Numbered from the stretch's first letter, positions 1 through 60,761 are shown. The stretch: DNA of 60,761 nt from a virus (IMGVR_UViG_3300009514_000027:1-60761), one strand, 5' to 3'. The notes: generated by a model not told the origin, from the letters alone. Numbers and translations: made by a program.

Positions 1-170
1 ACTAAAGAAGTTAACCATCAGTCCCTTTTCTAAAAAAAAATACAATTTTTGGAGGGGACTCCGTATATCTAAACGGTAAAAAGAAAAAGATAAAGTAACC
101 TTTAAGTAAGCACGTAAGGATGAACAGGAAAGTTATGTACTATGGAATGCCTCCGTAACGGCAACTACTA
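1..170. other. AT-rich leader before the first gene, with a hairpin
   Basis: No gene is recognised here. AGTCCC at 20-25 can pair with GGGACT at 55-60, enclosing an A/T-rich loop. A second small dyad (CCGT...ACGG) lies just after it. The stretch may be the end of an upstream gene region or the 5' leader of the membrane protein gene at 171. No Bacteroidota-type -33/-7 pair is visible. Confidence 0.3.
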
Positions 171-527
171 ATGGGATTTATACTCTTTATAATAGCAAGT
201 ATACTAAAATGGGCATTTTCTCCATTGCTTTATGTTTATAGTTCAATAAGGGCTGCTCAAAGTAAGGAATGGAACTCATGGCATAGGGTACTGGCTGTAT
301 CAAAAGACCAGCATGGCAATGTGTTAGGCAAGTACTTCTGGAATGATACTATGATAAAGAGTTATTCTCACCATAAGTTTGGACATGAGGATGAAACTAT
401 GTCATCTGTATATGGCAAGAATGAGAGAGATGGTACATTAAAGCCTTTAGGAGACTGGGTTAATAAGAACTTGAATAAGGTAGACCCAGGACACTCTATA
501 AAAGCTATTGAAGAAGACAAATTATAA
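171..527 (+). CDS. small membrane-anchored protein, unknown function
   Basis: 118 residues. Residues 3-25 form one hydrophobic segment, followed by a basic and aromatic soluble domain rich in His, Trp and Lys. The shape suggests a type II anchored protein with the C-terminal part outside or inside the membrane. I do not recognise the family. The next gene, 28 bases downstream, is a two-segment membrane protein, so this pair may belong to host lysis or membrane functions, but that is inference from neighbourhood only. Start ATG at 171 is the first in frame. Confidence 0.6.
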   Translation: MGFILFIIASILKWAFSPLLYVYSSIRAAQSKEWNSWHRVLAVSKDQHGNVLGKYFWNDTMIKSYSHHKFGHEDETMSSVYGKNERDGTLKPLGDWVNKNLNKVDPGHSIKAIEEDKL

Positions 528-555
528 CTTAGTAACCAATTAAATATATATATAT

Positions 556-861
556 ATGTTACCAGTATTTGCAGGACTTATTAACCTTATACCAGGAGTG
601 GCTAATACCATCCTTTCAATTATAAGGGAAAAGAAGAATACTAACCCAGCTACCAGTGCAGTACTTCCTGCGTTTGTAGCAGATGCTCATAACATTGCTG
701 ATGGTATAGAACTTAGTTCTAAAGCTATAGTAGGTTATGGAGTAGGTGGTGCTATTGTGTACTTTGCACTCCAGCAAGACCCACTTAATCTTTATGTACT
801 CGCTATTGGAGCTGTAGTAGTAATTGCTACCACGGTTGCCAAGGTGTTTGATAAGAAGTAA
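556..861 (+). CDS. small membrane protein, holin-like
   Basis: 101 residues. The N-terminal 22 residues are hydrophobic or amphipathic. Two clear hydrophobic segments lie at about 58-72 and 78-95, and the tail is basic (KVFDKK). The layout (short loop between two membrane spans, charged C-terminus) fits a phage holin, but no family motif is recognised. The ATG follows a TATATATA tract, and there is no Shine-Dalgarno, as usual for Bacteroidota. It is the last gene before a strong terminator. Confidence 0.6.
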   Translation: MLPVFAGLINLIPGVANTILSIIREKKNTNPATSAVLPAFVADAHNIADGIELSSKAIVGYGVGGAIVYFALQQDPLNLYVLAIGAVVVIATTVAKVFDKK

Positions 862-921
862 CCCCCACAGGATTAGTAGTCCTGTGCCACCTCATCAGTA
901 AATTGAGGTTCATAAAAAAGA

Positions 922-984
922 CCAGCCCCGTAAGGCTGGCAAATAAATACCCTGTAGCTTTAGGTGGCAGGGTATTTTTTTTTT
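922..984 (+). terminator. intrinsic terminator (double hairpin)
   Basis: Two hairpins in tandem. CCAGCC (922-927) pairs with GGCTGG (934-939). A perfect 10-bp stem pairs 945-954 with 968-977 around a 13-nt loop, and its 3' arm runs straight into ten T residues. A weaker dyad, CACAGGA/TCCTGTG, sits upstream at 866-886. It closes the two-gene unit at 171-861 and insulates it from the promoter at 1005. Confidence 0.85.
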
Positions 985-1004
985 GAAAAATAGTTGCCAA
1001 AAAA

Positions 1005-1036
1005 TTTGGAAATCTCGATTTTATTTCGTATCTTTG
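1005..1036 (+). promoter_or_regulatory. Bacteroidota-type promoter of the terminase operon
   Basis: TTTG at 1005-1008 (-33 box) and TATCTTTG at 1029-1036 (-7 box) are separated by exactly 20 nt. This matches the primary sigma factor consensus of Bacteroidota (TTTG / TAnnTTTG). Transcription should start a few bases downstream, leaving a very short leader before the ATG at 1051. No further promoter is seen until after 7867, so it probably drives all genes from 1051 to 7867. Confidence 0.85.
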
Positions 1037-1050
1037 TATACTTTTAGCAA

Positions 1051-1278
1051 ATGGTCAGTAAATTAGAGATTAAAAGGGCTGGATGGCAACAGGAGAAATG
1101 TGAGGACATTGTTTATCACATATATAAGGAGGACAGCCTTTATCTCTTATTTAGAGACACTGATAATAACCTGATAAAGATATCCCTATTAAAGGATAAG
1201 AAGAAAGTCTGTCTATTCAGGGATAAGATAAAGGATGTAGTAGAACTTAAAAGGATAATGGAACTTTATAAAATATGA
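1051..1278 (+). CDS. small protein, unknown
   Basis: 75 residues, lysine- and aspartate-rich, with alternating hydrophobic and charged residues suggesting a small beta-rich fold. First gene behind the promoter at 1005-1036. Its TGA stop overlaps the ATG of the next small gene in the ATGA arrangement typical of translational coupling. Family not recognised. Confidence 0.6.
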   Translation: MVSKLEIKRAGWQQEKCEDIVYHIYKEDSLYLLFRDTDNNLIKISLLKDKKKVCLFRDKIKDVVELKRIMELYKI

Positions 1279-1412
1279 AAAAACATTTTAATTTTGATTT
1301 TGACTTATTAAACATCTGTGGATGTTGTGAGAAAAAGTTTGGTATCTGTACATGTACTGATAAGAAAGAGTTTATAAAAGTACAAAAAGAGATACATGAA
1401 GCACTGGAGTAA
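1275..1412 (+). CDS. 45-residue Cys-rich protein
   Basis: A short gene of 45 codons starting at the ATG that overlaps the preceding TGA stop. The middle carries five cysteines as CGCC, eight residues, then CTC, a pattern that could bind one zinc ion; the rest is basic and helical. Coupling to the upstream gene by a 4-nt overlap, and the close packing of the operon, support it as real. Function unknown. Confidence 0.5.
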   Translation: MKKHFNFDFDLLNICGCCEKKFGICTCTDKKEFIKVQKEIHEALE

Positions 1413-1432
1413 AATAGACTTATCAAAATACA

Positions 1433-1807
1433 ATGGAGAGAAAGGTAATACCGATTAATACAGAGATACGGACATTCTTCAGACAGTATGTCCATGTTCT
1501 CAAACCAGTACTTAGGCTTAATGACAGAGAGTCAGATATTCTTGGGGAACTGATGTATGCTAATTATAAGCACAGGGACTTGAAGGAGGATATCAGGTAT
1601 AAGATTATCTTTGACTACGATACCAGAGTGGATATGAGAAATGCTTTAGGCATCTCTGAGGCTAGTTTTAATAATGGGCTTACTACTCTTAGAAGGTCAG
1701 GGATTATAGTTAATAACAGGCTATCTAAGAACTTACTTGTGATACCTGAATCTAATAGGTTCTGCCTGTCTTTTCTGTTTAGTATAAACCCTGCCAAAGA
1801 TGTTTAG
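1433..1807 (+). CDS. winged-helix DNA-binding protein
   Basis: 124 residues. About residues 50-95 read as a winged helix-turn-helix: an IRYKIIF strand/helix, then RVDMRNALGISEASFNNGL as helix-turn-recognition helix, then LRRSGIIVNNR as the wing. Similar short wHTH proteins precede the terminase genes in crAss-like phages (family knowledge). It is likely a regulator, or part of DNA packaging recognition since small terminase subunits are also HTH proteins. Its stop overlaps the next start by 8 nt. Confidence 0.65.
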   Translation: MERKVIPINTEIRTFFRQYVHVLKPVLRLNDRESDILGELMYANYKHRDLKEDIRYKIIFDYDTRVDMRNALGISEASFNNGLTTLRRSGIIVNNRLSKNLLVIPESNRFCLSFLFSINPAKDV

Positions 1808-2072
1808 TATTACAAGAGTATCAGAAACAGACTACTTTGAGATATTTAAGGATATATCTCTTAGATACAGAATACCTTTACCTATTGTAGAGAAGATTTG
1901 TATGTCTGAGTTTGGATGTCTGAGAGACACTATAAAAGGGGCAACAAGAAATGAAGCAGATACGTTTAAGAATGTAAGACCCCTTGGATTGGGGTTATTC
2001 TATTTTAGTCCTGGATTATTAAGCAGATATAAAAGACTACACGATGAAGGTAAGATTAAAAGTACTAAATGA
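1800..2072 (+). CDS. small conserved-looking protein, unknown
   Basis: 90 residues, no membrane segment, mixed charged and aromatic. The second half contains NVRPLGLGLFYFSPG and a basic tail. It overlaps its upstream neighbour by 8 nt and its downstream neighbour by 29 nt, so it belongs to the same coupled operon leading to the terminase genes. Family not recognised. Confidence 0.6.
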   Translation: MFSITRVSETDYFEIFKDISLRYRIPLPIVEKICMSEFGCLRDTIKGATRNEADTFKNVRPLGLGLFYFSPGLLSRYKRLHDEGKIKSTK

Positions 2073-2331
2073 CCTCTCTCGTCCTGGAACAGAGGATGAC
2101 CCTTTACCTATTGTTGTAAAGAGGAATGTAGTAACACACTACTATGTATACCCACAGGATATTATGTTTGTAGGAGAGGTTCTTGCAAAGGACGGTCGAG
2201 TCTACAAAGGAAGATGCAGGCTTGCCTGTAGGGAACTTGGAGAGGTAGTGGTAAAGCATTCTGTGGAAGCTGTAAGGAAAATGGCAGAACCTCCACAAAG
2301 AATAACAGTAAAAGGATTTAAACTATATTAA
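2044..2331 (+). CDS. small beta-rich protein, unknown
   Basis: 95 residues, basic, with alternating hydrophobic strands (VVKRNVVTHYYVYPQDIMFVGEVL) that suggest a small beta-barrel or OB-like fold. This is a shape argument only. It starts 29 nt inside the previous gene in another frame, implying translational coupling. No catalytic motif seen. Confidence 0.6.
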   Translation: MKVRLKVLNDLSRPGTEDDPLPIVVKRNVVTHYYVYPQDIMFVGEVLAKDGRVYKGRCRLACRELGEVVVKHSVEAVRKMAEPPQRITVKGFKLY

Positions 2332-2342
2332 TTATATATAAG

Positions 2343-2702
2343 ATGGAAGAGCCAAATGGAGCGGAAGAAGTAAAGGAAGCTTTAGACAACTTTGTAGAAG
2401 AAATTAAAGACACGGAGAAAGTCAATGTTGTTGAGACATTGCAGGTTGAAGAGCCAAAACGTACTGAACCTACTGAAGAAGAGAAAGCAGCATTCAGAAA
2501 TCCTGCCCGTAATAAGGGAGAATCTTATGAGGCATATAGGTTCAGAAGGAATACTGTTAATAAGATTGAGAGGGCAAGACTTCGTGGATTTTGGTATTGG
2601 AGAAGTAAGAATATAGAAGACTTGAGAAAAGGTAAGAGGGATACCTCATGGGGAACCCTGTCTAATAAGATGCTGGAAGAAATGGCTAAACAGAGCAAGT
2701 AA
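2343..2702 (+). CDS. charged small protein, unknown
   Basis: 119 residues. The first 55 are strongly acidic and likely disordered (many E, T, P), followed by a basic helical half with RFRRNTVNKIERARLRGFWYWR. The acidic-then-basic layout is common in phage DNA-packaging or assembly accessory proteins, but I do not recognise a family. Its TAA stop shares one base with the ATG of the peptidase gene that follows. Confidence 0.6.
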   Translation: MEEPNGAEEVKEALDNFVEEIKDTEKVNVVETLQVEEPKRTEPTEEEKAAFRNPARNKGESYEAYRFRRNTVNKIERARLRGFWYWRSKNIEDLRKGKRDTSWGTLSNKMLEEMAKQSK

Positions 2703-2995
2703 TGATACCAAAGTCTCTAAAAATAGCAGGCCAGACCATTAAGGTTATCTTTAAAAAGGATTTAAAGCTTAGTGGTGAATCTGTATTTGGAGTATGGGAT
2801 TACAATAAGAATAAAATATACCTACAGGCTTCTACAAGAAAAGAACCTATAACACAGGAACAGATAGAGAGTACGTATATTCATGAATTAGTGCATGCTT
2901 GTTTGGAGATTCTAGGAGAGGAGGCTCTATCAAAGAAAGAAACCTTTGTAACAGGGTTTGCTAATTTATTACATCAGGCTTTAAAAAGTGAATAA
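2702..2995 (+). CDS. small HExxH zinc metallopeptidase-like protein
   Basis: 97 residues with the zincin signature HELVH at about residues 61-65, followed by a helix and an acidic EE pair that could supply the third zinc ligand. The N-terminus forms short strands (IKVIFKK, GVWDYNKNKIYL) like the minimal SprT/ImmA-type phage peptidases. It lies directly upstream of the terminase genes. It could process a regulator or structural protein; the target is unknown. Confidence 0.7.
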   Translation: MIPKSLKIAGQTIKVIFKKDLKLSGESVFGVWDYNKNKIYLQASTRKEPITQEQIESTYIHELVHACLEILGEEALSKKETFVTGFANLLHQALKSE

Positions 2996-3567
2996 TGGGA
3001 CTATTAGTATTTGAAGGCAGTAAACTGGAGGTAACTCCTGAAACATTAACCATAGGTCCGTTCAAGACTATTTGGAATAGGGACAAGAGTAAGGGTAAAG
3101 AGATGGCTCTTGCAGAACTTGCATATGTTTACTATGCTGCAGACTTTAAATCTATATATAAGAATATCCCTATAGATGAAAGAGAGGATAGAATAGTACA
3201 GGATGTATTTGAAGGAAAGAAATGGAAGGCAGATATTGTTATAAAGAAGGCTATAGAGAAGTATAAGGAGTTGAACTTCTCTCAGACTATGGGACTATTG
3301 GAAGATGCAGAAGGAGCTATAGAGAAAGTACGTTCTTACCTTCGTGAGGTAGACCTTATGGAGACAGACAATAGTGGTAAACCTATCTATTCTGCTAAGG
3401 ATTTGATGGCAAACCTTAAAGGTCTTGGAGAGGTCGTAGCAGGTATCAAGAAACTAAAGGATGAGGTAGCTAAAGAGGTTAATGATAGTTCTACTATTAA
3501 GGGAGGAAATACTTTAGGGGCATTTGAAGACCCTGATTTTATAGATAGTGATGAAGACGATGGATAG
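2995..3567 (+). CDS. terS: putative terminase small subunit
   Basis: 190 residues, mostly helical. The conserved-looking N-terminal stretch has GPFKTIWNRDKSKGKEMA, the middle is a long helix pair, and the tail is acidic (SDEDDG). Crassvirales genomes carry a protein of this size and start directly before the large terminase (family knowledge), which makes TerS the best guess. No HTH is obvious. The 3' end overlaps the large-terminase start by up to 20 nt. Confidence 0.5.
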   Translation: MGLLVFEGSKLEVTPETLTIGPFKTIWNRDKSKGKEMALAELAYVYYAADFKSIYKNIPIDEREDRIVQDVFEGKKWKADIVIKKAIEKYKELNFSQTMGLLEDAEGAIEKVRSYLREVDLMETDNSGKPIYSAKDLMANLKGLGEVVAGIKKLKDEVAKEVNDSSTIKGGNTLGAFEDPDFIDSDEDDG

Positions 3568-6500
3568 GTATTTCAAAAATACAGAGAATTTTAGGGAGGC
3601 AGCTCTTACCTACAAAGAAACGGGTAAGTTTTGTCCTTATCCCGTGAATTTCCACAGGAACTCTCAGTATATGAAGTTCTGGAAAGAGCAGGAGAAGCGT
3701 TCTTTAAGAGGTTATACTAGTAATGGTATTTCTATTACTGGATATCACTATTTCTATATGAATTTCTCACAAATATATATTGTAGTTTTTGATAAAAATT
3801 CTGTATCAGGAAAAGGAGGAAAAATAGTAGGAGAAAGGATATTAGATTTTCCAAGATTTTGGGACTCTGACTATGATTATTATTGGTACATAGAAGATGC
3901 TGAGAAGCAAGGAGAGCACGGGTCTGTATTAAAGTGCAGGGGTCGTGGGTATAGCTTCAAGGCTGCATCTATGTTAAACAGGAACTACTTTCTTATACCA
4001 GGAAGTAGGAATTATGCAGTAGCCTACGAGAAGGAGTACTTGACAAAGGAGGGGCTGCTGTCTAAGACCTGGGAAATGATGGATTTTGTCAATGAGCAGA
4101 CAGCTTGGGGCAAGAAACGTCAGTTCAAGAACAGTGACATGCATAGGAGGGCTTCCTATGAAGCTAATATAGGAGGAGTAAAGGTAGAGAAAGGCTATAA
4201 ATCGGAGATTATAGGAATCTCACTCAAGGATAATCCTCAGAAGATAAGGGGTAAGAGAGGAAAGCTGATATTGTTTGAGGAAGCAGGGATGTTTCCTGGG
4301 ATGTTAACAGCTTGGCAAATTGCCCGTTCTTCTATGGAACAAGGAAACATTGCTTTCGGTCAAATGCTTGCCTTTGGTACTGGTGGGTGTGTTTGTGCAG
4401 GAACAAAAGTATGGACAAGTTCAGGAGACCTTATAAACATAGAAGATTTAAAAAAAGAACAGGGAATTTTAGGTTATAGTGGAAATAGTGTTTCTAAAGA
4501 ACCTATTTCTTATTGGCAAAAACCTACAAAAAAATTATGTTATAGAATTACTACAAATACAGGAAGATTTTTGGAATGCAGTAAAGACCATCCTATCTTA
4601 AAAGCAGACGAGGAGAAAAAATTGTTTATTAATAAAAAAGTTTTTGTAAAAACCTCTACTTTAAAAGTAAATGATTTAATTGCTACTATAGAAGAAGTTC
4701 CTATTTTTGGAAACAACCGTATGTGGAATCCCAGAATTATAGGGTGGTTAATAGGAGACGGTACTTATGGTAAAGACCAGACTCCTTGTCTAAGTAACTG
4801 TGAAGAAGAAATAAATTCTTTTATAGAAAAAAATCTTACCACAAGTCTTAGAAAACAGTATATTACAAAAACAGGAAAAACATACAAAGAAACACATTTA
4901 AAAAACTTATGTCCTATTTTAAGAGAACTTGGTATTTATACACAAACTAAGTTAGATAAAACACTTCCTACTAGTATACATTCTTATTGTAAGCAAGATA
5001 TTTGCGAACTACTTGGTGGATTATTTGATACAGACGGTTATGTATCTTACAGAACTAATAGAAAAAGAGGAAGTAAGGTAATAGAGATAGGTATTTCTCA
5101 AGCATCTTTAAAACTCATTATAGAAATACAGTTACTTCTACAAAAGATAGGAATACACGGAATTATTAGAAAAAGACTGCCGAGAAAAAATAACCCCATA
5201 GATAGAAACTGTTGGTATGAGTTTGTCATATCTGACAAACTAAGTTTATTATCTTTCTCAAAAAACATAAAACTTTTCATAAAAACTAAACAAGATAGGA
5301 TAGATAAAATAAACAGTCTTTATGGTGAAAAAAGGATATCAGCACTTAGAGGGGACGGTGTTAGGTTTGAACGTATAGTAAGTATTGAGAATATAGGTAT
5401 ACAAAACATATACAATCTTACCGCAGCTTTAACTAACACATATATAGCAAATGGCATAATTACACACAATACTAAAGGAGCTGACTTTATGGCACTTGAA
5501 GAATTGTTCTATAGTCCTGAAGGGTATAATGTCCACTCTGTTCCCAACATCTGGGATAAGGGTAGGGAGAATACCAAGTCAGGATTTTTTATTCCAGTTA
5601 CCAGTAACTATGAAGGATACTATGACGAGAATGGCAACTCTGACGTAGACTCTGTACTGAAGAAGGAAGAGATAAACAGGAATAAGGTAAGAGAGAACTC
5701 TACTAATATCTCTGTAGTTACTCAGTATATTGCTGAGAACTGTATCACTCCTGCTGAAGCTGTATTAAGGACTACAGGTACAATCTTTCCAATCAATGAC
5801 CTTAAAGAAAGACTCTATGAACTTGAGACTAACCAGAGGATTATGGACTCTGATTTTGTAGGAAGACTTTCTATAAATTCAAGTAGTGGTAAAGTGGAGT
5901 GGAAACCAGACCCAGAAGTAAAACCTATCTATGACTACCCTATAAAGAATAATAAAAATCTTGATGGTGCTATAGTTATTTATGAACACCCATTCAAGGA
6001 TGAATCCACCCAACAAATACCTTATGGGATGTATATTGGTGGATGTTTAACACCTGGTGAAAAAGTAGTTACAGATAAAGGACTAAAGAATGTAGAAGAT
6101 GTTACTCTTGAAGATAAACTTGTAAATAAAGAGGGAGAGTTTGTTAAGGTAATAAATTTACAACAAAGACAAAAAATAGACCACGACACTTATGAATTAA
6201 AGATGTCTGGTACTTATAGGACTACAAAATTTACTAGGGGACATCCTATCTATACTAGTAAAACTCCGTATAACAGTAATAAAACTATAAATGAAAAAGG
6301 TTTTGATTTTAAGTTTAATCGTGCAGATACTTTAGATGTAGGAGACTGGACAAAATATCCTAACATTTATAATAAAGAAATTAGTTTTGACACTGTAACT
6401 TTATGGAACAATGCCGGTTATAGAAAAGATAAGTTAATCTCTGACCCTTTATCCCATAAAGATTTTTGGTGGTTTGTTGGTTTATGGTTAGGGGACGGAT

Positions 6501-7867
6501 GTTGTTACAATGACAAGGTAAGTATTTCTTTTAATAAAAATGAAAAATACTATATAGACAAACTGGTTAATGTTATAAAAACATTATTTAATAGGAGTCC
6601 TCAATTAAATAACAACGGGGATAATTGTATTGAGTGTGCTTTTAATTTTCAACAACTGTGTAATTTTTTAGAAAAGTATTTTGGTAAATATGCACTAGGT
6701 AAGCATATTCCAGAGTGGGTAAAGTATGCTAAAAAGGAGTATAAAACTAGTATGGTATTAGGATATTTAGACTCTGATGGCTGTATAACAAAACACGTTA
6801 AAGGGTACTATTCTACAGAATTTGTTAGTATAAACTTAGAACTTCTTGAAGGATTTCAAGATATAATTTTTAGTCTTGGTATAGTTAGCAGTATAAGTAA
6901 ACTTAGAGAAGCAAAAAAAACCTATATAGTTGAAAGGGAAGTGTTACAAAAAGAATGTTACCATCTTCGTTTAGCCCATCATTCTAGCTTAGAGTTAGTA
7001 AATCAATTAGGAGATTATAACGATTTAAAAATAAAAAGAATAGATTTTAATAATCTTCCTGTATTAAGAGTACGTCCAAAAGATGGTTGTTTTTTAAGTC
7101 CTGATTTGAAGTATATTTATTTTCAAATTAGGGAAATAAAACATAGTTTGTATACAGGAACTGTTTATAACTTTGAATGTGAAACTCATAATTATGTGTC
7201 ACACCACGTCTCTCAGAAAAACTGTGATCCCTACGACCATGATGAATCTACAACAGATTCTTTAGGGTCTACTTTCATACTTAATTTACTTACTAATAGG
7301 ATAGTAGCTGAATATACAGGGAGACCTGCAACTGCTAGTCAGTATTATGAGAACGTAAGAAGATTACTAGTATATTACAATGCTGTATGTAACTATGAGA
7401 ACGCTCTTAAAGGAATGTTCACGTACTTTGATAATATGCATTGTGTACACTATCTGGCAGATACTCCAAAGTCACTTGTTGACCAGGAGTTGATGACCGA
7501 TAAGATGTTTAATAGGAAGAAAGGAACTCCAGCCAGTGAGGTTATAAATAAGTATGGAAGAGAGCTTACAAAGACATGGTTATTAGAACCTATTGTGGGA
7601 GAAGAGAATATTATGAACCTACACAGAATAAGGTCTATTCCTTTACTTAAAGAACTTATATACTGGAATAAGGATATTAACTGTGACCGTGTATCCGCTA
7701 TGGGTATGCTTATGATTCTTAAACAGGATGTGTTTAGATTCTTAGAGGATAGAAAGAAACCCATCAAACTTGTTACAGATGACCCATTATGGGACAGGGC
7801 ATATAAAGGAAATGGGGGAAAAAAGATAGAAGGGGAGGATTTAGGGACTAATTTACTGGTATGGTAA
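3548..7867 (+). CDS. terL: terminase large subunit precursor with two inteins
   Basis: 1439 codons, reduced to 685 residues after splicing, the normal size for a phage terminase ATPase-nuclease. A Walker A-like loop (KCRGRGYSFKA) lies near residue 129 and Walker B (LILFEEAG) near 239. The coupling motif FGTGG is followed, after intein 1, by TKGADF. The nuclease acidic motif DPYDHD comes directly after intein 2, and a C-terminal NCDRVSAMGML supplies a late nuclease Asp. The exteins rejoin as GTGG-TKGADF and YIGG-CDPYDHD, both typical terminase motifs. The first in-frame start is GTG 3548, but ATG 3551 or 3560 may be used. It is the last gene of the operon from 1005. Confidence 0.92.
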   Translation: MMKTMDRYFKNTENFREAALTYKETGKFCPYPVNFHRNSQYMKFWKEQEKRSLRGYTSNGISITGYHYFYMNFSQIYIVVFDKNSVSGKGGKIVGERILDFPRFWDSDYDYYWYIEDAEKQGEHGSVLKCRGRGYSFKAASMLNRNYFLIPGSRNYAVAYEKEYLTKEGLLSKTWEMMDFVNEQTAWGKKRQFKNSDMHRRASYEANIGGVKVEKGYKSEIIGISLKDNPQKIRGKRGKLILFEEAGMFPGMLTAWQIARSSMEQGNIAFGQMLAFGTGGCVCAGTKVWTSSGDLINIEDLKKEQGILGYSGNSVSKEPISYWQKPTKKLCYRITTNTGRFLECSKDHPILKADEEKKLFINKKVFVKTSTLKVNDLIATIEEVPIFGNNRMWNPRIIGWLIGDGTYGKDQTPCLSNCEEEINSFIEKNLTTSLRKQYITKTGKTYKETHLKNLCPILRELGIYTQTKLDKTLPTSIHSYCKQDICELLGGLFDTDGYVSYRTNRKRGSKVIEIGISQASLKLIIEIQLLLQKIGIHGIIRKRLPRKNNPIDRNCWYEFVISDKLSLLSFSKNIKLFIKTKQDRIDKINSLYGEKRISALRGDGVRFERIVSIENIGIQNIYNLTAALTNTYIANGIITHNTKGADFMALEELFYSPEGYNVHSVPNIWDKGRENTKSGFFIPVTSNYEGYYDENGNSDVDSVLKKEEINRNKVRENSTNISVVTQYIAENCITPAEAVLRTTGTIFPINDLKERLYELETNQRIMDSDFVGRLSINSSSGKVEWKPDPEVKPIYDYPIKNNKNLDGAIVIYEHPFKDESTQQIPYGMYIGGCLTPGEKVVTDKGLKNVEDVTLEDKLVNKEGEFVKVINLQQRQKIDHDTYELKMSGTYRTTKFTRGHPIYTSKTPYNSNKTINEKGFDFKFNRADTLDVGDWTKYPNIYNKEISFDTVTLWNNAGYRKDKLISDPLSHKDFWWFVGLWLGDGCCYNDKVSISFNKNEKYYIDKLVNVIKTLFNRSPQLNNNGDNCIECAFNFQQLCNFLEKYFGKYALGKHIPEWVKYAKKEYKTSMVLGYLDSDGCITKHVKGYYSTEFVSINLELLEGFQDIIFSLGIVSSISKLREAKKTYIVEREVLQKECYHLRLAHHSSLELVNQLGDYNDLKIKRIDFNNLPVLRVRPKDGCFLSPDLKYIYFQIREIKHSLYTGTVYNFECETHNYVSHHVSQKNCDPYDHDESTTDSLGSTFILNLLTNRIVAEYTGRPATASQYYENVRRLLVYYNAVCNYENALKGMFTYFDNMHCVHYLADTPKSLVDQELMTDKMFNRKKGTPASEVINKYGRELTKTWLLEPIVGEENIMNLHRIRSIPLLKELIYWNKDINCDRVSAMGMLMILKQDVFRFLEDRKKPIKLVTDDPLWDRAYKGNGGKKIEGEDLGTNLLVW
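4388..5470 (+). other. intein 1 in terminase (361 aa, LAGLIDADG)
   Basis: Runs from Cys281 (block A: CVCAGTKVW) to Asn641 (THN) of the precursor, with Thr as the +1 residue. Block B is seen as a CSKDHPIL stretch. Two homing-endonuclease motifs are present, IIGWLIGDG at 397-405 and LLGGLFDTDG at 488-497. It sits in the ATPase coupling motif between GTGG and TKGADF. The sequence is more AT-rich and lysine-rich than the extein, suggesting separate origin. Confidence 0.9.
6044..7222 (+). other. intein 2 in terminase (393 aa, LAGLIDADG)
   Basis: Runs from Cys833 (block A: CLTPGEKVVT) to Asn1225 (block G: HHVSQKN) of the precursor, followed by Cys +1. Endonuclease motifs are GLWLGDG at 978-984 and VLGYLDSDG at 1070-1078. 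The residue before the terminal Asn is Lys rather than the usual His, a variation known in some active inteins. The insertion point is one residue before the first catalytic Asp of the nuclease domain (CDPYDHD), so an unspliced precursor should be inactive as a nuclease. Confidence 0.9.
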
Positions 7868-7871
7868 ATTT

Positions 7872-7902
7872 TATTAGTTATTAGAAAACCTATATTTATT
7901 TT
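7872..7902 (+). repeat. promoter-upstream direct repeat, copy 1
   Basis: A 31-nt element beginning TATTAGTTATTAGAAAACC recurs at 10482-10512 with one differing base (A or G at 7894/10504). Both copies start just after a stop codon and lie about 20-55 nt upstream of a -33/-7 promoter. A binding site for a phage or host transcription factor, or a duplicated promoter block, would explain this. Confidence 0.75.
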
Positions 7903-7922
7903 AGGTATTTACCCCAAATCAC

Positions 7923-7953
7923 TTGTTTTTAGTATTTTATTGTTGTATCTTTG
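7923..7953 (+). promoter_or_regulatory. Bacteroidota-type promoter before the portal gene
   Basis: TTG at 7923-7925, a 20-nt spacer, then TATCTTTG at 7946-7953. The portal ATG follows 18 nt after the -7 box. The same arrangement, preceded by the same 31-nt element, stands before the scaffold-like gene. Confidence 0.85.
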
Positions 7954-7971
7954 TATTATTTATTTTTTTAA

Positions 7972-10479
7972 ATGGCAGATAGCGCACTAGTTTCAAATTT
8001 TCCTAGTCAGAAAAAATCTATGGCTGATAAGTCAGAGAAGTGGGCTAAGGAATGCATAGACTCAGCTGAGAACCTAATAATTTTTAGGAACCAGCGTATA
8101 CGGCAATCGCAGTATAACAAACAGGTTAATTACAATCTTGCAAATGATATCCTTGACACAAAGGATATGGAAGGAGTAACCAATCCGCTAGGATTACGGG
8201 GAGCTACCTTTCCTGCAAAGATGCAGAACTATCCACTGCTTAATCCTAAAATAGACCTACTTGTAGGAGAGGAAGCTAAACGGAGGTTTGATTGGAAGGT
8301 AAGGGTTATTAACGAGGATGCTGTATCTGAAAAACAGACAGCTAAGAAAGATGCCCTTATGGCTTTAATGGTAGAGCTGATAAAATCAGAATCCTATGAT
8401 GAGGCAGATGCCAAGAGAAAAATTGACGACCTTCAAAAGTACTACAATTACGACTACCTTGAACTAAGGGAAAGTATGGCTACTAAAATCCTTAAATATC
8501 TTTATAAGGATTTAGACTTAAAGATTACGTTTAACAGGGGATTCCATGACGCACTTATCGCAGGAGAGGAAATCTATTGTGCAGACGTAATTTCAGGTGA
8601 GCCTGTACTACGAAGGGTCAATCCTTTAAACTTATATACTATTCGGTCAGGAGACAGTCCTTACATAGAGGATAGTGATATAATTATAGAAGAAATTTAC
8701 AAATCTCCAGGTCAGGTTATTGACGAGTATTACGAGGAACTTAAACCTAAAGACATCTCGTCTATAGAAGAAGGCAATCTTCACTTGTCATCTGGTAGTG
8801 GTACTTTGTCCCACAAGGCACTTAATCCTACCCTGTCTATTGAAGACTTCTTACAACAGAATGCAGGAGACATGATTTCTGTAAACGAGAAAGGAGTACG
8901 GGCTATAGGTGGGGCATATGATACTGAAGGAAATATTAGGGTAATAAGGGTGGTATGGAAGTCCAGAAAGAAGATAGGAAATCTATCTTTCTTTGACGAG
9001 AACGGAGAACCGCAGAAAGATGTTGTAGATGAAAACTACATAGTAGACAAAGAACTTGGAGAGACTATAGAGTGGATGTGGGTAAATGAATGGTGGGAAG
9101 GTACTAAAATTGGAGAGGATATTTATGTAAAAATCCAACCAAGACCTATCCAGTTCAGGAGTATGATTAACCTATCATCTTGCGGACCAGGATATGTAGG
9201 AACACTTTACAACATCAATGACAGCAAAGTAAAGTCTATGATGGATAGGGGTAAGCCTTATCAATATCTATATAATGTATTTATGTATAGGACTGAACTT
9301 GCTTTTGCTAAATCCAAAGGAAAGATTGCAGAACTGGATATATCTAAAGTTCCTGACCACTGGACTATGGATAAGTGGATGTACTATGCCGAGATTATGG
9401 GATGGGCAGTAGTTGACCCATTTAATGAAGGTAAGAAAGGACAAGCACTTGGTAAGCTGTCTGGTAACTTCAATACTACAGGTAAGGTATTAGATATGGA
9501 ACTTGGTAACTATATTCAGCAGCATATTTCTATGTTGCAGTATATAGAGAACCAAATGGGACAAATTGTAGGTGTTACTAATCAGCGTCAGGGTCAAATT
9601 GAGACCAGAGAGCTTGTAGGTAATGTTGAAAGGTCTGTTACTCAATCCAGTCATATTACTGAGAAGTGGTTTTTACTTCATGACAATACTAAGGTAAGAG
9701 CTTTAGAAGTTCTTCTTGAAACTGCAAAGTATGCATGGAAGGGGCAGAATAAGAAAATACAGTTCGTTCTTGACGACCTGTCTACAGATATTCTTGACCT
9801 TGATGGAAACTTATTTAATGAGTCTGAACTTTCGTTGTTTGTAACTGACGGTACTGCTGATGCAGAATTGGTAGCAGCTATGAAGCAACTTGCTCAGGCA
9901 GGATTGCAGAATGATAAGATTAGCTTCTCTACTATAATGAGTATTTATAACTCAGACTCTATCTCTTCTATCAGAAGGAAGATTGAGGCTTCTGAGGATG
10001 ATGCAAAGCAAAGAATAGCCGATGCACAGAAAGCTCAGACTGAAACTGCTATGCAGATAAAACAGATGGAAGTAGAAGAAAAGAACAAGGATAGAGAACT
10101 TACTAAATATAAGATAGACTCTGACAATGCTACTAAGATAGAGACAGCCACTATCAGCGCTATGGGATTTGCACAGGATACCGATGTAAACGAAAACAAT
10201 ATTCCTGATGTAGCTGAGATGGCAGAAATAGCAAGAAAGGATAGAGAGCTTATGAGTAAGGAATATATAGAACAACAGAAGCTTAGTCAGAAGGATAAGG
10301 AAATCCAGTCTAAGGAAGGGGTGGAAAAACTAAAGATTAAGCAGACTGAAGTTCAAAATCGTAGTCAGGAAAAAATAGCTAACGCAGCTAACAAACTAAA
10401 AGAAAAGGAAATGGCAAATAAACTTGCTATTGAAAGGCTAAAGATAAAGAATAAGCCAAAACCAGCAAAAAGTAAATAA
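7972..10479 (+). CDS. portal protein
   Basis: 835 residues, directly downstream of the large terminase as in most tailed phages. The N-terminal half is a mixed alpha/beta domain with PLLNPKIDLLVGEEAKR and FHDALIAGEEIYCADV, a pattern typical of crAss-like portals. A long helical stem region is at about 490-560. The last 150 residues (from about 680) are a highly charged K/E/Q coiled coil that probably forms the barrel. It should form the dodecameric DNA entry ring at the capsid vertex. It has its own promoter at 7923-7953. Confidence 0.85.
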   Translation: MADSALVSNFPSQKKSMADKSEKWAKECIDSAENLIIFRNQRIRQSQYNKQVNYNLANDILDTKDMEGVTNPLGLRGATFPAKMQNYPLLNPKIDLLVGEEAKRRFDWKVRVINEDAVSEKQTAKKDALMALMVELIKSESYDEADAKRKIDDLQKYYNYDYLELRESMATKILKYLYKDLDLKITFNRGFHDALIAGEEIYCADVISGEPVLRRVNPLNLYTIRSGDSPYIEDSDIIIEEIYKSPGQVIDEYYEELKPKDISSIEEGNLHLSSGSGTLSHKALNPTLSIEDFLQQNAGDMISVNEKGVRAIGGAYDTEGNIRVIRVVWKSRKKIGNLSFFDENGEPQKDVVDENYIVDKELGETIEWMWVNEWWEGTKIGEDIYVKIQPRPIQFRSMINLSSCGPGYVGTLYNINDSKVKSMMDRGKPYQYLYNVFMYRTELAFAKSKGKIAELDISKVPDHWTMDKWMYYAEIMGWAVVDPFNEGKKGQALGKLSGNFNTTGKVLDMELGNYIQQHISMLQYIENQMGQIVGVTNQRQGQIETRELVGNVERSVTQSSHITEKWFLLHDNTKVRALEVLLETAKYAWKGQNKKIQFVLDDLSTDILDLDGNLFNESELSLFVTDGTADAELVAAMKQLAQAGLQNDKISFSTIMSIYNSDSISSIRRKIEASEDDAKQRIADAQKAQTETAMQIKQMEVEEKNKDRELTKYKIDSDNATKIETATISAMGFAQDTDVNENNIPDVAEMAEIARKDRELMSKEYIEQQKLSQKDKEIQSKEGVEKLKIKQTEVQNRSQEKIANAANKLKEKEMANKLAIERLKIKNKPKPAKSK

Positions 10480-10481
10480 AC

Positions 10482-10512
10482 TATTAGTTATTAGAAAACC
10501 TATGTTTATTTT
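10482..10512 (+). repeat. promoter-upstream direct repeat, copy 2
   Basis: The second copy of the 31-nt element at 7872-7902, again placed between the preceding stop codon and the promoter. Sequence between the repeat and the -33 box differs in the two copies, so the repeat is conserved separately from the promoter boxes. Confidence 0.75.
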
Positions 10513-10532
10513 CATGTTTTAGGTCTAAACTA

Positions 10533-10563
10533 TTGCTTTTAGTTAATTAATGTTGTATCTTTG
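10533..10563 (+). promoter_or_regulatory. Bacteroidota-type promoter before the scaffold/capsid genes
   Basis: TTG at 10533-10535, a 20-nt spacer, then TATCTTTG at 10556-10563, followed by a 29-nt leader to the ATG at 10593. It probably drives the scaffold-like, major capsid and adaptor genes, since no further promoter is seen before 16517. Confidence 0.85.
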
Positions 10564-10592
10564 TATATTAACCTAATAAAAAAATATAAATT

Positions 10593-11774
10593 ATGGATAA
10601 TGGGGGATTGTTTAATATTGATTTTAACTCAATCGGAGAAGGAGAGTTATTAGAAGTAGATGTACCGGTAAAAAAAACGCCACCTGCAGAACCAGGTGAC
10701 GAAGGTGTAGAAACTGCTACGGCAGCTGCAAAAGATAAAAATAAGGAAAAAGGAGAAGAAGACCTTATTGAGGTTGAAGCGAAAGGTGACGGCATTACGT
10801 CAGTTGCACCTGCTAAGACACCTCAAGAAAGTGGAGAAGAAATAGATGGGAAGGATGATAAATCCGCCCCAACTACGCCCTCTAATGAAGAGCACTCTCC
10901 TTTCACTCCATTTGCCAAGGCTCTTCATGAAGAGGGTATCCTTCCAAATTTGGATATTGAAAAATTTGGAGGAACTGCTGACAGTCTTTTTGATGCAGTT
11001 CGTAGTGAAATTCAGGTTGGGGTTGATACCTATAAGGAATCACTTCCTACTGTAGTAAAAGAGATTATAGATAACTATGAAGAAGGAGTTCCTCTTTCAG
11101 AACTTATTGATGCAAAATCTAAGCAGATGGAATATGCTTCCATCAAGAAAGAAGATTTTACAGAAAACGATGCTCTTCAAAAAGCAGTAGTAAGAGACCT
11201 TTTAAAGTATAAGGGTATTAAGGAAACCAAAGTTGAGAAGATTATACAGTCTTTTGAAGACGGAGGACAACTTGTAAAAGAGGCAGAAGATTCTCTTGAA
11301 GAACTTCAGGAAATACACCAGGAGTATTTGAAAGAACAAAGAACTGCAGCTGATGCACGGAATAAGGAAATATCAAAGCGCAATCAAGAAGCTTTGACAA
11401 GTATTAGAAGTCTCGTAGATACTACAACCGAGATTATACCTGACCTTAAACTAAATAAAGTAGCAAAAGACAGAATTTATAACTCTATGACACAGGTAGT
11501 ATCTGTAGACGAGAGAGGTAATCCAATGAATAAGGTTATGGAGATAAGGAAGAAAGACCCTCAAAAATTTGAGATGGTTCTTCACTATCTTGCAGACCTT
11601 GGAGTATTTGAAGGAGACTGGTCTAAGATTAAGACCAAAGCCAAGACAAGTGCGGTTAAAGACCTAGAGAAAACAATCTCAAATGGAACTGCTTTTGCTC
11701 AAGGAAATAAAGGAGTAGGAACTTCAGGAGGTTCTTCATCTTTGTTAGAGTCTCTAAAAGGCTTCAGAAGATAA
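10593..11774 (+). CDS. putative scaffolding protein
   Basis: 393 residues between portal and major capsid genes, the usual scaffold position. The first 110 residues are acidic, low-complexity and likely disordered. Residues 115-345 are predicted helical with coiled-coil character (QSFEDGGQLVKEAEDSLEELQ). The tail is Gly/Ser-rich, ending in LLESLKGFRR, a basic end that could contact the capsid protein. No protease motif was seen. The role is inferred from position and composition, not from a recognised domain. Confidence 0.6.
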   Translation: MDNGGLFNIDFNSIGEGELLEVDVPVKKTPPAEPGDEGVETATAAAKDKNKEKGEEDLIEVEAKGDGITSVAPAKTPQESGEEIDGKDDKSAPTTPSNEEHSPFTPFAKALHEEGILPNLDIEKFGGTADSLFDAVRSEIQVGVDTYKESLPTVVKEIIDNYEEGVPLSELIDAKSKQMEYASIKKEDFTENDALQKAVVRDLLKYKGIKETKVEKIIQSFEDGGQLVKEAEDSLEELQEIHQEYLKEQRTAADARNKEISKRNQEALTSIRSLVDTTTEIIPDLKLNKVAKDRIYNSMTQVVSVDERGNPMNKVMEIRKKDPQKFEMVLHYLADLGVFEGDWSKIKTKAKTSAVKDLEKTISNGTAFAQGNKGVGTSGGSSSLLESLKGFRR

Positions 11775-11811
11775 TAAAATAGAAAACTAACCCAATTAAA
11801 TATATAAACAA

Positions 11812-13290
11812 ATGTTGCTTTCACCATTACAAAAGTATGAGCCTAAAGACTGGACAAGCTTAACTACCGAAAATCATTTCGGTTCAATCTATGGCTTAGA
11901 GCCTCAATTAGTTTCTCCCCTTATAGAGAGTATCTATAAAGTGAATTTAGGAGATGACCTATTGAGCGTTATTAGCCAGTTCCCAGTAGAATACATTGAT
12001 GATGACCGTCCTTACGAATGGTTACTTCAAGGAGCTGATGAGAAGAATCTTCCTCTTATCCAAGCTGAAGACCTTGCTGGAACTGCCATTACGGTATCTG
12101 CAGGTATTAATCACACACAATTTTATTTACGTTTCGGAGAAAGGTATTTTGAAGCTACCGATGTATTGGTAGGGGAAAAACCTGACCTTTACAAATTACG
12201 TGTAGTTGCTGACCCTATCGCCAGTGGCACTGAATGGTTATATAAAGTAGAATTGGTTACAGGAGACGACAATCTTGCTGTACCAGCTGCTGACTTAGCC
12301 GTAGGAACACGTTGGTCAAAAGACTACTCTCTTGTAGAGCAGACTCTTTCTAAGCGTGGAGGAAGTATTTCACATACCTCTCCATTCCGTATGTCTAACG
12401 TACTGTCTATGATTAGGAAACAATATATGGTTCCTGGTAATATGATTAGGAAAGGACAAAACAAGCCTTTGGCATTCTCGTTTAAAGACCAGGATGGTAA
12501 AACACAATCCACATGGCTTGGTAAACTTGACTGGGATTTCCTCAGCCAATTCCGTAGAGAAAAAGCTCGTCTTTGTATGTACGGTAATTCTAACAAAGCT
12601 TCCGATGGTACTTATGGTAACAAAGGAGATTCTGGCTTTGAGATTCGTTCAGGTGCAGGTCTTCGTGACCAAATTGCTCCTTCAAACTTGTTCTACTACA
12701 ATGATTTTGACCTTGATTGGTTGACTGAAGTTGCTATCGGACTGTCTGTAGGAAAGCTTCCTGAAGACAAACGTAGGTTTGTTCTTGCTTGCGGTGAATA
12801 TGGAATGTTCCAATTTCACAAAGCAGCTGAAGATAAGTCTTCTAACTTTACTCCTAACTTTACACAAGATAGGATTTCTGTAGACAAGTCTTCAGGTAAA
12901 ATGAGGTATTCAGGTCAATTCCTTGAGTATAAAACCGTAAACGGTATTACTTTTGAGTTGATGCATATGCCACATTATGATGACCCAGTACGTAATAAAC
13001 TGATGCACCCAGAAGGTGGAACTGCAGAATCACGCAGATATACCATTATGGATTTCGGTACTGCTGGTGGAGAAAGTAATATTGCACGAGTTGAAATGAA
13101 AGGAGATAGCGAAGTATATCGCTATATTCCAGGTCTTCGTGACCCATTCAATCCTTACAATGGCTTGACTTCTCCTGCTATGACTGCTTCCAGTGTGGAC
13201 GGTTATGAAGTTCATAGGGCTTACATGGGCGGTGTTCGTGTTAAGAACCCAATGAGAATGGCAGAAGTTATCCCATCAATTCTTAGCTAA
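11812..13290 (+). CDS. major capsid protein
   Basis: 492 residues, the usual length of crAss-like major capsid proteins with the HK97 fold, and located after portal and scaffold-like genes. Typical features are an N-terminal arm, a central segment with WDFLSQFRREKARLCMYG, and a C-terminal YRYIPGLRDPFNP followed by DGYEVHRAYMGGVRVKNP, which resembles the A-domain end of these capsid proteins. High Gly, Pro and aromatic content suits a structural protein. Codon use is somewhat richer in C-ending codons than its neighbours, as expected for a highly expressed gene. Confidence 0.85.
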   Translation: MLLSPLQKYEPKDWTSLTTENHFGSIYGLEPQLVSPLIESIYKVNLGDDLLSVISQFPVEYIDDDRPYEWLLQGADEKNLPLIQAEDLAGTAITVSAGINHTQFYLRFGERYFEATDVLVGEKPDLYKLRVVADPIASGTEWLYKVELVTGDDNLAVPAADLAVGTRWSKDYSLVEQTLSKRGGSISHTSPFRMSNVLSMIRKQYMVPGNMIRKGQNKPLAFSFKDQDGKTQSTWLGKLDWDFLSQFRREKARLCMYGNSNKASDGTYGNKGDSGFEIRSGAGLRDQIAPSNLFYYNDFDLDWLTEVAIGLSVGKLPEDKRRFVLACGEYGMFQFHKAAEDKSSNFTPNFTQDRISVDKSSGKMRYSGQFLEYKTVNGITFELMHMPHYDDPVRNKLMHPEGGTAESRRYTIMDFGTAGGESNIARVEMKGDSEVYRYIPGLRDPFNPYNGLTSPAMTASSVDGYEVHRAYMGGVRVKNPMRMAEVIPSILS

Positions 13291-13321
13291 TACTAACTAA
13301 TTAAATTATAAACTGTAAATT

Positions 13322-14188
13322 ATGGAAACCTTAGAAAAGGAGATTAAAAAGGCAGATAGAGCTTCCATTCTTGTCAAAAAAACGGTCAAAGTTGTCCCTA
13401 TAATTAGGGGCAGCTCTTGGCTTCATAAAGGACATGATGGAGAGTTTCTGTACACAGGCTGTAAGCATAGTTATTGTTTACCTTTAGATATAAAGAAAGG
13501 TAGACTTGTCAATATTCTAGATAAAGAAGAGCAAGAGTTTTTTGAAGCTGAGCTTTTTTACAAACCAGGAGATTTATCTATCTATAAAAAGACAGAGAAC
13601 TTTTGGAAAAAATTTAGAGTTGATGTAGATAAGAATGGGATGTTTCTCGACCTGAGTGACCCTATTGACAATCTTCGTCACAGATTATTGTCGGTGTGTC
13701 CATCTATAGCTCCAAGTTGGAATCTTAGATTTGCGTCAGGCGAATATAAATTTGCTATTGTAGATACTGATGTAGAGGTAGAAGACAGAATTAAGGCTAA
13801 AGATAAGAAGAAAAAAGCATACAAGTTCCTAGGTTCTATTGAGAATAACTGGGATAAGATGTATGATTTCCTCAGAGTCTTTGGACGTAAACCTGCTAAA
13901 ACCGCAAGTAAGGACTTTTTGCAAGCAGAGATTGATAAGCTTATTGAGGAACCAGCGTCCCTTGAGATTCTTATCTCTTTGATAGACGACAAACACTATG
14001 ATATTAAAATCTTCATAGAGAATGCTGTCCAGGCAAAAGCTATAGTAAAAACAGGAAAGACCCAATACTCACTCCCAGGTGGAGACGTTATTGGAGGAAC
14101 TCTTGATGCTACTATAGAGTACCTTACTGACCCAAAAAATCAGGATGTATATTTACAAATTAAAGCTCAAATAGAAGCAGCTAAATAA
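13322..14188 (+). CDS. head-associated structural protein, unknown
   Basis: 288 residues between capsid and adaptor genes. The first third is beta-rich (ILVKKTVKVVPIIRG, GCKHSYCLPLDIKKG); the central and C-terminal parts are charged and helical. A protein of this size in the same slot is common in crAss-like genomes. It might be a capsid vertex or auxiliary head protein, but I see no specific domain. Its stop shares one base with the start of the next gene, indicating coupled translation. Confidence 0.65.
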   Translation: METLEKEIKKADRASILVKKTVKVVPIIRGSSWLHKGHDGEFLYTGCKHSYCLPLDIKKGRLVNILDKEEQEFFEAELFYKPGDLSIYKKTENFWKKFRVDVDKNGMFLDLSDPIDNLRHRLLSVCPSIAPSWNLRFASGEYKFAIVDTDVEVEDRIKAKDKKKKAYKFLGSIENNWDKMYDFLRVFGRKPAKTASKDFLQAEIDKLIEEPASLEILISLIDDKHYDIKIFIENAVQAKAIVKTGKTQYSLPGGDVIGGTLDATIEYLTDPKNQDVYLQIKAQIEAAK

Positions 14189-15012
14189 TGACAGCTTCAG
14201 AATTCAAATATGAATTTCTAGTTGAATATGACCGTGTAGCTAACCTTTCTTCTCCAGGTTACGAGGATGACGAAATATCATTGTTCTTGACTAAGGGACA
14301 AGAAAGGTTAGTGAAACGTCATTATAACCCTAAGTCTAATAGACTTGGAGAAGGCGTTGATAGCACTGAAAAAAGAAAGAAGAACTTAGCAGAACTTGTA
14401 ACAGATAGTGTAAACTACCTTACAGGAACTTCTAAAATCTCTGTTTCAGCCAATCAAAAAGGTATTTTACCAAACGGAGTTTTCTACGATTTACCAGGAG
14501 ACTTGATGTTTGTGTTGTCAGAGACAGCTACAGTAGACGTAAAAGACGTTAACGACAATGATTCAGTAATAGAGGTAAAACCTGTTACTTATGATGAATA
14601 CTCAGTAAATATTAAAAACCCATTTAAGAAACCTTGTAAAGAAGAGATATGGAGACTGGAGTTTTCTTCAGCCTTAAATATTGTAAATTCCAGCACAACA
14701 TTGTTTGGAATTACAATTCCTACTATTTCTACTTCTCAGGGGGCAAAAAGACATGAACTTATTACCGATGGTACTTATAACATTCTTGATTACAAGATGC
14801 GGTATGTAAGAAAACCTAATCCTATTATAGTATCAAATTTGGGAAATCTTTCAAATCCAAAGACTATAGAAGGATTCTCAGGACCCCTTGAGTGTGAACT
14901 CGACAGTTCTTACCATAGGGAAATTATATCAGAGGCGGTTGCGATTGCTCTTGAGACAGCTCAAGAAAAGAGGTATACCACTCATAGACAAGAAACACAA
15001 TTAACAGAATAA
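14188..15012 (+). CDS. head-tail adaptor / ring protein
   Basis: 274 residues. The N-terminal helical part begins TASEFKYEFLVEYDRV and contains YEDDEISLFLTKGQERLV, typical of the first adaptor in crAss-like phages. The middle is beta-rich with LPGDLMFVLSETATV, and the C-terminal part has DYKMRYVRKPNPIIV, then CELDSSYHREIISEAVAIALE. These motifs recur in adaptor proteins that bind beneath the portal (family knowledge). Its position after the capsid gene agrees. Confidence 0.75.
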   Translation: MTASEFKYEFLVEYDRVANLSSPGYEDDEISLFLTKGQERLVKRHYNPKSNRLGEGVDSTEKRKKNLAELVTDSVNYLTGTSKISVSANQKGILPNGVFYDLPGDLMFVLSETATVDVKDVNDNDSVIEVKPVTYDEYSVNIKNPFKKPCKEEIWRLEFSSALNIVNSSTTLFGITIPTISTSQGAKRHELITDGTYNILDYKMRYVRKPNPIIVSNLGNLSNPKTIEGFSGPLECELDSSYHREIISEAVAIALETAQEKRYTTHRQETQLTE

Positions 15013-15036
15013 TTTATAAACTAATATAACAATAAA

Positions 15037-16509
15037 ATGGCAGACTTATCAAGAATAATTTCTACTACAAAAAGACCTAAGACAGTAGAAGAATCACGGA
15101 GGGTTACAGCACGGGACTTCAATAAACTTATTGATGAACTCGAAAATGGCGGTAGCGACCTTACAACAGGTGATTTAGCAGTAGCAGGTGATTTAACAGT
15201 TACAGGAGCTACTACCTTAAATGGTACACTAACTCTGGGTGATGCAGCAGCAGACGCTTTAACCGTTAATGCTACAACTACTTATGCAGAACCAGTAAAT
15301 TATGCAAATGCTACAGCAATTACTGCGTTTGCTACAGGAGGGCAAACTAGTGCCACAGCTCTAACAGAAGAAATTAATGATGTTACAGTTTGTGCTACAG
15401 CAGGAGATTCAGTAAAACTTCCAGCTGCAGTGGCAGGTAAGCACGTTTATGTAAAAAATTCTGGAGCAACTGCTCTTGATATTTTCCCAGCTTCTGCTGA
15501 CAGTATTGACGCTTTAGCTATAAATTTAGCTGTAAGGATTCAACCAGGTTCTTCCATCAATTTTTATGCAAAAAATGCTGTTGTATGGGAATCAGACAAA
15601 GATGCAAGTTTAACTCTTTCTGCACCTACAACGGTACTTGGACAATTAGAACTTAAAGCTACTGATTCTGCAGGTAATACTGTTACTACTATTACAAATA
15701 GGTCTCAGGCAGCAGCAAGAACTTATAGTGTTCCCGATGCAGGAGGAGATGCTGACTTTGTAATGACAGGGGGAGCACAAAATGTTGGCGGAGTTAAAAC
15801 TTTAACTAACCAACTTATAGTAATTGACGGTGTTGTTGGAACACCTTCTATTGCTACCACCACTACTGGTCACGGTTTGTACGAAGTTTCTACTGTTCAA
15901 CTTGGATTTTCTGTAGCCGGAGCACTAGCGTCATTAGCTGATACTTCAGGATTAAAATCAGATTCTTTACGAGCTAGAGTTGAACTTGGAACCGCAGGAA
16001 CAGGTGTTACAGCGGTGTCTTATGGAGATGGTAGAAATTTTACAACAGAACTTACTTTTACTGATTATATTGTTGCAGCATTAGCTGGAGCAGCAGCCGC
16101 TAAAGTACTAGTTCCTTCAGAAGCAATTTATATTTTTCCGGCAGGAGCACACGTATTAGAAGTTTCTTTTGCTTCTTTAGCTTTAACAGCTGCGGGAACT
16201 GCAGTTACTCCTGATGTAGGATTAGGAAGTGTTGTTGGAGATGGTTCAGCAAATGCAGTATTAAGTGCATCTGCAGCTGGAGCAGAGGATATTATGACAG
16301 GATTTCCTATTGCTGATACTGACACTCATGCGGTAGTTAATAATGGTCCAGTAGGTGCAACAGCAGGAATACTTACAGATATATCTTTGAATGCAGTAGG
16401 TGGTGTTAAGAATGTTTTCTTAAATGCTGCAGCTACTTGGAATGCGGATAATACAGGTAATTTAACTGCAACTGGAACTATTACGTTAAAATGGACATTA
16501 ATGTCTTAA
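15037..16509 (+). CDS. fibre-like appendage protein (Ala/Thr-rich)
   Basis: 490 residues, rich in Ala, Thr, Gly and Val with repeating short beta segments (LTTGDLAVAGDLTVTGATTLNGTLTLG), the usual look of trimeric fibre stems. The N-terminal 30 residues (ISTTKRPKTVEESRRV) are basic and could attach it to the head or tail. The C-terminal 150 residues form a less repetitive beta-rich domain, probably a knob or receptor-binding tip. It may be a head fibre, as it follows head genes. No chaperone domain is seen. Confidence 0.65.
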   Translation: MADLSRIISTTKRPKTVEESRRVTARDFNKLIDELENGGSDLTTGDLAVAGDLTVTGATTLNGTLTLGDAAADALTVNATTTYAEPVNYANATAITAFATGGQTSATALTEEINDVTVCATAGDSVKLPAAVAGKHVYVKNSGATALDIFPASADSIDALAINLAVRIQPGSSINFYAKNAVVWESDKDASLTLSAPTTVLGQLELKATDSAGNTVTTITNRSQAAARTYSVPDAGGDADFVMTGGAQNVGGVKTLTNQLIVIDGVVGTPSIATTTTGHGLYEVSTVQLGFSVAGALASLADTSGLKSDSLRARVELGTAGTGVTAVSYGDGRNFTTELTFTDYIVAALAGAAAAKVLVPSEAIYIFPAGAHVLEVSFASLALTAAGTAVTPDVGLGSVVGDGSANAVLSASAAGAEDIMTGFPIADTDTHAVVNNGPVGATAGILTDISLNAVGGVKNVFLNAAATWNADNTGNLTATGTITLKWTLMS

Positions 16510-16516
16510 TAATTTA

Positions 16517-16548
16517 TTTGGTAATGTCAAATATTATTAGTATCTTTG
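16517..16548 (+). promoter_or_regulatory. Bacteroidota-type promoter
   Basis: TTTG at 16517-16520, a 20-nt spacer, then TATCTTTG at 16541-16548. It lies directly after the stop of the fibre-like gene and starts the unit that begins at 16588. Confidence 0.85.
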
Positions 16549-16587
16549 CATAATTAAATAATAATACTAACTAAAAAAAGGAGAACC

Positions 16588-16956
16588 ATGAAACTTGGAG
16601 ACCTGGTAAACAGTAAGGCAGCGTTGGAGTCGCTGCTGAAGAACCCACTAAACATCACTGTTGGGTGGGAATTAAAAACATTTGTAAAAGCAATCAACCC
16701 AGAACTTACGTCTTTTGAAGAAGTAAATAATGAAAAGATTAAAGAGTTTGGTGAAGAAGTTAAGGATGAAGAAGGTAAATCTACTGGAAAAATCAAAGTA
16801 AAAGAAGAGAACTTTGAAGAATTTGCTAAACAAGTGAATGAACTCTTAAATAAGGAACTGGAGATTAAAGTTCCACAGATTAAGATTGGAGATATTAAAG
16901 AAGTATCTCTTACAACAGCAGAGCTTATGATGCTCGACTGGTTAATAGTAGAATAA
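16588..16956 (+). CDS. small acidic protein, unknown
   Basis: 122 residues, very rich in Glu and Lys and predicted mostly helical, with no signal peptide or membrane segment. It has an unusual feature for this window: AAGGAG stands 4 nt before the ATG, a real Shine-Dalgarno, whereas other genes here have only A/T-rich leaders. It is the first gene after the promoter at 16517. Function not recognised; it might be a chaperone or structural accessory for the adjacent appendage proteins. Confidence 0.6.
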   Translation: MKLGDLVNSKAALESLLKNPLNITVGWELKTFVKAINPELTSFEEVNNEKIKEFGEEVKDEEGKSTGKIKVKEENFEEFAKQVNELLNKELEIKVPQIKIGDIKEVSLTTAELMMLDWLIVE

Positions 16957-16999
16957 TCAAACAATAAGAAAAATAAGTTTAACTAAATAATTAATTAAA

Positions 17000-18283
17000 A
17001 TGTTTACACAAAACAACGTATTGCACGTACAAATTGCAAAGAAAGTTAATAGAGTAGCTACTGTAGGTATCTCTGACTGCACTGCAGATGGAGAAGTTAT
17101 TGTTGCAACTCCAGGTGGAGTTCTGGTAACTACCAGTTCTACTACAAATGAAATTGTATTAGTACAAGGACGAGGCACTAGTAATCCTCCTCTTATTTCT
17201 CCAGTGATTAAAAGGGGAAAAGTACTGTCTTACACAATTAAACAGTATGACGCAGCTGCAGAACAGGTAACCTATATTGGTTATGATGGTACTACTGCTA
17301 CTAAAAAGATTGACGCCCTCAATGATAACGTATATCTTGCACGGGTTTATCGCCAGGATTTAGGTAAAACATTTGGTAACAAACAAATGCTTAAATTTGG
17401 AGTTTACAAATCTGACGCTACTGCAACTCAAGAAGAGATTGCTACAGGTTTGCAAGAAAGTTTCATTGCTAACTTTAAACGTGAGGCAGAACCTGTTATC
17501 AAGTTTGAAATGGTTCTCAGTGATGCTGCCACTAATCCTGCTGTTAGTGCAAGTAACGCCACAGGAAACTGGAGTGTAGTTAATGGAAGTACAAGAGCGA
17601 TAATGACTGATACCCAAGATTTGTCTGCAGGAGATTATGTAAGGTTTAGTGCAAGTGCTACTGAAGCATTGACTGACCCTGCTTATGAGATTGCTTCTGT
17701 AGATTCTTCTACTGTAGTTACTCTTTCTGTTCCCTATCAAGGAACTACAAGTGGTTCTTATGATGATGACTATATTCACCTTATTACTGCTGCTAGTATT
17801 GCTGCTTGTAATTTCGGTATCAAAATGACTGGTATTGCTGCTAATTTCGTAGTTGGACAATTCAAATATCATAAAGTTCGGTTTACTATTGGGCTTGCTG
17901 ATTTTGGAACTACTGACCTTACCTACACTACAGCAGCTGCTGAAGGAATGGGCGAAGGCGAACAAGTTGCAGAACTTGAGTGGTTTGCACAAGGTAACGA
18001 AGGAAAGATTGAAAGAGTAGGTATTCCTCCTCCTGTTTCCCGTGCCGATGCAGATAGCACTTCAATCTATTCTATAGTTACTATTGAGTACTTTGATGAC
18101 GAAATGGATGGAACTATTCAGGGAACCAAACCTTCCAAGAAACAACTTATCCTGGCATTAAACTATGCTTCTTCCGCTTATGGTGGACAGGTTCAAGGTT
18201 CTGCAAGTGATATTGTAGATGTTCTTGACGATATGATTGTTACTGACTGGGGATTTGGTTCAGCCCAAATAGGCAATCTTTAA
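17000..18283 (+). CDS. structural protein, appendage or tail component
   Basis: 427 residues, beta-rich with many Ala, Thr and Val, and no cysteine-rich or membrane part. It contains a compact insert at about 185-265 (SASNATGNWSVVNGSTRAI to DYIHLITAASIAACNF) that looks like an Ig-like or carbohydrate-contact domain. The end is DDMIVTDWGFGSAQIGNL. It lies between a small acidic protein and the fibre block. Its length and even composition suggest a high-copy virion protein; the exact role is unknown. Confidence 0.6.
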   Translation: MFTQNNVLHVQIAKKVNRVATVGISDCTADGEVIVATPGGVLVTTSSTTNEIVLVQGRGTSNPPLISPVIKRGKVLSYTIKQYDAAAEQVTYIGYDGTTATKKIDALNDNVYLARVYRQDLGKTFGNKQMLKFGVYKSDATATQEEIATGLQESFIANFKREAEPVIKFEMVLSDAATNPAVSASNATGNWSVVNGSTRAIMTDTQDLSAGDYVRFSASATEALTDPAYEIASVDSSTVVTLSVPYQGTTSGSYDDDYIHLITAASIAACNFGIKMTGIAANFVVGQFKYHKVRFTIGLADFGTTDLTYTTAAAEGMGEGEQVAELEWFAQGNEGKIERVGIPPPVSRADADSTSIYSIVTIEYFDDEMDGTIQGTKPSKKQLILALNYASSAYGGQVQGSASDIVDVLDDMIVTDWGFGSAQIGNL

Positions 18284-18300
18284 TATCCAATAATATATAA

Positions 18301-18329
18301 GGGGGTAGTACTTAAAAGGTACTACTCCC
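18301..18329 (+). terminator. hairpin after the 427-residue gene
   Basis: An 11-bp stem pairs 18301-18311 with 18319-18329 (one G-T pair) around the 7-nt loop TTAAAAG. It is followed by an A/T-rich stretch and pyrimidines rather than a clean T run, so it may be a leaky terminator or an mRNA-stabilising end between the two genes. Confidence 0.55.
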
Positions 18330-18351
18330 AAATATATTTAATCTTCTTTCC

Positions 18352-18930
18352 ATGGCAAAATTAGTACTTAAATACAACATCTGTCAAAAAAAAGATTGTA
18401 CTTCCCTGTTTTTTTCAGAAACGACTGGTACTTACAATAGTCTTTCAAACTCTGGAGGATTTGGTAGTCCCAATCCTGTAGTAGGAGACGCTACTTCGGT
18501 ACTTCTCAAAGTTTTATTCCCAAATGCAGACGACACAGTAGATATAGATATATCTGCTTCTTTCCCAACTGTAGATAGTACAGTAGAAACAGAAATTACC
18601 TCAGAAGATTTAGGTCTTGCTGCGGGAGCAGTTCTTGCTGACGGAATCTATGAAATTACCTATGAGGTTATTGCAAACGGAGTAACCTACACAGAAACAA
18701 AAAATATTTTCTTGTATTGTAATGTACAATGTTGCATTAACCAGTTTATTGCAACTATCCCTGACACAGCTTGTAACTGCACAGACAGTTCAGTTAGTGA
18801 CGCTCTTACAGCCTTTATGCTTATGAGGTCATTAGAATATGCTGCAGTCTGTGGTAAAAAAACGAAATTCACTAACACTTTAGCAATACTAAACAATATA
18901 TGTACAAACAACGATTGTGGTTGCTCTTAA
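18352..18930 (+). CDS. Cys-rich structural protein, phage appendage cluster
   Basis: 192 residues. The first two thirds are beta-rich (LADGIYEITYEVIANGVTY), like an Ig-type domain. The last third is cysteine-rich: YCNVQCC, then ACNC, AAVCGKK, NNICTNNDCGCS. Proteins with this CC...CG...C.C ending occur in Bacteroidota phages next to fibre genes. The cysteines could bind metal or cross-link. The gene overlaps the following lipoprotein gene by 31 nt. Confidence 0.6.
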   Translation: MAKLVLKYNICQKKDCTSLFFSETTGTYNSLSNSGGFGSPNPVVGDATSVLLKVLFPNADDTVDIDISASFPTVDSTVETEITSEDLGLAAGAVLADGIYEITYEVIANGVTYTETKNIFLYCNVQCCINQFIATIPDTACNCTDSSVSDALTAFMLMRSLEYAAVCGKKTKFTNTLAILNNICTNNDCGCS

Positions 18931-19100
18931 AACTAGCAACACTTGGAGCTATACTTTTCATAGCTTGTGGAACTCCTGATAACAGTATTCAGGTAGAAAA
19001 AGCAAGATTAGATTCTTTAAGGCTTGATAGTCTTGAAAAAGACCTTGCACGTAAGATGGCTGAGGCAGATTCAATAGTAGAAAATTTAAAAAGACAATAA
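18900..19100 (+). CDS. small predicted lipoprotein
   Basis: 66 residues with a basic N-terminus (YKQR), a hydrophobic core (LWLLLKLATLGAILFIA) and Cys at residue 23 followed by GTPDNS, a lipobox-like site (FIAC, with an unusual Phe at -3). The rest is a charged helix suited to a coiled coil. Small lipoproteins with a helical tail occur as outer-membrane spanins in phage lysis; that role is possible but not shown. It overlaps the previous gene by 31 nt. Confidence 0.55.
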   Translation: MYKQRLWLLLKLATLGAILFIACGTPDNSIQVEKARLDSLRLDSLEKDLARKMAEADSIVENLKRQ

Positions 19101-19101
19101 G

Positions 19102-19638
19102 ATGGCTTGTAGCTCGTGTAACTCAAATAGTGGAACAAGTTGTTCTTGTTCAGTAAATACAATAATTCTTCCAAAAGCAGTTGGAGAACAAGGACCTCAA
19201 GGAGTTCCTGGAGCTGCCGGAGCTACTGGGGCTACTGGAGCTGCCGGTGCACAAGGACCTGCAGGAAGTTCACTCATAGTAGTGCCCTGCTTTAAAGACA
19301 ATCTTGCTGTCTATATAACCTCTTCTACTTCTTATGTAACTCCTGTAGATTTTATATTTCCAGGAACTACTTATTTTGGAACACCCACTAATATAAAAAT
19401 AGCCTTGTTTAGTTCTGCAACAGATACTACATGTACTGTAAGAGTTTGCAACTGGACTGGATTTTTAACCACAGGTACAGTAATCTGTCAAAAAGATATT
19501 ACAATAATAGGAGGCACAGTTATATATGATTTAGGAACACTTTCTAACCTACCTGCTTCAGAAGGAGTATTTAGAGTGGATGTAAAATCTAATAATGGAG
19601 GAAGTATTATAGTGAGTTCAGTAATGGTTATAAAATAA
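19102..19638 (+). CDS. collagen-like repeat protein with Cys-rich N-terminus
   Basis: 178 residues. Residues 1-20 carry six cysteines (CSSC, CSC pattern). Residues 29-55 form nine G-x-y triplets (GPQ GVP GAA GAT), a collagen-like triple-helix stem. The rest is a beta-rich C-terminal domain without repeats, probably a trimeric tip. Collagen-like stems are common in phage fibres. Its place within the fibre block, one base after the lipoprotein stop, fits a short appendage. Confidence 0.75.
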   Translation: MACSSCNSNSGTSCSCSVNTIILPKAVGEQGPQGVPGAAGATGATGAAGAQGPAGSSLIVVPCFKDNLAVYITSSTSYVTPVDFIFPGTTYFGTPTNIKIALFSSATDTTCTVRVCNWTGFLTTGTVICQKDITIIGGTVIYDLGTLSNLPASEGVFRVDVKSNNGGSIIVSSVMVIK

Positions 19639-19639
19639 T

Positions 19640-20338
19640 ATGGCAGATTTATCACGGCTTGATATTTTAGTTAGGACACAGTACTTATCTCAATATATTG
19701 CTGACTTTGGATATACCATAGCAACAAGAATGTATGGTGGTAGATATTGTGAAGAGGATTTTAAGAAGCTCTCTTTACTTATAATGTATGCAGATGTTCT
19801 TATATGCAATCTTCCAAGTGAAGGTACATTAGGACACGGACAAATAGAAGTAGTAGATTTTACATCTTCCCTTACAACTCTTGCTGTAGGTGGTGTAAGT
19901 ATTACAGGTTCTACAGTTTCAGGAGCAACTAACGCAATTTTTGCAAGTAATATTGCAGATGAAATAAATAATTATACTTCTGAACCAAACTATACAGCAG
20001 TTGCTAATGGGGTATATGTAGATATTTATGGACCTACAGATGGAGTTATAACTCTAAATACTACACCTTCACCAATACTCTCTGTAACAAGTAATGTACT
20101 TGGAAGTGTAGCAGAAGGAACTATAGCGGATGTATGTCTTGACAATGATGAACTTGAGGGTATTTTCTCTCATATATCTAGTCTTACAGGATTATGTTTT
20201 GTACCTGCGGGTTCTAACTACATAGAAACACCTGATTATGTCAGAGTATATGATACTCTTGTTACAAGTGCAGGAGACACAGTAGTAAACAATGCGGGAG
20301 AAATTATAGCAGCAGGGTCTACTGTCACAGGAGGATAA
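19640..20338 (+). CDS. appendage-cluster protein, unknown
   Basis: 232 residues. The first 60 are helical with LDILVRTQYLSQYIADFGY; the rest is beta-rich and Ser/Thr/Gly-rich, with short repeats of the kind seen in fibre adaptors. It lies between the collagen-like and a fibre gene with almost no spacing. It could join a fibre to the tail, but no known domain is recognised. Confidence 0.6.
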   Translation: MADLSRLDILVRTQYLSQYIADFGYTIATRMYGGRYCEEDFKKLSLLIMYADVLICNLPSEGTLGHGQIEVVDFTSSLTTLAVGGVSITGSTVSGATNAIFASNIADEINNYTSEPNYTAVANGVYVDIYGPTDGVITLNTTPSPILSVTSNVLGSVAEGTIADVCLDNDELEGIFSHISSLTGLCFVPAGSNYIETPDYVRVYDTLVTSAGDTVVNNAGEIIAAGSTVTGG

Positions 20339-20362
20339 TAATTAACTAAAAAATATTTAAAA

Positions 20363-21775
20363 ATGGCAGCAATAGAAATACAAGATTTAGGAGCAGTTGC
20401 AGTTCCAAATGACGCAGATGAATTTATACTGGCTCAAGCCGGTACTACTTATAAAGTTACAAGAGCAAATATAGTTCTTGCAGAGAAGACCAGAGCTGAA
20501 GCCGCTGAAGGGGTTATTGCTGCAGATTTAGTATCAGAAGCAGCTACAAGAGGAGTAGATGATGCAGCCATTGCTGCTAATTTAGTTACTGAAACTAATA
20601 ATAGAGTAATAGCAGATGCTTTACTTATACCTCTTACATATGTAGATACAGACGTTACTCTTGCTGCAGACAGTGATACCAAACTTCCTTCCCAAAAAGC
20701 TATCAAGGCTTATGTAGATTCTTCAAGTGGGGGAGGAGCAAAGACTTTAGAAAATTTTAGTGCTGCTGCTAACCTATTTCCTACCACTTATGGAGGAAAC
20801 GCTATTACCGCTGGAGATAGGTGGGTAATTACCGTAGCAGGTACTTTAGGTACACAAGTTGTAGCTGCAGGAGACAGCATAGAAGCAAAGATAGATGCAG
20901 CAGCTGTAGAGGCTGATTTTGCGTTTTTCAACACTAATGTTATAGTTTCTTCTACTACCGAGTCAGGAACTGTAGAACTTGCTACCACAGACGAGGCTAA
21001 ACTTCTTGCGGATACTTCAAGGGCTGTTGTGCCTTCAGGAGTAGGTGGAGTATTAGATAAACATGTATTTCAAAGAACTGTCGTTGCAGCCACTCCTTTT
21101 ACTGCAGACACTTCAAATATAGGGGTTCTTGGAGTAACCTTATCAGGAGCAAGGGTAATAAATTTACCTTCTATTGCAGGTATTGCCGCAGCTTCTCGTC
21201 CAAGGACTTATTACAAAGTAGTAGATGAACTTGGTACAGCGCTAACTGCAAACATTACTGTAAATGGTAATGGAGCAGAAACTATTAATGGAGCATCTTC
21301 TTACGTAATAGCCGAGAATTATGGTGCAGCTACTTTCTATAATGACGGCACTAATTGGTTTGTAGCGGCTAATAAGACAGAAGGAACTGTAAGGTTTGCA
21401 AGTAAAACTATTGTTGCAGCATCTGTAGCTACTTTATCAAGCGTTCCAGTGGAAATTATACCAGCTCCAGGAGCAGGAAAACTTATACTTATTATTTCAG
21501 CAGACGCTACATATGTATACGATACGGCTCCTTACACAGGAAACTGTACATTGCAGTTAAAATATGACACGGGAGTAGCTATTGCAGAATCTGTAGATTT
21601 CTTAAAAGCTACTAATTCTCCTTGCAAACCTCTTCTTAGAATTTATAACGCAGGAGTTGGAGTAATACAGGCTATAGAGAATAAAGCAGTGCAGGCAATT
21701 ACTGCTGTAGGAGACCCTACACCAGGAGCTTCATTATCCTATATTAAAATATTTGTAAGTTACAGAATAATCTAA
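20363..21775 (+). CDS. tail fibre protein
   Basis: 470 residues. The N-terminal 20 residues (AAIEIQDLGAVAVPNDADEF) are probably the attachment part. Residues 40-100 form an Ala-rich helix, followed by ADSDTKLPSQKAIKAYVDS, a short motif common in phage fibres and baseplate-linked proteins. The remainder is a beta-rich Ala/Thr/Gly region with a C-terminal domain likely to be the tip. It is followed directly by an XhlA-type membrane protein. Confidence 0.7.
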   Translation: MAAIEIQDLGAVAVPNDADEFILAQAGTTYKVTRANIVLAEKTRAEAAEGVIAADLVSEAATRGVDDAAIAANLVTETNNRVIADALLIPLTYVDTDVTLAADSDTKLPSQKAIKAYVDSSSGGGAKTLENFSAAANLFPTTYGGNAITAGDRWVITVAGTLGTQVVAAGDSIEAKIDAAAVEADFAFFNTNVIVSSTTESGTVELATTDEAKLLADTSRAVVPSGVGGVLDKHVFQRTVVAATPFTADTSNIGVLGVTLSGARVINLPSIAGIAAASRPRTYYKVVDELGTALTANITVNGNGAETINGASSYVIAENYGAATFYNDGTNWFVAANKTEGTVRFASKTIVAASVATLSSVPVEIIPAPGAGKLILIISADATYVYDTAPYTGNCTLQLKYDTGVAIAESVDFLKATNSPCKPLLRIYNAGVGVIQAIENKAVQAITAVGDPTPGASLSYIKIFVSYRII

Positions 21776-21787
21776 CACTAAGTTGTC

Positions 21788-22027
21788 GTGGAAATAGGAG
21801 CCGAAATAGCTGACATAAAAGAAACTCAAAAGGAGCATTCTAAGATTCTTCTAAGGCTTGAGAGTGTTATAGTAGATGACCCTGGAACTAACAGGATAGG
21901 ATATGGCTCAAGGATTAAACTTCTTGAAACTTATGTAAATTCTGACAAAAAAGCAAAATGGTACATTGCAGGGTTTATAGCTGCACTTGCTATAGGGATT
22001 AAAGAATTACTTGCTAAAATATTTTAA
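21788..22027 (+). CDS. XhlA-like small membrane protein (possible holin)
   Basis: 79 residues from a GTG start. An N-terminal coiled-coil (IADIKETQKEHSKILLRLE) is followed by one C-terminal membrane segment (WYIAGFIAALAIGI). This layout is shared with the XhlA/haemolysin family, which act as holin partners. It shares one base with the start of the long fibre gene. The GTG start is chosen because no ATG precedes the coiled coil in frame. Confidence 0.6.
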   Translation: MEIGAEIADIKETQKEHSKILLRLESVIVDDPGTNRIGYGSRIKLLETYVNSDKKAKWYIAGFIAALAIGIKELLAKIF

Positions 22028-25000
22028 TGACGATTGTTCTTCCATATGAAAATATCCAAAAATTACATCTTACCAAAACAGCAGTCTCAGGACAAAGGTA
22101 TAGAGACTTGCAGGGTAATGTGTATGAAGGAACTCCGCATAGAAGGATAAAACTTTTATTAAAAGCTTCTGAAGTAACATTTGAGGCAACTACTAATGTA
22201 GATGCTGACGATGCTCAGGAAGCTATAGAAGAGTCTTTCTATACCCTTGTGAATACAGCAGTTACTCCAGGTACTTACGGAGACACTACTAATGTTGCAC
22301 AATTTACTGTAGACCAAAAAGGAAGACTTACTTACGCTGCAGATATAGCTATTACTTTTCCCGTAAATTTTATTACCTCCGTCTTAGACACAGCTACTAT
22401 AGATTTAACAGTTGCTGCAGGAGTATTAAGTGCTGATATTATTATGTCAGGCATCACCCACAATGTGTTGTCCGCAACCCACAGCGACAGCAACGCAGGT
22501 GCAGTAGTAAGGGGTGATTTGATGGTAGGCAATGCCACTCCCAAATGGGACAAGTTGGCTGTTGGTGCAGCGGGTACGGTGTTGATAGGAGGCACAGACC
22601 CCTCTTATTCCTCCTCCCCCACCATCTCCGTCAGCGTAACCACTCCAAAGATTATCGGGGGAACTGCAATGGGTTCAACCTTGACCTTGCAATCCACGAG
22701 TATAGGGGCGGGGAGTACAACTGATGCTATAATCTTTAATGTTGGTGATGGGGGGGCAACGGAGGGGATGAGAATAACCAGCGGTGGAAACATAGGAATA
22801 GGAATTGCCTCTCCTTCCGCAAAACTCCATGTAGTAGGTTCAGGTACTGCTGATTCTACTTATGCTTTAAGAGTTGATGGAACAAGTGGTAATAATTTCT
22901 TAACTGTAAGAAATGATGGATTTGTTGGGTTTAATACTACCGCACCTGTATTGTATGATTTTTCAGAAGGTGGGGAATTTGTTTATAAATCAGCCACAGG
23001 CAGCAGACTTCATGCTGAATTTGTTGATAGTGTTACAGGGAAGGGCGTAATAATTAATAGTTACAATGAACCTTATGAATCTACAAGTTGGACAACAATA
23101 GCAGGTGCTTATGCTTATCGTAATCTTCAAATGTTTCTCAATGACATAGGACAGGTTGCTTTTGGACAACAGATATTAAGCAATACATACCCTAAAATAA
23201 AGGTTGGGACTCAATTAAATTTTAATACAGCAACAATAGAAGAAGTTGCAATTTCAAGCGGTAGCCAAGCAGCAGATACTGGAATTATCAACTCCTACTA
23301 TATTAGGTCTAATGGAGTTTCCGAAACCTTGTACAAACAGGCAGAGTTTAATATTTTAAAATCTGACGGGACTGCCGCAGGTAATAATGTGCCAACATAT
23401 TTTCAATGGAAAAATTATAATGGTGCATCATTTGTAGAGAGGATGAGGTTAGATGAAAATGGGAATCTTGGAATTGGCATAGCAGCTCCAACGGTTGCGC
23501 TATACATTGACCGAGCTGCAAATGATTCATTAACGAGTGTAATCTTGCGGAATACAACTGCGGGTACTGCTGCCCAGTCATTGTTTCATATCATAAACGA
23601 TAATTCCAAAAACGCTATTCTTAAACTGTATTCGAGTGCTTTTACTACAAGCGGGATAAACATTGCAGATTCCGCATCATTGCAAGCCAATACCAATCTA
23701 ACCATTGGCACATATTCGGCTCATTATACTTCATTCTGGACGAATACTGCGGAAAGAATGAGAATTGATAGTGCTGGATTAGTAGGCATAGGAACGGCAA
23801 CACCTACAAATAAACTTCATGTAGTTGATGGTGGAGCTACAACAAACTTATTACTTGCGATGGATTGTTATTCTGCCGATGATGCTTATCGTTCATTCTT
23901 TGCTTTTAGAAAATCTGGAAGTAATACCATCGGTACACTTACTGCTACAGCAGACGGAGAAGCGTTAGGTGAGTTAGCTTTTTATGGTGTCAGGTCATCA
24001 ACACCAGCATTTACTTATGCAGGTGGTATTAAAGTAGAACAAGACGGAGCAGTAGGGGCTTCACAAGTACCTTCAAGGATTGTATTTAAGACAGGCACAT
24101 CAACAGGGGCAGTCACTGATAGAGTAAGGATTTTATCAAGTGGGGAGTTGATAATAGGAGCAACAGCATTAGTTAGTACAGAATTGTTTTCTGTGCAAAA
24201 AGACCAAAATGGACTAACACAAATAAGGCTTAATAATGCAACATCGGGAACAGCAGGTAGGGCTAATGTATACATCACATCAGGTACAACTGGATTGGCT
24301 TTAAATGCCAATTCAGCAGGATATACAACTTCTGGGCTACTCGTAGCTAACACAGCCTGTGTTTTTTCTAATATGACTGGTGGGCTTAATGTAGGTACAT
24401 CAGTGGCACAACAACTCTCCTTTTGGACTAACAATACCCAAAGAGTTACTATTCTTTCTACAGGACAAATTGGTATAGGCACAACTACTCCAACTAAAAC
24501 ATTAGATATAGCGGCTTATGGGACTGACTCACAAGCTACTGGTAGATGGTCTACATATAATGACCAAGCGACTTTTGGTAATGTGTTTAACTTTTTCAAG
24601 TCGCATACAGACACAAATGGAGCAATGGTTCAAACTATTGATACGGAGGTATTAGGTTCTATTAATTTTGAGGGAGTAAATAGTTCTAATACTTTAGCCG
24701 CTGGTGGTAAAATTAGAGTAGTACAAGATGGTTCCGCTACATCTACAGGTATTCCAGCTAAAATATTCTTCGAATCAACAGGAGGTACATCAGCCACCGC
24801 TCACCAAGTCTGCCTTACAATGAAACCCGACAGAAGTATTGAGTTTGGTGAAGGTGCAGCAGGATATGACCAAGTAATTAAATTCATAGGTGAAACTCAT
24901 ACTGGAATACTTACTTGGATGGAGGATGAAGATTGCTTTAAGTTTGATGACAATGTAGGTATAGGCGTAAACGCAACAGCTGCTTTACAATTAAAGGCAG

Positions 25001-25635
25001 GTACAGCCACAGCAGGTACAGCTCCAGTTAAATTCACTGCAGGAACTAATTTAACCACACCTGAAGCAGGTGCTTTAGAATTTGATGGTGATAGGTTATA
25101 CCACACTAATAGTACCGCAATAAGAGAAGCAATTTCTGGTGTAATATTTACACAAACTGGAGACCAGACTATTGGGAATACAACAACCGAAACAACACTA
25201 ATAAATGGTGGGGTAGGAACATTAACCCTACCAGCTAACTTTTTGATAGTTGGTAAGGCAATAAGAGTAAGAATAAGAGGTATTATTTCAAATACAGGAA
25301 CACCCAATTTCACAGTAAAGGCTAAGTTAGGGTCTACAGTGATTGCTACTTCTGGGTTAGTTACTATGAGTAAAAACATCACAGACAAATACTTTGATTG
25401 TGAAGTATTACTAACCTGTAGGACAACTGGAGCTTCTGGAACAGTAATAGGAACTGGTAAATTTGAGCACGATGCTACTGGAAACCAAGCAGAAACTTAT
25501 GGAATAATCACCACATCAGCTGTCACAGTAGCCACAACTGCTTCTCAAGCAATTAATATAACTTTTGAATGGGGAACAGCAGATGTCGCAAACACTCTAA
25601 CAACTCAAGTCGGTGTTGTAGAGATTATCAATTAA
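22027..25635 (+). CDS. long tail fibre / receptor-binding protein with GIG repeats
   Basis: 1202 residues. A segment at about 145-200 reads like the widespread fibre module H-N-V-L-S-A-T-H ... RGDLMVGN..PKWDKL. Six copies of a repeat with R(I/L)..(S/D)(S/E).G.(I/L).IG follow at about residues 248, 471, 576, 698, 804 and 966, several extended by a KLHVV-like strand; this is the typical beta-helical fibre stem. The end (1050-1202) is a non-repetitive beta domain, probably the tip. No intramolecular chaperone is seen. It probably determines host binding. Confidence 0.8.
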   Translation: MTIVLPYENIQKLHLTKTAVSGQRYRDLQGNVYEGTPHRRIKLLLKASEVTFEATTNVDADDAQEAIEESFYTLVNTAVTPGTYGDTTNVAQFTVDQKGRLTYAADIAITFPVNFITSVLDTATIDLTVAAGVLSADIIMSGITHNVLSATHSDSNAGAVVRGDLMVGNATPKWDKLAVGAAGTVLIGGTDPSYSSSPTISVSVTTPKIIGGTAMGSTLTLQSTSIGAGSTTDAIIFNVGDGGATEGMRITSGGNIGIGIASPSAKLHVVGSGTADSTYALRVDGTSGNNFLTVRNDGFVGFNTTAPVLYDFSEGGEFVYKSATGSRLHAEFVDSVTGKGVIINSYNEPYESTSWTTIAGAYAYRNLQMFLNDIGQVAFGQQILSNTYPKIKVGTQLNFNTATIEEVAISSGSQAADTGIINSYYIRSNGVSETLYKQAEFNILKSDGTAAGNNVPTYFQWKNYNGASFVERMRLDENGNLGIGIAAPTVALYIDRAANDSLTSVILRNTTAGTAAQSLFHIINDNSKNAILKLYSSAFTTSGINIADSASLQANTNLTIGTYSAHYTSFWTNTAERMRIDSAGLVGIGTATPTNKLHVVDGGATTNLLLAMDCYSADDAYRSFFAFRKSGSNTIGTLTATADGEALGELAFYGVRSSTPAFTYAGGIKVEQDGAVGASQVPSRIVFKTGTSTGAVTDRVRILSSGELIIGATALVSTELFSVQKDQNGLTQIRLNNATSGTAGRANVYITSGTTGLALNANSAGYTTSGLLVANTACVFSNMTGGLNVGTSVAQQLSFWTNNTQRVTILSTGQIGIGTTTPTKTLDIAAYGTDSQATGRWSTYNDQATFGNVFNFFKSHTDTNGAMVQTIDTEVLGSINFEGVNSSNTLAAGGKIRVVQDGSATSTGIPAKIFFESTGGTSATAHQVCLTMKPDRSIEFGEGAAGYDQVIKFIGETHTGILTWMEDEDCFKFDDNVGIGVNATAALQLKAGTATAGTAPVKFTAGTNLTTPEAGALEFDGDRLYHTNSTAIREAISGVIFTQTGDQTIGNTTTETTLINGGVGTLTLPANFLIVGKAIRVRIRGIISNTGTPNFTVKAKLGSTVIATSGLVTMSKNITDKYFDCEVLLTCRTTGASGTVIGTGKFEHDATGNQAETYGIITTSAVTVATTASQAINITFEWGTADVANTLTTQVGVVEIIN

Positions 25636-25674
25636 TATTAATACAAATAGAAAAATAATTACTAATTTTGCATT

Positions 25675-25911
25675 ATGGAATACGAAATCACAAACACCGA
25701 AATAAGCCGAATCACTCTATCCGAGGACAACTCCACACTTGCGGTTGATATGACACTTTGGTACAACGTAGCAGAATCTAAATTGCAAGATTCAACTACT
25801 GGTTGCACAATTACTCTTGACATGACTACCGGAGAAAGGGCAACGATGAAAGCGGAGCTTGACACAAAAGTTTTGGAATGGTTTAATAAGAAATTTAATC
25901 CGATAGTATGA
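25675..25911 (+). CDS. small protein, unknown
   Basis: 78 residues, beta-rich N-terminus and helical C-terminus, slightly acidic, no membrane segment. Its stop overlaps the start of the DUF5675 gene by 4 nt, so the two are coupled. A TAATTTTG stands four bases before its ATG, but without a matching -33 box. Family not recognised. Confidence 0.55.
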   Translation: MEYEITNTEISRITLSEDNSTLAVDMTLWYNVAESKLQDSTTGCTITLDMTTGERATMKAELDTKVLEWFNKKFNPIV

Positions 25912-26357
25912 AATTATTAGTACAGAGGAAAGTATTTAATAAAACTAACTGCATCGGGGAGTTGTTCCTTGACGGAGAATGGTTTTGCTATATCCTTGAA
26001 GATATATTAAGAGGTACAGGAGAAAAGGTAATGCACGAAACCGCCATACCTGCAGGTAATTACTTTGTAAAAGTAACTATGTCTGGAACATTTAAGAAAC
26101 GTATGCCGTTGGTATATAACACAGTAGATTTTAAAGTATCTGCAAATGGTAAAGAATTTAGCGGCATTCGTTTTCATAATGGGACTAATGAAAGACATTC
26201 TTCAGGATGTCTTCTTACTGGCAGTAATACAGATAATAAAATGATATGGGGTAAGGTAGGGGATAAACTTACTGCCTTATTAGACAATGGTGAGATACAC
26301 AATTTAACAATACAAAATAAGATTTTTTCTAACGGACTATCAAAACAAATAGAATAA
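25908..26357 (+). CDS. DUF5675-family protein, possible cell-wall acting protein
   Basis: 149 residues. Diagnostic pieces in order: WFCYILED near 24-31, TAIPAGNYFVKV near 45-56, and GIRFHNGT followed by SSGCLLTG near 86-104. The last resembles the catalytic H...S.GC region of L,D-transpeptidase-like folds. DUF5675 proteins are frequent in phages, and a role in cell-wall processing or lysis is a reasonable inference. It is coupled to the small gene upstream, and the XhlA-like protein is a nearby possible partner. Confidence 0.7.
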   Translation: MKLLVQRKVFNKTNCIGELFLDGEWFCYILEDILRGTGEKVMHETAIPAGNYFVKVTMSGTFKKRMPLVYNTVDFKVSANGKEFSGIRFHNGTNERHSSGCLLTGSNTDNKMIWGKVGDKLTALLDNGEIHNLTIQNKIFSNGLSKQIE

Positions 26358-26380
26358 CATAGCAACATTAGAAAGAATAA

Positions 26381-26412
26381 TTTGGAAAATTGGAAAATTA
26401 TGTGTATCTTTG
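26381..26412 (+). promoter_or_regulatory. Bacteroidota-type promoter
   Basis: TTTG at 26381-26384, a 20-nt spacer, then TATCTTTG at 26405-26412, with a 34-nt leader to the ATG at 26447. It probably drives the metallophosphoesterase and the ring and nozzle genes up to 33772. Confidence 0.85.
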
Positions 26413-26446
26413 TAGTAATTAAGTAATATAAACTAAATTTATATAA

Positions 26447-27385
26447 ATGGCAAACAAGGAAAAGTTTATTCAGGATGTTCTGAAAAACGGGAAAGTTAAA
26501 TCCTGGAAGGAGTATGCAGATATGTATAACTTACGTCCTGATGGAGATAACAAACAGAAGTCAGATACAGCTCGAAGGATTTTTAAAGATTACAAGAGAA
26601 ATCCTGTAAGACAAAAATTAAACAATGAGTACGAAGAATTTTTAAAATGGAAAAACTCTAAGGAAACTTATAAAGAAAAAAGTAAGGCTTTACCAAAACC
26701 TTTTTTAAAAGGGGATAAAAAGAATGTTATAATTATAGGTGACACCCATCTTCCATTTGAGAAAGAGGGATATTTAGAATTTTGCAGAGAGCAGCAAGAA
26801 AAATATAACTGTGGAACTGTAGTACATATAGGGGATTTAATTGATAATCACGCAGTTAGCTACCATGAGCACGACCCTGAGGGTATGAGTATTGGAGATG
26901 AATATAAGCTTGCTCTTACAAAGGCTAGGCAATGGTATCAGGTATTTCCAACTGTTAAAGTCTGTATAGGCAATCATGATGCCTTGCCGTTCAGAAAAGC
27001 TTTTACAGCAGGACTACCCTCTACATGGTTAAAGAACTACCAGGAAATGTTTGAATCTCCTAAAGCATGGGATTGGGCATTTACTCACGAAATTGAAGGG
27101 GTAATTTATCAACATGGTACAGGGTTATCAGGAGAAATGGCAAGCATAAATTGTGCAAGAGAAAACAGACAATCCACTGTAATTGGACATATGCATACAG
27201 TAATGAATACTAGATTTCTAGCTTCATTCAAGGATTTAATATTTGGGATGAATGTAGGGTGTGGTATAGACCATACTAAATATGCATTTATCTACGGCAA
27301 AGAACAAACTCGTAAACCTGTTATTGCTTGTGGAGTAGTTCTTGGCGGGGAATTACCAATCAACATACCTTTTAAACTAAAATAA
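26447..27385 (+). CDS. metallophosphoesterase with N-terminal HTH-like region
   Basis: 312 residues. The calcineurin-like metal-binding motifs are complete and in order: GDTHLP (about 101), GDLID (about 126), GNHD (about 178), a later H in YQHGTG, and GHMH (about 246). Residues 12-50 (SWKEYADMYNLRPDGDNKQ) look like a helix-turn-helix or small DNA-binding region. It should hydrolyse phosphodiesters or phosphoesters, with an unknown substrate. It sits inside the structural operon, 1 base before a ring-protein gene. It could act in DNA processing during packaging or delivery. Confidence 0.85.
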   Translation: MANKEKFIQDVLKNGKVKSWKEYADMYNLRPDGDNKQKSDTARRIFKDYKRNPVRQKLNNEYEEFLKWKNSKETYKEKSKALPKPFLKGDKKNVIIIGDTHLPFEKEGYLEFCREQQEKYNCGTVVHIGDLIDNHAVSYHEHDPEGMSIGDEYKLALTKARQWYQVFPTVKVCIGNHDALPFRKAFTAGLPSTWLKNYQEMFESPKAWDWAFTHEIEGVIYQHGTGLSGEMASINCARENRQSTVIGHMHTVMNTRFLASFKDLIFGMNVGCGIDHTKYAFIYGKEQTRKPVIACGVVLGGELPINIPFKLK

Positions 27386-27386
27386 A

Positions 27387-28106
27387 ATGGCAACCCTTTC
27401 AGAATATACCTTCCGTGTCCTAAACAATCTTGCTCCAATACTGAGTGATGATTTCTTTATAGATGAACGAGAAGTAAAATTTGCTATACACGAAAAGAGA
27501 CACCTTTTCATAAAGCAAGATATAACTAAGAACCACTCTATAAATCCTGACGTTATTCAGGATTTAGGGTGTGTAGACCTTGAGGCAGTAGATAGTGCCC
27601 ATTGTTGTGAGATAACCTTTGACTGTAAGATTATACGGACAGAGGAGATTCTTCCAAGGTTTATAGAGACACAACACGAAACAGGACTTACAAGAGTGGC
27701 TTCCTTAGATAAACTAAGTGCTCCATTCTCTATTATACCTTTTGAGGCTGCACCATTTGCAGGGAATGGAAGGTTTAATAAGAAATCTATATTTGTCTTT
27801 CCTCTGAACGGGAGGATATACTTTACATACAACCCATCAAACTTATGGGCAAGAGGTGTAAAGAAAGTAAATATCTCAGGAGTATTTGAAGACCCTACTA
27901 AAGTATGGGATTATTTGAATACCAAGTATACAGGAAATACAAACTTCACTCCTTATTCTGATGCTACAAGTGAGTATCCTATGAAAGGATGGATGGGAGA
28001 CGCTGTAGTTAAAGCCGTAACTGATGACTTTATTAAGAGGTTAATAACACCAATAGACAACACTAACGATAGTAAATCTAATCCAACGCCTGTAACACAG
28101 AAATAG
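27387..28106 (+). CDS. ring/adaptor structural protein
   Basis: 239 residues. Motifs recalling crAss-like ring proteins: KRHLFIKQDITK near 35-46, conserved cysteines at DLGCVDLEA and HCCEITFDCKIIRTEEILPRF, then VNISGVFEDPTKVWDY near 160-175. Such proteins stack as dodecameric rings between portal and tail. It follows the phosphoesterase directly and precedes two other adaptor-type proteins. The name rests on recognised sequence style and gene order. Confidence 0.65.
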   Translation: MATLSEYTFRVLNNLAPILSDDFFIDEREVKFAIHEKRHLFIKQDITKNHSINPDVIQDLGCVDLEAVDSAHCCEITFDCKIIRTEEILPRFIETQHETGLTRVASLDKLSAPFSIIPFEAAPFAGNGRFNKKSIFVFPLNGRIYFTYNPSNLWARGVKKVNISGVFEDPTKVWDYLNTKYTGNTNFTPYSDATSEYPMKGWMGDAVVKAVTDDFIKRLITPIDNTNDSKSNPTPVTQK

Positions 28107-28107
28107 T

Positions 28108-28671
28108 ATGAGAGGAGCGAGGAAAGGCAAGAGTAGGGAAATTATTAAAACTCATGTAGCATCTGACGAGATGTACAGATATTATAATAGTATCCTCGGA
28201 GATGTGGAAAAAAAGAATGGGTTTAAAGTTCCTAAAAGGACTTATACTAAGATACTAAAAGAGTTTAATAAATGGATATCCAACAAGATAATCTATAACC
28301 CTAAAGGGGTGGTTCTTCCTTATAAACTTGGAAGATTGCAGATTATGAAGTACAAGACTCCTCTTATTATCAAGAAGGATGGTACCCTTTTTAAAAAGCA
28401 TATCCCTGTAAACTGGAACGAAACTCTTGCTTTGTGGGATAGGGACGAAGACGCTAAAAATAAAAAAATGCTTGTAAGACAATTAAATGACCATACTGAC
28501 GGTTATACATATGAATGGAAATGGAATAAGTCGTGTAGTAATGTAACCAATCATAAGGTGTATTTTTTTAAACCTACAAGGACTAATAAACTTCTTTTAA
28601 AGAAAGAACTTACGAAAGAAGAGATAGAAGTAGACTATTATGAACTAATTAAATACAAGAAACAATGTTAA
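28108..28671 (+). CDS. conserved tail/ring-associated protein (IHF-like candidate)
   Basis: 187 residues, basic (many Lys, Trp, Tyr). The central FNKWISNKII...GVVLPYKLGRLQIMKYK stretch resembles the beta-arm region of HU/IHF-type proteins, which have been annotated at this place in crAss-like genomes. It could bind DNA in the connector, or be structural only. It overlaps the next gene by 7 nt. Confidence 0.55.
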   Translation: MRGARKGKSREIIKTHVASDEMYRYYNSILGDVEKKNGFKVPKRTYTKILKEFNKWISNKIIYNPKGVVLPYKLGRLQIMKYKTPLIIKKDGTLFKKHIPVNWNETLALWDRDEDAKNKKMLVRQLNDHTDGYTYEWKWNKSCSNVTNHKVYFFKPTRTNKLLLKKELTKEEIEVDYYELIKYKKQC

Positions 28672-29540
28672 CTGGTAAATATACTAGTGTGAAGCGCATC
28701 CTTGAAGATGTGTACAGGGATAATGGTTACACACAAGAACTTAATTGGAATGACTGTCTTGAGTGGATAGGATATGCTATGGACCTTATAGGAGTTCCTA
28801 TGTCATATCTGGATAAGATAGGCTGTATAAACATAGTAGATTACAAGGGAACACTTCCTTGTGACCTTCACTTAATTGTACAGACAAGAGATAAGGACAG
28901 TAAGGAACCTATGTTATATGCCTCTGATACTTTTCATACAGGGTACCATTGTCTGAACTCTACAGACCTTACAGTTAATTGTACAAACAATAATTGTCAA
29001 GCAAATGCCGTAGATGCTGTACCTTCTACAGATGACGATGACAACACTAACTGTAACCCATTCTTCAACTCTAATCCTAATCTTACTACTAATACATCAG
29101 TTGCTGCAGGAAGTGCTCCAGCAAGTGCTGCATCAGTTTCTGACCAGATAACGTACTCATTAAACAACAACTATATTTTTACCTCATTTGCTTCAGGAAC
29201 TGTGGAAATGGCTTATAAGGCTTTCCCTACCTCAGAAGAAGGATATCCTCTTATACCTGATGATACTAAGTATATCAGGGCAGTAGTCTCTTATCTGACT
29301 ATGAAGATAGATTATAAACTTTGGAGACAGAATAAACTTGAAGAAAAAGTTTATGCAAGAAGTGAGCAGGAATGGTATTTTAATGTAGGAGCTGCTAAGA
29401 CAGGAGCTACAATACCAAGTCTCGACCAAATGGAAAGTTTGAAAAATTCGTGGCTCAGAAGCATACCAAAAATAAATCAGCATTCCAGTTCCTTCAATCT
29501 TTTGAATAACCCAGAGACAAGATATACTAAAAATAGTTAA
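28665..29540 (+). CDS. tail adaptor protein (P22 gp4-like position)
   Basis: 291 residues. The N-terminal helical part has ILEDVYRDNGYTQELNWNDCLEWIGYAM, followed by YKGTLPCDLHLIVQTR, a pairing typical of the crAss-like tail tubular or adaptor protein in the slot compared with P22 gp4. The middle (105-160) is an Asn/Thr/Ala-rich flexible insert. The C-terminal helical half includes YIRAVVSYLTMKIDYKLWRQ. It probably forms a ring joining connector and tail. Confidence 0.65.
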   Translation: MLTGKYTSVKRILEDVYRDNGYTQELNWNDCLEWIGYAMDLIGVPMSYLDKIGCINIVDYKGTLPCDLHLIVQTRDKDSKEPMLYASDTFHTGYHCLNSTDLTVNCTNNNCQANAVDAVPSTDDDDNTNCNPFFNSNPNLTTNTSVAAGSAPASAASVSDQITYSLNNNYIFTSFASGTVEMAYKAFPTSEEGYPLIPDDTKYIRAVVSYLTMKIDYKLWRQNKLEEKVYARSEQEWYFNVGAAKTGATIPSLDQMESLKNSWLRSIPKINQHSSSFNLLNNPETRYTKNS

Positions 29541-29545
29541 TAATC

Positions 29546-32500
29546 ATGGACGGATTTCACACTTCCTCGTTTTTAAAAGGGCTTAATCAGGACGTAGCAA
29601 AACCACGTGCCTCAGCAGAAAGTTATACTGATGCTTCAGATATTCGTGTTGTTACTGAAAAAGGCAGTAGTACAGGGTCTGTTGAGAATATACTTGGTAA
29701 CAAGTTGTTTTTTGAGATACCAAGTGTAAGCGCTGCATACTTGATAGAAAATCCAACTTTTCCTTTTCAGGCTACAAGACCTGGAGCCGATGATTATGTG
29801 GATATAACTTCCTGGACTATGACTACTACAGTTACTCTAACAAGTTCTGCTGGGATTTCTGTAACAGTACAGTTAGTAAATACTTCTACCCAAGAGGGAA
29901 GTACTTCTATTGTAGATTTAGCAACTATTATAAAAGATGCTATAAGCAATAACGCAATTCTTACAGCAAACGGAGTTACGGTAGGAGTAACAAGTGGGTC
30001 TATCAAGGTATACAGTAATAGTGGATTACTTACATCAATTACGTCTATTATTTCTTTTACCTCTACTCCTATAGTTGCTAACGTAACAATTCCTATAAGT
30101 GTACACGTACCTCAACAAGACGCTCTTATAGTAATAGGGTGGGGAGTATTAAGAGATACTATTGTGCTCTTTACAACTAACGATACAACAGATGACGGTG
30201 GATACGGGCAAATATGGAGTTTAGTCTACGACCCTGCTAACTTAGATACCTATGCTTCTGCAGTACTGACTTTGTTATACAATGAGAATATAGGATTTAC
30301 AACTAAACACCTTATAGAGTCTCCTTGTGTATGCAGGTATGAAACTACAGATATACAAAGGATATACTGGACAGACAATCACAATGATGTAAGAAGTTTT
30401 AATATAGCAGATGATGAAAGTATGTTTATTGATGAGTCTCTTTTGAATTTGGAAGCTTCTGTAAGTTTTAGTAAACCTATTGTAAAGGAAGTGTTGTCAG
30501 GAGGAAATCTAAAGGCGGCATATTATCAATATGCTTATAGGCTTAAAGGTACTAACGGAGAACTTACAAAGTTTTCTATTCCAAGTAATACTGTGCATGT
30601 ATTCCCAGAATCAGAAACTACTGGGCTATATCAAGAATATTCTTTAGATTTTGCGTGGACAACAAATACGCACAAGATTGTAAAAGTAGAAATTTCTGAT
30701 ATAGACGCAGACTATGATACTATAGAAGTAGTAAGTATTCTTTTAGACGGGCTTAGTGGTACTCCTACCGTATCTATTATAAAAGAACTTTCTATTCCTG
30801 AGAACAGGGTAGTAACTATTTCTCATACAGGTAGTGAAGATAACATTCCTTTAACTCTTGAAGAGTACTCTATAGCAAGTTTTGGATTTTCAAAATGTAA
30901 GACTTTGGCTTCAAAAGATAACAGACTTATTGCTGGTAATGTTACTGGGTATAAGTTTCACAATAAAAGGTTTAATGCGAGAGCTTATAGATATAGAAAT
31001 TATAATGGGGTTATAGATACTTATGTAGCAGACGGGACTTTAACAGGCGCAAACGCTGTAGACCCTATAAATGATACTTCTATCTCTACTGCAAACTTAG
31101 ATGCTGTAAATCCTTTTAATAATGCTTCTATTGACCTTATAGCTGCTAATCAGTACAAATACTGGGCTGACGGAACTACTTTAGGAGGAGAAGGTCCTAA
31201 TGTGAGTTATAGGTTCATAACAGAAGAATTACAAGGAGACAAGTATACTGAAGCTGCGTATACTTCTGCTCAACCAGTTACTGCCCCTTTTGTAGATAAA
31301 GTACGGAGTAGTAAAACTATGAGTGTGGGAGGGCAAGACCATCCTCATGTAAATACGTGGTATGATTTTAAGTCTCCTTACGCAGAAGGAACTGTTAAGG
31401 GGTATATGAGAGGAGAAGTGTATAGATTTGCAATAGTGCTTTTTGACACTAAAGGAAAGGCTGGATTTGCAGAGTGGATAGGAGACATTAAATTTCCAGA
31501 GCATTATGACAGCTCTAACCCCTGGTTAGAGGGAGACTATATTTTTGCTACTAACTATGATACAACCACAAGTTCAAGGTTGCAACAAAAATTATATTCA
31601 TTAGGTATAGAATTTTCAGTTAAGAATTTACCTACTGGAATTTCAGGATATTCGATTGTAAGAATGCCAAGAGGTAATGCTGATAAGACAAGACTTGGAA
31701 CTGGAGTGCTAAATAGGTTTGTTTTATATAAGGCTCATACTTCTTCTTTTGCGAGTAACTTTTTTGACCCCTCCTTTCAGGAACTGTCAGAGAGTAGTTT
31801 TTGGAACATAAGAGAAACCGATTATTCTGAAACAGTTCAAAATTATTCTGCTGGAACTGACGGTCCACTTGCGGAAAAAAGATTTTATAGTCTTGATAGT
31901 CCCGACTTTCAGCTTATAGGCAGCCCTTCTTTTGTTGCGGGGGATAAAATCAGGATAGTAGGAGAGATAAGAGATTTAGTAGATAATCAGATAACTTATA
32001 CCTTACCTGCTAGGGAAGTCAAAGTACAAAGATTCACTACAGCTGCTACTCCCTATTCTTTTTTAGAAAAGGATATAGTAGATAGTATGCCTATAGGGGA
32101 AGGAGAAAAAGTAACTTTTCAAAATATAAAGTTTATAAACTCTACTTTATACTTAACAGGCGCAGCACCTACTAACACTCTTTTTTATGACAGGTCTTCA
32201 AAAAGTTTAATACTACATTTTCAACCTTTTGATCTTAATGATTATGTTTCTGGAGTGGGTAAGCATGTAAAAGCGTTAGCAAGTTATATAAGACCTTTAC
32301 AAGAGCAGTATGGCGGGGCAACACAAGTTGCAAGAAGTCAAAATAGTTATGTGTATTGTGGGCATTTTGTACGCATAGACGACCATCAGGATAGTCAATA
32401 TGTCAAAGTATTTGGAGGAGATACTTATGTTACTATGTATGATTATACTAAGTATCAAACTAGTGCAGGCTTAAACTCTCAGGGAATAGGAATGATTTTT

Positions 32501-33772
32501 CCTACAGAAACAACTATAAACACAGATTTAACAAGTGGAAAACACTTTGCTGCAAAAACTACAGCAGAGTTAGAAACAGAATTGTTTGACGTAGGAAGAG
32601 ACTATACAGGAGTGTCTCTTGAGGGAAATGGACTACAGACAGCTATTACCTTTTTTGCAGAGCCTTTTAATAAAAACTTTGTTGAGGAGTTTGATAATGA
32701 GGTATGGATATCCGAACACAAGATAAACGGGGAAGACGTAGACCAATGGAGGTCATTCTTAGACCTTAATGCTTTGCCAGTAGAAGGTATCTATGGACCT
32801 ATCAATAAGCTACAGGTTCTCAAAGACCAAGTATATTTTATACAGGATAAAGCATTTGGAAGACTTGTAATCAATCCAAGAGTTACAGTACCGTCTACAG
32901 AAGTAACCTTCTTACAGATAGGTACGGGGGGAGTACTTGATGACTATGAATATATCTCTACAGAGTATGGAAGTAAGCACCAGTCTGGTATTACTGCTTC
33001 TGACAGCTCTATATTCTTCTTTGACGTTATAAGAAAGAAGTTCTTACAGTATACACCCTCAAGTGGTATAAGCCCGCTATCAGAGATAAAAGGACTATCT
33101 TCATTCTTTAGTAATAACTTTACTGGGGGAATACAAACTAATGACAACACCATAGATACAAGTATCACTATGGGAGTAACAGCTACGTATGACTATAGAT
33201 TCTACGAAGCACTGTTTACCTTCTTTGATACTAAAGATTCTATAGCTTCTGCCTATACAGTAGCCTATAATGAGTTATTAGGGGCTTTTACTTCGTTCTA
33301 CAGCTTTACACCCTCAATGTATATCAATGATAAGCGACTGATATTATCGCCCAGCACAAGCGTTCCTACGCAGTTTTACAGGCATAACGCAGGGGAGTAT
33401 GGTGTATTCTATGATGGAACTCCTGTAGAATCGTTTATACAGGTATTGGCTAATAAAGACCCTCACGTAACTAAAGCCTTTACAAACATAGACTTTATGT
33501 CTGAGTGTTATGATTCTTCAGATGCAGACGTTATGGACGAGACAGTAGACTCTCTTAACATCTATAACGAGTATCAGAACACAGGTTTTATAACTCTCAC
33601 ACCTCCTAACAATGTACGTAAATTGTTCAGAACGTGGAGGATAGCTGTTCCCAGAGATACTCAAGGAGCAAGGATAAGAGGTCCTTATTGTAATATAGAA
33701 TTAGGGATAAGTAATGCTAATAATCGTAGATTTATTTTACACAATGTTAATACGTACTACCTGTATAGTTAA
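29546..33772 (+). CDS. large tail tube/nozzle protein (stabilisation protein type)
   Basis: 1408 residues. The N-terminus, with KGLNQDVAKPRASAESYTDASDIRV then EKGSSTGSVENILGN, matches the start of the large tail protein of crAss-like phages compared with P22 gp10 or T7 gp12 nozzle proteins. The body is beta-rich throughout with many Tyr, Asp and Gly, and two likely propeller-like repeats (for example QVYFIQDKAFGRLVINPR). It probably forms the barrel or nozzle of the short tail. It ends before a new promoter, closing the ring/tail unit. Confidence 0.7.
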   Translation: MDGFHTSSFLKGLNQDVAKPRASAESYTDASDIRVVTEKGSSTGSVENILGNKLFFEIPSVSAAYLIENPTFPFQATRPGADDYVDITSWTMTTTVTLTSSAGISVTVQLVNTSTQEGSTSIVDLATIIKDAISNNAILTANGVTVGVTSGSIKVYSNSGLLTSITSIISFTSTPIVANVTIPISVHVPQQDALIVIGWGVLRDTIVLFTTNDTTDDGGYGQIWSLVYDPANLDTYASAVLTLLYNENIGFTTKHLIESPCVCRYETTDIQRIYWTDNHNDVRSFNIADDESMFIDESLLNLEASVSFSKPIVKEVLSGGNLKAAYYQYAYRLKGTNGELTKFSIPSNTVHVFPESETTGLYQEYSLDFAWTTNTHKIVKVEISDIDADYDTIEVVSILLDGLSGTPTVSIIKELSIPENRVVTISHTGSEDNIPLTLEEYSIASFGFSKCKTLASKDNRLIAGNVTGYKFHNKRFNARAYRYRNYNGVIDTYVADGTLTGANAVDPINDTSISTANLDAVNPFNNASIDLIAANQYKYWADGTTLGGEGPNVSYRFITEELQGDKYTEAAYTSAQPVTAPFVDKVRSSKTMSVGGQDHPHVNTWYDFKSPYAEGTVKGYMRGEVYRFAIVLFDTKGKAGFAEWIGDIKFPEHYDSSNPWLEGDYIFATNYDTTTSSRLQQKLYSLGIEFSVKNLPTGISGYSIVRMPRGNADKTRLGTGVLNRFVLYKAHTSSFASNFFDPSFQELSESSFWNIRETDYSETVQNYSAGTDGPLAEKRFYSLDSPDFQLIGSPSFVAGDKIRIVGEIRDLVDNQITYTLPAREVKVQRFTTAATPYSFLEKDIVDSMPIGEGEKVTFQNIKFINSTLYLTGAAPTNTLFYDRSSKSLILHFQPFDLNDYVSGVGKHVKALASYIRPLQEQYGGATQVARSQNSYVYCGHFVRIDDHQDSQYVKVFGGDTYVTMYDYTKYQTSAGLNSQGIGMIFPTETTINTDLTSGKHFAAKTTAELETELFDVGRDYTGVSLEGNGLQTAITFFAEPFNKNFVEEFDNEVWISEHKINGEDVDQWRSFLDLNALPVEGIYGPINKLQVLKDQVYFIQDKAFGRLVINPRVTVPSTEVTFLQIGTGGVLDDYEYISTEYGSKHQSGITASDSSIFFFDVIRKKFLQYTPSSGISPLSEIKGLSSFFSNNFTGGIQTNDNTIDTSITMGVTATYDYRFYEALFTFFDTKDSIASAYTVAYNELLGAFTSFYSFTPSMYINDKRLILSPSTSVPTQFYRHNAGEYGVFYDGTPVESFIQVLANKDPHVTKAFTNIDFMSECYDSSDADVMDETVDSLNIYNEYQNTGFITLTPPNNVRKLFRTWRIAVPRDTQGARIRGPYCNIELGISNANNRRFILHNVNTYYLYS

Positions 33773-33811
33773 TACGTTAGTAGTTGTAACCCAGAAAATT
33801 ACAACATATCT

Positions 33812-33843
33812 TTTGGAAATTTAGAAAAAAGGTAGTACCTTTG
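33812..33843 (+). promoter_or_regulatory. Bacteroidota-type promoter of the ejection-protein operon
   Basis: TTTG at 33812-33815, a 20-nt spacer, then TACCTTTG at 33836-33843 (one variation from the TATCTTTG of the others). A GTTGTAA/TTACAAC hairpin at 33783-33805 stands just upstream. No other promoter is seen before 56961, so it may drive about 23 kb. Confidence 0.8.
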
Positions 33844-33855
33844 CACTTTTACATT

Positions 33856-35610
33856 ATGAAGAAGAAAAGAGTATATAAATACAAACAAGGTGGACCAATT
33901 AAACAAGGAGAACCTCAACACTCTTGGAATACTGGTAATGAAACTCCTTTAATGTTACAGAAACCTGAATTATATAATACTACTGCACAAAGAGCAAAAG
34001 AGAAATATAATCCAGAAGGATACACTACTGGATTATCTGAACTTGGGTATAGTATTGGGAAAAAATCTGCTGGTTCTTATGGTCCTTATTTAGTAAACAA
34101 TTTACCAAGATTGTTTGGAGAAGAAAGGTTAGACGAAGAACATAAATCTGCACTTGCAGTTTATTTTGGACTTCCTCAAGAAAAGGAAATATTTACTAAA
34201 TCTTCTTATAAACCAACAAGGTCATCTAAAAACAATAATGAGTACTATTCTTTTAATGACAAAACGTGGACAAATGCCATTGATGATTTTATAAAAAACG
34301 AAAAAACTAAAGTAAAACGTACCCAAGCTCCTTTGGGGCAATTTACACTTGAAAAAGGAAAAGACACAAAAGGAAATTATGTTTCTTACTATGATAAATG
34401 GGATTTACACCCTGGATTTTTAAAAGGAAAAGAAGTATCAGATGTGTATCCTGCTGGTAAACCTTTTGAAGTTTATGATAGAATATACTATGACCCAAAG
34501 ACAGGTAAAAGAATAGAAAAGAAAAAATACGGGGGACAAATAAACAACAATATGAGAAAATACAAAGGTGGAGGACCTACTCCTAAAAAGAAAACTAAGG
34601 AGGAACTTAAAGCTGAAGCGTTAAATGCTGACTACTTTAGAAAATCTTCTGGATATGCAGGAGAAAGTCTCTTTGACCTATCTCCGGCAGAACTTGCTTT
34701 GTATACTATGCCGGTAGGCAGAGTTGTAAAAGGGGCGTATGACCTAGCTAAACCTTTTGCTGCTAAATATATCACAGAGGAGGCAATGTCTAAGGCAGGC
34801 ATTAAAGCATATGACTGGATAAATAGTATAGGTAAGAAGACTCCAAAAAAGACTTCTCAAACACACACACTTTCTACAGATGGTACAAAGAGGGCAGTTA
34901 AAGCATCTTTGGAAAACGAGAATGTTACAGACTTATATCCAGGATACGCACCAGGTTCTCAAGGAACAATGGGAGCAAGTCCTTTAAAAGCGGCACAAGA
35001 GATGCCTATGTACAATAAGAAGTTTGATATTTATGGAATGTTTGATGATAATAACTTTCCTTATACTCCTCCTATGAATAAATATGGAGGAAGAGTTCCT
35101 AAGTATAGTACAGGAGGACAAGTATTAGCAGCACTTCCAGGAGCTCTTACGTTGGGAGCAGGCATTGCTCTTACAGCTACAGGAGCTGGCGCAGGAGTTG
35201 GGGTGCCTATGATGGTAAGTGGAACAACTTCAGGCATTAAAGGGGTTATGGATTATAACACACAGCAAGACGCTTTAACACAACAAGAGGCTATGCAGAA
35301 AGAACAACAAGACCAATTAGCAGCATACAATAGTGCTATGAATCCTGTTGCTCCCACTACTCCAGCGAGAGACCCTTATGGAGTACAGTATGGAAAGTAT
35401 GGAGGTCAGGTGTCTCCACAATATCTTGCAGAAGGCGGAGAAGTTGTAGACGGGCAAGGGGCATCAACCTTTGCACCAAATTCAGGAGTTGGGCAGAATG
35501 GAAGAATATATGGAGATTCTCACGAAGCTCCTTCAGGTGGAGTACCTATGGCAGGTGGGGAAAGAATATTCACTAAATCATTGAAAGCTAGTAAAAGATG
35601 GCAAAGTTAA
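33856..35610 (+). CDS. YGG-repeat cargo/tail protein
   Basis: 584 residues from ATG 33856; the in-frame TTG at 33841 overlaps the -7 promoter box and is not a likely start. Repeated short Tyr-Gly-Gly motifs (KYGGQ, YKGGG, KYGGRV, KYGGQV) are spread through the protein. One glycine/alanine-rich hydrophobic segment is at about 430-455 (ALTLGAGIALTATGAG). Near the C-terminus is GDSHEAPSGGVPMAGGERIF, the sHe.GGvpv.gge motif shared by many Bacteroidota phage proteins. It may be ejected cargo. The end overlaps the next gene by 13 nt in the -1 frame. Confidence 0.65.
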   Translation: MKKKRVYKYKQGGPIKQGEPQHSWNTGNETPLMLQKPELYNTTAQRAKEKYNPEGYTTGLSELGYSIGKKSAGSYGPYLVNNLPRLFGEERLDEEHKSALAVYFGLPQEKEIFTKSSYKPTRSSKNNNEYYSFNDKTWTNAIDDFIKNEKTKVKRTQAPLGQFTLEKGKDTKGNYVSYYDKWDLHPGFLKGKEVSDVYPAGKPFEVYDRIYYDPKTGKRIEKKKYGGQINNNMRKYKGGGPTPKKKTKEELKAEALNADYFRKSSGYAGESLFDLSPAELALYTMPVGRVVKGAYDLAKPFAAKYITEEAMSKAGIKAYDWINSIGKKTPKKTSQTHTLSTDGTKRAVKASLENENVTDLYPGYAPGSQGTMGASPLKAAQEMPMYNKKFDIYGMFDDNNFPYTPPMNKYGGRVPKYSTGGQVLAALPGALTLGAGIALTATGAGAGVGVPMMVSGTTSGIKGVMDYNTQQDALTQQEAMQKEQQDQLAAYNSAMNPVAPTTPARDPYGVQYGKYGGQVSPQYLAEGGEVVDGQGASTFAPNSGVGQNGRIYGDSHEAPSGGVPMAGGERIFTKSLKASKRWQS

Positions 35611-36866
35611 AATCATATGCAGATGTAGCTGCAGTTATACAAGGAAAGATAGCAAAGTTTAAAGATAAACTTGCTAAAACTTCTGACCCTATCTCTACCA
35701 CTTCTATAAAGAAGATGGTAGGAAAGTTAGAAGGTAAACTTGACGAACTCTTTCAAGAGCAAGAACAAGTAGCAACTGCTAAAGGTCTTAGAGGAAATCC
35801 TCAAGAACAAGGTATGCCTATGCAAGGAGGTATGGGACAAGAGATGCCTATGGGAAGATATGGCGGTAAGATACCTATGTATCAAACTGGTGGAGGAACA
35901 CCTTATGCAGAAGGTTATAATCCAAATCCTTTGTTTAATGACCAAGGACAATCGTGGGGATATATTGATACAATACCTTCTATACAGCAACCTTTAAACG
36001 AATATTCCAATCTAAATAAAATACCTGTGCAGTATGGTAAAACTCCTACATTTACTCCTTCTATGGGAACTAATACTGCACAAAGATATAATAGTGGAGA
36101 GGGTGCTTTTATGAGTAGACTTCCTAATCAAGACGTTCCTATAGACCAAAATGCTCCAGGATATCAGGAAGCTACCTTGCAAAATTCTCTTTATGGACCT
36201 CCCCATGAAACTCCCTCCAGTGGAATTCCTGATAACAACTACGCTATGGACTATCTTCCAGGAGCTATTGCAGGGGGAGTTAGTGGATTGTATGACATAG
36301 GTATGGGAATAAACTCTTTAAGAAATCCAGATAAGTTTGACTTTGGTAGAATAGATAAGGTTAACCCAAGCCTTATAAATATGGAAGGTACTAAAGCAAG
36401 AGGTACAAGAGCTATAGAAGAAGAAAGAGCTGCTGCTAATTACAATATTAGAGGCGGAGCTTCTTCTGCTGGACAATATCTATCTTCAAGAACTGCTCTT
36501 GGAGTAGGAGCAGGAAAAGCAAAAGCTGATTTTTTGAATAAGATAGGGGAATTTGAAGCTAATACCAATGCTGGAATAATTAATCAGAATAATCAGTTTA
36601 ATTCTGGAATAGATTCTCAGAATTTAGACCTTAAATATAAAGCAAAATTACTTGAGTTACAAGGTAAAGCAAGAAGTCAGGAGTCTATCTCCAGAGGGAT
36701 AGGACAACTTGGAACTGTTGCAGGACAATACGGCAGTAATGTAGCAAAATCTAAACAGCAAGATGAACTATTTAGTTCTTTAGGCACTAATGATTTTGAG
36801 TATGTTTATACCATAGACCCAAGAGACGGCAAAAAGAAAAGAATGTTAGTACCAAAAACAGCATAA
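35598..36866 (+). CDS. cargo/tail protein, partner of the YGG-repeat protein
   Basis: 422 residues. The start (KLKSYADVAAVIQGKIAKFKDKL) is a charged helix, the kind of segment that often directly follows the SHEAPSGG motif in one polypeptide. This suggests the two genes are one protein split into two frames. Residues 60-100 contain MGRYGGKIPMYQTGGG. The second half has IRGGASSAGQYLSSRTALG and Asn-rich helices (NAGIINQNNQFN), a layout familiar from crAss-like tail/cargo proteins. Overlap with the upstream gene is 13 nt. Confidence 0.6.
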   Translation: MAKLKSYADVAAVIQGKIAKFKDKLAKTSDPISTTSIKKMVGKLEGKLDELFQEQEQVATAKGLRGNPQEQGMPMQGGMGQEMPMGRYGGKIPMYQTGGGTPYAEGYNPNPLFNDQGQSWGYIDTIPSIQQPLNEYSNLNKIPVQYGKTPTFTPSMGTNTAQRYNSGEGAFMSRLPNQDVPIDQNAPGYQEATLQNSLYGPPHETPSSGIPDNNYAMDYLPGAIAGGVSGLYDIGMGINSLRNPDKFDFGRIDKVNPSLINMEGTKARGTRAIEEERAAANYNIRGGASSAGQYLSSRTALGVGAGKAKADFLNKIGEFEANTNAGIINQNNQFNSGIDSQNLDLKYKAKLLELQGKARSQESISRGIGQLGTVAGQYGSNVAKSKQQDELFSSLGTNDFEYVYTIDPRDGKKKRMLVPKTA

Positions 36867-36870
36867 TATT

Positions 36871-39800
36871 ATGGCTATAAGCCCATTTTACCAAACACAA
36901 CAGTCTTCACAGTATGTAGACCAGTTTATTCCTTTACCTTTAGACTTCTATCAGGCACAGTTAGAAAGGAAACAGGAATCTTTAGATAAAGCAAAACTTA
37001 TTGCTGAAGACTCTAAAAATAAACTATTTGTACAACCAGGTCCAAGTACTACTCCGCATGCTGATAAAATAAATAGTTACTTTGGTGGAAAATCAAGCGA
37101 GATTGTTAGTGACCTTATAACTGGCAAAGACAGTCCAACTATAACTTTAGGAAAAGTTGCAAATTTACAAAAAGAGTTTCAAACTAACCCTGAAGTACAA
37201 GCGGTGGCTCTGGATAATCAGTTAACTGCAGAGGCAGGTAAACTTGTAAATAGTGAGGGATTTGATAACAATTATCAAGAGTTTTTTAACAAGCAGACGA
37301 GGACATTCAATCAAATACCTGCAGACCAACCCATTTCTAAGAATGATATTTTAACGAGGTATAATTCAGTTGCCCCTCAAAACTATAGTGAGGGTCTTAT
37401 GAAAATGGGAATGAGTGCTATAATAAGCCAAATTGATAATGCAGACCCTACTTATGGAATTCAGTATGTACCAGACCCAGTTACAGGAAAATCAGTTGCT
37501 ACTTACAAAACTACTGATGGTTCTATAAAGTATTTTACAAGAGAGTTAGCAAATGAGAAGTTGTCAGCAAATGACGAGGCATTGACACATCAGTTATATA
37601 ATTCATACGCAGGAGAGAAATGGGGAGCTTACTATAATACTCCTAACGTAAGAGGTACAAAGACAGAAAAAGGGATAGTGCCTCCAAGTGAAAAAGTGTT
37701 TAAGCAAGACATATTAGATGCAATGGAGGGGCAATATTTTGAGAACACTACTAAGGGTAAAGTAGGTGGAAGACCTGTTGGAGGTTCTTCTGGTAAAGGT
37801 ACTCATAGTAAGATAGATTTAAGAGAAGTTCCTATAACTATAAGTACTGTACACACTACCGAATCTCCAGAAGGAAAAGTAAATACAATTTATACTACCC
37901 CTGAAACTCTGCCTCCTATCTATTTTAAACATGATGAAAATGATGATGTAATATATAATGAGGACAAGACAGGACAAAAAGCCAATTATAAAGATTTTGA
38001 TGTTAATATCAAAAACTATATGGCAAACTTTGATACTTATCAGTCTATAAGTGATAATGTGTTAAGTAAACTTCCTGGATTTAGTGGACTGACAACTGCT
38101 GCAAAATCTGAAATTGCCCAACTCTTAGAAAAGAGAGGTAAGAATATTGATGAAAATGGAAACCCTATTATAGCAGAGATACCTACTGATATTCATAGTG
38201 ATTTATATAAGAAGGAAGGCATTAAAGATAAGATTCTTGAAATATACAGGAATGATTTTAAAGACAGACCCATCACTGTAAGTGAAGACCAGATAGAAAG
38301 TGATATTTTGCAGTTAAATAAAGATATTGCTGATGCAGCAGGAGCTATCCGTAAAAAAGCATCTGTGGATTTAGAAACTAAAAATGCTCTTAATGGAACA
38401 GGAGACTATAAGGGACATGGAATTCTTACTCCTGAAGAAAAAGCTTTTGAAAATCCTCTGGGAAAAGAGGCAATTCCAATACGCAAAGAGTATTATAAAA
38501 ATGCTATTAGTGATTTAGTTAATTCTTCAAATATTACAGGAGAAAGTGTTATAGATGCTATAGCTTATTTTTTTAGAGGAAGTATACCTACAATAGGTAA
38601 AGCAAATAAAGAAGATATTATAAAATTAGTAAACAGTACTACCTCATTAAATAATGGCAAATACGTAATAGACGATAAGAAAATCTCTAAAAATTTTGAA
38701 ACTATAGATGAGACCTTTAACAAGATTTTAGGAAACAATGTTTTAACACAAAAAGTATATAGTTACACAGGTTTTAACCCTTCTTATCAAAAAATCTTAC
38801 AGAATAAAAAAGATGCTGTTAGAGAAGATATATTCAATGCACAAACAACTTTACTTGAGAAGAATAAACAAATACCTGTATTTACTTATATAGAAGGAGT
38901 ATATGATCCAAGAGAAGATATAACAACACAGGAGAAAGATTCTCCTATGGCAAAGATTGAAAAGAAATTTAGAGGACTACTTATGCCATACAAAAGAGGG
39001 GTTGTAGATATGGCTGGAAAAACTAATTATGTCTATGATCAGTCCCCAATACTAAACTCAGTTAGGATAACTGACTTACAAGGAAATCTTGTAGATGTTA
39101 CTTCCGGAATAAGAGGAGTATTATCGGATGGTATTATCTTTGACGATGCTGATGGAAGATTTAAAGTTACTGGAAACTTATTAGACTCAGAGGGTAATGT
39201 TATAATGGATGATAAAACCGGCAAACCAAAGGTTGTAAAAACAGATTTCAATTCTAATGACTTTACTGATAATTTAAGAAAATCTTTAGGTGCCCCAGGA
39301 ATGGATAGAATTACAATGGGAAATTCTATAAATTCTATGATGGATGCTTATATGATTTCAGAGAATGGTAAGGCAAAATGGAAAAGCAGTACTTTTATTC
39401 CTGGAGCAGATATGACTCTTATCCGCTCTAATAGTGGAGAAAACACACAATGGAGGGCAGATTTTCATTTAGATGACGCTGTATCCAACCAACTTGTAAA
39501 TGTTGCTCCCTCCGGTTCTGAACAGAAACTAGTAACAATAAAAGATTTACTGGAACTAAATGACGAAGGTAATTATTCAAAACCTAATATTACCACTAAA
39601 ACACAACTTGGTAATGAGGTTTTTAAGTTTTATTCTATAATGAATCAGTTGTCTAAACAAATGTCTACTAAGTTATCAACAGAGAAGAATAATCTTCTTT
39701 CTCCTACAATAGAAAAACAATTAAGTAATATAGGGAGTCTTGCAACTAAGTATAAGAATCTTGGCAACATTACAGACAATGTAGGAACAGGAAAGGGAGT

Positions 39801-40134
39801 ACAGAATCTTACTAAGTTTGAAAGTTTTAGTTCAGGATTAAATGCTTTGTCTGCTAAGATAAATAATATGTATGAAGGAAATTCTAATAATTATCCTCTA
39901 GGCATTTCTATAGATTCTTTTGGAAAGAAATACTCTACAGCTCCAGAATCTTCTGCAAACTTGTTAGCAAATATAAAACGTATCTATTCTGAAAAAGGAA
40001 AAGATACTTCTTGGATAACTTTAAATACTCCTTACAATGATATTGATAAAGATGTCCTTATGGAAGCTATTATAGCTAAAGAAGACGGAAAAGTATACAA
40101 AGTACTGAGTGATAATAAAGTTTTCTCAAGATAG
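36871..40134 (+). CDS. large ejected virion protein candidate
   Basis: 1087 residues, charged and mostly soluble, with no membrane segment. The N-terminus (YVDQFIPLPLDFYQAQLERKQESL) is typical of a large cargo protein located before the virion RNA polymerase in crAss-like genomes. Helical regions alternate with Asn/Asp-rich segments. It probably sits in the capsid or tail and is ejected with the DNA. Enzymatic motifs were not recognised. Confidence 0.6.
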   Translation: MAISPFYQTQQSSQYVDQFIPLPLDFYQAQLERKQESLDKAKLIAEDSKNKLFVQPGPSTTPHADKINSYFGGKSSEIVSDLITGKDSPTITLGKVANLQKEFQTNPEVQAVALDNQLTAEAGKLVNSEGFDNNYQEFFNKQTRTFNQIPADQPISKNDILTRYNSVAPQNYSEGLMKMGMSAIISQIDNADPTYGIQYVPDPVTGKSVATYKTTDGSIKYFTRELANEKLSANDEALTHQLYNSYAGEKWGAYYNTPNVRGTKTEKGIVPPSEKVFKQDILDAMEGQYFENTTKGKVGGRPVGGSSGKGTHSKIDLREVPITISTVHTTESPEGKVNTIYTTPETLPPIYFKHDENDDVIYNEDKTGQKANYKDFDVNIKNYMANFDTYQSISDNVLSKLPGFSGLTTAAKSEIAQLLEKRGKNIDENGNPIIAEIPTDIHSDLYKKEGIKDKILEIYRNDFKDRPITVSEDQIESDILQLNKDIADAAGAIRKKASVDLETKNALNGTGDYKGHGILTPEEKAFENPLGKEAIPIRKEYYKNAISDLVNSSNITGESVIDAIAYFFRGSIPTIGKANKEDIIKLVNSTTSLNNGKYVIDDKKISKNFETIDETFNKILGNNVLTQKVYSYTGFNPSYQKILQNKKDAVREDIFNAQTTLLEKNKQIPVFTYIEGVYDPREDITTQEKDSPMAKIEKKFRGLLMPYKRGVVDMAGKTNYVYDQSPILNSVRITDLQGNLVDVTSGIRGVLSDGIIFDDADGRFKVTGNLLDSEGNVIMDDKTGKPKVVKTDFNSNDFTDNLRKSLGAPGMDRITMGNSINSMMDAYMISENGKAKWKSSTFIPGADMTLIRSNSGENTQWRADFHLDDAVSNQLVNVAPSGSEQKLVTIKDLLELNDEGNYSKPNITTKTQLGNEVFKFYSIMNQLSKQMSTKLSTEKNNLLSPTIEKQLSNIGSLATKYKNLGNITDNVGTGKGVQNLTKFESFSSGLNALSAKINNMYEGNSNNYPLGISIDSFGKKYSTAPESSANLLANIKRIYSEKGKDTSWITLNTPYNDIDKDVLMEAIIAKEDGKVYKVLSDNKVFSR

Positions 40135-40136
40135 TC

Positions 40137-43100
40137 ATGGCAGACATAGCAGAAAATTACCCTTACATTTCTATTAATCAATCTACAGGACTTACCGGAG
40201 AAGATAAGAATAGACCTATAAATAGTCCAGATGGTGTTCCTTATATTGATATTTCAGGATTCGGTAGTAGGGATTTTGAAAAAGTTTCTTCTATAAAATC
40301 TCCTTATAGTACAGAAACAATTTCAGAGTTTGGTCCTCAAATTCCTTTAGGCGCAACTGAAAATGAACTAAGATATCAGCGGGCAGACAGACAACCTTGG
40401 TATCAACAGTTTGCTAATTCTCTTGGACAAGCAGTCATTGGTGAAGGTATAGGAGGTACATTACAAGGGTTTGGATATTTGGGAGATGTAGCAAAAACAG
40501 TAGATACTATTGAAGGAACTAACCAGGATTTTGGAAACTTACTTGTAGATTGGGGAAAAGGAATAAGAACATGGTCTGAGGAAGCAATGCCTATCTATAC
40601 TAAGCAACAGGGAGGATGGCATCCTGAAGACAGTGGATGGTGGGCTAAAAACTTTGTATCTATAGGTTCTACTCTAGGACTTCTTATTCCTGCAGGGGCA
40701 GTTGGTAAAGGAATATCCGCACTTGGTAAATTTACTAAGTTACTGTCAGAGTCAGGAAAGATAGCATCCTGGGCAACAGAAGCAACTACAATGGCTCTTA
40801 CTTCTCGTCATATGGAGAATATGATGGAAGCTTCTCAGACATTTGATGAGACATATAGGGATTTAAAAGCCAGAGGTATTCCTGACGCTACTGCTAAACA
40901 GGAAGCTGGTAAAGCAGCCAGTAATACTTATATTGCTGACTATGCTATGTTGGCACAGGATATGTTGCAATATGGTTTCCTTTTAAGAGCCCCAAAGATT
41001 TCAACCAAGGCATTTAGTCCTTCAGTAGCAAGGGCAATGGGTAAGTCTGTTCCTCTTGTTTATGGAAAAGTTGCAGCAGGAATAGCACTTGACATGGCAG
41101 GGGAGGGTTTTGAAGAAGGGTATCAACAGGTTGTACAGAACGAGTCTAAACATATGGCAAGAGTGCATATGGGACTTGAGAAAGACACACCATTTTATGA
41201 GAATCTTAAAACATATGCACAAGACAGTGATGTATGGACAAATGCTTTATTTGGAGCTTTAGGAGCAGGAGTATTTCAGACAGTGGGTCATAGTGCAATG
41301 GAAGCTATTACCGGAGATGGTAAGAAACAAAAGAAGTATGATGAAGCAAGAATAAAAGAATTTAAAGATAGAGAGGAAAGGATTACACACCTTCGTAAGA
41401 GAGCAGATGAAGCAGCAGAAGCAGGGGATAAGGATGCTTACCATTTTATCCAAAATACTCTTATGCCTCTTGAAATAGGGATGAAGGCAGCAAGTCTTGG
41501 TAATATGGACTCTGCAATAAAGACTTTTGAATCTCATATGGCAGCATCCCCTGAAGAGATGGCTAAACTTGGAATAGATGAAGAATATAAGAAGAATATC
41601 CCTAATGTAATAAGAGACCTTAAAAGTATAGGTAAGTATTATGATGAGGCATCATTAGCACACTCTCCTTTAGTAGTAGATGATATTGTAAGAACTAAGT
41701 ATCTTATAGATAAACTAGGAGAGAACAGGCAAGAGATAAAAGGCAGGATTTCAGAATTAGAGTTAAAGAATAGTCTTGCAAATGATAAACTTACACTTAC
41801 AGGACAAGATATCCTTACTACTAAAACTACATTAGATAGTATAGATAGGCAGTTATCTTTAAATAAGTTTAGAAAAAAATACTACCTTGCAAATGGTATA
41901 GGTAAGAATAACAGACTTATTTCAGAAATTGATGGTGCAATAAAAGGTCTGGAACAACGAAAGGTAAACAATACTAAGAAACTAAACACTCTTTCTAATA
42001 GTTACAAAGAAGCAGGACTTACTGAAGAAGAAAAGAAACAGGATTCTGAATACATAGACCTTCTTTATAAAGGAGATTTGGCAAAAGAGAAGTCTCGTTT
42101 AGAAATGCATGATGAGGAGATTGTAAATCTTAATAAAGACCTACAGAAGTATAAAACTCCTGAGTATGAGCAAGAGTTACAAAAAGCCTATGATGAACAT
42201 AAAACTGAACAGGAATTTAAAGACCTTTCAGAAAAGCTTTCTAAAGCAGATAAGATTGAAGATATAGAAAGGGATTACAATAAGATAAAGGATTCTTTGT
42301 TCTACAAGAATAACGAGAAGCATGCTAAAGGTATAGATAAGGTATACACAGAAAGGAAAGGACAGTTACAGAAGGAGGCAATTATTGAGAAAGAGAAAAA
42401 GGATAAAACTTCAGAACCAGTTGTAACTCCTGCTCCAAAACCAAAACCTGTAGAGGATATTCCAGAGGATACAAGAGTATCAGAAGGATTTTCTGAAGAA
42501 GGAGACCTTTTAGATTTTGTAGGAGAACAGGAGGCTAAGAAAGTAATCAGAAAGAAAGAAGAGACAGAGATTCCTATAGACAAGGATGACTTAAACACTC
42601 TTACTAAAGAGACAGACGTATCTTCTAACAAAGAAGAGTTTGGAGACGGTGTAAGAAAGAAAACTAATATCCTTACAGGAGCAAGACAAGATGTAAGGTC
42701 TACAGGGAAGAATTTCATAGACCAAAGAGACGAGAATGGAAAGATTATTGTAAACAAAGACGGAGACCCTTTACTGTTTTCCTCTACAGCTTTCAATCTT
42801 GGGGATGAATTAGAGATATTCTGGGATAAGGACTATGAAAAGCAAGAAGATATTGCAAATGAATCTGCTCCTCCAAAAAGAAATGTAAATAACTATGCTT
42901 TTGCCGTAAGGCGTAAAGGTGCAGATAAGACTGCTTTCTATGTACATAAGCTTAACGGAGACTCAGAGACTACTAAAGACGGTATAGACTCTAATATAAG
43001 CAGATTTATCTATGAGGAGAAAATTAATGGCAAGAGGAGTGATATAAATCTCAGGATAGAACAAAAGAAACTTGAAGAGTTTAGAGCAATTCTTGCAAGA

Positions 43101-44150
43101 GAGCTTGTAGTAAGGAAAAGAGGAACTGTTGGAATAATTGTCAATAGTAAGTCCATAGGGCATATACTTGAGAATGGAGAGAACACTACAACTTCCTTTG
43201 AAGCTTTTGGTAAGGATTCCAGAGTAACACTCGGTATTACACAAAGAGATGGGTTTGCAAGTGAACCTGAAGATAAGAGTACAACTATCCGTAAGAATGT
43301 TTCTATGGATGGTATGAAAGGTTATAGACCTGGTGGAGTTGTAGTATGGCTACCTACCTTAAACAGGGAAGAAGGAAAGGTCATACATGCACCATTTCAG
43401 GTGGCTATGGACACTATCTCCAGAGTAGATGCAGAACATATCTATGACCTGTTAAACCTCTCAAATAACCAGATTAAAGACCTTAATCTTGGAGACGATA
43501 TAAGAGGTGTAAGAGATTTACTGGACAGGTATTTTATCTTTAACAAGCAGTTTCAGGTAAAGAATGGGGAGTTCAAGCCTATTGGAAGAGGAGAAGGGTT
43601 TGTTACAAAAGGTGTAAACATTAAGACTGGCAGGGAAGAGATAATTCCTATGCTTATGAATTTTCACTACAACGCAAGCAAGAAACTTACAATAGATAGT
43701 AATAGTACCTATCCTATATTGGAAGTAGTAGATGGAAAGGTAAGTATAAAAGAAACTATTCCTTATAAAGAATGGCTACTGAAACATACTATTACCAATA
43801 TTTCAAGTGATACTACTACAGATATTAATGGTAATGAGGAGACATTCTACTTTGTACAACCTAACATAGGATTTGATTTTAGTAAAGAAGAGAAGGAAAC
43901 TTTAAAGAGACAAGGTAAAGGTGTAGAGGAAAAAATAACTAAAGAAAAGAAAGGAAAAGAAGCAGTACCAATTCCTGCAAGTATAGCAAATCTTATAGGA
44001 AATGCCAGACTGAATCCTAAAAAGGCAAAGGAAACTGCGGGTTCCGCTAAAGATACAGAAGGGAAGACAACTACTGAGGAAACTAAGTCTGTTGACCCCG
44101 CAACAAGAGAAGAACAAGAGAAATTTTGTAACCCTAAAGGAAAGAAATAA
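40137..44150 (+). CDS. large ejection protein with membrane-active segments
   Basis: 1337 residues. The first 400 contain hydrophobic or glycine-rich segments at about 172-195 (SIGSTLGLLIPAGAVG) and 371-386 (LFGALGAGVFQTVG), and a helix-rich block with SRHMENMMEASQTFDETY and DMAGEGFEEGYQQ, seen in crAss-like ejection proteins. Residues 400-760 form long coiled coils. The rest is an acidic linker, then a mixed domain (about 850-1290). It may form a channel or help DNA pass the envelope. Its stop shares a base with the RNA polymerase start. Confidence 0.65.
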   Translation: MADIAENYPYISINQSTGLTGEDKNRPINSPDGVPYIDISGFGSRDFEKVSSIKSPYSTETISEFGPQIPLGATENELRYQRADRQPWYQQFANSLGQAVIGEGIGGTLQGFGYLGDVAKTVDTIEGTNQDFGNLLVDWGKGIRTWSEEAMPIYTKQQGGWHPEDSGWWAKNFVSIGSTLGLLIPAGAVGKGISALGKFTKLLSESGKIASWATEATTMALTSRHMENMMEASQTFDETYRDLKARGIPDATAKQEAGKAASNTYIADYAMLAQDMLQYGFLLRAPKISTKAFSPSVARAMGKSVPLVYGKVAAGIALDMAGEGFEEGYQQVVQNESKHMARVHMGLEKDTPFYENLKTYAQDSDVWTNALFGALGAGVFQTVGHSAMEAITGDGKKQKKYDEARIKEFKDREERITHLRKRADEAAEAGDKDAYHFIQNTLMPLEIGMKAASLGNMDSAIKTFESHMAASPEEMAKLGIDEEYKKNIPNVIRDLKSIGKYYDEASLAHSPLVVDDIVRTKYLIDKLGENRQEIKGRISELELKNSLANDKLTLTGQDILTTKTTLDSIDRQLSLNKFRKKYYLANGIGKNNRLISEIDGAIKGLEQRKVNNTKKLNTLSNSYKEAGLTEEEKKQDSEYIDLLYKGDLAKEKSRLEMHDEEIVNLNKDLQKYKTPEYEQELQKAYDEHKTEQEFKDLSEKLSKADKIEDIERDYNKIKDSLFYKNNEKHAKGIDKVYTERKGQLQKEAIIEKEKKDKTSEPVVTPAPKPKPVEDIPEDTRVSEGFSEEGDLLDFVGEQEAKKVIRKKEETEIPIDKDDLNTLTKETDVSSNKEEFGDGVRKKTNILTGARQDVRSTGKNFIDQRDENGKIIVNKDGDPLLFSSTAFNLGDELEIFWDKDYEKQEDIANESAPPKRNVNNYAFAVRRKGADKTAFYVHKLNGDSETTKDGIDSNISRFIYEEKINGKRSDINLRIEQKKLEEFRAILARELVVRKRGTVGIIVNSKSIGHILENGENTTTSFEAFGKDSRVTLGITQRDGFASEPEDKSTTIRKNVSMDGMKGYRPGGVVVWLPTLNREEGKVIHAPFQVAMDTISRVDAEHIYDLLNLSNNQIKDLNLGDDIRGVRDLLDRYFIFNKQFQVKNGEFKPIGRGEGFVTKGVNIKTGREEIIPMLMNFHYNASKKLTIDSNSTYPILEVVDGKVSIKETIPYKEWLLKHTITNISSDTTTDINGNEETFYFVQPNIGFDFSKEEKETLKRQGKGVEEKITKEKKGKEAVPIPASIANLIGNARLNPKKAKETAGSAKDTEGKTTTEETKSVDPATREEQEKFCNPKGKK

Positions 44151-47100
44151 TGGCTGTAAGGTGTCCAAATATACAAAGTAAGGAGTGGAAAAGAATGCTA
44201 CTATCTTTAGGTAGTACTAATGCATGGAATCTATTCATTGCCAATGGTGAGAGTGTTCCTTCTATGGATACCATTGACGATGTTATAAGAAACTTCAAAA
44301 ATGAAACTAATGACATACAGAGTTCTGTAGTTAAAGGGCTATCTCCTATGGAGGAACACTATGCTATGAGGAGTATAGGCAAGATGATATTTGACAGTAT
44401 CCTTGAGAAGCCTAATATGACTATTGACCAAAGGTTTGAAAGTGTTAGAGAGACTCTTACTGCATGGGAACAGTATCATAGGGACGTAGCAGAGAAAGTG
44501 TTAGAAGGAGAAGAGCAGGATGCCTATCTTAACTTTGCAAACAGTACAGAGAAACTATTAGACCCAGAGGCGTTTGACCAGTTAAAGTCTAAGATTACTA
44601 ATGATGTCAGGAAACAACTTTCTGCACTAGATTTTGCAGACGAGTCTATAGATGAAGACCAGAAAGTAACTAAGGGAGAAAATTATGGTAAAGAAAACTT
44701 TCTTATAGACAATAAACGTAAAGTAAGTAGAAGACTAAAAGGATTTATAAGTTATATTGAAGATGTTATATTTGATGAAAACAATGAGTTACAGCCCAGG
44801 CTTAACTCTTTTAACTTACCTATGTACATTCCTTTTAGCAGTGTGTACAGTTCTTTATCTTACCACCTTGCAAATACTTCGTTTGATGGTATGGCTGCTA
44901 AACTGGAAGCTATAGGTAAGTACAATCCAGTAATTAAACAGATAGCAGATAAACTTGAGAGTCTAAAAGAAGAGACAGGATTAGACCAGGTTTCTATCTA
45001 TAAGGAGTTCATGACTAACTTCAAGAAACAACATTTGAAGTTTACCACTACTAAACTAGACCAGCAGAATTTCAAATCCCGTGTATTCTATAGTAATAGA
45101 AATAATGCTGAAAGTATTGTACTTAGTCAATGGCAAGAGAAGGTTAAGGTTTTTGCTTCTTCAAAAGACTCTGTGCTAAAGCATGATGCTAACTCTAATA
45201 TCTTTCCAAATAAAGAAAGGATTACATCTATTGTAGAGAACTTTAGAAGCGAAGAAACTAAAATAACTAATGACAATAGTTTAACTGCAAGAGAGAAAGA
45301 GAGTAAGACTGTCAGACTTACCATAGACACACTTGCTAAGTTAGGGATTACGTTTGAGAATAACATCTATGACGTTATTACTACTAACCCTAAACTTATA
45401 AACTTTGAAGAGTTTACTCCTAAAGCTTTTATTGCCTCTTCTAAATATGTATTTAAAAGATTTGATAACCTCATATCTAACAAATTATTCGTAGAACAGA
45501 ATCCTTTTATAGAGGGAGAAGAGTCTAAGAATTTTAGACTACTGGCAGCAGTAGCACTATCTACTTCTAATGCTTTCTTTTCTACAAGTTTCTTAAATGA
45601 GGAGTCAAAGAATATCTATGCTATAAGTAATAACTCCTTTATGTCCACTACTTATGATAAGCTAATGGATGGAAATGAATACATAGAGAAGTTACAAAAG
45701 CTTTCTGTATACCATGAGGATAGTTATCTTCTTGAGCAGTTAAAAAATCCCACATTCAAGAAGAACTTTGAAATAGTATTTAAGTCTGTGTTCAACACAG
45801 AGCACTCAAGTAAACAGGGTAAGCCTTTTCAGGAATTAGTAGAATCCGAGAGATGGCTAGTAAAGATAATAGACTTTCATAATTCAGGAAAGGAAAAAGG
45901 ATACTTTCAAACTCCTACCTATGGGGATAGGAAAGTAGTTACATTTGTAGGAATGCCTAAACTTGAAGGAAGGATTCATAATGGAGAGGTACAGGGAAAG
46001 GTGTTAGATGTCATGTATAGGATATTCTTATCTGAGAAGAAAAGTATAGACCAGGCAACAAAGCATTTAGAGGAGTTTAAGAATGACCCTAAGAAGTTAC
46101 TTCTTAACTACCATACTGGAGAAAAGACGGGACTAAAGTTCCATCTTCTTCCTTTCATGAACGACTTCAAGATTAATGGTATTCCTATTGCAGAGATAGA
46201 GAATTATGAAGGATATAAAACAGAGATTAAGAAAGCTATCAGTGACTATATGATAGAAAGAGTAAGGGATGATATTAAAACTCTTGAACGTCTTGGACTG
46301 TATGAAAAAAGAAACACCTTTAAGGAAAAGGTTTCAAAAGAAGTATTCTTTGAGAACTTCTTACTTAACTATCAGGCTGCATATGCAGGAATGTACCAGA
46401 TATTTTCTAATAATATAGCGCAGTCAGAAGGATTTACGAAAGGTTCTAAACGGAATGCTCTTATTCTTTCTTCAGGGACAAACATATTTCATACTAAAGA
46501 AGACTTAGGAATTAAGAGTCTTACTGTAGGAGATGTAAAGTTTCTATTAAGAAGGAGAGAGGCTATAAAGAAAGCTCTTACAAAGGAATTTGAGGAAAGA
46601 GGTAAGAATGTAGGTATAACTATTCCAGAGTCAAGAGTAGATGAAATACTCTCAAACTTTGATGATACTAATATCACAGACTCTCAAGCTTATATGTCTA
46701 TAAAGTTCTACAGAGAGTTTATGGATAGGTTTGGTAAACTTACTCCTGAACTTGCAGATATTCTTGATAAGGCAGAAAGTGGAAAAAAGATTTCTATAGC
46801 AAAATTCATAGAGGCAAACTCTCTTAATCCTGTAAAACCTGTATATGTAGCAGATGTCTATGATGAGGACTTAAAGATGATGGTAAGAAGAGTATATAAA
46901 TTCTCTGCTTTTCCTCTGTTTAAGCAACTTACTGAGACTATTGAGGAATACAACGACCTTGACCAGTTTCGTCAGGAAGTAGAGAATAGTGAAGTAGATA
47001 TGGTATTTTATGAATCTGCAAGTAAGGTAGGGACTAACAATATTCACCAGTTCTATGACGAGGAGTATCTTGTTAATCCTATAAAGAAAGAAGATGTACA

Positions 47101-50100
47101 GACTATACCTTGGGAAGGAATGTTCCTACAACAGGAAAATCCTTATGATGAGGATAAAGACTCTATTACAGGAGGTTCACAGATATGGAAACTTATTACA
47201 GGAGACCTTCTTGACCCTCAAGTAGGAGATATAAAGTTTGATGTTGGGGATAAGAAAATAGGAGCAAGAGAAATACACCAATTCCTTAATGACCTTTATT
47301 CTACTAACATACAAGAAGATTATAAAGCTCTTTTAGAGGAGTTTGGTATTAAGGAGTATGAAGGTACTGAGAATAAGAGATATGAGATAGTAAGTCTTAA
47401 AGCATTAAAGGATGTCCTTCTTAAAGAGGCAGTAGAGAGAGGATACTCCCTTACGTCATTAGTAGCATTAGAGATAGAAGTGAATAATGTTACGAAGGAA
47501 GAAAACTTTATAATCCCTCTATCCTTTACTCCTAATAGTATACAGTTTGAGAGTATGTTAAACTCTCTTATTTCTAACAGGATGAAGCAGCATCTTAGAG
47601 GAAGGTCTTATGTACAAGGTTCCCCTAATGGATTCTCTACTACCTTAGACCAACTTTCTGAAGGTGTAAGAAGTAAGATTGAATGGGCAGAAGGAAAGAG
47701 TGGTATAGAATATTACCGTATAGGAAGAGATGGTAAGACATTACCTATGCAGATACTTATTCCAAATGCTTATAAGAAGTATGTAAAGGGCGGAAGATTG
47801 TCTCCAGAGTTTGCAAGAATTATAGGATTCAGGATTCCAACACAAGCATTTAACTCTATGATGTTTGCAGAGGTAGTTGGTTACTTACCTGATGAGGCTG
47901 GTAATCTTATGATAGTACCTCACGAATTTCTTAAACAGACTGGTGGGGACATGGACTTTGATAAAGTCTATACTTACAATAGACATGGATATAACAACAC
48001 TGTTCCAAAACAACCGCAGGAAGAACTTGAGAGAGAGTATCAGAATTTCATATCTACGGAAAACTGGTCTTCGAAAGCAAAGAAAGAGATTATAAGAAAA
48101 AATATAGAGAATTTTGATGATGTTCGTGGAAGACAAGAATGGGCGAATATCCATGAAATGTATTATTCTAAAGAGGAAGGTAAATTCTTTATGCAAAAAG
48201 GAGCAGGAGATTACGTACCTGTAAAATATAATTACGAGCAAGCTCCACAAGAGAACACAAGAGAGCAAAGAGAGAATGCCTTATTAGACCTTCATATGTC
48301 TATTATGGAGCACCCTATGATGCTTTCAAGACTTATAGATGTAGATACACAAAAACCTATTACTGATGAGAATGACGCTATAGATAAGACTCTATCTGCA
48401 ACTAAGAAAGATAAACATCCTCTTTCTATTACAGAACAGGACAAGCTCTATGATAGTAACAATGCTGGTAAAAGCGGTAGAGCTACAGCAACATTGCATA
48501 GTAGTTATCATGCTATTAGCCAGTATATCCCACTTCAGGTAAGAATCTATATAAAGACAAAGGCAGGACTTATGCCTAATGTAGCAGGTGTAAAGTTCTT
48601 AAACGAGAAAGGAAATATTATACAAGCAAAAAAAGAACAAGGAAATTCATGGGCAGGCTCTTATATGCTTAATAAGGTAAGAGGACATGGAGGACATCTT
48701 ATATCTGATGTTATCAGATGGATACAATCTGCTACTCTTGATAATGCTACAAAAGGAGAACTAGGTAGGACTAAACTTGACGACAATACTCTAAATACTG
48801 CTATGTATATAGCAAGAACAGGGTTTGGAATAGACTATATTGCAAGATTCTTCAGACAACCTGCTATACAGGCTTATTCCAGAAATCTTAATAATAAAAA
48901 AGCTTTCTTTGCAAGGTATAATGATAAGATGGAAGATGAGGTTACTACTGAACTTCTTTTAGATAACGTAAATAAACTCAGGGATACCAGAGTTATTAAG
49001 GACGAGAGTGTTTTTGAAAAAATGTCACAGATAGACTTTACAGACTTTGATGGTGTATCTCTTGAAGAGATGAATAAATTTCTTATCTTAAAAGAGAAGA
49101 TAGCAGACAATACTGCAACAGAAGAAGAGAAAGCAATTTACTATCAAGGACAGATAAAGATTGTAAAAGCTTTCTATGTGTATAAACAAACTGCTGACAA
49201 TCTAATGGCTTCTATGACTCCTACAAACACTGATGTAAAAGGTGTAGGAAAGAACTATCACGCAGTTCTTGAAAGAGTAAGAGGTCTTGATAGTCTTAAA
49301 GATTTACCTCTTATAGAGAATGCAGAGTTATTGCTTGAAAATACCTTTCTTGGTAAAGTAGCAGAACTTGGTGTTAGAACAGCAAAGGATATTTTTACAG
49401 ATACTAATATTCTGTATTATAACACAGACTTGTTTAAGACTGTATATGACCTTGCTAAAGATGCAGAAATATTTTCTAAAACAGGAAGGATTAGTGAAAG
49501 TAGGTTTAATGACTTACGAAGGGATTTTACAACCTTTCTCTCTACTCATAATGAGAATGGGATATTCAATGACCTGTTTGACGATTATGCAACTGACAAT
49601 CTAAGACATCTGAGACAGTCTTTGTTATTTGGAAAGAACTCTTTAGCTGCCAGACTTTCTAAGTATAGAAAGAAGATAAAAGACGGAGAGACAATAGAGG
49701 GAGAATGGCTTATAAATAATCTTCTTTTAGATATTACGGGATGGGAGAATACTCCTGACTCTATACAGTATAATAGTTCTAATATAGAACAGGAAGAAGC
49801 TCCATTAGCAGAGAACTCTCTTATAGAGATGAATAACTCTGAGAATCCAGAGACAAGACAACTTGCAAGAGACCTGATTGCTTATATCTATATGACAGGA
49901 GGTACAGTTGCTTCTGTAAGAGGACTATCTTCTATTATCCCATCTTCTTACCTTAGAAGAAAAGGTTTTGGAACTTTTTATAACGAAAATTTGGTAATCT
50001 TGTCAAAAGTTAGTATCTTTGCAGATAGATTCTTTGACCAGTTTATGAGAAATAACCCTAAATATATTAAGACTATAGATATCAATGACATAACTATAGC

Positions 50101-51079
50101 AAAGGGTTCAAGATATTATGCAAACATATCCACTCCTACAGACAAGGTAGCATCTTTATATATAAAGGTATATACACAACCTATGCCTAACTCTAATGAA
50201 AAGAGTATAGAGATGTTGTTTAAGAGAGATTACAGCAAAGATGGTACTACACACTACTTCAGAATAGACTCATTAGGTTATGGCTATCAATCAGAGTATG
50301 ACATCAATGATGATACTGTGAGGTCAGCATATCCCATAAACAATATTCCTAACTATAGTGCAGTTGCTAATCTTGATAATATTACAGAAAAGGATGACTA
50401 CGAAGATAGATTACAAATGGAAGCTGGAAGTGTAAATGAATTTATGGGAGAAGAAAAACCCATTACTACAAATAGAGAGTTTGAAATTGCGGATAACCTT
50501 ACTCCAATAGAACAGAATTTTACTGATGGGCAAGGAGGAAGGAAAATGCAGCCACAGTTTAAAGGAAAATCCACTATGGATTTAATTATTAGTGGGGATA
50601 GAACAAGAACTACAAGAGCTAATACTGATATTCAAAGAATGGCAAAAGATTACGGTCTTTCTAAAATATCAGATTTGGAAGGAAAAGTTATAAGAATGAC
50701 TGACAAGAAAGGAAGACAGGTGTATACAAGAATAACAAAGGTAGTTCCTTTTACTCAGGAATATCAAAATAGGACATGGCAGAAAGAAGGTTGGAACAAA
50801 GAAGTTACTGATAAACTTATAGGTAAATATCCTTATGCTATAGAATTTGAAGTAGTAAATAAAACTACTGAAAAAGGTATAGAGGTAAAACCTGGAGAAC
50901 AATTAGATTTGTTTTCTCCAGAGAGTAAAGTAGAGGTTAAAGAAGATGAATCTGCAGCAGGTCAATGGAAGACACATGGTGAGAAACTAACTGCAAAATA
51001 TGGAGTGGGGATTAAAGATGCATGGAGCAGATTTACTCCTGAAGAAAGGAAGTTTAAAATTAAGTGTTTAATAGGTTAA
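44150..51079 (+). CDS. virion RNA polymerase, single large polypeptide, with ASCH-like end
   Basis: 2309 residues. The start (RCPNIQSKEWKRMLLSLGSTNAW) is typical of the giant crAss-like virion proteins. The catalytic signature is D1267-M-D1269-F-D1271 inside GGDMDFDKVY, preceded by RIPTQAFNSM and NLMIVPHEFL. This corresponds to the DxDxD double-psi beta-barrel loop of multisubunit-type RNA polymerases, placed as in the crAss-like enzyme from phi14:2. The C-terminus (about 2130-2240) has FKGKSTMDLIISGDRTRTTR and resembles an ASCH/PUA RNA-binding domain. It is probably packaged and ejected to transcribe early genes. Confidence 0.8.
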   Translation: MAVRCPNIQSKEWKRMLLSLGSTNAWNLFIANGESVPSMDTIDDVIRNFKNETNDIQSSVVKGLSPMEEHYAMRSIGKMIFDSILEKPNMTIDQRFESVRETLTAWEQYHRDVAEKVLEGEEQDAYLNFANSTEKLLDPEAFDQLKSKITNDVRKQLSALDFADESIDEDQKVTKGENYGKENFLIDNKRKVSRRLKGFISYIEDVIFDENNELQPRLNSFNLPMYIPFSSVYSSLSYHLANTSFDGMAAKLEAIGKYNPVIKQIADKLESLKEETGLDQVSIYKEFMTNFKKQHLKFTTTKLDQQNFKSRVFYSNRNNAESIVLSQWQEKVKVFASSKDSVLKHDANSNIFPNKERITSIVENFRSEETKITNDNSLTAREKESKTVRLTIDTLAKLGITFENNIYDVITTNPKLINFEEFTPKAFIASSKYVFKRFDNLISNKLFVEQNPFIEGEESKNFRLLAAVALSTSNAFFSTSFLNEESKNIYAISNNSFMSTTYDKLMDGNEYIEKLQKLSVYHEDSYLLEQLKNPTFKKNFEIVFKSVFNTEHSSKQGKPFQELVESERWLVKIIDFHNSGKEKGYFQTPTYGDRKVVTFVGMPKLEGRIHNGEVQGKVLDVMYRIFLSEKKSIDQATKHLEEFKNDPKKLLLNYHTGEKTGLKFHLLPFMNDFKINGIPIAEIENYEGYKTEIKKAISDYMIERVRDDIKTLERLGLYEKRNTFKEKVSKEVFFENFLLNYQAAYAGMYQIFSNNIAQSEGFTKGSKRNALILSSGTNIFHTKEDLGIKSLTVGDVKFLLRRREAIKKALTKEFEERGKNVGITIPESRVDEILSNFDDTNITDSQAYMSIKFYREFMDRFGKLTPELADILDKAESGKKISIAKFIEANSLNPVKPVYVADVYDEDLKMMVRRVYKFSAFPLFKQLTETIEEYNDLDQFRQEVENSEVDMVFYESASKVGTNNIHQFYDEEYLVNPIKKEDVQTIPWEGMFLQQENPYDEDKDSITGGSQIWKLITGDLLDPQVGDIKFDVGDKKIGAREIHQFLNDLYSTNIQEDYKALLEEFGIKEYEGTENKRYEIVSLKALKDVLLKEAVERGYSLTSLVALEIEVNNVTKEENFIIPLSFTPNSIQFESMLNSLISNRMKQHLRGRSYVQGSPNGFSTTLDQLSEGVRSKIEWAEGKSGIEYYRIGRDGKTLPMQILIPNAYKKYVKGGRLSPEFARIIGFRIPTQAFNSMMFAEVVGYLPDEAGNLMIVPHEFLKQTGGDMDFDKVYTYNRHGYNNTVPKQPQEELEREYQNFISTENWSSKAKKEIIRKNIENFDDVRGRQEWANIHEMYYSKEEGKFFMQKGAGDYVPVKYNYEQAPQENTREQRENALLDLHMSIMEHPMMLSRLIDVDTQKPITDENDAIDKTLSATKKDKHPLSITEQDKLYDSNNAGKSGRATATLHSSYHAISQYIPLQVRIYIKTKAGLMPNVAGVKFLNEKGNIIQAKKEQGNSWAGSYMLNKVRGHGGHLISDVIRWIQSATLDNATKGELGRTKLDDNTLNTAMYIARTGFGIDYIARFFRQPAIQAYSRNLNNKKAFFARYNDKMEDEVTTELLLDNVNKLRDTRVIKDESVFEKMSQIDFTDFDGVSLEEMNKFLILKEKIADNTATEEEKAIYYQGQIKIVKAFYVYKQTADNLMASMTPTNTDVKGVGKNYHAVLERVRGLDSLKDLPLIENAELLLENTFLGKVAELGVRTAKDIFTDTNILYYNTDLFKTVYDLAKDAEIFSKTGRISESRFNDLRRDFTTFLSTHNENGIFNDLFDDYATDNLRHLRQSLLFGKNSLAARLSKYRKKIKDGETIEGEWLINNLLLDITGWENTPDSIQYNSSNIEQEEAPLAENSLIEMNNSENPETRQLARDLIAYIYMTGGTVASVRGLSSIIPSSYLRRKGFGTFYNENLVILSKVSIFADRFFDQFMRNNPKYIKTIDINDITIAKGSRYYANISTPTDKVASLYIKVYTQPMPNSNEKSIEMLFKRDYSKDGTTHYFRIDSLGYGYQSEYDINDDTVRSAYPINNIPNYSAVANLDNITEKDDYEDRLQMEAGSVNEFMGEEKPITTNREFEIADNLTPIEQNFTDGQGGRKMQPQFKGKSTMDLIISGDRTRTTRANTDIQRMAKDYGLSKISDLEGKVIRMTDKKGRQVYTRITKVVPFTQEYQNRTWQKEGWNKEVTDKLIGKYPYAIEFEVVNKTTEKGIEVKPGEQLDLFSPESKVEVKEDESAAGQWKTHGEKLTAKYGVGIKDAWSRFTPEERKFKIKCLIG

Positions 51080-51082
51080 GAT

Positions 51083-54000
51083 ATGAAATGTCTAAATATA
51101 AGCCATCCAGAGTTAATACAGTTATCTAAAGATACTAATATTCCAATGTATGAATTGGACTATATAGTGTCTAATTGGATGGATACTACTAAAGAGGATA
51201 GATTTCCTACTAAGGAAGAAGTATTTGAGAACAAGACTAGCATTCCTCAAGTAAACTATCAATTTAAAGGCATTAGACTGGCTGTAAACAACTATAGCAA
51301 GATATTATCTTGGGAGAAGCAAATAAAGGATAAAGATATTCTATGGGACAAAGTTCAGAAACTTGGTATTCCTAAAGAACAAGTAGAGCTTATTAGAAAC
51401 TCTGAAGGAAATACGGTAGGAGAGAAGTTATTAGATTTTATTTTTAAATATAGTTATACTGTTGAGATTAATGTTTCTACCAATAAAGATGCTGCTTCAA
51501 AAGGATTATCAGAATACGATACTGAAAACTTTACAGTAGATTCATGGAATTATCAATCAAGTTTTGATGAGGGATACAATGTAAGATACCATAAACAATT
51601 TACAGATTCTGGGGAGTGGGTTAAAATTTCAGGGGATGAGTTTGACAAAAATAGAGAAATAGCAAAGGAGGAAAAAACAAGAGAAACTCCAACTCAACAT
51701 CATTCTAATCTAACAGTTCCAGGAGGTACTAATTATACAGAGAATGCTATAAGAACAGTTGGAATAGTTAATGTTATATCTGCTGAGGGAGGTTATCACG
51801 ATAATGAATTTAATCAGTCAAGAGGGGATATGGCTGGATGGTTTAGAAGTGATGATAAATATAATAAAGAACAAGGAGATTTAGTAATTTACTATAAGGA
51901 AAATACACCTAAAGATGTTAAAGAACTTTATGATGATGTAAACAACCATAAAATTACCAATAAAGAATTTGCTGATAAAAGAGAAGACTTTTATGTAAAT
52001 AAAGGTATAGATATTAATGAATATCAAACTACAGCAAAAGAAGAATTTAAAACTCGTAGAATACTAGAATTACAATCTTTCTTTCAGAAAGGTAGAGATA
52101 AAGAAAATCTTATTTCAGAATCTAATCAAAAAATTAGTTTAAAAAATATTAATGATGCTATATCAAATCCTGAAAAATATTGGACAGAAGATATGGGTGG
52201 AGGTTATTGGTTGGCAGACTATGAATCTGTTGAACAAGGTTTTGATGTTACAGGAGGTACAAAAGAACAATTTTTAGAAAGACTTAAATCTAAAAAATTA
52301 GAATTAGAACAATCATCTGTTTCAACCGAAAACCAATTCTTACAACTCCTAAATAAAAAAAATAACTGGGTAACATTCTTTGTTAAATCTATCATCCAAG
52401 ATAGTGCTAAGAAAGGGTATGAGAAAGTATTGTTTCCTACTGGTGATACTGCTAGTAAGGTAGAAGGACATGAGACTTTAGAAGAGTTTAAGAAGCAGAA
52501 AGAAGATAGGATTAAAGAACTTGAGAAGGCAAAACTACTTGAAGATAATAAGGAATATAAAATAGAAAGGGTTGAAGAAGGACTTGGAAAGGGTAAATAC
52601 GAGCTTACCATTATTGGAAAAGCAGGGTCTCTTCTTTTTAATACAAGAGAAGAGGCTTTAATAGAGGTCAAACAAAGAAAAAGAGATATTGATATTGAAA
52701 TAACTCAACTTAAACAAGAACTTGAAAGAGTAGAAACAGAAGGATTTGGTGCTTTAAAACCTATATTTAAATTTTACAATATTGATATAAGAAATATTTT
52801 TGTAAAACAATACGGAGAATGGATAAATACAGGAGTATTAAAAAATAAATACGGTAAAGAATGGAAAGAAAAAGATTTAACTTGGCAAGAATTACAAGAC
52901 CATGTAAAAAGTGATACTTTAAAATTTATTACTGATGAATATGGTAATACTTGGATTGAAGTAACTATTACTCTTGAAAAAGCTACACAACCTATTCTTT
53001 TACAACTTACTCCAGAAGAAGAAAAACCAGTAGACGAGAAGTTAGATAAAATAATTAAGAACCTTCTTGAATCTTTAGGATTCTCTGTACAAGAATTTGA
53101 CAGGATAAGAACAGAACGAGGATTAGATGCTGTTGCCTCAGTAGATATTCTAAATAAGATAGTTAAGGTTGCCAGAGGAAAGGCAAAGATAGACACTTTA
53201 GCAGAAGAGGCTTCTCACGTAGTTTTTAGAATGCTTGGTAAAGACAATCCTATGTATCAGAGAGCAATGTCTTTGATAGATAAGACTGACCTCTACAGTC
53301 GTGTAAAGCAAGAATACTGGGAAACTTACGAAGGTAATGAGGAGAAGGTAAAAGAAGAGGCAGTAGGTAAGATGATTTCCCGTTATGTAGTCAATCAACA
53401 TCTTGAGAATGAGCGTAACAAAACTATTATAGGACAGATTATCAACACTATTAAGATGATACTTAATAGGGTGATAAATATGTTTAAGTCTGTAAATGAG
53501 GTTTCTTTACAAGAAGTTATAGACAATGCTTATGGCACTCTTGCAGAAAGAATGTTATCAGGCAAACTTGATGAATTATCTTTTGAGAATCTAAAGGATG
53601 ATGTATTCTATCAATTAGGAGACTATGAGTTATGGAAAGACTTTCCTATGAGGACTTCTAATATTGAGAAGCTTGAAACAGGAGAGAAAGGAATAACTAT
53701 TCGTCCTAACCGTTTTGAAACAGGGTATTACAAGTTTGGTAAGAACTACTACCTTGTTACTAATCTATACGATAAGAAGGTAAACATAGAAGATACTACA
53801 GATAAAGCAGACCTTAGAAAGAGATTTATAAAAGACGAGGAGATAAAGAAGGAGCATATTAAGGATTTCTTTGAAGGAAAGAACCTTATGTATGTCTATC
53901 AGATTGCTAAGGTAGATGCAGGTATTCAGGCAGAATTGGAGAAGAAAGAGGTAAAGAAGAAGGCAAAGAAACAACCTCTTAGAAAGGAAACAAGAGAAGA

Positions 54001-56938
54001 TATACTTACAGGTATTCCTAACATAGACGTATTTATAATGCGTTGGGATAATGATGTTAGGAGACTTAGGAGTAAGATTGTGCCTAACGATAAAGAACAT
54101 AATGAGAAGATACGACATCAGATATTTGCTATAGAATCTCGTATAAAGAAGCTAAAAGAGGTAAGAAAGCGTAATCTAGTAAAAGAGACTGCTGAAAGGC
54201 AAGTGGCGGATATAAAGAGAAAAATGGCTACCTATGACACTCTTGACTATAAAGGAAAGGTAGATTTCTTTATTAGAGCTTCTGAATACCTTGAAGGATG
54301 GACAGATATCTCTACACTTCTTGAAGTAGAGGAAGGAGAGGATGCTCTTAGTACACAGATAAATAATATTCAGGGAGAGGTAAAATACTTACTTGGGAAG
54401 TTAAAGATTTTAAAGTTTAACTTTGTTAAGCAATATATGGGCAAGGGAGAACTTAAAGAGTCAGATGTTCTTGGACCTTTGAATAAAACTCCTTATTGGG
54501 AGTCTGTGCTACTTGACATATCTGTAAGTTCTGTTCCTGCTGTACAAAGACTATTTTCTTTCTTTGACGATGCAAGGGCAAATGCTCTTGACAAGCATAG
54601 AGTATATAATGAAGAGGTAAAGGAGATGTATAAGGCAACACAGGAGTATATAAAGTCTTCAGGAATGTCTATGAATGATATTCTTAATCTCTTTACCCAA
54701 AGAAAGGAAAATGGTGTGTATACAAAGAACCATACTGACAAGTATAAGCAAGAATATTACGATGAACTAAATAGTAAGACAGGTAAGGTAAAGAGTAAAT
54801 GGAAGACAGACAATACTACAAGAACTGTAGACTATGTAGCTTACGAAAAAGCTAGAAAAGAAGTAGAAAGAGAGTTTAAAGACGACAACGGAGAATGGTT
54901 TGAACAGACTTCTTATCTTAACTGGGTAAGCGATTATAGTCCTGATAAGTTTGGAAATCATAGAAATGAGTTTGCTGAGTTTACTCCCATAGATAAATGG
55001 ATAGACCCAAGATGGAAGGATATAAAGGAAGGAAAGTATAAGGGAACTCATGTAGAAAAGCTGTACGACTTTTATCTTCAAAAACTGAAAGAGAGGAAGG
55101 CTAAGATTCCTAAGCATCCCAATCTTCCCTCTAACTATATGCCTGAAATTACACAATCTATCTTTGAAGCTTATACTAAAGATGGTATGTCAGGAATGTT
55201 TAGATTTGGAGGAACATCTCTTGGAGAGAAACTTAAAGAGTCTTTTGGAGCAGAAATAGAGTCTGAGGTAGACTTTGCGGTAAGAGACCTTGAAACTAAT
55301 CAGGCAGAGAAGAGAGTGCCTATCTATATGATGGCAAACCTATTAAACCCAGAAGAGAAGTCAAGAGATATCTTTAAAATATTAGATATATTTGGAGCTG
55401 TTTCTTACACCTATGAGTATAAAACTGCGATAGAAGTTCCTGTAAACATAATGAGGAAACTTCTAAAAGAGGCTACAGAGAAAGAAATGATAGGAGGTGT
55501 AGCAAAAAAAGGTATTTATGGAGAGGTTCTTAAAATAATTGAGGGTAATAAGAATACCTTTGAACAGGTAGATTACTACATAGACTCTATGCTGTATGAC
55601 ATGAAGAAGGAAAAACCTAGTATTCTGTTCAAAAGTAAGACGCTGTCCTCTGAGGATAAGGAAAGAGGGCTTAGCCTAACAAGTACAGGAGATACTCTTA
55701 TAGCTCATACTCAGTTAATGGGAATGGGACTAAACGTATTTGCCTCTGCTACTAACACTTTATTCGGAACACTTAGTAACTTTGTACATGCTGCAGGAAA
55801 CGAAGACTATACAACTGCTCACGCAATGAAAGCTTTAAGTATTGCCCTTACTACTACAGCGTTTACAAGTGAAAATGCAAAGAAGGTTAGCAGGCTTATG
55901 GAGTTTTTTCAGATAGAGTATCTGAATCTGGACACTAAGTATGGAGATGCGTGGTATAAGAAGAATATGACTGACCATGCTTTTATCCTTATGAAGAAGA
56001 CCGAGAAGTTTAACCAGATGCAGATGATGATTGCCAAAATGCTGAATACAGAAGTTATAGACAAGAATGGTAAGAAAACTAGTCTTTGGGATGCTTTTGA
56101 GGTAAAAGACGACAAACTATTCTGGGACGATGCAAAATATGGGGAGAATCAGTATGGAGACGAGACAGAAGGTAAACAAACCTTTCGTAGGAGACTGAAA
56201 CAGATTATAGCTAACCAACACGGTGCTTATGATACTGCCTTTCCTATGTTGGCTAAAAAGCATCTGGCAGGGAGAATGCTGACAGTATTTAGAACATGGT
56301 TGCCAAGGGGAGCATATACCCACATTGCTGGAGAAAGGGAAGTAGAAGGAAAGATGGAAAAAGGAAGGTTTATATCCCTTAAAGACTATTATAAGGATAA
56401 AGGGGTCATTAAAGCCTCCTACGGGCTTATCTGGGGCGTGGTAAGGAAGATGATTAACTTTGGCTTTTTTAAGACTGCAGCGTTCTCTAATGAAGGATTA
56501 TCAGATATAGACGCTGCTAACATGAGAAAGTTGTCTGCAGAGATATCTTTTGACCTTGCTATACTACTAATGGGATTGATGCTAAAGGGTATAAAGGTAG
56601 GAGACGATGACGAGGAACAGAAAGCACTTATTAAATTCCTTATTAATCAGTCTGTAAGGGTAGATTCAGAACTTGCCTTTTGGTGGAGTCCTGCTGCCCA
56701 AGCTAATATAATAAGGAACATAGCTCCTCCTCAGAGGACTATTTTACAATTTAAGGAGTTGTGGGACACAGGAACAGATGCTATTATGGGAGATGTGTAC
56801 TATACAAGAGGTTCTCACAAAGGAAGGTCTAAATTCTGGAGAAAGTTTTGGAATAACATTCCTATAGTAACACAAATTCAGAAAGTTGCAGAGCTTCCAG
56901 GTTCTACAACACACTCAGGAAGGACTAGGTATTACTAA
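51083..56938 (+). CDS. giant polyvalent ejected protein (LPD, zincin-like, helical)
   Basis: 1951 residues. Residues 1-55 (CLNISHPELIQLSKDTN) resemble the N-termini of other giant crAss-like virion proteins. About 205-470 looks like a large polyvalent protein-associated domain: LTVPGGTNYTENAIR, ILELQSFFQKGRDKE, then IIQDSAKKGYEKVLFPTGD. Around 700-780 the EEASH motif with flanking helices matches the degenerate zinc peptidase-like domain of polyvalent phage proteins. The last 900 residues are helical with hydrophobic segments near 1550-1600 and 1820-1840. It probably enters the cell with the DNA and acts against host factors. Confidence 0.65.
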   Translation: MKCLNISHPELIQLSKDTNIPMYELDYIVSNWMDTTKEDRFPTKEEVFENKTSIPQVNYQFKGIRLAVNNYSKILSWEKQIKDKDILWDKVQKLGIPKEQVELIRNSEGNTVGEKLLDFIFKYSYTVEINVSTNKDAASKGLSEYDTENFTVDSWNYQSSFDEGYNVRYHKQFTDSGEWVKISGDEFDKNREIAKEEKTRETPTQHHSNLTVPGGTNYTENAIRTVGIVNVISAEGGYHDNEFNQSRGDMAGWFRSDDKYNKEQGDLVIYYKENTPKDVKELYDDVNNHKITNKEFADKREDFYVNKGIDINEYQTTAKEEFKTRRILELQSFFQKGRDKENLISESNQKISLKNINDAISNPEKYWTEDMGGGYWLADYESVEQGFDVTGGTKEQFLERLKSKKLELEQSSVSTENQFLQLLNKKNNWVTFFVKSIIQDSAKKGYEKVLFPTGDTASKVEGHETLEEFKKQKEDRIKELEKAKLLEDNKEYKIERVEEGLGKGKYELTIIGKAGSLLFNTREEALIEVKQRKRDIDIEITQLKQELERVETEGFGALKPIFKFYNIDIRNIFVKQYGEWINTGVLKNKYGKEWKEKDLTWQELQDHVKSDTLKFITDEYGNTWIEVTITLEKATQPILLQLTPEEEKPVDEKLDKIIKNLLESLGFSVQEFDRIRTERGLDAVASVDILNKIVKVARGKAKIDTLAEEASHVVFRMLGKDNPMYQRAMSLIDKTDLYSRVKQEYWETYEGNEEKVKEEAVGKMISRYVVNQHLENERNKTIIGQIINTIKMILNRVINMFKSVNEVSLQEVIDNAYGTLAERMLSGKLDELSFENLKDDVFYQLGDYELWKDFPMRTSNIEKLETGEKGITIRPNRFETGYYKFGKNYYLVTNLYDKKVNIEDTTDKADLRKRFIKDEEIKKEHIKDFFEGKNLMYVYQIAKVDAGIQAELEKKEVKKKAKKQPLRKETREDILTGIPNIDVFIMRWDNDVRRLRSKIVPNDKEHNEKIRHQIFAIESRIKKLKEVRKRNLVKETAERQVADIKRKMATYDTLDYKGKVDFFIRASEYLEGWTDISTLLEVEEGEDALSTQINNIQGEVKYLLGKLKILKFNFVKQYMGKGELKESDVLGPLNKTPYWESVLLDISVSSVPAVQRLFSFFDDARANALDKHRVYNEEVKEMYKATQEYIKSSGMSMNDILNLFTQRKENGVYTKNHTDKYKQEYYDELNSKTGKVKSKWKTDNTTRTVDYVAYEKARKEVEREFKDDNGEWFEQTSYLNWVSDYSPDKFGNHRNEFAEFTPIDKWIDPRWKDIKEGKYKGTHVEKLYDFYLQKLKERKAKIPKHPNLPSNYMPEITQSIFEAYTKDGMSGMFRFGGTSLGEKLKESFGAEIESEVDFAVRDLETNQAEKRVPIYMMANLLNPEEKSRDIFKILDIFGAVSYTYEYKTAIEVPVNIMRKLLKEATEKEMIGGVAKKGIYGEVLKIIEGNKNTFEQVDYYIDSMLYDMKKEKPSILFKSKTLSSEDKERGLSLTSTGDTLIAHTQLMGMGLNVFASATNTLFGTLSNFVHAAGNEDYTTAHAMKALSIALTTTAFTSENAKKVSRLMEFFQIEYLNLDTKYGDAWYKKNMTDHAFILMKKTEKFNQMQMMIAKMLNTEVIDKNGKKTSLWDAFEVKDDKLFWDDAKYGENQYGDETEGKQTFRRRLKQIIANQHGAYDTAFPMLAKKHLAGRMLTVFRTWLPRGAYTHIAGEREVEGKMEKGRFISLKDYYKDKGVIKASYGLIWGVVRKMINFGFFKTAAFSNEGLSDIDAANMRKLSAEISFDLAILLMGLMLKGIKVGDDDEEQKALIKFLINQSVRVDSELAFWWSPAAQANIIRNIAPPQRTILQFKELWDTGTDAIMGDVYYTRGSHKGRSKFWRKFWNNIPIVTQIQKVAELPGSTTHSGRTRYY

Positions 56939-56960
56939 CTTGTAAGATTATAAGAAATAA

Positions 56961-56992
56961 TTAGGTAAACATTGTAATTATACCTATCTTTG
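56961..56992 (+). promoter_or_regulatory. promoter-like site ahead of the structured RNA region
   Basis: TATCTTTG at 56985-56992 is a perfect -7 box. The -33 position, again 20 nt upstream, reads TTAG (56961-56964), one base off TTTG. It lies 22 nt after the stop of the giant protein gene and points into a region without a clear gene. Confidence 0.6.
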
Positions 56993-57007
56993 CACTTTAA
57001 ATTTAAT

Positions 57008-57087
57008 AGACTGGCTATCTACCAGCTTATATAATATTTACGAAGCCTATTGTAAGTAGTTATTTGAGGGGTAGATACTCAAATAAT
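57008..57087 (+). ncRNA. candidate structured RNA with kissing loops
   Basis: Two hairpins are predicted from the sequence. Hairpin 1 has stem CTGG (57011-57014) with CCAG (57022-57025), loop CTATCTA. Hairpin 2 has stem 57060-57068 with 57078-57086 (up to 9 bp), loop GGGTAGATA. TATCTA of loop 1 (57016-57021) is the exact reverse complement of TAGATA in loop 2 (57072-57077). The element begins about 16 nt after a -7 promoter box, so it would be near the 5' end of a transcript. No known RNA family is recognised. Confidence 0.4.
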
Positions 57088-57137
57088 GAACACAATGGGT
57101 TTCTGATTTTATACACTACTCTTTTTCCCACAGAAAG

Positions 57138-57275
57138 ATGCAAACGGAGAACTTTAGCAACTACGGCTATTGGAACAGGTACTTTTTTAGTGAGTTTATT
57201 TTTCCAGGGGGGACTTTTTCTTTCTTTACTTATGCTTCTTCTATAGAACTTGTTGCTTTCGTTTCTTTCTTTTAA
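57138..57275 (+). CDS. short ORF, doubtful
   Basis: 45 codons beginning MQTENFSNYGYWNRYFF, rich in aromatic residues with a hydrophobic end. It follows the candidate structured RNA and lies before the terminator, so the RNA could be its leader. Length and composition alone do not prove coding. The remaining sequence of the gap 56939-57390 holds only the promoter, the RNA candidate and the terminator. Confidence 0.25.
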   Translation: MQTENFSNYGYWNRYFFSEFIFPGGTFSFFTYASSIELVAFVSFF

Positions 57276-57351
57276 TCTACTAATTTCCTTTCAAACTTCT
57301 AAAAATATACAGACTTTTAGAATCTAAAAACCCTTGGCTACTATTCGTTAG

Positions 57352-57390
57352 AAGGGAAAGGTAGACCGAAGCCTACCAACCCTTTTCTTT
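57352..57390. terminator. terminator between converging gene blocks
   Basis: A compound stem: AAGGG (57352-57356) pairs with CCCTT (57380-57384), and inside it GGTAG (57360-57364) pairs with CTACC (57373-57377) around ACCGAAGC. On the + strand it is followed by TTCTTTCT. The complement can also fold and is followed by TTCT runs, so it may end both the + and the - transcripts that meet here. Confidence 0.7.
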
Positions 57391-57702
57391 CTATGTATCT
57401 TCATCACTGACTTCTCCCCATGTATCTACATATGCATTCTGAGAAGTTTCAGATAATTCTTGTAATTGTTGTTCTAAAGTAGAGATTGTTATACAAGCGT
57501 CTTCAAATTCTCTTTGTAAGGCTTTATATTCTTTTGTAGCCCTCTGTCCTTTTATTAAGCCATTCTTATAACCGTAATTATATCCTTTGGTTAAAGAATC
57601 AAAGATAGTATCTTGTGTAAGAGGTTCTCCCTCAAAGTGGTCTTTATATATTTTTTTAAACCCATCTTGACGAAGGGTTGGATTGAACTTATTCTTATTC
57701 AT
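57391..57702 (-). CDS. small helical protein, unknown
   Basis: 103 residues, mostly helical, with a central coiled-coil (EYKALQREFEDACITISTLEQQLQEL) and an acidic tail. It is the last gene of the leftward block and overlaps the upstream gene by 8 nt. It includes FKKIYKDHFEGEPLTQDTIFDS and a GYKNG motif. No family recognised. Confidence 0.55.
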   Translation of the reverse strand: MNKNKFNPTLRQDGFKKIYKDHFEGEPLTQDTIFDSLTKGYNYGYKNGLIKGQRATKEYKALQREFEDACITISTLEQQLQELSETSQNAYVDTWGEVSDEDT

Positions 57703-58018
57703 TGTCTTTCATTATTTCTTTTATTGGGAAAGAGTATTTTAAACCCCACATTAAATCTATTTCTCTAAAAAACTTTTTTGCTTTTTCTTTTGTATACTTA
57801 GGAGTTGTTTTTTTTGTAAGTATTTCTATAACTCCATTTCTCCAATTTCTCCAATCATCAGATGTTTTAAAAGTCATTACCTGATACCAAGGAGTCTTTT
57901 CTTCCCACTCTTTAACATCCTCATAGCATACATTATAAGGCTTTAATTGCAAATTTATAATAGCTTTTAATAAATCTTCACTATCCTTTTTATACTTTTT
58001 TACTTTCTTTTTTGCCAT
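57695..58018 (-). CDS. small basic protein, unknown
   Basis: 107 residues, Lys-rich N-terminus (KKKVKKYKKDSEDLLKAI) and several Trp residues in a mixed alpha/beta body (WEEKTPWYQVMTFKTSDDWRNWR). No membrane segment. It is coupled to the gene downstream by an 8-nt overlap. Not recognised; typical of early or accessory phage genes. Confidence 0.55.
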   Translation of the reverse strand: MAKKKVKKYKKDSEDLLKAIINLQLKPYNVCYEDVKEWEEKTPWYQVMTFKTSDDWRNWRNGVIEILTKKTTPKYTKEKAKKFFREIDLMWGLKYSFPIKEIMKDNE

Positions 58019-58029
58019 AGTTTTTATGT

Positions 58030-58224
58030 TTAAAAATCATTTTTCTTATGTAGTTTTTTAATTATCTTTACATGGGGCATTGAAAATTCAGATAGATAAA
58101 ACTTCTCTGCATAGTCATTATTACCTCCGTCTGTCCATCTAATTATATAAAATTCTCCTTTCTCTGTATCGAAATATACCTGATTATCTCTATTAGGTAT
58201 CATTCCTTCTGGTAAGTTTTTCAT
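58030..58224 (-). CDS. small protein, unknown
   Basis: 64 residues, beta-rich (VYFDTEKGEFYIIRWTD), with a basic helical end. First gene of the three-gene ordinary operon on this strand; the cassette-like array begins just upstream of it. No TAAC-type element follows its stop, unlike the five ORFs to the right. Family not recognised. Confidence 0.5.
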   Translation of the reverse strand: MKNLPEGMIPNRDNQVYFDTEKGEFYIIRWTDGGNNDYAEKFYLSEFSMPHVKIIKKLHKKNDF

Positions 58225-58246
58225 TTTATTTTATATAGTTGAAAGT

Positions 58247-58302
58247 GCAAAAGTTAATAAGTATTCGGCACTATGTGTATAGCGTGTATTTACAAGTTAG
58301 GC
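58247..58302 (-). repeat. attC-like element E (half site), end of the array
   Basis: On the minus strand the element begins ACGCCTAAC, 6 nt after the stop of the 143-residue ORF; this equals RYYYAAC, the integron R'' core. An imperfect inner hairpin follows (ACACGCTAT with ATAGTG). The + strand text GTTAGGCGTA at 58296-58305 is an inverted copy of the sequence at 58698-58689 on the other side of the same ORF. No matching GTTRRRY core is seen further left. Confidence 0.45.
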
Positions 58303-58308
58303 GTAATT

Positions 58309-58740
58309 TTAGCGACCAGCCAACTGTTCAACATTGGAAGCGAAAATTATACCCTTATTGAATTGGTTTAAATCCATGTGGTTTCTATCACACATTTTAC
58401 CATTCTTACATCTTTCCACCATCACACCATGATTTTCTTTACACGGTATTATTCTAATTTCATCATATTCTAAATGTTCATATCCGCTTTCATGCGTTAT
58501 TTGAATTATTTTACCTTTAGAATAAACCGATACGAACTTACCTTTGCCAGTTGTGGGTATCATAGTTCCATTAAAACCGTCCATGTTAAAATTATGTATT
58601 TTAGAATAATACAATCTCTTTACATCACGTTTAAACCAACCAATCCAATATTTCCGCATCGACCATTTATACTTGAAGTTAAAAAAACTACGCCTAACAG
58701 CAAGTATATTCAATTGCGGTTTTTGTGCTTTATTTTCCAT
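58309..58740 (-). CDS. small basic protein in a cassette-like unit
   Basis: 143 residues as a maximal ORF; Lys/Tyr/Trp-rich N-terminal half and a Cys-containing C-terminal half (IIPCKENHG, RCKNGKMCDRNH) that might bind metal. The first 20 codons lie inside the attC-like element 58691-58826, so the true start could be a later Met, such as the one before RKYWIGW. It is flanked by inverted copies of GTTAGGCGTA, the mark of a gene cassette. Function unknown. Confidence 0.55.
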   Translation of the reverse strand: MENKAQKPQLNILAVRRSFFNFKYKWSMRKYWIGWFKRDVKRLYYSKIHNFNMDGFNGTMIPTTGKGKFVSVYSKGKIIQITHESGYEHLEYDEIRIIPCKENHGVMVERCKNGKMCDRNHMDLNQFNKGIIFASNVEQLAGR

Positions 58741-58826
58741 TTATTTAAGTTATTTAAGTTATTACTAATTTGAAAGTATTATTCGTTTAAGTCCGCAACT
58801 AAATATACTTGCGAACCGTTATAAGC
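58691..58826 (-). repeat. attC-like element D with two 20-nt arms
   Basis: Arms at 58700-58719 and 58793-58812 are inverted repeats with 18 of 20 matches. The two differences become G-T pairs on the minus strand, so the single minus strand can pair along all 20 nt. Outside the arms lie GCCTAAC (58692-58698) and GTTATAAGC (58818-58826), matching the R''/R' box positions of integron recombination sites. The 73-nt spacer between the arms would be the loop region. Confidence 0.55.
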
Positions 58827-58842
58827 AAAGTTTAAACCCCGC

Positions 58843-59046
58843 CTACGCACGGAGTTCTTTTGCAGATGGCTCAAAGTAGCACATAGTCAAAGCAACTAAA
58901 TGTTTTCTACCTGTTTTTTCGGTTAGTTCCTTTGCCTTCTTCTTTGCTTCATCCTCTGTTCTAAACCAATCCTCGTATTGATGAGGATAGTCAGTTAATA
59001 CGAGCCATCTTTGCTCTTTTTTTGGTTCTGCTTTTGTCTTTGCCAT
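58843..59046 (-). CDS. small protein in a cassette-like unit
   Basis: 67 residues with a Lys-rich start, then WLVLTDYPHQYEDWFRTEDEAKKKAKEL, a short beta-alpha fold of the type seen in small phage or cassette proteins. The unit has terminal inverted repeats: GTTATAAGCAAAG...AAACCCC at 58818-58840 is an inverted relative of GCTATAAGATAG...AACCCC at 59104-59084. No domain recognised. Confidence 0.5.
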   Translation of the reverse strand: MAKTKAEPKKEQRWLVLTDYPHQYEDWFRTEDEAKKKAKELTEKTGRKHLVALTMCYFEPSAKELRA

Positions 59047-59083
59047 TTTATTTGTTTTTACAGTTAATAATGCCCTCGCAAAA

Positions 59084-59121
59084 GGGGTTTTACTATCTTA
59101 TAGCCCCGATACGTTACCTGC
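59084..59121 (-). repeat. attC-like element C (short)
   Basis: The minus-strand core GCAGGTAAC (59121-59113) contains the stop codon of the 92-residue ORF. A hairpin GGGG/CCCC (59107-59104 with 59087-59084) follows. The stretch CTTATAGC (59097-59104) resembles the core of element D on the opposite strand. It is much shorter than a usual attC, so it may be a remnant or a deletion product. Confidence 0.35.
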
Positions 59122-59392
59122 CGTGCCCCGACAAATCAATCGGACTATCCCAATCTAACACCTCGATATTTTTATCAAGCACGGAAAGTTTGCCATTGCT
59201 ACTTAGCATTATCAGACATTGAGATATTCCCCTTTGCATCCTTTCGTTTGTTATTACCTGTTTAATCGTTCCATCGCTAAACTTTCCTAATAGCAGGAAA
59301 TTCTTTAATGATGGCATGGCAGGTAGCAAGGGCTTTACAAAACCCGCAACAGTGGTAGTTTTGGCTTTTGTGTTTTTAATTTTCTTCTTCAT
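59114..59392 (-). CDS. small protein in a cassette-like unit
   Basis: 92 residues as a maximal ORF. A Lys-rich start is followed by a hydrophobic/proline stretch that falls in element B, then a compact domain from about residue 27 (PSLKNFLLLGKFSDGTIKQV). The true start may be the internal Met before that Pro, because the DNA before it belongs to a recombination-site-like element. Its stop TAA is part of the GCAGGTAAC core of element C. Unknown function. Confidence 0.45.
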   Translation of the reverse strand: MKKKIKNTKAKTTTVAGFVKPLLPAMPSLKNFLLLGKFSDGTIKQVITNERMQRGISQCLIMLSSNGKLSVLDKNIEVLDWDSPIDLSGHGR

Positions 59393-59451
59393 AGTTTTAC
59401 AGTTTAGTGTTATTTAATGTGGGCTTCGCCAAGCCCGATAATGTTATGTGC
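59313..59451 (-). repeat. attC-like element B
   Basis: On the minus strand GCACATAAC (59451-59443) stands 4 nt after the stop of the zinc-ribbon ORF. GGGCTT/AAGCCC (59421-59436) forms a hairpin just inside. The other end carries GCTACCTGCC (59327-59318). The 15 bases at 59313-59327 are an inverted copy (13 of 15) of 59113-59127 on the far side of the 92-residue ORF. The span of 139 nt is close to the 136 nt of element D. Confidence 0.4.
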
Positions 59452-59455
59452 AAGG

Positions 59456-59728
59456 CTACCATTCTCCTCCGTATTGGGCTGCATCCGCTTCTGCCTGTCC
59501 TTGTGCATTTTGTTCTGCTTCATATCTTGCTTGGTCGGCTTGGGCTTCTTGTTCTGCCTGTTCTTTTGCCATTTGCTCCTCTGCCCATTGTTGGTAGTGT
59601 CCATCGCTTCCATGATTAATGTCGCCCATACACATTGAGCAGATACTTTGTCCGTCAGGCACGGATGAGCCACATTGTGAACATTGTCTCATTTTGTTTT
59701 TCAATTTAACTTTAGTTTCGTTTTCCAT
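59456..59728 (-). CDS. zinc-ribbon protein with helical tail
   Basis: 90 residues. Residues 15-33 form a CxxC...CxxC zinc ribbon (CSQCG and CSMCM, 14 residues apart). The rest is a Gln/Ala/Glu-rich helix likely to be a coiled coil, ending YGGEW. It may be a small nucleic-acid or protein-binding adaptor. It lies between elements A and B of the cassette-like array. Confidence 0.6.
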   Translation of the reverse strand: MENETKVKLKNKMRQCSQCGSSVPDGQSICSMCMGDINHGSDGHYQQWAEEQMAKEQAEQEAQADQARYEAEQNAQGQAEADAAQYGGEW

Positions 59729-59754
59729 AGTGTATTTAGTTTAATTTTTTCGTA

Positions 59755-59783
59755 CCACCCCAAGCCAAGAGCCGTTAGCGTAT
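59755..59783 (-). repeat. attC-like element A (core only)
   Basis: The minus-strand core ACGCTAACGG (59782-59773) includes the TAA stop of the fibre ORF. It is followed by GCTCTTGGCTTGGGG without a clear paired arm. It shares the TAAC core and the position at an ORF end with elements B to E, and this sharing is the reason for listing it. Confidence 0.35.
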
Positions 59784-60587
59784 TTGTTGTCCTAAAATAT
59801 TATAAATTTCTATATATTGAAAATTATCTGCTTTCTTACATTTACAATAAGTAATCTTTGAATATGCAAAAGCTCCATCATAATCCACTTGTTTAAGCCT
59901 AAAATAGGCTGAAATACAGTCTACGGAGTAGTCATACCACCTTTGGGTAGAACTCGTGCCAGAACCGCTTATTTTAACTAAATTTGCCCATTCTTCTATA
60001 TTTACGCTTTTTTGGACTATAAAATAGTCGTTATTGACTTCTGATGCTGTACTCCATTGTAGTACTTGTCTTGCACAATTAAAAAATAACAGTTCTATTG
60101 GTAAAGGAGTAGTATTTATGAAATAGGGGCAAAAAGTTACAAATCCATTACATCCTCCTCCTCCCCAAGCCCTCATTCTATAACAAAGAGTATAGTTTGC
60201 CCCTGTTGTTAGTCCTGAATATGATAATCCTGTACTGATAAAAGTACAGGAGTTGTCATAAAGATTATAAGGTCCAAAGGATTTATTATTACAGTTAGTA
60301 GAATTTCCTGCGTCTGCAAGTATATCTGTTCCTGCCGCAGCCAGTGATAGAAGTCCTGTTGAAGCTAATCTTAGACCTGTGTCCGCATCTGATTCGAATG
60401 CATAAGATGGAACTGCAACTGAACCTGTGCCTGCTTGAACTGTATCACCGGCGTTGGTAGGTGATAGTATTGTACCTGTTCTTACCCACTCAACGTTATA
60501 GGTAGAACCACTTCCGGCTTCTGTCAGGTCATCCCAGCTAGAACCATTGTAGAAGTATATATTAGTTCCATCGCTGAATATGTCCAA
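59775..60587 (-). CDS. fibre protein with T9SS-cargo-like C-terminal domain, both ends at core sites
   Basis: 270 residues from TTG 60587; no ATG lies upstream before a stop. Residues 1-110 are fibre-like (DIFSDGTNIYFYNGSSWDDL, SYAFESDADTGLRLAS). From about 165 the sequence LPIELLFF, LQWSTASEVNNDYFIVQKS and FRLKQVDYDGAFAYSK closely resembles the domain before the sorting tail of Bacteroidota type IX-secreted proteins. It ends at ILGQQIR, where such proteins normally continue. The 5' end begins in GTTGGAC (a GTTRRRY core) and the 3' stop lies in element A, so this is probably a module cut by cassette boundaries. Confidence 0.6.
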   Translation of the reverse strand: MDIFSDGTNIYFYNGSSWDDLTEAGSGSTYNVEWVRTGTILSPTNAGDTVQAGTGSVAVPSYAFESDADTGLRLASTGLLSLAAAGTDILADAGNSTNCNNKSFGPYNLYDNSCTFISTGLSYSGLTTGANYTLCYRMRAWGGGGCNGFVTFCPYFINTTPLPIELLFFNCARQVLQWSTASEVNNDYFIVQKSVNIEEWANLVKISGSGTSSTQRWYDYSVDCISAYFRLKQVDYDGAFAYSKITYCKCKKADNFQYIEIYNILGQQIR

Positions 60588-60708
60588 CGGCAGGCCTTTA
60601 CAGTCCTATTATTCTGAACTGGAATTGGAAAGAGTGCGGTCTCTTAACCAGTACGATATGAAACTCTACCGGTTCGTTAAAAGACGCCTGCAGAATACAG
60701 CAGAGTGA
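60580..60708 (+). CDS. short ORF, doubtful
   Basis: 42 codons with protein-like composition (SYYSELELERVRSLNQYD, then a basic end VKRRLQNTAE). It overlaps the 5' end of the fibre ORF on the opposite strand by 8 nt, right at the GTCCAAC/GTTGGAC core. It could be the true end of a + strand gene interrupted by the array, or chance. Confidence 0.3.
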   Translation: MSNGRPLQSYYSELELERVRSLNQYDMKLYRFVKRRLQNTAE

Positions 60709-60721
60709 ATGATGTAAAGAT

Positions 60722-60761
60722 ATGGTTTCGGGTAACTCTGGAAAAAAGAAACTTTTAAAAG
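60722..60761 (+). CDS. possible start of a gene running off the window
   Basis: An ATG at 60722 opens a frame (MVSGNSGKKKLLK) that is still open at the window end. Nothing about function can be said, and it may be chance. Confidence 0.15.
   Translation, partial: MVSGNSGKKKLLK

Follow-up and report, generated by a model that had tools for sequence, protein, structure and literature searches.

The DNA between 58.3 and 59.8 kb of the stretch analysed here is very probably a small, partly decayed CALIN (at least two attC sites and no integrase) in a crAss-like phage, with cassettes drawn from a pool of Bacteroidota and phages and a recombinase acting in trans. The window, as we call the whole stretch, is the linear IMG/VR virus record IMGVR_UViG_3300009514_000027 of 60,761 bases. 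It encodes a crAss-like portal (PHROG 6547, 6e-142) and capsid (PHROG 11589, 5e-97), which place it in the Crassvirales; the capsid displays 35–39% identity with crAss-like phage records. The terminase ORF, as read by eye, is interrupted by an intein. An Rfam search with the 50–60.7 kb part of the window gave no relevant match.

Organization of the array

At the right end of the window, a TAAC element marks the stop of each of five minus-strand ORFs (270, 90, 92, 67 and 143 aa), in line with the initial annotation. The features are given below; where no other evidence is named, they were read directly from the sequence.

59774–59780, minus strand: R''-like core CGCTAAC at the stop of the 270-aa ORF, 5' border of the array; no covariance model match, no full site
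59443–59728, minus strand: 90-aa cassette, ORF 59456–59728 plus R'' ACATAAC (covariance model start)
59443–59449, minus strand: core of CACATAAC at the end of the 90-aa ORF
59321–59449, minus strand: diverged attC, made up of the attC of the 90-aa cassette and R' GCTACCT of the 92-aa cassette (model R2, 28.5 bits, E 8.2e-5)
59113–59327, minus strand: 92-aa cassette, R' GCTACCT at 59321–59327 and R'' AGGTAAC at 59113–59119 (core complementarity; R' placed by the covariance model)
59113–59121, minus strand: GCAGGTAAC at the end of the 92-aa ORF
58818–59104, minus strand: 67-aa cassette, R'-like GCTATAAG at 59097–59104 and R'' TTATAAC, which ends the 67-aa ORF, at 58818–58824
58692–58824, minus strand: complete attC, made up of the attC of the 67-aa cassette and R' of the 143-aa cassette (R2, 73.5 bits, E 9.7e-16; 20-bp stem)
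58309–58740, minus strand: 143-aa ORF, listed start inside the preceding attC
58296–58698, minus strand: 143-aa gene cassette, 403 bp, from R' GTTAGGC to its own R'' GCCTAAC (bounded homologue in phage contig L002)
58296–58302, minus strand: GCCTAAC at the end of the 143-aa ORF
58030–58224, minus strand: 64-aa phage gene adjoining the array (tblastx 60% over 48 aa to approximately 32973–33116 of contig G087)

Three of the units have inverted copies at both ends, as had been noted from the sequence. The 143-aa unit is bracketed by GTTAGGCGTA and TACGCCTAAC (repeat I23, 93% over 15 nt), the 92-aa unit by GCTACCTGCC and GGCAGGTAAC, and the 67-aa unit by the weaker pair GCTATAAG and CTTATAAC. The listed 143-aa and 92-aa ORFs cross the R' core of their own cassette, and their listed starts therefore fall in the preceding attC. 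Inside the listed 92-aa ORF, an ATG directly follows R' (GCTACCTGCC, then ATG); since the R' of the second site is the GCTACCT just ahead of this ATG, the cassette extends from 59327 to 59113. Both in the window and in L002, the 143-aa ORF continues across R' (LNIL-AVRRS), and its true start is uncertain. Only R'' remains of the attC downstream of the 143-aa cassette. The R' cores of the 67-aa and 92-aa cassettes are degenerate, the R' side of the former received no support from the covariance model, and no 5' boundary was identified for the 90-aa cassette.

None of the four small products (90, 92, 67 and 143 aa) had a confident family match in Pfam or PHROG. The 90-aa ORF weakly resembles zinc ribbons (Pfam matches below the cut-off), and the 143-aa protein had no match in either collection and no relatives among INPHARED phages and genome contigs. 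A search of IMG/VR found no relatives of the 67-aa and 90-aa proteins, nor of the C-terminus of a 1951-aa protein. The 92-aa protein had only two matches, in unrelated high-GC phage contigs (L003 and L004), which were taken as chance. The 270-aa ORF resembles a gene of the tail-fibre type rather than a cassette; homologues of it occur in other phages (L005–L007).

attC sites and their covariance model

Read on the minus strand from 58824 to 58692, the complete site consists of R'' TTATAAC, a 5-nt spacer (GGTTC), L'' GCAAGTATATTTAGTTGCGG, a loop, L' CCGCAATTGAATATACTTGC, a 1-nt spacer (T) and R' GTTAGGC, with the pattern RYYYAAC...GTTRRRY bracketing an imperfect L''/L' stem. Its 20-nt arms (58700–58719 and 58793–58812, repeat I3) pair fully, two G-T pairs among them, in agreement with what had been reported for 58691–58826. 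The single-stranded DNA fold has a z of −2.0 at this site and −2.37 at 59321–59449.

Using the left arm of phage contig L002 (IMGVR_UViG_3300020492_000001, 76,304 bp), CATAACGGTTTGCAGCT, as a search pattern, we found 113 stretches in 84,980 species genomes, mostly of Bacteroidota; the pattern shortened by one base gave 70 stretches in IMG/VR. In most stretches a matching right arm follows further downstream, and its spacer is exactly one base long. The covariance model R2 was built from 38 sites of about 132 nt each, taken from genome contigs only (bacterial, mainly Bacteroidota). The covariation score of its helix is 0.421 (0.111 when shuffled), with 157 double changes compared with 52, and its left arm is over-fixed because the training sites had been chosen by pattern. 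An arms-only model, R1, was discarded; its span was too short and known sites were missed. The family is characterized by a left spacer of 5 nt, a right spacer of 1 nt, a mismatch after three L-stem pairs and a total length of usually about 130 nt.

Apart from the reverse strand of 58692–58824, all remaining R2 scores in the unfiltered search of the whole 60.7 kb are at most 12.3 bits. The A/B junction, the C/D junction and the 3' end of the 143-aa cassette are bare cores with no R2 site and are not significant alone. The initial annotation had claimed an attC-like cassette array and proposed an attC covariance model as the check. Our own model matches two full sites, 0.5 kb apart, one of them weakly, and three of the five elements are only cores. 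The claim is supported, with two full sites instead of five. The window has no TIGR02249 and no PF00589 match, and thus neither a tyrosine recombinase, as had been supposed, nor a complete integron. Since the record is a linear fragment, a recombinase could still sit in the missing part of the phage.

Distribution in related phages and in Bacteroidota

R2-type sites are also borne by the crAss-like contigs G047, G059, G061 and G087. The three sites of G087 (67 kb) go with cassettes of other genes and adjoin a homologue of the 64-aa gene of the window. G087 was compared together with G092 (62 kb), G081 (38 kb) and smaller fragments, all with capsids 63–74% identical to that of the window; no site was found in G092, G081 and the smaller fragments, these crAss-like relatives being partial. 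Since the cassettes vary from one related phage to another, inheritance along with the genome does not by itself account for the units.

Of 148 genomes sampled evenly across the phylum, 71 contain R2 sites at E 1e-6 or better. A PF03237 terminase match was found in 6 of 20 attC-bearing contigs; the rest are viral by IMG/VR classification.

Recombinases adjoining such arrays

The 46 genomes that bear the left-arm pattern contain a single true IntI, in G021. In most of the others, TIGR02249 matches strongly in two parts and leaves out the IntI patch (profile positions of about 180–238). The array-side recombinases lack this patch and lie below the 265-bit TIGR02249 cut-off, and are thus not IntI by these measures. 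They score best against NF040815 (XerA-like, 'tyrosine recombinase/integron integrase'), with TIGR02249 among the next best.

R2 sites lie within about 6 kb of 12 of 20 patch-less recombinase loci and of none of 20 Xer-type loci from the same genome set. At all 12 the array is on the 3' side of the recombinase gene, toward which it is transcribed. Within 15 kb, and among the matches listed for those genomes of the 148-genome sample that have listed sites, a site accompanies 15 of 31 patch-less recombinases compared with none of 13 true IntI (Fisher p 0.0015). The cassettes point to the recombinase at all 15 of these loci, again among the matches listed (13 convergent, 2 upstream on the same strand).

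Eight patch-less-type recombinase genes were found in phage contigs of 21 to 276 kb. Each is preceded on its own strand by a site no more than about 1.5 kb away (one of these sites is weak, E 0.009). In the 170-kb contig G048, a recombinase at 115.7 kb follows about 35 sites, for which the listed positions span 77.8 to 114.9 kb. In a tree of the recombinases, the phage patch-less enzymes group with the bacterial ones at moderate support (88/82), the only IntI sequence forms a long branch, and three Xer proteins stand apart. Because of this separation and the lack of sites near the 20 Xer-type loci, we reject the idea that the patch-less recombinases are mere XerC or XerD.

Recombination of attC by the integrase on a folded single strand is established for IntI, and the sites agree with attC biology in their architecture, their GTTA core and the cassette signature of the whole family. 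For the window, we propose that individual cassettes, that of the 143-aa ORF at the least, came to the phage from a pool common to Bacteroidota and their phages. Most likely, a tyrosine recombinase provided in trans by the host or a co-infecting phage would recombine the folded single-stranded site at its GTTA core. Parts of the sites would have been lost after the cassettes arrived, leaving the 143-aa cassette without a downstream attC and the R' of the 67-aa and 92-aa cassettes degenerate. As the enzyme found with these arrays, the patch-less IntI/XerA-like recombinase is the best candidate, in a role suggested by its location, and classical IntI is the alternative. Like the single-strand mechanism and the enzyme, the host range and a benefit from the cargo are what we infer for this phage.

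A classical IntI of a Bacteroidota host could move the cassettes in trans, with the neighbouring patch-less recombinases as bystanders. Full-length IntI above the family cut-off occurs in 47 of the 148 phylum genomes, and G021 has, elsewhere in its genome than its true IntI, cassettes with R2-type attC. Moreover, IntI1 recombined cloned attC sites of virulent phages, a Polaribacter phage site among them (PMC9892861). However, the genome of that Polaribacter phage matches R2 only weakly (18 bits, E 0.08), and the 15-kb counts given above place the sites beside the patch-less enzymes and beside no true IntI among the matches listed. We therefore regard a classical IntI as a possible but rather unlikely agent.

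Cassette signature and exchange between phages

The initial annotation had named complementarity between the start of a cassette and its own end as diagnostic, and this signature is clear in 67 neighbouring site pairs of the attC family. Between R' and R'' of one cassette, 4.78 of 6 variable positions match; within one site the value is 2.60 of 6, and after permutation it is 2.24 of 6 (sd 0.15). In the window, the 143-aa and 92-aa units match at 6 of 6 variable positions and the 67-aa unit at 4 of 6.

The 143-aa unit is also found in L002, with 83.6% nucleotide identity and 85% identity of the protein. In the alignment, identity climbs at GTTAGGC and ends at GCCTAAC, and the preceding ORFs and the flanks are unrelated; exchange of a unit at the cores, a check that the annotation had suggested, is thus found between phages. 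The attC ahead of the unit is 75% identical between the two phages, equal to the attC of other contigs and hence only family-like. Judged by these boundaries in the aligned sequences, the 143-aa unit is a true cassette. L002 itself has about 13 sites in a single array and a crAss-type portal at a lower score. Core-bounded units are likewise common to the otherwise different phage contigs L002 and L134 (372 bp, 82.5%) and L137 and L148 (414 bp, 91.8%). A BLAST comparison of the phage contigs with the bacterial loci analysed gave no common stretch of at least 190 nt, so that these share no cassette, as opposed to attC.

The sites might also be an abundant dispersed repeat, similar to terminators or REP elements, that is spread by homologous recombination, with the units being ordinary genes flanked by repeats. 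The element is indeed widespread in the phylum and forms hairpins, and the unit common to L137 and L148 goes from R'' to R'', attC included. Repeats alone do not predict, however, that the variable bases of R' fit the R'' of the same cassette and not that of the same site. The arrays, moreover, are tandem units on one strand with small unrelated ORFs and a fixed geometry to recombinases, and the 143-aa unit of the window begins at R', behind an attC that is only family-like. Such a repeat is an improbable explanation.

Chance occurrence of TAAC near stop codons in an AT-rich genome, which the three of five elements lacking model support would allow, is extremely unlikely: two sites reach E values of 1e-15 and 8e-5, the other 57 kb have no match of that order, and another phage has a homologue bounded by the cores. 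Chance is already refuted for 58692–58824 and possible for the A/B and C/D junctions.

Relation to known systems

Cassettes bounded by attC in phages that lack an integrase are known: CALINs have been described in the virulent Tetrasphaera phage TJE1, Polaribacter phage P12002L and Pseudoalteromonas phage PH101, and their use in trans was proposed (Qi et al. 2023, PMC9892861). The text of that study contains no crAss-like phages, and the attC family of the window is distinct, P12002L being only a weak R2 match. With classical integrons (class 1, the Vibrio superintegron) the window shares the R''-L''-L'-R' architecture, the GTTR core, self-complementary cassette ends and small same-strand ORFs, but it has no intI, and no attI was identified in it. 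Classical intI lies at the attI (5') end of its array, whereas the patch-less array-side recombinase of Bacteroidota lies at the 3' end. The spacers are 5 and 1 nt in this attC family, compared with about 5 and 5 nt in classical integrons, and the class 1 loci tested give no R2 match.

XerCD-dif (pdif) plasmid modules are small, are flanked by tyrosine-recombinase sites and carry no dedicated recombinase. They resemble the units described here in these respects, but pdif sites are short double-strand XerC/XerD sites, unlike the long hairpins of the window type, which were associated with none of the 20 Xer loci.

By their best score to NCBIfam NF040815 (XerA_Arch), the array-side recombinases resemble an integron-like subgroup of tyrosine recombinases (PMC8138268); the passages of that paper that we consulted mention no cassette arrays of patch-less members. 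IntegronFinder had reported IntI genes without cassettes (In0) in Bacteroidetes and later one complete integron, in Salinibacter ruber (PMC9024848). The literature searched gave us no account of cassette arrays in Bacteroidota or phages accompanied by a patch-less recombinase, and within it the attC family in 71 of 148 phylum genomes, with arrays adjoining patch-less IntI/XerA-like recombinases, is new. This association points to a non-classical cassette system, in which we infer the activity of the recombinase. We lean towards the view that a second kind of integron is at work in Bacteroidota and their phages (crAss-like ones and contigs of up to 276 kb), in which a distinct attC family is moved by a patch-less IntI/XerA-like recombinase placed at the array's 3' end. 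Phages would carry it both complete, for example in the 170-kb contig, and free of the recombinase, as in the window.

Integron cassettes are among the main means by which bacteria capture genes. A widespread attC family of Bacteroidota, common to their phages and tied to a patch-less recombinase, would, if true, question the rule that the IntI patch is needed for attC hairpins, and the unusual recombinase might serve as a second type of integron engine. It would also mean that phages trade single genes among themselves by way of site-specific cassettes, and would offer a ready test system.

Patch-less recombinases beside attC arrays

In each of the 12 bacterial loci listed below, mainly from Bacteroidota, a gene for an IntI/XerA-like tyrosine recombinase without the IntI-specific patch has an attC array at its 3' side, and the array is transcribed towards this gene. 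Classical integrons differ in that intI-attI lies at the other end of the array. In eight phage loci the patch-less recombinase gene is on the same strand as the attC array and downstream of it; in contig G048 it stands at the end of about 35 attC sites spread across 37 kb.

Loci combining an attC array and a patch-less recombinase gene
Bacterial: L279, L281, L282, L283, L285-L287, L291, L292, L294, L295, L297
Phage: L246, L252, L249, L245, L253, L247, L244, L248 (contigs G047, G048, G052, G054 (two loci), G053, G078, G062)

Cassette cargo and phage proteins

Bacterial cassettes with attC sites of the window's type were also seen in a Bacteroidota MAG (G021, locus L041, near the pattern match at 5712-5728). 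Read by eye, one product resembles an OXA-type beta-lactamase and another an SMR/Qac-type transporter.

Window 3548-7867: large terminase ORF, 1439 aa
Window 59775-60305 (-): C-terminal half of a tail-fibre-like ORF of 270 aa, similar to a 298-aa phage protein (L005 5749-6645)

The 298-aa protein begins with a signal-peptide-like stretch, and its end resembles a type IX secretion sorting domain. By visual inspection, the terminase ORF appears to contain two inteins. The portal-like frame at G047:C1:26951-29182(-), in the L002 phage that carries a homologue of the window's 143-aa cassette, includes two TGA and one TAA codons, possibly reflecting introns, inteins or recoding.
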